30,970 nucleotides of DNA from positions 1 to 30,970 of the IMG/VR virus record IMGVR_UViG_3300009106_000391; one strand, written 5' to 3'. The position numbers and the translations under genes were made by a program. Source of the DNA: a virus. Numbering within the stretch: position 1 is the first letter of the stretch; every line of letters starts with the position of its first letter. Of the stretch, positions 1 to 30,970 are shown in pieces. The notes beneath the pieces are model-generated. The model made no database searches and was not told the DNA's origin. It saw only the letters and a program-made list of their open reading frames with translations.

Positions 1-588
1 TTAAATGAGAAAGGTGCAGATGTCACAGATGCATCAAAGAAACTCAAAAAATTAAAGACTGATCAAAAAAATCTCTTGTCATTGAAAGAGCAATATAGTA
101 ATATGTCTTCAATATATGACGTTGCGAGTGTGCTTCTCAAAGACGGTGGCATCAAAACAACCATCATAAAAAAATACTTGCCGATTATGAATAAATTAAT
201 TAACAAGTATTTGGCATCTATGGATTTTTATGTATCGTTTAATCTCGATGAGAACTTTAACGAGACAATTAAATCTAGATTTCGTGATGAATTCACCTAT
301 GCATCATTTAGTGAAGGTGAAAAAATGAGAATCGACTTGGCCTTGCTTTTCACTTGGAGAGCAATTGCCAAGTTGAAAAATAGTATGAGTACGAATCTAC
401 TCGTTCTTGATGAAGTGTTTGATAGTTCATTGGATGAAGATGGTACAAGTGACTTTCTCAAAATACTTCATTCGCTTGGTAATGAATCGAATGTTTTTAT
501 AATTAGTCACAAGGGTGAAGTCTTGTACGACAAATTTAAAAGCATGATTAAATTTGAAAAACATAAAAACTTTAGCAGGATAGTATGA
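1..588 (+). CDS. 46: Recombination endonuclease large subunit gp46 (SbcC/Rad50-like), C-terminal part
   Basis: The frame is open from base 1, so only the last 195 residues are present and the true start lies upstream. The visible part holds the end of a coiled coil rich in Lys and Leu, then the ABC-ATPase signature (S-F-S-E-G-E-K-M-R, near base 310) and a Walker B/D-loop (L-L-V-L-D-E-V-F-D, near base 400). This matches the C-terminal half of the Rad50/SbcC ATPase head. In T4, gp46 with gp47 forms the nuclease that resects DNA ends for recombination-dependent replication and degrades host DNA. gp47 would be expected just upstream. The stop overlaps the next start as ATGA (585-588), so translation is probably coupled. 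Confidence 0.9.
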   Translation, partial: LNEKGADVTDASKKLKKLKTDQKNLLSLKEQYSNMSSIYDVASVLLKDGGIKTTIIKKYLPIMNKLINKYLASMDFYVSFNLDENFNETIKSRFRDEFTYASFSEGEKMRIDLALLFTWRAIAKLKNSMSTNLLVLDEVFDSSLDEDGTSDFLKILHSLGNESNVFIISHKGEVLYDKFKSMIKFEKHKNFSRIV

Positions 589-1118
589 CTGAAAATAAAG
601 TAGAAGTTCATCCTCTTGTAACAGAAGATCACGAACTAATCACAACTAAACTTGATGAGTTTAATTTTGATAGAGATGATGCAGAAAAACTTGAAGACAC
701 ATTAATCAACTGCATGGATTTTTATCGTGGTCTTGGACTGTCAGCAAATCAATTAGGAATAAATGCAAGAGTATTTGCTATGGTGCATGAAGAACAACCA
801 ATGGTGATGTTTAATCCAAAAGTTGTGTCGGCAACAGAAGAAAAATATCTCATGAAAGAAGGATGTCTCACATGGTTCGGTCTTTTTCCAAAAGTATTAA
901 GACCTCAAGGAGTAACAATAAACTGGAAAGATAAAGAAGGTCAAGAATTTTCAGGTAGTTTCATTGATTTATCCGCTAGAATTATACTTCATGAATATGA
1001 TCACCTAAATGGTTATACTTTCTTTGATAGAGCAAAACCAATGCACATGTCACAGGCCAAAAAACGAAGAAAAATATATATCAGAAAGGCTAAACGACAA
1101 GCGAAAGAAATAGTATAA
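585..1118 (+). CDS. def: Peptide deformylase
   Basis: A 177-residue metal hydrolase that removes the N-formyl group from nascent proteins in the cytoplasm. All three family motifs are visible: motif 1 G-L-G-L-S-A-N-Q (residues 49-56), motif 2 E-G-C-L-T (92-96, with Cys94 as metal ligand) and motif 3 H-E-Y-D-H-L (136-141, with His136 and His140 as ligands and Glu137 as catalytic base). In motif 2 the usual Ser is Thr, and in motif 1 A-A is replaced by S-A. The basic tail after residue 150 is short. It starts inside the gp46 stop. Phage deformylases are known from marine myoviruses, where they are thought to help mature host photosystem or other fast-turnover proteins; the target here cannot be read from sequence. 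Confidence 0.93.
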   Translation: MTENKVEVHPLVTEDHELITTKLDEFNFDRDDAEKLEDTLINCMDFYRGLGLSANQLGINARVFAMVHEEQPMVMFNPKVVSATEEKYLMKEGCLTWFGLFPKVLRPQGVTINWKDKEGQEFSGSFIDLSARIILHEYDHLNGYTFFDRAKPMHMSQAKKRRKIYIRKAKRQAKEIV

Positions 1119-1138
1119 TTATAATTAAGGGAGTCAAA

Positions 1139-1378
1139 ATGAAAAATAATAGACTTTGTTATGATATATCCGTGCAAGAATGTATTGAAAAATGTCCTCA
1201 AGAACTAGTCCATTGTAGTGTAAGATTATTACGTAAAACTGTAATAGGTATGGGTAATGAACCTTTAGCAGATTTAATTGAATGTGCTTTAGATGAACAT
1301 TGGAGAGAAGCATTTCAGACAGGACTTGATTATAATTCCAAATCTTATGAGAACTTTTTAGATAAAAGGTTAGTATGA
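1139..1378 (+). CDS. Hypothetical small protein (79 aa)
   Basis: I do not recognise this family. It is a soluble 79-residue protein with four Cys, three of them near the N-terminus (C7, C15, C19), and a mixed helical composition; no transmembrane segment or signal peptide is visible. A good Shine-Dalgarno (AAGGGAG, 1128-1134) sits at normal spacing. It ends in an ATGA overlap with the next small gene, so both belong to the gp46-def transcription unit. Confidence 0.7.
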   Translation: MKNNRLCYDISVQECIEKCPQELVHCSVRLLRKTVIGMGNEPLADLIECALDEHWREAFQTGLDYNSKSYENFLDKRLV

Positions 1379-1566
1379 AACATAAAGAAGATTATGTTTC
1401 TTTTGGTCCTAATTATGTCACTAGTCAAGTACGGCACATGAAACAAAAGATGCTTAAAATTATGAATCGTGTTCTTGAATCACAAAGAAAATATCATGAC
1501 AGTACAATTTGTAATAATTGTTTAAATCATATACGTTATGAATGTGAAAGGCTGAGTAATTCATAA
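1375..1566 (+). CDS. Hypothetical small protein (63 aa)
   Basis: A 63-residue basic protein of unknown function. Near its C-terminus it has a C-x-x-C pair (C-N-N-C, about residues 46-49) and a further Cys, which might bind a metal, but two Cys pairs alone do not prove a zinc site. The start overlaps the previous stop as ATGA, and its TAA shares a base with the next ATG (TAATG at 1564-1568), which is typical of coupled phage genes. Confidence 0.65.
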   Translation: MKHKEDYVSFGPNYVTSQVRHMKQKMLKIMNRVLESQRKYHDSTICNNCLNHIRYECERLSNS

Positions 1567-1715
1567 TGATGAATTGGACTAAGGTTCACCTAGAAACTAT
1601 GAATGTTTTGCAATTGAAAGAATTGAAAAGATATGTTGATGAAATCCTTAAACGAAAAATTGAACAATCCAAACGGCTCCCAGATGAAGACTTGGCAGAA
1701 AGGCATAGACCTTGA
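1566..1715 (+). CDS. Hypothetical small protein (49 aa)
   Basis: A short ORF of 49 codons beginning with two consecutive ATGs (1566 and 1569) inside a TAATG junction with the upstream gene. The product is charged and helical (an Asp/Lys/Glu/Leu-rich middle, K-E-L-K-R-Y-V-D-E) with no recognised domain. It overlaps the start of the next, larger gene in another frame by 32 bases, or by 83 if that gene starts at 1633. Support is positional only: tight coupling and an otherwise empty gap. Confidence 0.5.
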   Translation: MMNWTKVHLETMNVLQLKELKRYVDEILKRKIEQSKRLPDEDLAERHRP

Positions 1716-2823
1716 TACTCTTTTAGCACACACCAAAAGATTTGAGAACTACAATAAGTATAGTTGCTCACCTTTTTCAGAAATGAAAAAGAATGATATT
1801 GCCGAACATCTGAGCAATGGTACGGTAGTCAATCTTAAAGGTTCTACATTCACTATTCAGGAATGTAAAGTTCGTTCTCCTATTTACATGTATCAAAAAA
1901 TACCGATAGGGTATCGTGAACCTGGTGACCTTAAAATTGACAGATTTGCTTTTACAGATTATTCACATGAAAGTCAGCAAGAGTTTTACGATTATATTAT
2001 ACGCAATCATAGAACTGATGTTTGGATATGTTCCTGGGCCGAAGATACTGCAACAAATGATATTTTTGATACGCAATTAGGTTTGCAGAAAGTTGGCACA
2101 AAGGTTACTACATTTGGTGAGTTAATTGTGTATTGGTTTTTACCATACTCAAAAGATATGTTTGGTGAAAGCAGAAAACATCCAAAAGTGCCTGACACAG
2201 AATACCATAATCTTGTAAAATTAAAATTGCCTACTGATATCTCACATCTTATATCTGCAATACAAGAGAAAATTTCTAAACTTCCTGTATTTACTAACCA
2301 TTATTCAAACTATAATAAACGCAAATCTTGGTCAGCAGTATCTTTAAGAGGGCACAGTCCGAAACCAGAGTTTATTACAGACCCAGCAGAAATGAGTAAG
2401 AAATGGAAAGAGGAAAATAAAGATGTGTTATTTGAAATGCAAGATACATATCTATATGATGACTTTCCTGAAGTGAGAGAATTGGTGAAGATGCTCAAAG
2501 CAGAAGAGATACATCGTGTGCGATTTATGAAATTAAATGCTGGAGATGGTGAATTAGACCGACATACTGATTTGGTTGATCCGAAAGGTGGATTGGCAGA
2601 TGGTAAGTTAATGCGAATACATTTTCCTATCATCACAAGTGACAAAGTTTTGTTTGAGTCCTGGGACTTGACGGGGCATATACACTGTGCTAATATGAGG
2701 GTTAATGAAGCATGGATGTTGGACACTAGAAAACCTCATCGTGCAGTAAATGAAGGAACAGAAGATAGAATACATTTAGTAATTGACATTGTTTCAAATG
2801 AACGATCTAGAACATTATTATGA
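1684..2823 (+). CDS. 2OG-Fe(II) oxygenase, aspartyl/asparaginyl beta-hydroxylase-like, with N-terminal extra domain
   Basis: About 379 residues from the chosen start. The C-terminal third resembles the aspartyl/asparaginyl beta-hydroxylase family of 2-oxoglutarate, Fe(II) dioxygenases: a H-x-D pair (R-H-T-D, about residues 293-296), a distal His (K-P-H-R-A-V-N, about 352) and a following E-D-R-I-H-L strand that would hold the 2OG-binding Arg. The N-terminal half (about 50-160) has a run, L-G-L-Q-K-V-G-T-K-V-T-T-F-G-E, that looks like the acetyl-CoA loop region of GNAT acyltransferases, which would make this a two-domain protein; that is inference. The frame is open to ATG 1633, but 1684 limits overlap with the upstream small gene; neither start has a strong Shine-Dalgarno. 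The substrate is unknown: protein, small molecule or a modified nucleotide are all possible. Confidence 0.72.
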   Translation: MKTWQKGIDLDTLLAHTKRFENYNKYSCSPFSEMKKNDIAEHLSNGTVVNLKGSTFTIQECKVRSPIYMYQKIPIGYREPGDLKIDRFAFTDYSHESQQEFYDYIIRNHRTDVWICSWAEDTATNDIFDTQLGLQKVGTKVTTFGELIVYWFLPYSKDMFGESRKHPKVPDTEYHNLVKLKLPTDISHLISAIQEKISKLPVFTNHYSNYNKRKSWSAVSLRGHSPKPEFITDPAEMSKKWKEENKDVLFEMQDTYLYDDFPEVRELVKMLKAEEIHRVRFMKLNAGDGELDRHTDLVDPKGGLADGKLMRIHFPIITSDKVLFESWDLTGHIHCANMRVNEAWMLDTRKPHRAVNEGTEDRIHLVIDIVSNERSRTLL

Positions 2824-3431
2824 ACATATTTTTTCTTGACAAAGATCCTGTATTTGCGGCACGTTATCATTGTGATAAACATGTGCCCAAGATGATTGTT
2901 GAGTATGCTCAACTTATGAGTACCGCTCACCGATTAATTGATGGTGAACCATATGAAGCAAAAAACAAGCGAGGTCACAAACTGACTAGATGGAGATTAT
3001 CAGATGACCGAGAACATAAATTATATTTTGCCTCCCATTTTAAGCATCCTTCTAATATTTGGGTTCGGTCTAGCACTCAACATTATGATTGGTTGTATGA
3101 GTTATTTAATGCTTTGTGTGCTGAATTCACGTTGCGATATGGAAAGTTTCATAAGACAGACCTTGACTTACGTGAATATATTAAAAGAAGACCTGACAAT
3201 CTTCAAGACAATGGATGGTCAGATCCACCACTCGCAATGCCAGAACAGTACAAATTAAACAAAGCAATTCCTTCTTATCGTAATTTCTATGCTACTGAAA
3301 AACGTAGATTTGCGACATGGAAAACGGAAAAACCTCACTGGTATGATTGGTGGTGTATGATGAATGACACTTTTAATTCTAAATCAATAGAGGAACATGT
3401 ACACGTTAAAGGTGAAGGATGGATTGATTAA
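2820..3431 (+). CDS. Conserved phage protein of unknown function (203 aa)
   Basis: The N-terminus (M-N-I-F-F-L-D-K-D-P) followed by A-A-R-Y-H-C-D-K-H-V-P-K-M is a pattern I associate with an uncharacterised protein common in marine T4-like phages. The residues are rich in conserved His, Cys, Asp and Trp (H23, C24, D25, H27; several W near the C-terminus), suggesting an enzyme or nucleic-acid-binding role, but no catalytic family is recognised. There is no signal peptide or membrane segment. ATGA overlap with the upstream oxygenase and TAATG overlap with the downstream gene place it firmly in one operon. Confidence 0.75.
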   Translation: MNIFFLDKDPVFAARYHCDKHVPKMIVEYAQLMSTAHRLIDGEPYEAKNKRGHKLTRWRLSDDREHKLYFASHFKHPSNIWVRSSTQHYDWLYELFNALCAEFTLRYGKFHKTDLDLREYIKRRPDNLQDNGWSDPPLAMPEQYKLNKAIPSYRNFYATEKRRFATWKTEKPHWYDWWCMMNDTFNSKSIEEHVHVKGEGWID

Positions 3432-4459
3432 TGAAAAACCATTTTGTTATTGTCGCTGGCTATCTTGATACTGATGAAAAAACCAAGATGGCCGTTGACT
3501 TTATTGAGAAGTTACGAAAAGTAGAAAATATATCAATTTGTTATTCTACTCACCACTCCAATATTCCTCAAAAATTAATAGAACTTACAGATTTTATTGT
3601 TTACAATAAGTATAACCCAATTCTTAACTGGGACATATGTTCTGAATATACCGAGAGATTTGGTTGTTCAATACAAGAGCATCCTGCTCTTGACAAAGAA
3701 GATATATTTTTTCCTCAACCATATCATGGCTACGCACATTTAATTTCTCTATGTGACGCCGTAGCAATAGGAACAAATACAGGTTATAAAACTTTTTCTT
3801 TTATGAATTTTGATGTTGTAGATTATTGTATTGATCAATTACCACTGCATATTAAAGAGATAAAAAAGAATAAGGTTGATGCTATTTTTTATCCGTATCT
3901 AATACAAAATATTAAAGCAACTGTAGGTAGCACAGAATTTTTTACTTTTAGTCTAAAATTTGCTCAAGAAATTTATAAGTATAGAGATTTTAGGCATTAT
4001 CAAACAATTCATGATCCAGTTCTAGAAAGATTTGTAAATCTTGTATGTAAATCAAAAGGATTAAAATGGATTCTTATTGAAAATAAATTCTCTGAAAATG
4101 GCACAATAGGAAAATTAAATTTTGGTAAAGGTGATATGTCAAAAGTTCCATTTTGGGTCCCATACGAAACTATTTGGGATGGTGATAAAAGATTTGAGAT
4201 ATGTATCATACCATTTAAGACAAAAAATAAATATCAACTTGTATTTGGTATAAATTCTATGTTTTCGGAATATGATGAAGACATAAAAGAGATTAGAATA
4301 TTTGCAGATGATAAACAATTAAAAAATGATTGGGAATTACACACAATACAAAAACCTTGTAGATTAAAAATCTCTTATAAAAATAAAATTACAAGAGATT
4401 TTGTTCTCAATGACGAAAGACACTTTGGCAAAGTTAGAATGAAAGTGAGAAAACCATGA
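3431..4459 (+). CDS. Putative glycosyltransferase-like protein (342 aa)
   Basis: The N-terminal 60 residues (V-I-V-A-G-Y-L-D-T-D, then a helix and I-S-I-C-Y-S-T-H-H) resemble the first Rossmann-like unit of GT-A glycosyltransferase-type proteins found in marine phages and in polysaccharide clusters. A clear D-x-D is not obvious, so the assignment is tentative. The C-terminal 120 residues form a beta-rich region of unknown kind. The gene is noticeably more A+T-rich than its neighbours, which would fit later acquisition. It is joined to both neighbours by TAATG and ATGA overlaps. Alternative: a structural or regulatory protein without enzymatic activity. Confidence 0.5.
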   Translation: MKNHFVIVAGYLDTDEKTKMAVDFIEKLRKVENISICYSTHHSNIPQKLIELTDFIVYNKYNPILNWDICSEYTERFGCSIQEHPALDKEDIFFPQPYHGYAHLISLCDAVAIGTNTGYKTFSFMNFDVVDYCIDQLPLHIKEIKKNKVDAIFYPYLIQNIKATVGSTEFFTFSLKFAQEIYKYRDFRHYQTIHDPVLERFVNLVCKSKGLKWILIENKFSENGTIGKLNFGKGDMSKVPFWVPYETIWDGDKRFEICIIPFKTKNKYQLVFGINSMFSEYDEDIKEIRIFADDKQLKNDWELHTIQKPCRLKISYKNKITRDFVLNDERHFGKVRMKVRKP

Positions 4460-5244
4460 CTACATTATGGAAAGAAACAGAAGAAGAATACCTTGAACTT
4501 GTAAAAGATTGGACAGACCCATATCCTACTCCACAACTTATTGAGTATGATGGCGTTCTTGTAGTAAGAGATGATTTGCTCAATGCAGGTTCAAAAGTTC
4601 GTTTCGTAGATTATCTTATTGGTTCAAATAAAAACGTAAATGAATGGGTATTTGGTTCATGTCCTGCTACAGGATATGCACAAATAAGTTTACCTATTGC
4701 ATGTAAACGTCATAACAAAAAAGCAGTATTGTTTATGGCAAAACGTAATAAAAAAAATTTTACTGAGTATCAAAAACGTGGCATAGAATTAGGTGTTGAT
4801 TATCATTGGGTAGAAAATGGTATGTTGACAGTCACACAAAAACGTGCAAAAGACTATGCCGCCAAATCATCTGATAGGATGGTTTTGCCTTTAGGACTTG
4901 AACATCCGACAGTTCTTGGGTCAATAATCAAAGTTGCTAGAAGCCTACCAGTTACACCAAATGAAGTATGGACTGTAGGTTCAAGCGGAACATTAAATAG
5001 AGGCTTGCAACTTGCTTGGCCTGATGCTACAATACATGTTGTAAGTGTGGGGCACACCATGAATAAACGAGAGATAGGTAGAGCAATTTATCATCGTAGT
5101 AAATACAGGTTTGATCAACCTGTAAAAGAGAATGAAATGCCACCTTTTCCTTCCGCTCCTACATATGATGCAAAAGCATGGAAGTTTATTCAAGAACTTT
5201 CAGATAAAAAAGGTACAACATTACTTTGGAATGTCGGAGCATAA
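4456..5244 (+). CDS. PLP-dependent enzyme of the ACC deaminase/cysteine desulfhydrase fold (262 aa)
   Basis: Looks like a compact fold-type II PLP enzyme related to ACC deaminase and D-cysteine desulfhydrase. Visible signs are V-V-R-D-D-L-L-N-A-G-S-K-V-R-F (residues 36-50), matching the family's R-D-D ... G-G-N-K-x-R segment with the Schiff-base Lys at K47; G-S-C-P-A-T-G-Y-A-Q at the usual S-N-H position; and a Gly-rich T-V-G-S-S-G-T-L-N-R-G loop near 173-182 that would hold the PLP phosphate. At 262 residues it is shorter than the usual 330 or so. It sits between a glycosyltransferase-like gene and two methyltransferases (ATGA upstream, TAATG downstream). The substrate is unknown; a role in amino-acid supply or in building a modified base or sugar is inference. 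Confidence 0.68.
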   Translation: MTTLWKETEEEYLELVKDWTDPYPTPQLIEYDGVLVVRDDLLNAGSKVRFVDYLIGSNKNVNEWVFGSCPATGYAQISLPIACKRHNKKAVLFMAKRNKKNFTEYQKRGIELGVDYHWVENGMLTVTQKRAKDYAAKSSDRMVLPLGLEHPTVLGSIIKVARSLPVTPNEVWTVGSSGTLNRGLQLAWPDATIHVVSVGHTMNKREIGRAIYHRSKYRFDQPVKENEMPPFPSAPTYDAKAWKFIQELSDKKGTTLLWNVGA

Positions 5245-5777
5245 TGGCACACACAGAACAATTAGAATATGTAAAATCTTTAAAATTAGTATTTCCTCAT
5301 TATTTCAGATATAGAAAAGTTTTAGAAGTTGGTAGTTTAGATATTAATGGTACCGTAAAAGTATTTTTTGATAATTGCGATTATACAGGTTTAGATCTAG
5401 GTGAAGGTAAAGGTGTCGATCTGATTGAAGAAGGTCAAAATTATGATGCACCAGATGAAACTTATGATACAGTTCTTTCCACTGAATGCTTTGAACATAA
5501 TCCTTACTGGAAAGAAACCTTTTTGAATATGATCAGGTTATGTAAAAAGAATGGTCTCGTATTTTTCACCTGTGCAACCGATGGTAATCCTGAGCATGGT
5601 ACAGTAAATAGACTTCCAGGTGATGCCCCATTAGTTATTGAAAAGGGCTGGAATTATTATAAAAATTTGAATAAACACGATTTCAATATTTTCCCATTAG
5701 ATGATTTATTCTTGACTTTTAGTTTTTCTAATAATATAATAGCACATGATCTTTATTTCTTTGGTATAAAAAAATGA
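5244..5777 (+). CDS. SAM-dependent class I methyltransferase (177 aa)
   Basis: A Rossmann-type methyltransferase. The sequence shows motif I (V-L-E-V-G-S-L-D-I-N-G, about residues 26-36), the acidic end of beta 2 (Y-T-G-L-D-L, about 48-53), D-T-V-L-S-T-E-C-F-E-H (motif IV and after) and L-C-K-K-N-G-L-V-F-F-T (beta 5), all typical of the Methyltransf_11/23 group. The start at 5244 is chosen because it forms a TAATG junction with the preceding stop; the frame also has an ATG at 5226. The acceptor (sugar, lipid, protein or small molecule) cannot be deduced. It overlaps the DNA methyltransferase start by ATGA. Confidence 0.8.
   Translation: MAHTEQLEYVKSLKLVFPHYFRYRKVLEVGSLDINGTVKVFFDNCDYTGLDLGEGKGVDLIEEGQNYDAPDETYDTVLSTECFEHNPYWKETFLNMIRLCKKNGLVFFTCATDGNPEHGTVNRLPGDAPLVIEKGWNYYKNLNKHDFNIFPLDDLFLTFSFSNNIIAHDLYFFGIKK
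5712..5740 (+). promoter_or_regulatory. Putative sigma70-type promoter inside the SAM methyltransferase gene
   Basis: TTGACT at 5712-5717 and TATAAT at 5735-5740 are separated by 17 bases. The site lies in the last 65 bases of the upstream gene and 34 bases before the DNA methyltransferase start, where an internal promoter could uncouple the latter. AT-rich coding DNA gives chance matches, so confidence is moderate. Confidence 0.42.
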
Positions 5778-7378
5778 AACATTTTTATGAACGTAACGAT
5801 TATGTTTTAAATCATGAAGTCAACAAAACATTTGAAGAAATTCTTTGGATGTCAGATGATGAATTTCGTCAATGGTTGACTGATATGAGAAAGACAATTG
5901 CATATGCTTGGGATGAACTTGGATTGCCACCAAGAGTTGGTTGGAATGAAAAAGATATCATAGACCAATTCAATAAGATGTCATCGTTTCCTGTTCATGA
6001 GATGGACAAAGGTGATAACATAGTTCGTAATACATCTGTCATCGGTAATGCTTGTAATCAGTTTTTTCCGACAATGATGAAGACTAGAATTAATTATTCT
6101 AAAAATGATGATGGTCTTTCAATTTACGACCATTTTGTAGATGATAAACTATCTGAAAAAGTTTACAAGTATTCACATCGTCACTTCAAGCGTGATAGTT
6201 TTTATGAATATTCACAAACTGTTCCGACAAATGCTGAGACTAAAGATTTTTTGATATCAGCAAAAACTGGTAAAGAATGGATTCAAAATTTTGAAAAAAG
6301 TTTTAGAAATAAAAAAGTAACAATAAGAAAAAAAGGTAAAGAGGGTGCAGAAAAAGGTGTTGTATTTCAAGAAGATGTTGAATATGATTATTGGATCGCA
6401 CCTCATTCAGAAGATACAGAATATACTGGTCATAATAAAGATCTTGTAGGAGTAAAATGGTGTACACTTACAAAAAATGAAATTCACGAATTGAATATTC
6501 CTGAAAAATGTTTAGTCAATGCTAAACTTGATGAAAATGATTTATTTCGTATTCGTTTGTTCAAGTTTGGTCAGAGAATATTTCCTGTAGGTTTTAAGGC
6601 ATTTCGTATTTCATGGTGTCAGTATGCAGTAAACTTTCCACCTCTTACCGCTAAATATTTGTATGAGAGATACACTGAACACATTAAAGAGCAGGATGTT
6701 ATCAACATTTATGATCCTTCTAGCGGTTGGGGCGGTCGTATTCTTGGGGCTATGGCTGTCCGTGATGACCGTAATATCCACTATATTGGGACCGACCCAA
6801 ACACGGATCATACGATTGAAGAACTGGGTATTACGAAGTATGAGTACCTTGCAAACTTTTTTAACGAAAATAAATATGGATCTCTTTTCCCGCACAACAA
6901 TACCTATGAAATTTATCAACTCGGTTCGGAAGAAATCAGAAATAATAAGCAGTTTCAAACGTACAGAGGAAAACTTGATATCGTTTTCACAAGTCCTCCA
7001 TATTTTGCAAAAGAAGCCTATTCAGAAGACGAAGAACAATCTTACAAAAAGTTCCCACAATACCAGTCTTGGGTAGACGGTTTTTTGAGACCAACTCTTG
7101 AAACATGTATTGAGTACCTAAGACCAAACAGATATTTGCTTTGGAATATTGCTGATGCAAAGTTTGGTCCTGACATGTTACCTCTTGAAGAAGACAGTAA
7201 CAAGATATTGCGTGAGCATGGTATGGAGTTTGTTGAAGTTGTGAAGATGACATTGGCTTGGATGCCAGGCGGTAATCGTATTGGTGAGGATGGTAAGCCA
7301 AGTTACAAGAATGCAGTACAAGTTGAAGGTAAGTGGTTTAAATACGAACCGATATTTGTCTGGAAAAAACCAGCCTAA
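5774..7378 (+). CDS. DNA methyltransferase, SPPY-type (N4-cytosine/N6-adenine), with large N-terminal domain
   Basis: A 534-residue protein. Residues 314-321 (D-P-S-S-G-W-G-G) form the SAM-binding motif I, and residues 406-411 (T-S-P-P-Y-F) form the catalytic motif IV. S-P-P-Y is the form most often found in N4-cytosine methyltransferases, while N6-adenine enzymes usually have D-P-P-Y/W/F. Motif I precedes motif IV, unlike the beta class. The first 290 or so residues have no recognised domain and might give target recognition or fold regulation. No cognate restriction endonuclease is seen nearby, so it is an orphan, probably protecting or marking phage DNA. It follows the small methyltransferase by ATGA overlap and ends one base before a tRNA gene. 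Confidence 0.85.
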   Translation: MKHFYERNDYVLNHEVNKTFEEILWMSDDEFRQWLTDMRKTIAYAWDELGLPPRVGWNEKDIIDQFNKMSSFPVHEMDKGDNIVRNTSVIGNACNQFFPTMMKTRINYSKNDDGLSIYDHFVDDKLSEKVYKYSHRHFKRDSFYEYSQTVPTNAETKDFLISAKTGKEWIQNFEKSFRNKKVTIRKKGKEGAEKGVVFQEDVEYDYWIAPHSEDTEYTGHNKDLVGVKWCTLTKNEIHELNIPEKCLVNAKLDENDLFRIRLFKFGQRIFPVGFKAFRISWCQYAVNFPPLTAKYLYERYTEHIKEQDVINIYDPSSGWGGRILGAMAVRDDRNIHYIGTDPNTDHTIEELGITKYEYLANFFNENKYGSLFPHNNTYEIYQLGSEEIRNNKQFQTYRGKLDIVFTSPPYFAKEAYSEDEEQSYKKFPQYQSWVDGFLRPTLETCIEYLRPNRYLLWNIADAKFGPDMLPLEEDSNKILREHGMEFVEVVKMTLAWMPGGNRIGEDGKPSYKNAVQVEGKWFKYEPIFVWKKPA

Positions 7379-7454
7379 GCGAGTGTATCTCAGTCGGTAG
7401 AGAGCCACGTTGCCAACGTGGATGTCGCCAGTTCGAATCTGGTCACTCGCTCCA
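7379..7454 (+). tRNA. tRNA-Gly (anticodon GCC)
   Basis: A full cloverleaf can be drawn. The acceptor GCGAGTG (7379-7385) pairs perfectly with CACTCGC (7444-7450). The D stem is TCTC/GAGA (7388-7391/7400-7403). The anticodon stem CCACG/CGTGG (7405-7409/7417-7421) closes loop TTGCCAA with GCC at 7412-7414. The T stem GCCAG/CTGGT carries loop TTCGAAT. The discriminator is T, as usual for bacterial tRNA-Gly, and CCA is encoded (7452-7454). It begins directly after the DNA methyltransferase stop, so it is probably processed from the same transcript. Confidence 0.96.
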
Positions 7455-7465
7455 AAAAAATTCCC

Positions 7466-7502
7466 TTGACAATTGAGCCTAGTTTGCTATTATATAAATG
7501 TA
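7466..7502 (+). promoter_or_regulatory. Promoter of the CobT-like gene (copy 1 of a repeated promoter)
   Basis: TTGACA (7466-7471), a 16-base spacer, then TATTAT (7488-7493), overlapping a T4-late-like TATAAATG (7493-7500). The 20 bases 7483-7502 recur exactly at 10053-10072 in front of the partner CobS-like gene, with the same -35 spacing. This suggests both genes are switched on together. It lies in the 80-base gap between the tRNA and the start at 7535. Confidence 0.72.
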
Positions 7503-7534
7503 GAGTGATAGAGAAACCTTAACCAAGATATCTT

Positions 7535-9910
7535 ATGGATATTAGAGAATCAAAATCAATGTTGGCTAAACTGCTAGCCACAGAAAATATCAAAGTTGAA
7601 CACGGTAATTATGAAACTGCCGCCTTTGATCCTAAAAAACGTGTGCTTTATCTTCCTATTTTCAAGTGGATGGACGGTGATGTCTATGACCTTCTTGTTC
7701 TTCATGAAGTGAGTCATGCACTTAATACCCCTGCTGATGGTTGGCATTCTTCTGCTAGTTCAAAAGGCAAAGGTTATAAGTCATTTCTTAATGTCACCGA
7801 AGATGCTCGTATTGAGAAGAAAATCAAGCGAAGGTATCCTGGTGCTTCCAAATCGATGGTATTTGGGTATCGTGAATTGATGAAAAATGATTTCTTTGGT
7901 ATCAGTCATGTAAATGTTGATAAACTGCCTCTCATTGACCGCATCAATCTTCACACAAAAGGTGGTGCTTCAATGGGCATTTCTTTTACCGAAGATGAAA
8001 TGAAATGGGTTGATGAACTGATGTCTCTTGAAACTTTTCCTGAGATTGTTGAGTTCACTGACCGACTTTATAATTATTGTGCAGAAAATGAAAGCATGAC
8101 CGATGAACATGATTTCAACATGTTTTCAAGTGAAGGTTATGGTGAAGATGATGAAGAGTTTGAACCTGGTATGACTGGTGAGACACCATTTGAGTGGACT
8201 GAAGATTCTGATGAATCAATGTCTCAGTCAGGTATGCCTCAAAGTTCCGATGAAAATGAGGGTTCTGAAAGTGACAATTCTGATGGTCCTTCTGCTGAAA
8301 CTGATGAATCATCAAAAGGTTCAGAAGAAACAAATTCTTCTTCTGGTAATTCACCTGCTGATAAATTTAAAGATGAATTTGAGAATGATGAGTCTGATGG
8401 TCAAGTCAATCCGTCAAACACTGTAGGTGCTGAAGGTGGTGTCAATACTGACATTAATCCGAATGCAGTTGCTGGTCCTCGTTCAATTACTGATGAATTT
8501 TTTCGCAGAAAAGAAACAGAATTGAATGACAGTATTGATAGTGACAAAAAATATATTTATGCTAATCTTCCAAAACCAGTTCTTGAAAATATTGTTATTG
8601 ATTACAAAAAATTGGCTCAGTTACATGATAAGTATTATAATCAAGAACAACATTCAGGATATTGGGGCACAATGACACCATCAGAGTCATGGTCAACCGC
8701 TCCAAAACGATATAAGGAATTCCGTGAGCAAAATAAATCAATCGTTGATTATCTTGCCAAAGAGTTTGAGATGAAGAAACGTGCAGATGAGTACAAACGT
8801 ACTGCATCGGCAAATACTGGTGTTCTTGAAACATCAAAACTGTATTCTTACAAGTATTCTGATAATCTTTTCAAGCGAGTGGCTACGGTTGCTAGTGGTA
8901 AAAATCATGGTCTTGTCATGTTTATTGACTGGTCTGGTTCAATGAGTGGAAACATGGCCGGTACAGTTGAACAAATGATGATACTTGTGATGTTCTGCAA
9001 GAAAGTAAATATTCCATTTGATGTTTATGCTTTTACTGATAGAATATGGCGCACAAATAATGAACTTAATTCCTTTGATTCTGCCGATGAAAAGCCCAAA
9101 TGGGATTATCAACCTGGTGATTTTTGTGAGCAAGAACATTTCAATCTCATGCAGTTGTTTTCAAGTAATATGTCAAATATTGAATTCAACAAAGCATGTT
9201 GGAATGCTATTAACATTCGTGATTATTACAACGGTAAAGTCAATTGGCACTATAATGGTGGTAAGAGTCCTTCAATCCCTAGTCAATACTCTTTGGGTGG
9301 TACACCGTTGAATGCCGCCATTGTTGCAAGTCATGATCTGGTTCGCAAATTTAAGCGTGACCATAATGTTCAGATTGTCAATACTGTATTTCTTACAGAT
9401 GGTGATTCAAATCAAGCAGGTTGTTATCTTGATTCAGAAGGCAAAGAACAACATATTGGTCGTAATGATCATTTAACAATCCGTGATACACTATCAAAAT
9501 CAGAGATTGTACGATCCCAAACAATGGGTTGGTCTGCTTCTCACCGAGCAACTACTGAATTGTTATTCAATTCTTTGCGTAAAGCAACTGGCGCAAATAT
9601 CATCGGTTTCTTTCTTGTCAATCGTCTTGATCGTCACAGAGCAGGTTATTACTCTACTGATAACAAATCATTTGAGAACATGATGGATTCATGGCGTAAA
9701 GAAAAATGCATTGTTGCTGAAATTGACGGTTACGATAATCTCTATATAATTAAAGATGGTTCAGATTTGCAGATTGAAGAAAAATCAGAACTTGATAAGG
9801 TTGATGCTGGTTCTAAAAAATCTGCAATTCGTACCGCTTTCAAAAAAATGAACCGTAAAAAACTACGCAACCGTGTAGTTCTTAATAAATTCATTGAACA
9901 AGTAGCATAG
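7535..9910 (+). CDS. cobT: CobT-like VWA-domain protein with N-terminal HExxH metallopeptidase-like domain
   Basis: A 791-residue protein. The N-terminal region has L-H-E-V-S-H-A-L (H57, E58, H61) followed by N-V-T-E-D-A-R-I-E (86-94), the layout of a zinc site with an acidic third ligand. Residues about 200-300 form a low-complexity acidic Ser/Glu/Asp linker. The C-terminal part is a von Willebrand A domain with a MIDAS motif D-W-S-G-S (D465, S467, S469), later S-L-G-G-T-P-L-N and F-L-T-D-G-D. Phage homologues are usually named CobT after the cobaltochelatase subunit, partner of the AAA+ CobS. Like other MoxR/VWA pairs, the real role may be metal insertion or complex remodelling. No CobN is seen, so a complete cobaltochelatase is not encoded here. 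The start follows a repeated promoter. Confidence 0.82.
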   Translation: MDIRESKSMLAKLLATENIKVEHGNYETAAFDPKKRVLYLPIFKWMDGDVYDLLVLHEVSHALNTPADGWHSSASSKGKGYKSFLNVTEDARIEKKIKRRYPGASKSMVFGYRELMKNDFFGISHVNVDKLPLIDRINLHTKGGASMGISFTEDEMKWVDELMSLETFPEIVEFTDRLYNYCAENESMTDEHDFNMFSSEGYGEDDEEFEPGMTGETPFEWTEDSDESMSQSGMPQSSDENEGSESDNSDGPSAETDESSKGSEETNSSSGNSPADKFKDEFENDESDGQVNPSNTVGAEGGVNTDINPNAVAGPRSITDEFFRRKETELNDSIDSDKKYIYANLPKPVLENIVIDYKKLAQLHDKYYNQEQHSGYWGTMTPSESWSTAPKRYKEFREQNKSIVDYLAKEFEMKKRADEYKRTASANTGVLETSKLYSYKYSDNLFKRVATVASGKNHGLVMFIDWSGSMSGNMAGTVEQMMILVMFCKKVNIPFDVYAFTDRIWRTNNELNSFDSADEKPKWDYQPGDFCEQEHFNLMQLFSSNMSNIEFNKACWNAINIRDYYNGKVNWHYNGGKSPSIPSQYSLGGTPLNAAIVASHDLVRKFKRDHNVQIVNTVFLTDGDSNQAGCYLDSEGKEQHIGRNDHLTIRDTLSKSEIVRSQTMGWSASHRATTELLFNSLRKATGANIIGFFLVNRLDRHRAGYYSTDNKSFENMMDSWRKEKCIVAEIDGYDNLYIIKDGSDLQIEEKSELDKVDAGSKKSAIRTAFKKMNRKKLRNRVVLNKFIEQVA

Positions 9911-9920
9911 AGGTGTCAAA

Positions 9921-10052
9921 ATGTCAGAAGAAAAAGATGAAAAGGAAAAAGATGAACAGTATTATTCAGAAGAAGAATGGGGCGATATTCTTTTTGCAAA
10001 AGAAATGGCAATTAGAGATATTGCAGAAAAAACTCTTGACAAACCTGAATAA
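9921..10052 (+). CDS. Hypothetical small acidic protein (43 aa)
   Basis: A 43-codon ORF beginning at ATG 9921 after an AGAGGT Shine-Dalgarno, 10 bases past the CobT-like stop. The product is very acidic and Lys-rich at the N-terminus (E-E-K-D-E-K-E-K-D-E), then a short helix with Y-Y and W. The -35 box of the next promoter lies within its last codons. No family is recognised; spacing and ribosome site are the support. Confidence 0.55.
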   Translation: MSEEKDEKEKDEQYYSEEEWGDILFAKEMAIRDIAEKTLDKPE

Positions 10053-10072
10053 TTTGCTATTATATAAATGTA
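10036..10072 (+). promoter_or_regulatory. Promoter of the CobS-like gene (copy 2 of a repeated promoter)
   Basis: TTGACA (10036-10041), a 16-base spacer, TATTAT (10058-10063) and an overlapping TATAAATG (10063-10070). Bases 10053-10072 are identical to 7483-7502 upstream of the CobT-like gene, while the spacers differ, so the conserved block rather than the whole region is selected. Confidence 0.72.
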
Positions 10073-10106
10073 AGTGAGATTTTTAATTCTTTCGTAATGA
10101 GGTAAT

Positions 10107-11324
10107 ATGATATTGACTAGTAAACAACAAAAGTTTCTTGACCTTTTAAAATCTGAAGGTTTTGAAGATTCCTTGACAATGAGTGATATTAAGGAATTGA
10201 GAAAAAAACATGGAACTATAACTTGCCAATGGCTGATGAAAGACCCCGTTTTTCGTATGTCTCGTGGTGTTTATCGCATTCCTAAAATTGCCGCTAATGG
10301 TGCAGTAGTTATGGGTGAAAGCACTACTGCTCCTTTAACCGCAGAACCTGCTATGATCGCAACAAAGGTTGATGAGAAGGTCACACGTATTGAACCTTCA
10401 CTTCCTACATCTATCACTAATACTGAAGATGTCAGTTTTGTACCTGAGATTGACCGGACATTTATTCCGTTTGGTCAGTTCAAAGATATTCATAACATCA
10501 TCAAATCAAATCTGTTTTATACAGGTTTCATTACTGGTCTGTCTGGTAATGGAAAAACTTTTCTTGTTGAGCAGGCTTGTGCTAAAGCCAAACGTGAATT
10601 GTTTCGTGTCAATATCACCGTTGAGACTGATGAAGATGATCTTCTTGGTCACTACGTATTGATTGACGGCCAAACTGTATGGCAAGATGGTCCTGTCATT
10701 CAAGCCATGGATCGTGGTGCGGTCCTGCTTCTTGATGAAGTTGATCTTGCTTCTAACAAGATCATGTGTTTGCAACCAGTTCTTGAAGGTAAAGGTGTTT
10801 ATGTCAAAAAAATTAATCGTTTTGTCAAACCCAAGACTGGTTTCAATGTGATTGCTACTGCAAACACTAAAGGTAAAGGTTCTGATGATGGTCGTTTCAT
10901 TGGCACTAACATCCTCAATGAGGCTTTCCTTGAGCGTTTTGCAATTACTATTGAGCAAGAGTATCCTACTCCTGCTACCGAGAAGAAAATCCTCGTTGGT
11001 ATTATGCAATCACTTGGGTGTTTTGATGAAGAGTTTGCACAGAAACTTGTAGATTGGGCAGACATTATCCGCAAGACATTCTATGATGGTGGTATTGATG
11101 AAATCATATCCACCAGGCGACTTGTTCACATCGTAAATGCATTCAAGATTTTCGGTGACCGAATGAAGTCAATCCAACTTTGTGTCAATCGTTTTGATGA
11201 TGAAACAAAACAGGCATTTCTTGACCTGTACACCAAAGTTGATGGTGAAGTTAATAAACCTTCAGAAGAAACTTCAGAAGGAGGTGAATCCCAAGTTGAT
11301 TCTGATGACAGAACACCTTTTTGA
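10107..11324 (+). CDS. cobS: CobS-like MoxR-type AAA+ ATPase
   Basis: A 405-residue AAA+ ATPase. Walker A is G-L-S-G-N-G-K-T (residues 144-151) and Walker B L-L-L-D-E-V-D (207-213), followed by a sensor region I-A-T-A-N-T and an Arg-finger candidate E-R-F. The N-terminal 60 residues look like a small helical DNA- or protein-binding module (L-T-M-S-D-I-K-E-L-R). The C-terminus is acidic and disordered. In cobaltochelatase, CobS and CobT form the chaperone-like motor; cobS is widespread in marine T4-like phages and is usually read as a booster of host B12 synthesis, but the MoxR/VWA partnership also fits protein or metal-site remodelling. Its own promoter copies that of the CobT-like gene. Confidence 0.85.
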   Translation: MILTSKQQKFLDLLKSEGFEDSLTMSDIKELRKKHGTITCQWLMKDPVFRMSRGVYRIPKIAANGAVVMGESTTAPLTAEPAMIATKVDEKVTRIEPSLPTSITNTEDVSFVPEIDRTFIPFGQFKDIHNIIKSNLFYTGFITGLSGNGKTFLVEQACAKAKRELFRVNITVETDEDDLLGHYVLIDGQTVWQDGPVIQAMDRGAVLLLDEVDLASNKIMCLQPVLEGKGVYVKKINRFVKPKTGFNVIATANTKGKGSDDGRFIGTNILNEAFLERFAITIEQEYPTPATEKKILVGIMQSLGCFDEEFAQKLVDWADIIRKTFYDGGIDEIISTRRLVHIVNAFKIFGDRMKSIQLCVNRFDDETKQAFLDLYTKVDGEVNKPSEETSEGGESQVDSDDRTPF

Positions 11325-11338
11325 TTGACATATATATA

Positions 11339-11373
11339 ATAGGTGAGTTCAGCAGGGCTCACCTATTTTTTTA
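11339..11373 (+). terminator. Rho-independent terminator after the CobS-like gene
   Basis: Perfect 9-base arms (11339-11347 ATAGGTGAG and 11358-11366 CTCACCTAT) enclose a 10-base loop and run into a stretch of seven Ts. It sits 15 bases past the CobS-like stop and separates that unit from glutaredoxin. Confidence 0.82.
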
Positions 11374-11391
11374 TTTACTCGTGAGAAAATC

Positions 11392-11652
11392 ATGGAAATT
11401 AATATTAATGGAAACGTGATTGTGAGACACCAATCAGTTCCCGAATGTCAATGGTGTGATAAAGCAAAAGAATTGTTTGAGGAAAATCAAGAAAAATATA
11501 CAGTTATATATTCGGATAAACGATTTTTTGGAGATTTGATGAAAATCACCAAATCTACTATGGTTCCTCAAATTTTCATCAAAGGAGAGTTTGTAGGTGA
11601 CTATAATGGTATGGTAGAACATTTAGAAAAGGAGAATAATGAAAGTACCTAA
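11392..11652 (+). CDS. grx: Glutaredoxin
   Basis: An 86-residue thiol oxidoreductase. It has the redox-active C-Q-W-C (C19, C22), V-P-Q-I-F-I with the cis-Pro at residue 59, and a G-E-F-V-G-D-Y-N-G stretch in the position of the glutathione-binding loop. T4-like phages encode such proteins (NrdC in T4) as electron donors for ribonucleotide reductase, acting in the cytoplasm. No reductase gene is in this window. The active site has Gln-Trp instead of the common Pro-Tyr/Phe. It lies just after a terminator; no clear promoter is seen in the short gap. Confidence 0.87.
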   Translation: MEININGNVIVRHQSVPECQWCDKAKELFEENQEKYTVIYSDKRFFGDLMKITKSTMVPQIFIKGEFVGDYNGMVEHLEKENNEST

Positions 11653-11681
11653 TACTAATTGGAAGATTAGAAGTAGAAAAA

Positions 11682-11771
11682 ATGTGGATTGAAGAAGGTA
11701 AAAATCAAATTGGTACTGATTCAGACCCATATGAAATTACTAAACCAGAAAATATTTTAAATAACTTATGA
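11682..11771 (+). CDS. Possible short ORF (29 aa), perhaps the tail of a frameshifted gene
   Basis: The stretch between glutaredoxin and the glycosyltransferase holds two partial readings. ATG 11639 has a good GGAGAAT ribosome site but stops after 17 codons. ATG 11682, one frame away, runs 29 codons to 11771 and yields an acidic peptide (S-D-P-Y-E-I-T-K-P-E). Removing one A from the six-A run at 11677-11682 would join them into one protein of about 43 residues. Either a decayed or frameshifted small gene, or no gene at all. Confidence 0.3.
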   Translation: MWIEEGKNQIGTDSDPYEITKPENILNNL

Positions 11772-11781
11772 TTAGGAGATT

Positions 11782-12795
11782 ATGCATTTAGAAGTGAAAG
11801 CAAGTGAATTGCAAAAAATTAAATTATTTGTAGCAACACCTATGTATGGTGGACAATGTGCTGGTATGTATTCCAAAGCCGCCATTGACCTTGCTACAAT
11901 GTGTGCTAACTATGGAGTTGAATGTAGATTTTTCTTTATATTCAATGAATCACTCATTACAAGAGCAAGAAATTATCTTGTAGATGAGTTTTTGAGGGCC
12001 GAAGAATTTACGCATTTAATGTTTATAGATGCTGATATTAATTTTAATCCCAAAGATGTGTTGTCTCTCGCAGTGCTTTCACAACAAGAAGATAAACCTA
12101 TCATTGGTGGTCCGTATGGTAAAAAATGTATTGCGTGGGAACGTATTCGTACCGCAGTTGACGTAGGCATTGCCGATGAAGATCCTAATGAACTATCAAA
12201 GTTTACAGGTGATTTTGTATTTAACCCTGTTCAAGGAACGAAAGAACTTCAAATTCATGAACCAGTAGAAGTATTAGAAATTGGTACAGGTTTTATGATG
12301 TGTAGACGAGAAGTATTTTCGCAATGGAAAGAGGCTTATCCTCAATTTGAGTACAAACCTGATCATAATCGTTCCGAACATTTCAAGGGTGATCGATACA
12401 TTCATGCATATTTTGATACTGTTATCGATAATGAAAAATATATGCCTATGGGATCATCTAATAATTCAGATCGATATTTATCAGAAGATTATTCTTTTTG
12501 TCAATTGGCAAGACATATTGGTATTAAGATTTGGTTATGTCCATGGATGAAACTCGGACATATCGGTACATATGTTTTTGATGGTACTATGGCAGATCTT
12601 GGCAGAGTTGATACATCTAATGCTTGGGCTCATAAAAATATGCAACAAGCACAACAAATGAGAAATGATAGAAAAACAGAAATTGAAAACGCAAGAGCGG
12701 TTCAAGAGATTGAGAACATAGAAAAACAAAGCGAAACAAGAAAGGAACGAAGATCAAAGGTAAAAAAGAAAAAAATAATTGACAAACGAATTTAA
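11782..12795 (+). CDS. GT-A glycosyltransferase (337 aa)
   Basis: The protein starts its fold with K-L-F-V-A-T-P-M-Y-G-G and carries the metal-binding D-x-D as F-I-D-A-D-I (D83-D85), followed by G-G-P-Y and later G-T-G-F-M-M-C-R-R-E-V and S-E-D-Y-S-F-C, the typical acceptor-site acidic pair of family A transferases. Such proteins transfer a sugar from a nucleotide sugar; in phages the acceptor may be DNA bases, glycans or structural proteins, and cannot be told here. The last 60 residues are a Lys/Arg/Glu-rich coiled tail. A TAGGAG ribosome site precedes ATG 11782. The gp45 promoter begins in its final codons. Confidence 0.83.
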   Translation: MHLEVKASELQKIKLFVATPMYGGQCAGMYSKAAIDLATMCANYGVECRFFFIFNESLITRARNYLVDEFLRAEEFTHLMFIDADINFNPKDVLSLAVLSQQEDKPIIGGPYGKKCIAWERIRTAVDVGIADEDPNELSKFTGDFVFNPVQGTKELQIHEPVEVLEIGTGFMMCRREVFSQWKEAYPQFEYKPDHNRSEHFKGDRYIHAYFDTVIDNEKYMPMGSSNNSDRYLSEDYSFCQLARHIGIKIWLCPWMKLGHIGTYVFDGTMADLGRVDTSNAWAHKNMQQAQQMRNDRKTEIENARAVQEIENIEKQSETRKERRSKVKKKKIIDKRI

Positions 12796-12806
12796 TATGT
12801 TATAAT
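12779..12806 (+). promoter_or_regulatory. Promoter of the sliding clamp gene
   Basis: TTGACA at 12779-12784, a 16-base spacer and consensus TATAAT at 12801-12806, preceded by TG one base upstream (extended -10). It lies over the end of the glycosyltransferase gene, 32 bases ahead of the gp45 start, and probably drives the clamp/clamp-loader/RegA/dUTPase unit. Confidence 0.8.
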
Positions 12807-12837
12807 ATACACATTACTAATTCAATATGGAGTTATT

Positions 12838-13506
12838 ATGAAATTAAGTGAAGAAACCCTTGCGGTTCTTAAAAACTTTTCTGCCATTAATAATGGTATC
12901 TTTTTTGAGCAAGGTAAAACAATCAAAACAGTATCGCCACAAAAGTCGATACTAGTAGATGCAACGGTAGAAGAAGAATTTCCTTCTGATTTCGGTATCT
13001 ACGACCTCAACAAATTTCTAGGTGCTCATTCTTTATTTGAGAGTCCTGAAATTTCATTTGAGGACAAATATCTAACTCTCACAAGTGACAAAACACAAGT
13101 AAATTATTCTTATTGTGATATAAGTTCAGTTGTGAGACCACCTAACAAAGAGGTAGCATTGCCTTCTGTAGATGTGACATTCAAGATGTCAAACACCGTG
13201 TATGATTCGGTAGTCAAGGCGGCACTTGTTCTGGGCGTGCCAGAGATTGCAATTGTTGGTGACAGTTCTCGTATCAAACTTGTTGCAAGTGAAAGCAAAA
13301 ACACTATGAGTAACAAGTTCAGTTATGATATCGATGAAACTGATAAAACATTTTCTATGATTTTCAAGGTAGAAAATTTCAGTAAATTGATGAGTAGAAA
13401 TTATATTGTATCTGTTTCTGCTCGTGGTCTTTCCAAATTTGAATCTGATGACGGTAAATTAACATATTATGTAGCAATTGAACCAAACTCAAATTTTGAG
13501 GGTTAA
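12838..13506 (+). CDS. 45: DNA polymerase sliding clamp gp45
   Basis: A 222-residue protein, close to the T4 length of 228. The opening M-K-L-S-E-E-T-L-A-V-L-K-N-F matches T4 gp45 (M-K-L-S-K-D-T-T-A-L-L-K-N-F), as do I-Y-D-L-N-K-F-L-G and the C-terminal Y-V-V/A-I-E-P ending. The trimeric ring tethers the gp43 polymerase and, in T4, also activates late transcription with gp33/gp55. The TGGAG ribosome site at 12828-12832 supports the start. The stop shares a base with the gp44 start (TAATG), as expected for fixed stoichiometry by coupled translation. Confidence 0.95.
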   Translation: MKLSEETLAVLKNFSAINNGIFFEQGKTIKTVSPQKSILVDATVEEEFPSDFGIYDLNKFLGAHSLFESPEISFEDKYLTLTSDKTQVNYSYCDISSVVRPPNKEVALPSVDVTFKMSNTVYDSVVKAALVLGVPEIAIVGDSSRIKLVASESKNTMSNKFSYDIDETDKTFSMIFKVENFSKLMSRNYIVSVSARGLSKFESDDGKLTYYVAIEPNSNFEG

Positions 13507-14450
13507 TGCAAAATCGTGAATCATTTCTTTGGGTTGAAAAATATCGGCCTAAAGAAATTTCGGAATGTATCCTACCAGACCATATTAAGCAAACATTTGA
13601 GGGTATCAAATCTCAAGGTCGTATTCCTAATCTCATTCTCAATGGCGGTCCAGGTACTGGTAAAACTACTATTGCCAAAGCACTTTGTAATGAGGTTGGG
13701 TGTGATTATTTGTTTATTAATGGATCTGAAGAATCAGGTATTGATGTTCTGCGAACTAAAATTCGTGGTTATGCTTCTACTATGAGTTTTGATGGTGGTA
13801 GTAAAGTCGTAATACTTGATGAAGCAGATTATCTCAATCCACAATCTACACAACCTGCTTTGAGAGCCTTTATTGAAGAGTTTGAGAAGCATTGTACTTT
13901 TATTTTTACGTGTAATTATTCAAATCGTATTATATCACCATTGCATTCAAGATGTCAGGTCATTGACTTCAAGGTTGTTGCTGATGACAAGCAACGAATG
14001 GCTGGTGCATTTATGAAACGTGTTGGATATATATTAGACGAAGAGAAGATAGAGTACGATAAAAAGGTAGTTGCTGAAGTTATTATGAAACATTTTCCTG
14101 ATAACAGGAGAGTGCTAAATGAACTTCAGAAATACTCATCATCTGGTAAAATTGATGCTGGTATTCTCTCTCAGGTTGCCGAAGTCAATCTTAAAGAATT
14201 GATGTGGGCACTCAAAGAGAAAAAGTTTAATGATGTTCGTAAATGGGTTGCAGATAATGTTGATAATGATCCACAGAAAATCTTTCGCAAGATCTATGAT
14301 GTTGCTTCCGAGTATGTCCAACAATCTTCAATTCCGCAATTAATATTAATACTGGCAGACTATCAATATAAATCTGCATTTGCGGCCGATCAAGAATTAA
14401 ATCTAGTGGCTTGTCTTACAGAAGTTATGGTAGAATGTCAGTTCAATTAA
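13506..14450 (+). CDS. 44: Clamp loader large subunit gp44 (AAA+)
   Basis: At 314 residues it is near the 319 of T4. It has Walker A G-G-P-G-T-G-K-T (47-54), Walker B V-V-I-L-D-E-A-D (101-108) and the S-R-C Arg-finger motif (148-150), diagnostic of clamp loader ATPases. With gp62 it opens the gp45 ring and loads it on primer-template junctions. In T4 gene 62 overlaps gene 44; here about 1.2 kb of unrelated genes separates them. Confidence 0.95.
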   Translation: MQNRESFLWVEKYRPKEISECILPDHIKQTFEGIKSQGRIPNLILNGGPGTGKTTIAKALCNEVGCDYLFINGSEESGIDVLRTKIRGYASTMSFDGGSKVVILDEADYLNPQSTQPALRAFIEEFEKHCTFIFTCNYSNRIISPLHSRCQVIDFKVVADDKQRMAGAFMKRVGYILDEEKIEYDKKVVAEVIMKHFPDNRRVLNELQKYSSSGKIDAGILSQVAEVNLKELMWALKEKKFNDVRKWVADNVDNDPQKIFRKIYDVASEYVQQSSIPQLILILADYQYKSAFAADQELNLVACLTEVMVECQFN

Positions 14451-14458
14451 GGAACTAA

Positions 14459-14881
14459 ATGTTTAAGCAATCAATACTTGCTATGGCTTTGGTGATAGGT
14501 ATTGGTTATGGATGCACTCAAAAACCTGAAGAAATCAAACCTGCAGATAATGCTACGGTTTCTTTACCTCAAAAACAATTTGGTTGGCCGGAAGAACGAA
14601 AGCAATACTGGGTATCAGTATATTTTTCAAAGATGTCTTGGGATCCAAACATTAGAGCAAGAATGTTACCGGAGACCCTTTTTAAGGTTGTTGTATGTAT
14701 CGTAGAAACTATGGAGCAAAGATATGATATTGAAACTTGGGAAAAATCTATAACCCTAGAAAATGCCGCCCAACACTATAAACAAGAGTTGTGGCAAGTA
14801 TCTTATAATTGTTCAGTACAAGGTTTTCAAGAACAACAAAAAAGATTAATGGAACAACCAACTCTACAAAATATGATGTAA
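14459..14881 (+). CDS. Putative exported lipoprotein (140 aa)
   Basis: The N-terminus has a Lys, a hydrophobic stretch (residues 5-15) and then I-G-Y-G-C-T, which looks like a signal peptide with a lipobox-like Cys19, although Gly at -3 is not the usual Leu. The mature part has conserved-looking W, Y and Cys residues and no known domain. AAGGA before the start is a fair ribosome site. It lies inside the clamp-loader operon, between gp44 and gp62, and is probably an acquired gene; an envelope role such as superinfection exclusion is possible but only inferred. Confidence 0.68.
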   Translation: MFKQSILAMALVIGIGYGCTQKPEEIKPADNATVSLPQKQFGWPEERKQYWVSVYFSKMSWDPNIRARMLPETLFKVVVCIVETMEQRYDIETWEKSITLENAAQHYKQELWQVSYNCSVQGFQEQQKRLMEQPTLQNMM

Positions 14882-14882
14882 A

Positions 14883-15635
14883 ATGAATTTTCATGAATTG
14901 ATTGATGAGGCAGAGAAATCTTATCAAACGAATAAAGATTTCTCTGCCTTTAGAGATGATGATTTTTATTGGTTCATAAGAGAAGGTGGTGATTTAGATT
15001 TTGTGAATCTTAAATATGCTTTTGATCATGATTCTAGATTTTTTTCTCAATTAATATCTGTAAAAAAATCTTTATTTGGATACTCAAACAAACAAGATTA
15101 TCGTCTTATTGATAGAGATGATAGTAGAGATATATTAAATTCAACATTCATTTTTTCAGATAATAAATCACATAAAAATATAGTAGAGATAGGTTCTGCA
15201 TGGGGAAATGTTTATTGATTGGTGCATGATCTTGTAGAACATGAGAAATGGATTTCAATTGATTTACCTTGTGTTTTAGATTTACAAAAATGGTATTTAA
15301 GTAATGAAATTTCTGATATAGATAAACTTGACTTTCAATCTGCACATAATTATAATGTGCCTGACAATATAGATTTAGTGATTGCAACCCATAGTTTAAG
15401 TCAGGTAACAGATGAGAGTTTTGATTTATATTATAATAAAATATTATCAAAAGCAAAATACATTTTCTATGCTACAAATCCTTGGTACATGGGTACTATG
15501 CCTCATACATTTTTAGCAGAAGCAATTTTGACAGACAGAGAGAAACAAATTGAAAAACAATTTGATGTAATCAAAAATTATGATATCGAAAGAATAACGA
15601 CAAAAATGTATAGGAATAAAAATGACGCCATTTGA
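14883..15635 (+). pseudogene. SAM methyltransferase-like gene interrupted by an in-frame UGA
   Basis: Codons 1-111 (14883-15215) and 113-250 (15219-15632) are in the same frame, separated only by TGA at 15216-15218. Across the stop the product reads like one Rossmann methyltransferase: N-I-V-E-I-G-S-A-W-G-N-V-Y just before the stop is motif I, and after it come I-S-I-D-L-P, I-D-L-V-I-A-T-H-S-L-S (motif IV) and a beta 5 strand ending I-F-Y-A-T-N-P. A single G-to-A change of TGG would create this stop. The N-terminal half begins M-N-F-H-E-L-I-D-E-A. It may be a nonsense-mutated gene, a readthrough product or a sequencing error; the second half could restart at TTG 15219. Last bases overlap gp62. 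Confidence 0.68.
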
Positions 15636-16017
15636 TTTTCTGAATGAAATAAATCAAGGTAAAAAAGACCTGATGGTTGATGATATTGATCAGCAGGTTG
15701 AAAAACAATATAATCCTTTCATTATTAATCGTGGTCTATCGTATTTTCTTGACACTATTATGGATGCAAATGAGATGAATATTCGGCATCACCTTGACAA
15801 GAAACTACAAAACGCCTACTTACTAAATATCATAAGGAAGAAGAAACGATTCTCTAAATGGTACAAAGCAGAAAAATCTGAATTATTAGAAATCGTTATG
15901 GAATTTTATGGTTATAGTATTAAACGAGCAAAAGAAGTTTTACCCTTATTGACAACCGAAGATATAGAACAGATGAAGATAGTTTTAGATAAGGGCGGAA
16001 TGAAAGGAGTGAAATGA
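15622..16017 (+). CDS. 62: Clamp loader small subunit gp62
   Basis: A 131-residue protein whose pattern (M-T-P-F-D-F-L-N-E-I-N, F-I-I-N-R-G-L-S-Y-F, D-A-N-E-M-N, H-H-L-D-K-K, K-K-R-F-S-K-W) is that of marine T4-like gp62; T4's own protein is longer (187). It lacks an ATPase site, as expected; it binds gp44 and holds the clamp-loading complex together. Position directly before regA agrees with T4 order. It overlaps the tail of the interrupted methyltransferase gene and the regA start (ATGA). Confidence 0.85.
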   Translation: MTPFDFLNEINQGKKDLMVDDIDQQVEKQYNPFIINRGLSYFLDTIMDANEMNIRHHLDKKLQNAYLLNIIRKKKRFSKWYKAEKSELLEIVMEFYGYSIKRAKEVLPLLTTEDIEQMKIVLDKGGMKGVK

Positions 16018-16412
16018 CTTATGGTGTTGACCAAATGATAGAGGTCACTATAAAGGAATCGGATGACTTCCTTAAAATCAAAGAAACACTAACACGTATT
16101 GGTGTCGCATCACGCAAAGACAAGACATTATATCAGTCTTGTCATATTCTACACAAACAACAGAAATATTATATTGTGCATTTCAAGGAATTGTTTGCAC
16201 TAGATGGTAAGCCTACAAATTTTTCAGAGAATGATATTGCAAGAAGAAATACAATCACAAATCTTTTAGCAGAATGGGAATTGCTTACAATAGTTGAACC
16301 AGAAAAAACAAAAGATCCTGTTGTATCTCTCAATCAATTAAAAATACTTTCATTTTCAGAGAAAGAAGAGTGGATACTTACTCCCAAATATAACATTGGT
16401 AAAAAAACATAA
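16014..16412 (+). CDS. regA: Translational repressor RegA
   Basis: A 132-residue protein. From residue 8 the sequence M-I-E-V-T-I-K-E-S-D-D-F-L-K-I-K-E-T-L matches the T4 RegA N-terminus, and K-D-K-T-L-Y-Q-S-C-H-I-L, Y-Y-I-V-H-F-K-E and the C-terminal P-K-Y-N-I-G-K follow. RegA binds AU-rich translation starts of early phage mRNAs, including gp44, gp45 and its own. ATG 16014 is chosen because AAGGAG is ideally placed (16004-16009); an internal ATG at 16035 matches the T4 start, so seven extra residues are possible here. ATG overlaps the gp62 stop. Confidence 0.95.
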   Translation: MTYGVDQMIEVTIKESDDFLKIKETLTRIGVASRKDKTLYQSCHILHKQQKYYIVHFKELFALDGKPTNFSENDIARRNTITNLLAEWELLTIVEPEKTKDPVVSLNQLKILSFSEKEEWILTPKYNIGKKT

Positions 16413-16933
16413 TGAGCATTGTAAAAATTCAACAGAAACTAGGAGTATTCTGTTTACATGATGATATTGAGATCCCATCATTGGCAACAGAAAAATCTGC
16501 ATGTTTTGACCTTAAAGCATATCTTAAAAAAGATGCAAAACTTTTAGCATTCAATCAATATAATCACAAAAAAGAAGTTACACTCAAAGGTGATCATCTT
16601 GAAATGATACCTAGATGGAGATATTTAATATCTACAGGATTGATATTTGATATACCTCCAGGATATTATATAAAAGTACATCCACGATCTGGTAATGCCT
16701 TAAAAAAGGGATTGGTCACTGCAAATAATACAGGTATTATAGATGAAGATTATGTAGAAGAATGTAATTGTATAATGATTAATTTATCAGATGATCCTTA
16801 TATAATAGAACATGGTGATAGAATAGCACAAGCAGAACTTAGACAAACCGAATCATATGTGATAGGTCGTATTAATAATAGACCTTTACAAAAGACTGAA
16901 AGAGATGGTGGATTTGGATCCACAGGAACTTGA
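16412..16933 (+). CDS. dut: dUTPase (dUTP nucleotidohydrolase)
   Basis: A 173-residue trimeric-type dUTPase. All five motifs are in order: S-A-C-F-D-L-K-A-Y (29-37), H-P-R-S-G-N-A-L (90-97), N-T-G-I-I-D-E-D-Y (106-114), G-D-R-I-A-Q-A (135-141) and the phosphate-clamping G-G-F-G-S-T-G (166-172). It hydrolyses dUTP to dUMP and pyrophosphate, keeping uracil out of DNA and feeding thymidylate synthesis. There is an insert of about 20 residues between motifs 1 and 2. The last codon overlaps the -35 element of the hsp20 promoter. Confidence 0.94.
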   Translation: MSIVKIQQKLGVFCLHDDIEIPSLATEKSACFDLKAYLKKDAKLLAFNQYNHKKEVTLKGDHLEMIPRWRYLISTGLIFDIPPGYYIKVHPRSGNALKKGLVTANNTGIIDEDYVEECNCIMINLSDDPYIIEHGDRIAQAELRQTESYVIGRINNRPLQKTERDGGFGSTGT

Positions 16934-16969
16934 CAAATCCGAAATTTGTGTTATAATTTATTATAAATA
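16930..16969 (+). promoter_or_regulatory. Tandem sigma70-like and T4-late-like promoters ahead of hsp20
   Basis: TTGACA (16930-16935), a 16-base spacer and TATAAT (16952-16957) form a near-consensus early promoter. Five bases later lies TATAAATA (16962-16969), the exact T4 late promoter octamer. Two overlapping promoters would let hsp20 be transcribed both early with host sigma factor and late with the gp55-type sigma. Confidence 0.78.
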
Positions 16970-16985
16970 GAATTATAGTTGTTAT

Positions 16986-17086
16986 GAGATGTGCCAATAT
17001 TGGACATCTCTTATCGTGGCATATTGCCACACGGAGTTAGCCTATGCGTAACTCCAAAATTAATCTCGCTAATATAGGAGATAATT
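16986..17086 (+). promoter_or_regulatory. Structured 5' leader of hsp20 with Shine-Dalgarno-masking stem (candidate RNA thermometer)
   Basis: Three strong hairpins follow one another: 16986-16992/17004-17010 (GAGATGT/ACATCTC), 17016-17021/17025-17030 (GTGGCA/TGCCAC) and 17033-17039/17049-17055 (GGAGTTA/TAACTCC). A fourth, weaker AU-rich stem pairs 17063-17067 (ATCTC) with 17078-17082 (GAGAT), extended across a one-base bulge by AATT (17058-17061) with AATT (17083-17086). This stem covers part of the ribosome site AGGAG (17076-17080) and ends at the ATG. Bacterial hsp20 genes are often controlled by RNA thermometers of this layout; the function here is inferred. Confidence 0.6.
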
Positions 17087-17569
17087 ATGTTGAATCGAGA
17101 AATGGCTATAACATTCCCCAATAACATCCGAGATTTTGAAAGAGCATTCCAGACAAGTGTTGGATTAGACTCTTTATTTTCCCGTCTATTTGATGTTGAT
17201 CCTGGTACTACAAGTTCAGGATACCCTCCATATAACATCAAAAAAACTGGTGAGTATGCATATCAAATTGAGATGGCACTCGCTGGATTCTCTAAAGACG
17301 AATTACAGGTAGAAGTGGCGGACGGCACACTTTCAATTAAGACCGTTCCCTCTGAAAAAGAGGAAGGAAATGACTTCCTTCATCGTGGAATTGCCAAGAG
17401 GCAATTTTCTCGCAGATTTACCCTATCCGACGATGTGGTCGTGAAGGGTGCAGACCTGTATAACGGGCTTCTTACTATTGACTTGGAAAGAGTAATTCCT
17501 GAGGAAAAGAAACCTCGTGAAATTCCAATCAATGATGGAGTGAAAGTTGTAGATCATAAAGTAGTATAA
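17087..17569 (+). CDS. hsp20: Small heat shock protein Hsp20
   Basis: A 160-residue alpha-crystallin-domain chaperone. It shows Y-Q-I-E-M-A-L-A-G-F-S-K-D-E-L (start of the domain, about residues 57-71), D-G-T-L-S-I-K-T, G-I-A-K-R-Q-F-S-R-R-F-T-L (about 103-115), and a C-terminal I-P-I at about 146-148 (the I-x-I anchor that links subunits in oligomers). It binds unfolding proteins without ATP. Hsp20 is a frequent gene of marine T4-like phages, where it may assist capsid or replication-protein folding. It has its own tandem promoter, a structured leader and its own terminator, so it is a monocistronic unit. Confidence 0.94.
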   Translation: MLNREMAITFPNNIRDFERAFQTSVGLDSLFSRLFDVDPGTTSSGYPPYNIKKTGEYAYQIEMALAGFSKDELQVEVADGTLSIKTVPSEKEEGNDFLHRGIAKRQFSRRFTLSDDVVVKGADLYNGLLTIDLERVIPEEKKPREIPINDGVKVVDHKVV

Positions 17570-17576
17570 CTTTTGG

Positions 17577-17600
17577 GGCGGTCTTCGGACCGCCTTTTTT
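17577..17600 (+). terminator. Rho-independent terminator after hsp20
   Basis: A 7-bp GC-rich stem (GGCGGTC 17577-17583 with GACCGCC 17588-17594) closed by a stable TTCG tetraloop and followed by six Ts (17595-17600), 7 bases after the hsp20 stop. Confidence 0.93.
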
Positions 17601-17654
17601 AGGAGTATATTTGAAAAATTTTAACACACACAAACACACACATAAGGAGAAATT

Positions 17655-17885
17655 ATGTCTAGTAATCCATTTGAACTACGTTTTAAACTCTTAGAAATGG
17701 CGCAAAATTATCTCAATGATAATTATGCTAGATCCGAAAATATGATGTATCAACTATGGGATGAAGCAAAGGCTCATGGTGATGCAAACATGAAATTATG
17801 GAAAGAACTTCAACCCGAATCATATACCATTGATGATATTAAGAAGAAAGCATCTGAATTGTATGAATTCGTAGAGAAGAAATAA
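17655..17885 (+). CDS. Conserved small phage protein (76 aa)
   Basis: A 76-residue acidic, helical protein with many aromatic residues (M-A-Q-N-Y-L-N-D-N-Y, W-D-E-A, W-K-E-L); it resembles an uncharacterised small protein seen in marine T4-like phages. No membrane segment is visible. It has a strong AAGGAG ribosome site (17644-17649) preceded by a CA-rich leader (17624-17642). It is followed by its own terminator and therefore forms a short separate unit; no clear promoter is seen after the hsp20 terminator. Confidence 0.75.
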   Translation: MSSNPFELRFKLLEMAQNYLNDNYARSENMMYQLWDEAKAHGDANMKLWKELQPESYTIDDIKKKASELYEFVEKK

Positions 17886-17899
17886 TTTTTCAAAAATTG

Positions 17900-17932
17900 G
17901 GAAGGAAATACTTATACATTTCCTTCCTTTTT
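17900..17932 (+). terminator. Rho-independent terminator after the 76-aa gene
   Basis: A perfect 10-bp stem (17900-17909 GGAAGGAAAT with 17918-17927 ATTTCCTTCC), an 8-base loop and five Ts. Confidence 0.85.
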
Positions 17933-17955
17933 GTTAACAAAAAAAAGTAGAAAAT

Positions 17956-18522
17956 ATGTTATCGTTTAATACATACATTACAGAGTCTAGTCTTTCCAGA
18001 ATTATGACCCATGTAGAGAAAACAGAAAATTTTGGTGTAATGTCACCTTTTAGAAAAGAATTTTCTAATAAAGAAAATCTTGAGCGTTATAAAGAACTCA
18101 AAAAAATAGTCAGAGATAATGGTTATGGTTTTATTGAAATGAAAGGCGGTTATCAAGAAGAAGATGGATTTGTTAATGAAAAATCTTTATTTATTCCTAA
18201 TATTAGACAAAAAGAAATGATAGAGTTGGGTAAGAAATATGACCAACATTCAGTAATTATAAAGGATAGACAAACCTTTGCAATGATAGGTACAAATAAA
18301 AGTGCAGGAATTGGTAAAGTATTAGATAAATTTGATGTGAAAGGAAGAAATATTACCATAGATGATGTTGGGAATAAATTTAAAGATTTCTTTTCTCGTC
18401 TACTGAAGGGTTCTCATAGAGGAAAAAAATTCTTATTTAAAATGCAAGAAAAAAATGAAACAAGTATGTATTATTATAAAAAACATGGGCCCCAATGGGT
18501 TACCATTTTAGAAGAGGATTAA
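17956..18522 (+). CDS. Unknown protein with capsid-targeting-like N-terminus (188 aa)
   Basis: The function is not recognised. The N-terminus M-L-S-F-N-T-Y-I-T-E resembles the T4 capsid targeting sequence of internal protein III (M-K-T-Y-Q-E-F-I-A-E), which is cut after the final Glu by the gp21 prohead protease. The middle (G-Y-G-F-I-E-M-K-G-G-Y ... K-Y-D-Q-H-S-V-I-I-K-D) has the general pattern of small uncharacterised DUF3293-like proteins; this is a faint resemblance only. The protein is basic. If the tag works, the protein would be packaged in the head and released into the host. It lies upstream of the endolysin with directly adjacent stop and start. Confidence 0.62.
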   Translation: MLSFNTYITESSLSRIMTHVEKTENFGVMSPFRKEFSNKENLERYKELKKIVRDNGYGFIEMKGGYQEEDGFVNEKSLFIPNIRQKEMIELGKKYDQHSVIIKDRQTFAMIGTNKSAGIGKVLDKFDVKGRNITIDDVGNKFKDFFSRLLKGSHRGKKFLFKMQEKNETSMYYYKKHGPQWVTILEED

Positions 18523-18987
18523 ATGAAACTGACAAAGAATTTTTCGTTAAAAGAAATGACATTTTCAGATACCGCTATTCGTAGAAACATACCTAATGAA
18601 CCTACGATGGAAGAAGTTGTCAATTTAACAAATCTTTGTTGCTATATTCTTCAACCTGTCAGAGAGCATTTCGGTAAAGCAGTCCGTATTAACTCTGGTT
18701 TCAGGTCAGTTAAATTATGTGAAGCAGTGGGAAGTTCAAGTAAATCACAACATGCAAAAGGCCAAGCCGCCGATTTTGAGATCAATGGACTATCAAATAA
18801 AGAATTAGCGACATGGATTTATAAAAACTGTGATTTTGACCAGATTATACTAGAATTTCACGATCCAGAGGGCGATCCAAATAGTGGATGGGTCCATTGT
18901 TCGTACAGAAATGATGGGTCTAATCGCCATAATGGATTAATTATAAACGCAAAAACTAAAGGCAAGTATTTGCCATGGAAACCGTAA
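18523..18987 (+). CDS. Endolysin, M15-family L,D/D,D-peptidase
   Basis: A 154-residue peptidoglycan peptidase of the M15 (VanY/Ply-type) family: F-S-L-K-E-M-T near the start, R-I-N-S-G-F-R-S (56-63), the zinc ligands H77 and D84 in S-Q-H-A-K-G-Q-A-A-D-F, and a third His in G-W-V-H-C-S (H125). It cuts peptide bonds of the cell wall at lysis. There is no signal peptide, so it needs a holin for release. A small membrane-protein ORF overlaps its end and could be that partner. Confidence 0.9.
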   Translation: MKLTKNFSLKEMTFSDTAIRRNIPNEPTMEEVVNLTNLCCYILQPVREHFGKAVRINSGFRSVKLCEAVGSSSKSQHAKGQAADFEINGLSNKELATWIYKNCDFDQIILEFHDPEGDPNSGWVHCSYRNDGSNRHNGLIINAKTKGKYLPWKP

Positions 18988-19145
18988 AAGCATTATTTTG
19001 GAAAATATATTTACAGGTTTTATTTTTAATAGGTGCATTTCAATCTAAGAAAACTTGGATTGACAAGCACATTCTTTTGTGCTATGATAAACTTGATCAA
19101 ATTGGGAGTCCCTATCAATATAGATATACCAGATTTAATGCATGA
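18975..19145 (+). CDS. Small single-span membrane protein (56 aa), possible holin-like
   Basis: ATG 18975 lies inside the end of the endolysin gene, and the ORF ends in an ATGA overlap with the DNA polymerase start. The product has one hydrophobic segment at about residues 6-22 (L-F-W-K-I-Y-L-Q-V-L-F-L-I-G-A-F) followed by a basic K-K and a polar C-terminus. Size, topology and the endolysin neighbour would fit a holin, pinholin or other lysis-helper protein, but nothing in the sequence is family-specific. It has no strong ribosome site, and a promoter lies within it, so it may not be translated. Confidence 0.45.
   Translation: METVKALFWKIYLQVLFLIGAFQSKKTWIDKHILLCYDKLDQIGSPYQYRYTRFNA
19060..19088 (+). 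promoter_or_regulatory. Promoter of the DNA polymerase gene
   Basis: TTGACA at 19060-19065, a 17-base spacer and TATGAT at 19083-19088, 54 bases upstream of the gp43 start. It probably separates the replication genes gp43/uvsX/gp41 from the lysis gene upstream. Confidence 0.66.
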
Positions 19146-21661
19146 GTTTTTATACTAACGTCCAAAATGTAAAAGGTCAAATCTTCTATCGTGGAATAGA
19201 TGATAAAGGCCGACACTTCAAGCAAAAAGTAGACTACAACCCTTCCCTATACATCCCTTCAGCAAAAGAATCTAAATGGAAAACCCTTGAGGGTGAGAAC
19301 GTATCCGAAGTTCCATGCGGTTCTATAAACGATGCAAAAGATTTTATTCGTAAATATGAAGGTGTAGATAACTTCAAGATTTATGGTAATACAAACTTTC
19401 ATTATTGTTTTATTGCTGATAACTTTCCTGATACAATATATTATGATATCAATCAAATCAGTATTGCAAACATTGACATAGAGACTGGTTCAGAGAATGG
19501 TTTTCCTGATCCACAGATAGCATCAGAAGAAGTCATATCAATTACTGTAAAAGTCAAAGGTAAATTTTATTCATTTGGTTGTGGTGAATATACACCAAGT
19601 GATGAGAATGTGACATATGTACGATGTTCTAATGAAATTCACATGTTGCAAGAGTTTCTTTCGTTCTGGGAAAAACTTGATGTTGATATTGTGACTGGAT
19701 GGAACGTAAAGTTTTTTGATATACCGTTTCTTGTCAATCGTATGAATAGGTTGTTTGATAAGCCTGAATATCAAAGATTGTCACCTTGGAAGTTTGTGAG
19801 TGAGAGAACAGTTAATCAAATGGGTTTCGGTGGTACACGAGAGCAACAAGCATTTGAATTGGTCGGTGCCGCCACGCTTGATTATCTTGATCTATATCGT
19901 AAATTTACATACACACAACAAGAAAATTACAGACTTGATCATATCGCACACGTAGAACTTGGTGAGCGTAAATTAGATTATTCAGAGTTTGACAATCTGC
20001 ATCAGTTATATAAACAAGACTTTCAGAAATTCATGGACTACAACGTGAAAGACGTTGACCTTGTAGATAAACTTGAAGACAAATTGAAATTGATTGAGAC
20101 CGCAGTTGTTCTTGCATATGATGCAAAAGTAAATTACACAGATGTCTTCACACAAGTAAGAATGTGGGACACTTTGATATATAATGAATTGCGTGGCAAA
20201 GGTATCGTACTTCCACCAAAGAAAAATACTTTCAAGGAAAATCCATACGAAGGTGCCTATGTGAAAGAACCAGAACCTGGTGCATACAACTGGGTTGTAT
20301 CGTTTGACTTGAACAGTTTATACCCTCATTTGATTATGCAGTATAATGTATCACCTGAAACTATGGTTCTTGATTATCCGCCTCAGGCGGTAACAGTTGA
20401 TAAATTGCTTGATGGTGAAATAGATACTTCTTATTGTCAGAGACAGAATTTGAGCATGGCCGCAAATGGTTATCATTTTCGCAGAGACATACAAGGATTT
20501 CTACCTGCTATGATGGAGCGTATGTACAATGAGAGATCCAAGTTTAAGAAGCAAATGCTTGAAACACAACAACTATACGAAAATGAAAAAAATCCATCCG
20601 AGCGAGTGAAACTATCAAAAGAAGTTGCAAGACTTGACAACATGCAGATGGCAAGAAAAATTCAACTGAATTCTGCTTATGGTGCTTTGGGTAATCAGTA
20701 TTTTCGTTTCTTTGATGTGAGATGTGCAGAAGCAATTACGACTGGTGGTCAGTTATCCACCAAATGGGTTGAGCGAGATGTAAATGAATATCTAAACAAA
20801 ATACTCAAAACAGAAGATAAGGATTATGTCATTGCATCCGATACAGACTCCATCTATGTTAATCTTGAAGACCTTGTGAAAAGTGTATTTGATGATACGA
20901 GTGACAAGACAAAGGTGATTGATTTTCTTGACAAGGTGTGTGATGGCAAAGTACAAGAATGTATTGACAGATCGTTCAATGGGTTACGTGAATACATGAA
21001 TGCATATCAGCAGAAGATGTTCATGAAACGTGAGGTTCTTGCTGACAGAGCAATCTGGACTGGTAAGAAACATTATATCATTAATGTACATGACAGTGAA
21101 GGTGTGCGATTTGAGAAACCTAAAATCAAAGTCAAGGGACTTGAATCGGTTAAATCTTCAACACCTGCTATTGTGAGACAAAAACTTGCTGATGCATACA
21201 AAATTTTGATGAATGATACGGAAGATGATATGATTGCATTCGTTGAAAGTTTTAGAAATCAATTTGAGTCACTACCACCTGAAGATGTTGCGTTTCCTCG
21301 TTCTGTTAAAGGTATTGCAAAATATAGTGATGCAACAATGTTGTACAAAAAAGGAACACCAATACATGTAAAAGGCACGATTATACATAATAAATTATTA
21401 AAAGAACATAAACTTACGAGAAAATATCAGATTATCCAAGAGGGTGAAAAGATAAAATTTTCGTATCTTAAAACACCAAATCCAGTAGGTGATACAGTTG
21501 TGAGTATGGGTAACACATTGCCTGCAGAATTTGGATTACATGAATTTATTGACTACGATACGCAATTTGAGAAAACATTTCTTGATCCGTTGAAAGATAT
21601 ATTGAATTGTGTAGGTTGGGAATATGAAAAGAGATATACAATTGATAATTTTTTTGTTTAA
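19142..21661 (+). CDS. 43: DNA polymerase gp43 (family B)
   Basis: An 839-residue replicative polymerase, somewhat shorter than T4 gp43 (898). Exonuclease motifs: D-I-E at 112-114 (same numbering as T4), G-W-N-V-K-F-F-D (Exo II) and Y-N-V-K-D-V-D (Exo III). Polymerase motifs: D-L-N-S-L-Y-P (motif A, D389), K-I-Q-L-N-S-A-Y-G (motif B) and S-D-T-D-S-I-Y (motif C, D567 and D569). All catalytic residues are present, so both synthesis and proofreading should be active. Start at 19142 is supported by the ATGA overlap. It is followed by uvsX after a short gap with an AAGGAG ribosome site. Confidence 0.97.
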   Translation: MSFYTNVQNVKGQIFYRGIDDKGRHFKQKVDYNPSLYIPSAKESKWKTLEGENVSEVPCGSINDAKDFIRKYEGVDNFKIYGNTNFHYCFIADNFPDTIYYDINQISIANIDIETGSENGFPDPQIASEEVISITVKVKGKFYSFGCGEYTPSDENVTYVRCSNEIHMLQEFLSFWEKLDVDIVTGWNVKFFDIPFLVNRMNRLFDKPEYQRLSPWKFVSERTVNQMGFGGTREQQAFELVGAATLDYLDLYRKFTYTQQENYRLDHIAHVELGERKLDYSEFDNLHQLYKQDFQKFMDYNVKDVDLVDKLEDKLKLIETAVVLAYDAKVNYTDVFTQVRMWDTLIYNELRGKGIVLPPKKNTFKENPYEGAYVKEPEPGAYNWVVSFDLNSLYPHLIMQYNVSPETMVLDYPPQAVTVDKLLDGEIDTSYCQRQNLSMAANGYHFRRDIQGFLPAMMERMYNERSKFKKQMLETQQLYENEKNPSERVKLSKEVARLDNMQMARKIQLNSAYGALGNQYFRFFDVRCAEAITTGGQLSTKWVERDVNEYLNKILKTEDKDYVIASDTDSIYVNLEDLVKSVFDDTSDKTKVIDFLDKVCDGKVQECIDRSFNGLREYMNAYQQKMFMKREVLADRAIWTGKKHYIINVHDSEGVRFEKPKIKVKGLESVKSSTPAIVRQKLADAYKILMNDTEDDMIAFVESFRNQFESLPPEDVAFPRSVKGIAKYSDATMLYKKGTPIHVKGTIIHNKLLKEHKLTRKYQIIQEGEKIKFSYLKTPNPVGDTVVSMGNTLPAEFGLHEFIDYDTQFEKTFLDPLKDILNCVGWEYEKRYTIDNFFV

Positions 21662-21670
21662 GGAGTTGTA

Positions 21671-22714
21671 ATGAGTTTTTTGACAGACATGATTAAGGAG
21701 ACAGGAAATGAATATGCTGGATTGGTTTCTGATGGTGTTGAAGCAGGTGATGTTGAATCCTTTATTGATTCCGGTAGTTATGCTCTCAATGCTTTACTAT
21801 CGGGAAGTATCTATGGTGGGCTTGCTGGGAACAAGATTACCGCCTTTGCTGGAGAATCGGCTACAGGAAAAACATTTTTTGTACTCGGTATTGTCAAACA
21901 ATTTTTGTCAGATAATCCTGACGGTGGTGTTCTTTACTTTGAGTCTGAATCTGCAATAACGAAAGATATGATTGAGAGGAGAGGTATAGATTCTTCTCGC
22001 ATGGTTATGTTGCCAGTTGCATCAATACAGGAGTTTGCACACCAATCAACAAAGATATTAGATAAATATCTTGCTGATCAAGAACGTAAGCCTATGATGA
22101 TTTGTCTTGATAGTCTTGGTATGCTATCTACATCAAAAGAATTGACTGACATTGCTGATGGTAAAGAGACAAAAGACATGACACGAGCCGCCCTTGTAAA
22201 AGGTGCATTTAGAGTATTAACACTCAAAGCAGGTAAAGCAAAAGTTCCTATGCTTGTGACAAATCATACATATTCACAAGTAGGTGTAATGTTTCCTCAA
22301 CAAGTGATGGGTGGTGGTACAGGGTTGTATTATGCCTCAAGCAATATTGTGTTTCTCTCAAAGAGAAAAGAAAAAGAAGGAACAGAAGTTATTGGTAATG
22401 TGATACATTGTAAGAATCACAAGTCTAGATTGACAGTGGAAAATAAAATGATAGATGCTCTTGTCACATATGACAAAGGTTTAGATAGATGGTATGGTAT
22501 GCTTGAACTTGCAGAAGAAGCAGGTATTTTTACTAAAGTCTCTACTCGTTTTGAGTTACCAGACGGATCAAAAATGTTTGGTAAACAAATTATGCAACAA
22601 CCTGAAAAATATTTTACAGAAGATGTCATGAAAAAAATTGATGAATTTTGTAAAGAAAAATTTTTATATGGAACGACAAGTGAAACAGTAGAAGAGAATG
22701 ATGAAACCGTTTGA
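21671..22714 (+). CDS. uvsX: RecA-like recombinase UvsX
   Basis: A 347-residue strand-exchange ATPase. Walker A is G-E-S-A-T-G-K-T (61-68), followed by V-L-Y-F-E-S-E (the catalytic Glu region) and M-I-C-L-D-S-L-G-M (Walker B), with V-T-N-H-T-Y near the DNA-binding L2 loop. It forms filaments on ssDNA, with UvsY and gp32, to start recombination-dependent replication. A good AAGGAG site precedes the start. Its end overlaps the TylF-like gene by 17 bases in another frame, so translation is probably coupled. Confidence 0.93.
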
Positions 22715-23342
22715 AATAAATTATGAAAAAATTAATTCTCATTATCACATTCAAAAAACAAAAGTTGAAGTATTTCGAGAAAATATTTTTGAAACTTATT
22801 ATGGTAATACTGAATGGAAATTAGATTGTTTGATAGATAGAGCATTACAGGTCAAAACTGACAATATTGATGGTGATGTAGCAGAGGTTGGTGTTGCAAG
22901 AGGTGGCAGTGCTAAATTATTAGCAAGTATTTTTCAAGATAAAAAAATACATTTATATGATACATTTCAAGGTTTACCTCATGAAGATATTTTTAGTGGT
23001 AAAGTAATTGGTGATTTTTCCGAGCCTGAGTCAATTGCAAGAGAAACTTTATCTAAATTTGATAACGTTGAAATAAATGTAGGTGTTTTTCCAGATACAA
23101 TAAATTTAGAAAATACAAATTATTATTCGTTTGTTCATTTGGATGCTGATACATATAAAAGCACAATGGATGGATTAATTTATTTTTATCCTAGAATGAA
23201 TAAAGGCGGAATAATTTTAATAGATGATTATATGTTTGAAGAATTACCTGGTGTTACTCTAGCAGTTTTAGAATTTACTAGGGTACATAATATAAAATAT
23301 TTAATACCTGAAAGATGGATGTGTCTGATTCAAAAAATTTAA
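22698..23342 (+). CDS. TylF/macrocin O-methyltransferase-like protein
   Basis: A 214-residue SAM methyltransferase of the TylF type: [14 protein letters not shown] (motif I, about 59-72), L-Y-D-T-F-Q-G-L-P (about 89-97), F-V-H-L-D-A-D-T-Y (metal-binding D-x-D region, about 146-154), and G-G-I-I-L-I-D-D-Y (about 171-179). Family members methylate sugar hydroxyls. In phages they are found near glycosyltransferases and could cap glycans on DNA, virion or host surface. Two start codons are possible (22698, 22701). It is AT-rich relative to uvsX and gp41, and interrupts the replication cluster, which suggests insertion. Confidence 0.84.
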
Positions 23343-23686
23343 AAGAATGGTACGAAATAGTGCCGAATCCACAGAATGATAATGATGAGCAACAAGCCTT
23401 CCGTATAACGAAAGGTAAGTTTCAAGATGTAATATACAAGTATAATAGATTTGGTGTTAACGAAGAACCAAACGATGATGGTACGTTGACATATAAATTT
23501 GAATATGATATACTTGAGATACCAGAAGAAATTGTCAATAAAAACTATGCTGATGAAGAAGGTATAGAATTTGAGCAACTTATTGGCGATATTCTTATTG
23601 AAGTCATACAAGAAAACATCGAAGTAAACGAAAGCGAGGATGGAAAGACTAGAAGATACGATTTTAAGGAACCTCTTATACAATGA
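23315..23686 (+). CDS. Conserved phage protein of unknown function (123 aa)
   Basis: An acidic 123-residue protein (many Glu and Asp, pattern F-E-Y-D-I-L-E-I-P-E-E-I) that marine T4-like phages usually carry between uvsX and gene 41; I know no function for it. It overlaps the TylF-like gene by 28 bases and the helicase start by 47 bases, each in a different frame, so the three are translationally linked. No membrane segment or motif is visible. Confidence 0.75.
   Translation: MDVSDSKNLKEWYEIVPNPQNDNDEQQAFRITKGKFQDVIYKYNRFGVNEEPNDDGTLTYKFEYDILEIPEEIVNKNYADEEGIEFEQLIGDILIEVIQENIEVNESEDGKTRRYDFKEPLIQ
23486..23514 (+). promoter_or_regulatory. Putative internal promoter upstream of gp41
   Basis: TTGACA (23486-23491), a 17-base spacer and TATACT (23509-23514), with TG one base before the -10 (extended -10). 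It lies in the coding region of the preceding gene, 125 bases upstream of gp41. A chance match in AT-rich DNA is possible. Confidence 0.42.
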
Positions 23687-25094
23687 TGATTTTGTCAGAA
23701 AATCATTACCATATCTGAAGAATGATTATTTTCTTGAACACACAGATAAGATCTTGTTTGAGGAAATTGATAAATTTATTCAGAAATATAATATATCTCC
23801 AACAAAAGAATCTCTTGTAATAGAACTCAATGAGAATTCTAAATTACAAGAAGATCAGTTTAAGGGTCTTATAGAAAGGCTTAATAATTATGAGACAAAT
23901 AAGAACGAGCAATCAGAAATAGAATGGCTTATTAACACTACAGAACAATTTTGTCAAGACAAAGCAATCTATAATGCAGTTCTAGAATCTATTTCAATTA
24001 TTGATGGTCAAAAGAAAACAGAGAAAGATAAAGGCGCTATTCCAGCGATTTTATCTGATGCACTTGCAGTATGTTTTGATCCCAATATTGGACATGATTA
24101 TATTGAAGATGCTGAAGCAAGATATGAATCCTATCATCAAATAGAACAAAGAATACCATTCGATTTAGAATATTTCAATAAAATTACAAATGGTGGTCTG
24201 CCAAACAAGACACTCAATGTTGCAATAGCAGGTACTGGTGTCGGTAAATCATTGTTCATGTGTCATATGGCGTCAAGTTGCCTATCTCAAGGAAACAATG
24301 TTTTGTATATCACACTTGAGATGGCGGAAGAAAAGATTGCAGAAAGAATTGATGCAAATTTAATGAACATTACACTTGATGATTTAAAGCAATTACCTAA
24401 AGATTTGTACGAAAGAAAAGTTGCAAGTATAAGTAAAGTGACAGACGGTAAATTAATTGTCAAAGAGTATCCGACTGCCGCCGCTAATACAAATCATTTT
24501 CGTAATTTATTGAGTGAATTGAAACTCAAAAGACAATTTGTTCCGCAGATTATTTTTGTTGATTATCTCAACATTTGTTCATCTGCAAGATTAAAGCAAG
24601 GAGCGAATGTGAATTCTTATACATTCATAAAATCCATTGCTGAAGAACTGCGTGGTATGGCAGTAGAATATGATGTGCCAATTGTATCGGCTACGCAGAC
24701 CACTCGTTCAGGGTTTACGAGTACAGATGTCGGTCTTGAAGATACATCTGAATCGTTTGGTCTTCCTGCAACTGCTGACTTGATGTTTGCTTTGATATCT
24801 ACTGAAGAACTTGAGAACCTTGGTCAAATGTTGGTGAAACAACTCAAGAATAGATATAATGATCCAACATCATCAAAAAGATTTGTGATAGGTATTGATC
24901 GTGCTAAAATGAAATTATATGATCTTGAAGAATCTGCACAAGATGATTTGATAGACAGAATGAATGATAAAAAGAACAAGAAGGGTAAATTTAATGCTCC
25001 ATGGAAAGAAGATGACGATGAGCCATCATTCGATAAAGCGACTGGAGGAAAAATGAAATTTAAAAAAGAATTCGAGGAGTTTAATTTCTCATGA
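23640..25094 (+). CDS. 41: Replicative DNA helicase gp41 (DnaB-like)
   Basis: A 484-residue hexameric helicase (T4: 475). The N-terminal domain (1-150) begins M-E-R-L-E-D-T-I-L-R-N-L-L. The RecA-type core has Walker A G-T-G-V-G-K-S (198-204), Y-I-T-L-E-M-A (catalytic Glu), I-I-F-V-D-Y-L-N (Walker B) and S-A-T-Q-T-T-R (H3 sensor). It unwinds DNA 5' to 3' on the lagging strand with the gp61 primase. The C-terminal tail is Lys/Asp-rich. ATGA overlap with the next small gene. Confidence 0.94.
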   Translation: MERLEDTILRNLLYNDDFVRKSLPYLKNDYFLEHTDKILFEEIDKFIQKYNISPTKESLVIELNENSKLQEDQFKGLIERLNNYETNKNEQSEIEWLINTTEQFCQDKAIYNAVLESISIIDGQKKTEKDKGAIPAILSDALAVCFDPNIGHDYIEDAEARYESYHQIEQRIPFDLEYFNKITNGGLPNKTLNVAIAGTGVGKSLFMCHMASSCLSQGNNVLYITLEMAEEKIAERIDANLMNITLDDLKQLPKDLYERKVASISKVTDGKLIVKEYPTAAANTNHFRNLLSELKLKRQFVPQIIFVDYLNICSSARLKQGANVNSYTFIKSIAEELRGMAVEYDVPIVSATQTTRSGFTSTDVGLEDTSESFGLPATADLMFALISTEELENLGQMLVKQLKNRYNDPTSSKRFVIGIDRAKMKLYDLEESAQDDLIDRMNDKKNKKGKFNAPWKEDDDEPSFDKATGGKMKFKKEFEEFNFS

Positions 25095-25306
25095 TAAAAG
25101 TATCATCCGTAGATAATGAACCATTTTCTATGACTATAGAATATAAAAATCACAGTGTTATTTTGGTCGGATTACAGACCGGAGATGGGTATGATGGAGA
25201 TTTAAAGGTATTTAAAGGTGATCTAGATGTATCTGAAAAAATAGGTGAATATGACATTTCAGGAGAAGGATTGAAAAAAATACTTGACACTATCGACACT
25301 TTTTGA
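25091..25306 (+). CDS. Hypothetical small protein (71 aa)
   Basis: A 71-residue acidic protein of beta-type pattern (alternating V/I and charged residues, G-D-G-Y-D-G-D-L) that is not recognised. It starts in the gp41 stop (ATGA) and is the last gene before a promoter and terminator. Its final codons contain the -35 of that promoter. Confidence 0.65.
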   Translation: MIKVSSVDNEPFSMTIEYKNHSVILVGLQTGDGYDGDLKVFKGDLDVSEKIGEYDISGEGLKKILDTIDTF

Positions 25307-25312
25307 TAAAAT
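25284..25312 (+). promoter_or_regulatory. Promoter overlapping the end of the 71-aa gene
   Basis: TTGACA (25284-25289), a 17-base spacer and TAAAAT (25307-25312) with TG one base upstream. The predicted start of transcription (about 25319) falls at the first base of a terminator-like hairpin (25321-25344), an unusual arrangement. Confidence 0.62.
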
Positions 25313-25320
25313 AGTTACTG

Positions 25321-25344
25321 AGAGTGAGAGTTTCACTCTTTTTT
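25321..25344 (+). terminator. Terminator-like hairpin between gp41 unit and the late block
   Basis: A 7-bp stem (AGAGTGA 25321-25327 with TCACTCT 25333-25339), a 5-base loop and a run of six Ts (25339-25344). Outer bases AGTTAC (25313-25318) and GTAACT (25345-25350) can also pair. It probably ends the gp43-gp41 transcripts, and may also act as an attenuator or 5' stabiliser for RNA from the overlapping promoter. Confidence 0.7.
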
Positions 25345-25368
25345 GTAACTCTAATTAAAAAAGGTCTT

Positions 25369-26019
25369 ATGCTCAAATATATTTTCATAATCCTTACTGC
25401 ATTGTACTTTGGTATTCCATTTGCATATGAAAAAGCAATTGGTGCTGAAACTAAAGTTATTACTATGAATGGTAAACAATGGCTTGTTATAGTCGAACAA
25501 GGCAAAGAACCGATGCTAAAACCTCTTGAAAAACCGAGAGCAAAAAAACCGACTATAGTATCAACTGTAAAGAAGGAGCCGGAATGGCAACGTAAAACAG
25601 TTAAGGAATCAAAATTAGTACAAGTATGTGATGATCCTTTAGGGTGTGTCATGACACCTGAGGGTGATTGTCCTGATTGTAAAACTGAACTTGTCAAAGA
25701 AGAAACGGTAGAAGTTGTACAAAAATCAGATTTTACTGCTTTTAAAGAAAACGTCAAAGCACAAAATTCTTTGAATGAAAAAGTTAAAAATACTAAAACA
25801 AAATGGTATTTACAAACATATGACTGGATGAGAGATGTTGGTCATCCATCATATATCTGTTGGAAAGTCATGCTTACGTGTCAGCATAATGATCCAATTT
25901 CCATTCAAGACCTATATCTTGCCAAATTAAATGCATCAACATGTTCTGATTTTCAACATACATTTAATTTCACCAACCCAATATCATCCTGCCAAAAATC
26001 TACAATACTTAATCTTTAA
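25369..26019 (+). CDS. Putative exported protein of unknown function (216 aa)
   Basis: The start at 25369 is chosen because AAAAAGG lies 4 bases upstream and because the earlier in-frame start (GTG 25324) would run through the terminator hairpin. The N-terminus (about residues 3-20, Y-I-F-I-I-L-T-A-L-Y-F-G-I-P-F-A-Y) is a signal peptide or membrane anchor. A Lys/Pro-rich segment follows (about 45-75), then two Cys pairs, C-x5-C and C-x2-C (C-D-D-P-L-G-C ... C-P-D-C), and more Cys towards the C-terminus, consistent with disulfides outside the cytoplasm. The function is unknown. Confidence 0.65.
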   Translation: MLKYIFIILTALYFGIPFAYEKAIGAETKVITMNGKQWLVIVEQGKEPMLKPLEKPRAKKPTIVSTVKKEPEWQRKTVKESKLVQVCDDPLGCVMTPEGDCPDCKTELVKEETVEVVQKSDFTAFKENVKAQNSLNEKVKNTKTKWYLQTYDWMRDVGHPSYICWKVMLTCQHNDPISIQDLYLAKLNASTCSDFQHTFNFTNPISSCQKSTILNL

Positions 26020-26023
26020 TAAA

Positions 26024-26031
26024 CATAAATA
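26024..26031 (+). promoter_or_regulatory. T4-late-like promoter CATAAATA
   Basis: CATAAATA differs from the T4 late octamer TATAAATA only at the first base, a position reported to vary in marine T4-like phages. With the usual spacing, transcription would start about base 26037, 20 bases before the start codon at 26057 and within the left arm of an inverted repeat. Confidence 0.5.
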
Positions 26032-26072
26032 GTTTGAAACGAGTTATGCAAAAATTATGCAGAGTTTCAAAC
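26032..26072 (+). promoter_or_regulatory. Inverted repeat enclosing the start codon of the 412-aa gene
   Basis: GTTTGAAAC (26032-26040) and GTTTCAAAC (26064-26072) are perfect 9-base complements with a 23-base loop that contains the ATG (26057-26059) and the weak ribosome site. The right arm is codons 3-6. The loop holds a direct repeat, TTATGCA-AAAA-TTATGCA. Folding would hold the start in a closed loop in transcripts that come from upstream. Confidence 0.6.
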
Positions 26073-27295
26073 AATTTATAAATGAAGAAAAGAACTTACA
26101 TCTAGAACACATAGAAGATGAAGTTCTCAACAATGGAGTAGATGGCACACGGCAAGCAATAAACTTTCTCAGAGGTTTGAGAGATATGCTTGCTGGTTCA
26201 TCAAAAAGCGGAAAGCAGGTTCGCATCACCGTAAAATGGGATGGTGCGCCTGCTATTTTTGCAGGAATTAATCCTGAAAATAATAAGTTTTTTGTTGGTA
26301 CAAAAGGAGTTTTTGCAAAAACTGCAAAACTTAATTATACTCCGGAAGATATCGATAAAAATCATCCTGCTGAAGGGTTAAATAGAAAACTCAAATTAGC
26401 ACTTGAGTATTTGCCTGAATTGGGTATACAAGATGTCGTACAAGGAGACATGATGTATAGTCAGGAAGATCTACAGGATGAAACGATTGATGGTGAAGAA
26501 TATTTGATATTTAAACCAAATACTATTGTTTACGCAATACCTAAAAATAGTGATTTGGCTAAACAAATATCAATATCAAAAATGGGTATTGTATTTCATA
26601 CTAGATATTCAGGTGATAGTTTACCCGAAATGGATGCCAATTTTGATATTGATGTTTCTCAAATGACACAAACACCGAATGTTTGGTTTAGGGATGCAGA
26701 ATATGAAGATGTAAGTGGTACGGCATCTATGACTGAGAAAGAAACGGCACAAATAACAGGAATTCTATCGGGCGCTGGAAGATTATTTAGACAATTAAAT
26801 CCGAATATACTTAAATATATTCAAAATCATAAGGACGTGAATATACAAATTAAAGCATACACAAATACGAAAATACGAGAAGGGCGTCCGATAGAAAACC
26901 CTGATGCACATGCAAGAGGATTGATAGTTTATCTGAAACAAAAATTTGAAAAGGAACTCAATAAATTAAAAACCGAAAAAGCAAGAATAAGAAAGCAACA
27001 GGCACAAAGAGAATTTTTGAAGTTTTTTCAAACAAACATAAGACAATTATCACAAATATTTGAAATGCAAAATATGTTAATTGCATGTAAAATATTGATA
27101 TTGAGAAAATTAGAGCAGGTTAAAACATTGACAAAAACTTTTATTCAAGATGACGATGGTTTTAGAGTGACAAATCCAGAGGGGTTTGTTGCAGTAGATA
27201 AGTTAAAATCTGACCAGTATGTGAAACTGGTAGATCGTCTTGAATTTTCAAGACAAAATTTTAATGCCGCCAAAAACTGGTCAAAGGGAGCATAA
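26057..27295 (+). CDS. KxDG nucleotidyltransferase/ligase-like protein with capsid-targeting-like N-terminus (412 aa)
   Basis: Annotated elsewhere, if at all, as a conserved marine-phage protein; I infer more. V-K-W-D-G-A-P-A (K60, D62, G63) fits motif I (K-x-D-G) of covalent nucleotidyltransferases (DNA/RNA ligases, capping enzymes), where the Lys takes the nucleotide. Further matches are V-V-Q-G-D-M-M-Y (127-134), N-P-E-G-F-V (373-378, motif IV E-G-x-V) and Y-V-K-L-V (388-392, motif V-like Lys) at ligase-like spacing. The stretch between 310 and 360 is a Lys/Gln-rich coiled region. The N-terminus M-Q-S-F-K-Q-F-I-N-E matches the T4 capsid targeting peptide with a gp21-type cut after I-N-E. 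The fold and activity are not proven. Confidence 0.62.
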   Translation: MQSFKQFINEEKNLHLEHIEDEVLNNGVDGTRQAINFLRGLRDMLAGSSKSGKQVRITVKWDGAPAIFAGINPENNKFFVGTKGVFAKTAKLNYTPEDIDKNHPAEGLNRKLKLALEYLPELGIQDVVQGDMMYSQEDLQDETIDGEEYLIFKPNTIVYAIPKNSDLAKQISISKMGIVFHTRYSGDSLPEMDANFDIDVSQMTQTPNVWFRDAEYEDVSGTASMTEKETAQITGILSGAGRLFRQLNPNILKYIQNHKDVNIQIKAYTNTKIREGRPIENPDAHARGLIVYLKQKFEKELNKLKTEKARIRKQQAQREFLKFFQTNIRQLSQIFEMQNMLIACKILILRKLEQVKTLTKTFIQDDDGFRVTNPEGFVAVDKLKSDQYVKLVDRLEFSRQNFNAAKNWSKGA

Positions 27296-27688
27296 ATGTT
27301 AAAACAAGAAGAGCAATTGCTTGAAACACTTAATGGTAAAATGATCGATATCACTTTATCCGAAGGTGTAGATACACGATTAAGAAGATTAGCCACTCAA
27401 GGTCTTATTGCAAAAGATGAACTTGCGTTATTCACAAAACTCATAAAAGATCTTGATGATGGTAAATCACCTACGTTGCCACAACGTATGATGGTAATGA
27501 GAGTTTTTGACAAACTTCTGAAACTCATAATGGATAATAAAGAAGTGTATCAGAGAGTTTTGCAGACTGTTAAAAAGGATAAAAAAGTGAAAAAAGAAGC
27601 ATTCGAAGCCACACATACTATCGTTGAACACAACGGAAAAAGATTTGTCATTGACGAAAATGAGCAATTAGTTCCTTATAATGGATAA
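27296..27688 (+). CDS. Conserved small phage protein (130 aa)
   Basis: A 130-residue helical, basic protein (leucine-rich heptad-like repeats in the first 90 residues, then K-K-D-K-K-V-K-K-E and a short beta tail) with no domain I recognise. It starts on the base after the stop of the KxDG protein and precedes the NMNAT-like gene by 11 bases, so the three are probably co-expressed. It may be a partner protein of either neighbour or a structural component; this is a guess from context. Confidence 0.7.
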   Translation: MLKQEEQLLETLNGKMIDITLSEGVDTRLRRLATQGLIAKDELALFTKLIKDLDDGKSPTLPQRMMVMRVFDKLLKLIMDNKEVYQRVLQTVKKDKKVKKEAFEATHTIVEHNGKRFVIDENEQLVPYNG

Positions 27689-27699
27689 TAAATATTCAT

Positions 27700-30000
27700 A
27701 TGCGACTTAAAGATTTACACGAAAAACTAGATGGAAGAACCGCAGTTTTCACATTTGGTAGAATGAATCCTCCTACTATTGGACACGAAAAACTTCTTAA
27801 TAAGTTGAAAAATGTCGCTAGTAAAAGTTCTGCTGATTGGTTCGTATATTTAAGTTCAAGTCAAGATGCCAAAAAGAATCCACTACCTTTTGAGCGTAAA
27901 ATTCACTATGCCAGAAAGATGTTTGGTAGAGATGTGAATGCAAGAACCTTTCCTAAAGAGCCCACCGTACTCCATGCCGCTTCATCTCTTTACGGTAAAG
28001 GTTATAAAAAATTAATTATGGTTGTAGGGTCAGATAGAATAAATGATTTCAGCAAACTCCTCAAGCAATATAACAATCAAGATAAACCTCATGGATTTTA
28101 TAATTTCGATTCGATTGATGTTGTGTCAGCAGGTGAGAGAGATCCTGATGCCGAAGGTGTATCAGGTATGTCAGCATCAAAGTTGAGAGGATTTGCAGTT
28201 CAAGGTAAATATGATGAGTTTGCGAAAGGGTTGCCAGGGTTGAATGATAAAGATGCAAAATCATTATTTAATGAAATACGAAAAGGATTAAAATTACAAG
28301 CAATATCTGAAAAAATCAAAGTGCAAAAAGAAATTATACCAGAAAAGGTTACTATGAAATTATCTACATTCAGAAATATTTTTAAGAGAGAAAAAATAGA
28401 TGAAGATATTATGGATGTATTAAAGAAAAAGGCAGAGGTTTCCGGTATTTCTTTACAAATATTAAAATCAATTTATGAAAAAGCAGTAAAGCAATATAAA
28501 CTTGGACATGAAATAGGACAGGTGAAAGAGCAATATGCTATGCAAAAAGTGAATGTACATCTTCTTAAAAATAAAAATATAGACAATACAAATGAGCAAT
28601 TTAAGGAATGGATGAAGATGACTGATTTTGCAGTTGTAGATGAGGCAACTGATGTTGTTGTGAGTACACCAACAGGAAGATATCAAACAAAAACAGATAG
28701 TGTGACAAAAACGAAGCAAAAAGAAAAAACGAGATTTAGATCATCTGCTGATAGAAATAGTGTAACAGTAAAACGAGCAACTTCAAGAGACAAACGATAT
28801 ACTGATCAAGAACCTGTACAACCTGTACAAGAAATGATGTCTAGACCTCATGTATTTGTAGGTATTAAAGATACGGATCCTCGGTCTAATCTACGCCCTA
28901 GTGTTAGTTATAAACCAGGTAAGTCGGACGATTTAGTATTAATCAAACCTGTGGAAACAGATTTTTTTAACGAGAACTTAAAAGAACTTATTAATTCACC
29001 TTATGATTTTTTAGAAGAACTTAAATTGCATACTAATTTTCCAATATTGATAAAAGATAAAGGTGCTGAAAAGAAAATGGTAGATGCCATCGTAAAGAAA
29101 AAATCATTTACGACTTCAGGTTATTATGGCGACAAAGTTTATGCAGTTGGCACAAATGAAAATAGTTTGAGAAAAGCATTAGAAAATTCTAAAATGTACG
29201 AAAGTCTTGATGAAGCAACTGGTAATGAAATTAAAAAGTACATGAAATCAAAATGGAATACTGATGTAAGAGCATCTAAAGTTGGTACTGGTAAGTCTAT
29301 GAGGGTGGTAGGTAAGATTCCTAATGATTTTAGAGCATTTGTTATTAAGAAGTTTGAGCCCAATGCAAAAATTATGGATAAGAACAATATTGATTATGGA
29401 AACATAAGAGGTAATTATGTTTCACTTAGAGTTGGTGAATGGGATGAGTTATTGAAAGAGGATATTCAAGAAAAAGCAGTATCAAAACAACAACAAAAAT
29501 TCTTTGGTCTTGTCAGAGCAATTCAAAAAGGTAAAGCAAGTGGATCTCCTGAAGCAGAGAAGACCGCACGAGATATGAGTAAGAAAGATGTGAAAGATTT
29601 TGCCAGCACAAAGCATAAAGGTTTACCGAAAAAGGTTCAACAAGAAGGAAAATTACTCAAAAGAATTAAAGAGTTGAAAAATAATACTGTTTCTGAAGAA
29701 TGGGAATTTGATGCAAATACACTTCTTCAACAATTGGGTGGTAATAAATTTATGGTTATGACTGGTGCTAAAAATCTCATGGTTGACAAAGAAGAAAAAT
29801 CTTTACATATGAGAATAGGTAAAAACTCAAAAGGTATCAATCATCTTAAAATAACATATATGCCAGATGACACTTATACTATGGATTTTGGACGAATTAG
29901 AAAACTCGACTATAAAGTGGTTCGTTCAGTTAAAAGCGTGTATGCAGAGGCATTACAGGATGTTTTCACAGAAGTAACTGGAATGTATACCAGTTTATAG
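27700..30000 (+). CDS. NMNAT-type nucleotidyltransferase fused to several small phage domains (766 aa)
   Basis: Residues 1-200 are a cytidylyltransferase-fold domain: F-G-R-M-N-P-P-T-I-G-H (19-29, the H-x-G-H-type site) and S-G-M-S-A-S-K-L-R (about 153-161, the I-S-x-T-x-x-R-like motif) point to an NMN/nicotinate adenylyltransferase or related enzyme. A long basic linker follows (about 200-400). Near 600-650, K-A-V-S-K-Q-Q-Q-K-F-F and D-V-K-D-F-A-S-T-K-H-K-G-L-P form the small DUF3008-like module common in phage proteins. The last 100 residues (W-E-F-D-A-N-T-L-L-Q-Q-L-G-G-N-K-F, M-T-G-A-K-N) are another domain found in phage structural or head-associated proteins. The mixture suggests a packaged, multi-domain protein. 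Confidence 0.75.
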   Translation: MRLKDLHEKLDGRTAVFTFGRMNPPTIGHEKLLNKLKNVASKSSADWFVYLSSSQDAKKNPLPFERKIHYARKMFGRDVNARTFPKEPTVLHAASSLYGKGYKKLIMVVGSDRINDFSKLLKQYNNQDKPHGFYNFDSIDVVSAGERDPDAEGVSGMSASKLRGFAVQGKYDEFAKGLPGLNDKDAKSLFNEIRKGLKLQAISEKIKVQKEIIPEKVTMKLSTFRNIFKREKIDEDIMDVLKKKAEVSGISLQILKSIYEKAVKQYKLGHEIGQVKEQYAMQKVNVHLLKNKNIDNTNEQFKEWMKMTDFAVVDEATDVVVSTPTGRYQTKTDSVTKTKQKEKTRFRSSADRNSVTVKRATSRDKRYTDQEPVQPVQEMMSRPHVFVGIKDTDPRSNLRPSVSYKPGKSDDLVLIKPVETDFFNENLKELINSPYDFLEELKLHTNFPILIKDKGAEKKMVDAIVKKKSFTTSGYYGDKVYAVGTNENSLRKALENSKMYESLDEATGNEIKKYMKSKWNTDVRASKVGTGKSMRVVGKIPNDFRAFVIKKFEPNAKIMDKNNIDYGNIRGNYVSLRVGEWDELLKEDIQEKAVSKQQQKFFGLVRAIQKGKASGSPEAEKTARDMSKKDVKDFASTKHKGLPKKVQQEGKLLKRIKELKNNTVSEEWEFDANTLLQQLGGNKFMVMTGAKNLMVDKEEKSLHMRIGKNSKGINHLKITYMPDDTYTMDFGRIRKLDYKVVRSVKSVYAEALQDVFTEVTGMYTSL

Positions 30001-30008
30001 GAGAAACA

Positions 30009-30970
30009 ATGTTAAATACACTTCATGACGGACCATTTACTCAGATGAAAGAACAGGGAGATATCCATGTTCATCATTATCAAAAGGGAGAAAATCCTGA
30101 CGATAAAAAGAAAAAAGAGAAAGAATCCAAAGCCAATGGTAACGGAAACGGCAATGGTGCTCCTGCAAACGGAAACGGCAATGGTGCTCCTGTAGAAGCA
30201 GAGGCGGCTCCTCCCCCTCCTGAGGATAAGGGTAATCCATTGGCTAAATTTTCAAAAGACGAAGTGAAGCGTATTAGAGATATTCTTAAAAAAGATAAAG
30301 AGGAAAAAGAACCAGAGAAAAAATTATCAAATAAAAAAGATAAGGTCAATACTAAACCTAAAATGAAAGATACCGAAGTAAAAGAAATGTCCGCTGACCT
30401 AGCATACAGAGCAATGGATAAAGCGGATAAGAAAAGTAGAGGGGAAATGTCAGTGATGGATCCCAAAAGAGCAAGAAAAAAAGCAAGACAATCACGAAAA
30501 TTTGCTGATTATTCTATCAAGAAAACTCTTAAAGGTGAAGAGTTTGAATATGCACATAATCAAGCACTTGAAGAAAATGCTAAAAGAGATATAATGGCTT
30601 TTGGTGCAAAACTTAAAGGGTATTCCGATAGAAGTGGCGGTATTGATAAAGACTATTTTAACAAAATTGCAAATACTGCATTAAGTGGTCGTATGCCTGA
30701 TAAAAGAGATATTGATGGTGATACAGATCCAAGAGATTTTGTATTAGATATGATGAATCGTACATTTCCAAAAGCAACAATGCAAAACTATGCAGGAATT
30801 TCTCCATCACTTGATCAATATTTACGATCAACAACAGGTGTAAAAACACACGTTAGTCAAAATCTTAAAAGAAGTGTAACAGTTCCTGAAGAAGTTGAAT
30901 TAGACGAAGTAGAATCAGACTATGCAAAAGAAATAGAAGCATTTAAAGCACAAGGAGGAAAGATTAAAAA
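30009..30970 (+). CDS. Hypothetical basic, low-complexity protein, 5' part
   Basis: ATG 30009 follows TAGGAGAAAC (from 29999) and the frame stays open through the end of the window (about 320 codons), so the gene is truncated here. The product begins M-L-N-T-L-H-D-G-P-F-T, has an Asn/Gly/Ala/Pro linker made of two repeats (residues about 42-64), P-P-P-P, and a very Lys-, Asp- and Arg-rich middle. The later part contains I-S-P-S-L-D-Q-Y and N-R-T-F. No family is recognised; the composition suits a scaffold or head-associated protein, but that is inference. Confidence 0.65.
   Translation, partial: MLNTLHDGPFTQMKEQGDIHVHHYQKGENPDDKKKKEKESKANGNGNGNGAPANGNGNGAPVEAEAAPPPPEDKGNPLAKFSKDEVKRIRDILKKDKEEKEPEKKLSNKKDKVNTKPKMKDTEVKEMSADLAYRAMDKADKKSRGEMSVMDPKRARKKARQSRKFADYSIKKTLKGEEFEYAHNQALEENAKRDIMAFGAKLKGYSDRSGGIDKDYFNKIANTALSGRMPDKRDIDGDTDPRDFVLDMMNRTFPKATMQNYAGISPSLDQYLRSTTGVKTHVSQNLKRSVTVPEEVELDEVESDYAKEIEAFKAQGGKIK
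30141..30192 (+). repeat. Two-copy tandem repeat (25 bp, period 27)
   Basis: Bases 30141-30165 recur exactly at 30168-30192. The 27-base period keeps the reading frame and encodes G-N-G-N-G-A-P-A/V twice, so the linker length can change by replication slippage without a frameshift. Confidence 0.85.

Follow-up and report, generated by a model that had tools for sequence, protein, structure and literature searches.

Does the inverted repeat around the start of one gene of a marine T4-like virus confine the translation of that gene to the late stage of infection? The window, that is, the whole 30,970-nt stretch of viral DNA that was analysed, lies in the replication region of such a virus, in which genes for the clamp loader, RegA, a RecA-like protein and a DnaB-like helicase precede the leader of interest. 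In this leader the start codon ATG at 26057, which opens a gene of the DUF6267 family, is enclosed by a 9-bp inverted repeat (26032-26040/26064-26072). We give a probability of about 0.7 to the reading that the leader is a late-only translation switch acting in cis, which works like that of T4 gene e, with the difference that the stem lies past the AUG, within codons 3-6. This reading appears well supported by the sequence, its conservation, the predicted folds, the gp55 and gp45 homologues and T4 gene e as a positive control; the read-through from upstream, the RNA start near 26037 and the effect on translation are what we infer.

According to the proposed switch, RNA of the early or middle class, initiated upstream within the replication region, would carry the whole leader, in which 26025-26040 would pair with 26064-26079, enclose the DUF6267 start region in a stem of 9-15 bp and keep the ribosomes off. 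In the late stage, RNA polymerase of the gp55/gp45 type would start near 26037 from CATAAATA, within the left arm, and the resulting RNA, lacking most of this arm, would form no stem and would be translated. If this is true, late promoter, repressor stem, ribosome start and capsid-tag codons would all be packed into about 55 nt.

Layout of the leader

The preliminary description had reported a perfect 9-bp repeat around the ATG, adjoining CATAAATA. This was confirmed, and the pairing was even longer than claimed, as it continued outward of the core to 15/16 bp (26025-26040/26064-26079; 94% complementary over 16 nt); the late box is thus itself a part of the left arm (Table 1). Counted from the first base of the AUG, the right arm starts 7 nt downstream; by position, late RNA with the predicted start at 26037 would retain AAAC from the left arm. 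In the predicted fold the Shine-Dalgarno candidates lie in the loop and the AUG lies partly within a weak inner stem of the loop, the sequence of which differs among relatives. GGAA was found ahead of the AUG in 15/16 close leaders, this virus being the exception. An upstream AUG at 26046 was considered as the start of a small regulatory frame and was rejected, as it is missing in relatives of the GCGTGG type.

Table 1. Positions of the features at the DUF6267 locus, in window coordinates
Feature	Position	Strand	Remarks
Sigma-70-like promoter before the upstream gene, TTGACA-N17-TAAAAT	25284-25312	+	
Terminator-like hairpin	25320-25340	+	At the presumed RNA start of the sigma-70-like promoter
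Upstream gene, 216 aa from this ATG	25369-26019	+	GTG start at 25324 possible; possible source of read-through
Late promoter box CATAAATA, T4-type	26024-26031	+	Read from sequence; outer part of the left arm
Extended left arm	26025-26040	+	15/16 pairs with 26064-26079
Core left arm GTTTGAAAC of the 9-bp stem	26032-26040	+	Non-coding
Predicted late RNA start	26037	+	From T4 late promoter spacing; sixth base past the box, within the left arm
Loop	26041-26063	+	GAGTT (26041-26045), initiation region, AUG
Putatively regulated gene, DUF6267 (PF19782, E 2e-112), 412 aa	26057-27295	+	N-terminal capsid-targeting-like tag; KWDG
Core right arm GTTTCAAAC	26064-26072	+	Inside codons 3-6 (Ser Phe Lys Gln of the tag)
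Extended right arm	26064-26079	+	Codons 3-8
Late box of the cytidyltransferase-like gene starting at 27700	27688-27694	+	Spacing puts the RNA start on its ATG

Predicted folds and chance occurrence

When the RNA of 26020-26090 was folded, an energy of -15.4 kcal/mol (z -5.74) was obtained, as good as which none of 200 shuffles gave; the late form (26037-26090) folded no better than its shuffles (z 0.12). Across the whole window, 16 perfect inverted repeats with arms of 9 bp or more and a loop of 3-40 nt were counted, compared with a mean of 7.6 in shuffles; of these, the one at 26057 alone encloses one of the 33 listed gene starts. At least one 9-bp repeat enclosing a listed gene start was also present in 21/100 shuffled windows, so the repeat alone is weak evidence and significance drawn from the single sequence was rejected. 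It is the conservation among relatives, together with the rank of the folding z and of the opening cost among other gene starts (below), that exceeds chance. The window held no excess of ATAAATA, with 9 occurrences against 16 expected.

Gene starts were further compared in a 116.9-kb record (G001), which matches the window along two stretches, one of 23.5 kb (99.96% identity) and one of 7.4 kb (99.99%). The folding z of the 26057 gene (-4.82) was the lowest among 171 starts of G001 genes of at least 60 aa, and the same gene ranked fifth by folding energy alone. The predicted cost of opening the region from -12 to +16 of this leader was 16.3 kcal/mol in the long RNA versus 5.0 in the late RNA; over the 16 close leaders described below, all of which fold, it ranged from 11.4 to 18.4 kcal/mol for the long and from 4.0 to 7.2 kcal/mol for the late form. 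The long-minus-late opening cost (11.1) was the largest of 17 box-to-start pairs in G001, the next being 5.6.

Conservation among relatives

Relatives were collected by an IMG/VR protein search, of which the best 80 of 346 were used (one of the six query peptides falls in the tag), and by a second protein search from a diverged member (best 80 of 595, partly overlapping the first set); leader patterns contributed a few others. In this way 16 distinct close-relative leaders with 78-100% protein identity were obtained, 13 via the protein searches and three (L083, L085 and L089) via the leader pattern, so these three were bound to match. One locus was left out of the count of boxes and stems, being too near a contig end, and another (L096) was left out because its protein match begins at residue 182, the leader itself being present; in L096 (8512 onward) the leader is intact and the DUF6267 frame is seemingly interrupted. 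The leader alignment (A1) has 15 rows because two of the leaders (L005 and L006) are identical there.

The ATAAATA box was found in 16/16 close leaders, and the perfect stem had 9 pairs in 12 of them, 8 in two and 6 in two. The left arm GTTTGAAAC was identical in 13/16 and the right arm GTTTCAAAC likewise in 13/16, with TGAAAC/GTTTCA kept in 16/16. Loss of one arm in close relatives had been named in the preliminary description as a finding that would speak against the switch. Some pairs were indeed lost, since in L009 and L011 both sides of one pair are changed to an A-G mismatch that breaks it, the end pair is lost in L004, L010 and L011, and L011 has lost 2/9 pairs by sequence with a third predicted unformed; no arm was lost in any of them.

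Among 44 blocks of 20 nt (880 nt, 17 sequences), the block with the box and the beginning of the left arm was the most conserved (mean conservation 0.95). GAGTT in the loop is also invariant among the close leaders, and the invariant run TGAAACGAGTT continues into the loop; pairing thus does not account for all of the conservation, and a further feature, perhaps the ribosome site, is under selection as well. The short motif GTTTGAAACGAGTT occurred in one copy each in 15/81 loci and in zero copies in the remaining 66, and a longer motif had one copy per record in three larger records, which leaves the idea of the leader as a repeated element unsupported.

In a scan with a pattern in which the left arm was free, 20/21 stretches were DUF6267 leaders, the other (L289) being unrelated. 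With TGAAACGAGTT and part of the loop alone fixed, 45 stretches matched, of which 25 lacked a box in the preceding 29 nt and are apparently due to chance, and the matches listed for a still looser leader scan were mostly unrelated. A scan of cellular genomes with the pattern gave 11 matches and no relative. In a phage collection no good match to the leader was obtained; the marine record MH319749, matched at E 4, was discarded as a leader carrier, as it has a box but, by eye, no such repeat.

In 103 distinct leaders of distant relatives (about 52-58% identity, among the best 80 of 346 and the best 80 of 595, with the start taken as the nearest ATG or GTG), the box was found in one, an 8-bp stem in five and both in none. 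We also inspected 20 named phages, namely 19 chosen among 60 listed DUF6267 records, and HTVC008M, which is on that list too. A late box was present within 80 nt before DUF6267 in three of them (S-PM2, P-RSM6 and S-CRM01) and absent in 17, in several of which DUF6267 overlaps the preceding gene, and the hairpin leader was found in 0/20. Since the box is so rare in the distant leaders and in these phages, the switch is not general for the DUF6267 gene.

Constraint on the coding arm

The right arm lies in codons, and synonymous difference in the DUF6267 gene was 0.015 in codons 2-10 versus 0.275 from codon 21 onward. For six control genes with at least nine sequences, the corresponding values were 0.229/0.319, 0.075/0.223, 0.131/0.302, 0.315/0.314, 0.251/0.357 and 0.206/0.265. 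The values were also computed for eight genes with 2-5 sequences, which were excluded from the controls; for two of these genes the difference in codons 2-10 was 0, based on 3 and 7 comparisons. By this measure gene starts are often somewhat constrained and the DUF6267 start is far more so. Ser3 is AGT and Phe4 is TTC in 19/19 coding sequences, some of which are near-identical; in the 26 genes of the window AGT makes up 19% of Ser codons, and TTC 21% and TTT 79% of Phe codons. A second strong synonymous dip (0.034) was seen in codons 61-70 (26237-26266, WDGAPAIFAG).

Covariation as a proof of the stem was rejected, as compensatory changes were absent among the close leaders: 0/9 pairs had such a change on both sides and seven pairs never vary. 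Stem cells were paired at 96.3%, compared with 96.5% in column shuffles and at most 54.1% in slid structures, and the covariation term was 0.07.

Late machinery and possible transcription from upstream

A homologue of the late sigma factor gp55 was detected in G001 (69% over 116 aa), together with homologues of gp45 (clamp), gp43, RegA, gp41, gp23 and gp22; the gp17 query gave no match in G001, a record that is maybe incomplete. ATAAATA also lies upstream of the scaffold and tail-tube genes in G001, and NATAAATA is given as the late motif of cyanophages in PMC2984593. T4 late boxes precede the RNA start by roughly one turn of the helix (PMC2988020), and this rule places the predicted RNA start of the leader near 26037.

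No terminator-like site was found on the + strand from 25341 to 26057, so RNA of the upstream gene should run into the leader. The strict sigma-70-like pattern seen before this gene was present in 8/17 upstream regions, this virus included, and not in nine, one of which was too short. The hairpin at 25320-25340 may limit read-through from the nearest upstream RNA; a similar layout of promoter and terminator-like hairpin (25284-25340) was noticed by eye in four relatives. On these sequence features, read-through into the leader is plausible.

A separate observation concerns the spacing between late boxes and start codons. On the + strand of G001, ATAAATA-N5-ATG was the commonest spacing (6/29 sites, with 0-3 at every other spacing from 0 to 40), and such sites occur at 27688-27700 of the window and at 20911, 41678, 73870, 108713 and 114756 of G001. 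With an ORF of at least 40 aa required, the N5 spacing was found at 5/37 sites in G001, 10/35 in 14 close loci, 1/11 in part of HTVC008M and 0/95 in 63 distant loci; among seven control words, one likewise reached 4. As the T4 spacing puts the RNA start on the ATG at these sites, leaderless late messages are possible in this clade.

The DUF6267 gene and its tag

DUF6267 matches were found in 464 phage records, and the KWDG of the protein is invariant in 31 aligned sequences; this motif resembles motif I of ligase-type nucleotidyltransferases. A structure model (mean pLDDT 75.5) gave no match at E 0.001 or better in a PDB structure search, ligases appearing among the insignificant matches only, and a PDB sequence search gave no match at E up to 1. 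DUF6267 matches positions 21-342 of phrog_455 and the cytidyltransferase-like protein (27700-30000) matches positions 416-734; as the two match different parts, a fusion is possible in some phages. A search of the available literature for DUF6267 yielded no paper.

The capsid-targeting-like tag noted earlier gained support, with MQSFKQFINEE here compared with MKTYQEFIAEA of T4 ipII and ipIII (the next residue being S in ipIII and R in ipII). A tag-like pattern was present in 6/197 N-termini versus 2/1319 internal stretches. The six ORFs start at 14883, 17956 and 26057 of the window and at 21323, 74926 and 76386 of G001, the 43-aa one at 21323 being doubtful, and to judge by their N-termini they are perhaps a set of packaged proteins.

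Alternative explanations

The leader could instead be an operator, to which a phage protein (of the RegA type, or DUF6267 itself) would putatively bind at near-palindromic GTTTNAAAC sites or at the RNA hairpin, and so repress the gene. Both GTTTGAAAC and GTTTCAAAC are near-palindromic, the invariant TGAAACGAGTT reaches into the loop, a RegA homologue is encoded at 16014-16412, and I-TevI provides a precedent in which the operator overlies the late promoter (PMC2988022). However, the spacing between the starts of the two sites is not constant (31-33 nt), which weakens a helically phased DNA operator, and no second target was seen, as the 15 loci with GTTTGAAACGAGTT have a single copy each and so do the larger records (n = 3) with the longer motif. 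We consider an operator unlikely.

Alternatively, the gene could simply have a late promoter, a 5′ leader that is strongly conserved and a start rich in A/T, and the repeat would then arise incidentally from the tag codons together with the promoter. The frequency of such repeats around listed starts in shuffled windows, the absence of covariation and the partial constraint on other gene starts all fit with this. Yet the left arm neither codes for protein nor belongs to the box, and its core is kept in all 16 leaders; moreover, TTC and AGT, the less common codons, are retained in every sequence, and the fold z is the most extreme among the G001 starts. We regard such a by-product as likewise unlikely. 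It would be highly improbable, in our view, that a nuclease cuts the read-through RNA at the stem and thereby yields a late-looking 5′ end. The long stem (15/16 pairs) around the start region would suit such processing, and T4 employs nucleases on early messages (PMC3014915), but a late box of T4 geometry is present at the stem in 16/16 close leaders.

Comparison with known systems

Two cyanophages point to different arrangements. P-RSM6 and S-CRM01 have a DUF6267 homologue with a late box beginning 30 and 23 nt, respectively, before the ATG, and the device in them would be a terminator, in contrast to the stem over the gene start here. In P-RSM6 (locus L329, 365-395) a terminator-like hairpin AGAGGGGTAAACCCTCT with a T run directly follows the late box and immediately precedes the DUF6267 ATG. 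Late RNA is predicted to start with the first base past the left arm of this hairpin, so it would be devoid of the terminator. In S-CRM01 an annotated terminator lies just ahead of the late box. These two layouts suggest other ways to keep DUF6267 late. In S-PM2, where the late box lies 26 nt before DUF6267, the opening cost was 5.5 or 7.0 in the long RNA versus 6.7 in the late RNA, with no clear difference, and a terminator-like site was not found there. It is tempting, though doubtful, to propose that DUF6267 is a capsid-packaged enzyme which is harmful if made early, and that T4-like lineages insulated it by different devices: a hairpin from late promoter and tag codons here, a terminator lost from the late RNA in P-RSM6 and a terminator just before the late box in S-CRM01.

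If the proposed late-only switch is true, it would tell when the DUF6267 protein is needed, and the logic of T4 gene e would reach marine T4-like phages and the widely matched DUF6267 gene. In a pelagimyophage study (PMC7029224), prediction of middle and late promoters is described as unsuccessful in those genomes. For phages of this kind, a late leader that is conserved would offer a useful anchor.

Genes e, soc, 49 and I-TevI of T4 carry such hairpin structures, and that of gene e cuts lysozyme synthesis 100-fold (PMC3014915). For T4 soc, gene 49, I-TevI/II/III and segB and for Aeh1 mobE, a start-region hairpin that RNA initiated upstream can form is described in PMC3014915 and PMC2988022; unlike the intron endonuclease systems, the DUF6267 locus has no homing endonuclease or intron. 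In what was available of PMC3014915, PMC2988022 and PMC2988021, the DUF6267 leader is not mentioned. When T4 soc was subjected to the same calculation, the opening cost was 12.4 for the long and 8.9 for the late form, and gene e with its two late boxes gave 16.7/6.7 and 16.5/3.0 kcal/mol (long/late), compared with 16.3/5.0 here.

In T4 gene e, which encodes the lysis enzyme (lysozyme) and not a DUF6267 protein, the 5′ strand of the hairpin that spans the gene start contains the late box, as in the present leader. The folds differ in that the right arm of gene e holds AGGAGG and the AUG, whereas here the right arm lies in codons 3-6 and the AUG in the loop; for this reason the leader is a candidate member of the gene e type in the strict sense. 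The likeness to gene e put forward in the preliminary description is retained for the late box, the geometry, the conservation, the gp55/gp45 homologues and the opening costs, with the predicted position of the right arm as the detail that differs. Although the Shine-Dalgarno candidates and the AUG are predicted outside the main helix, the leader most likely works like the T4 gene e switch.
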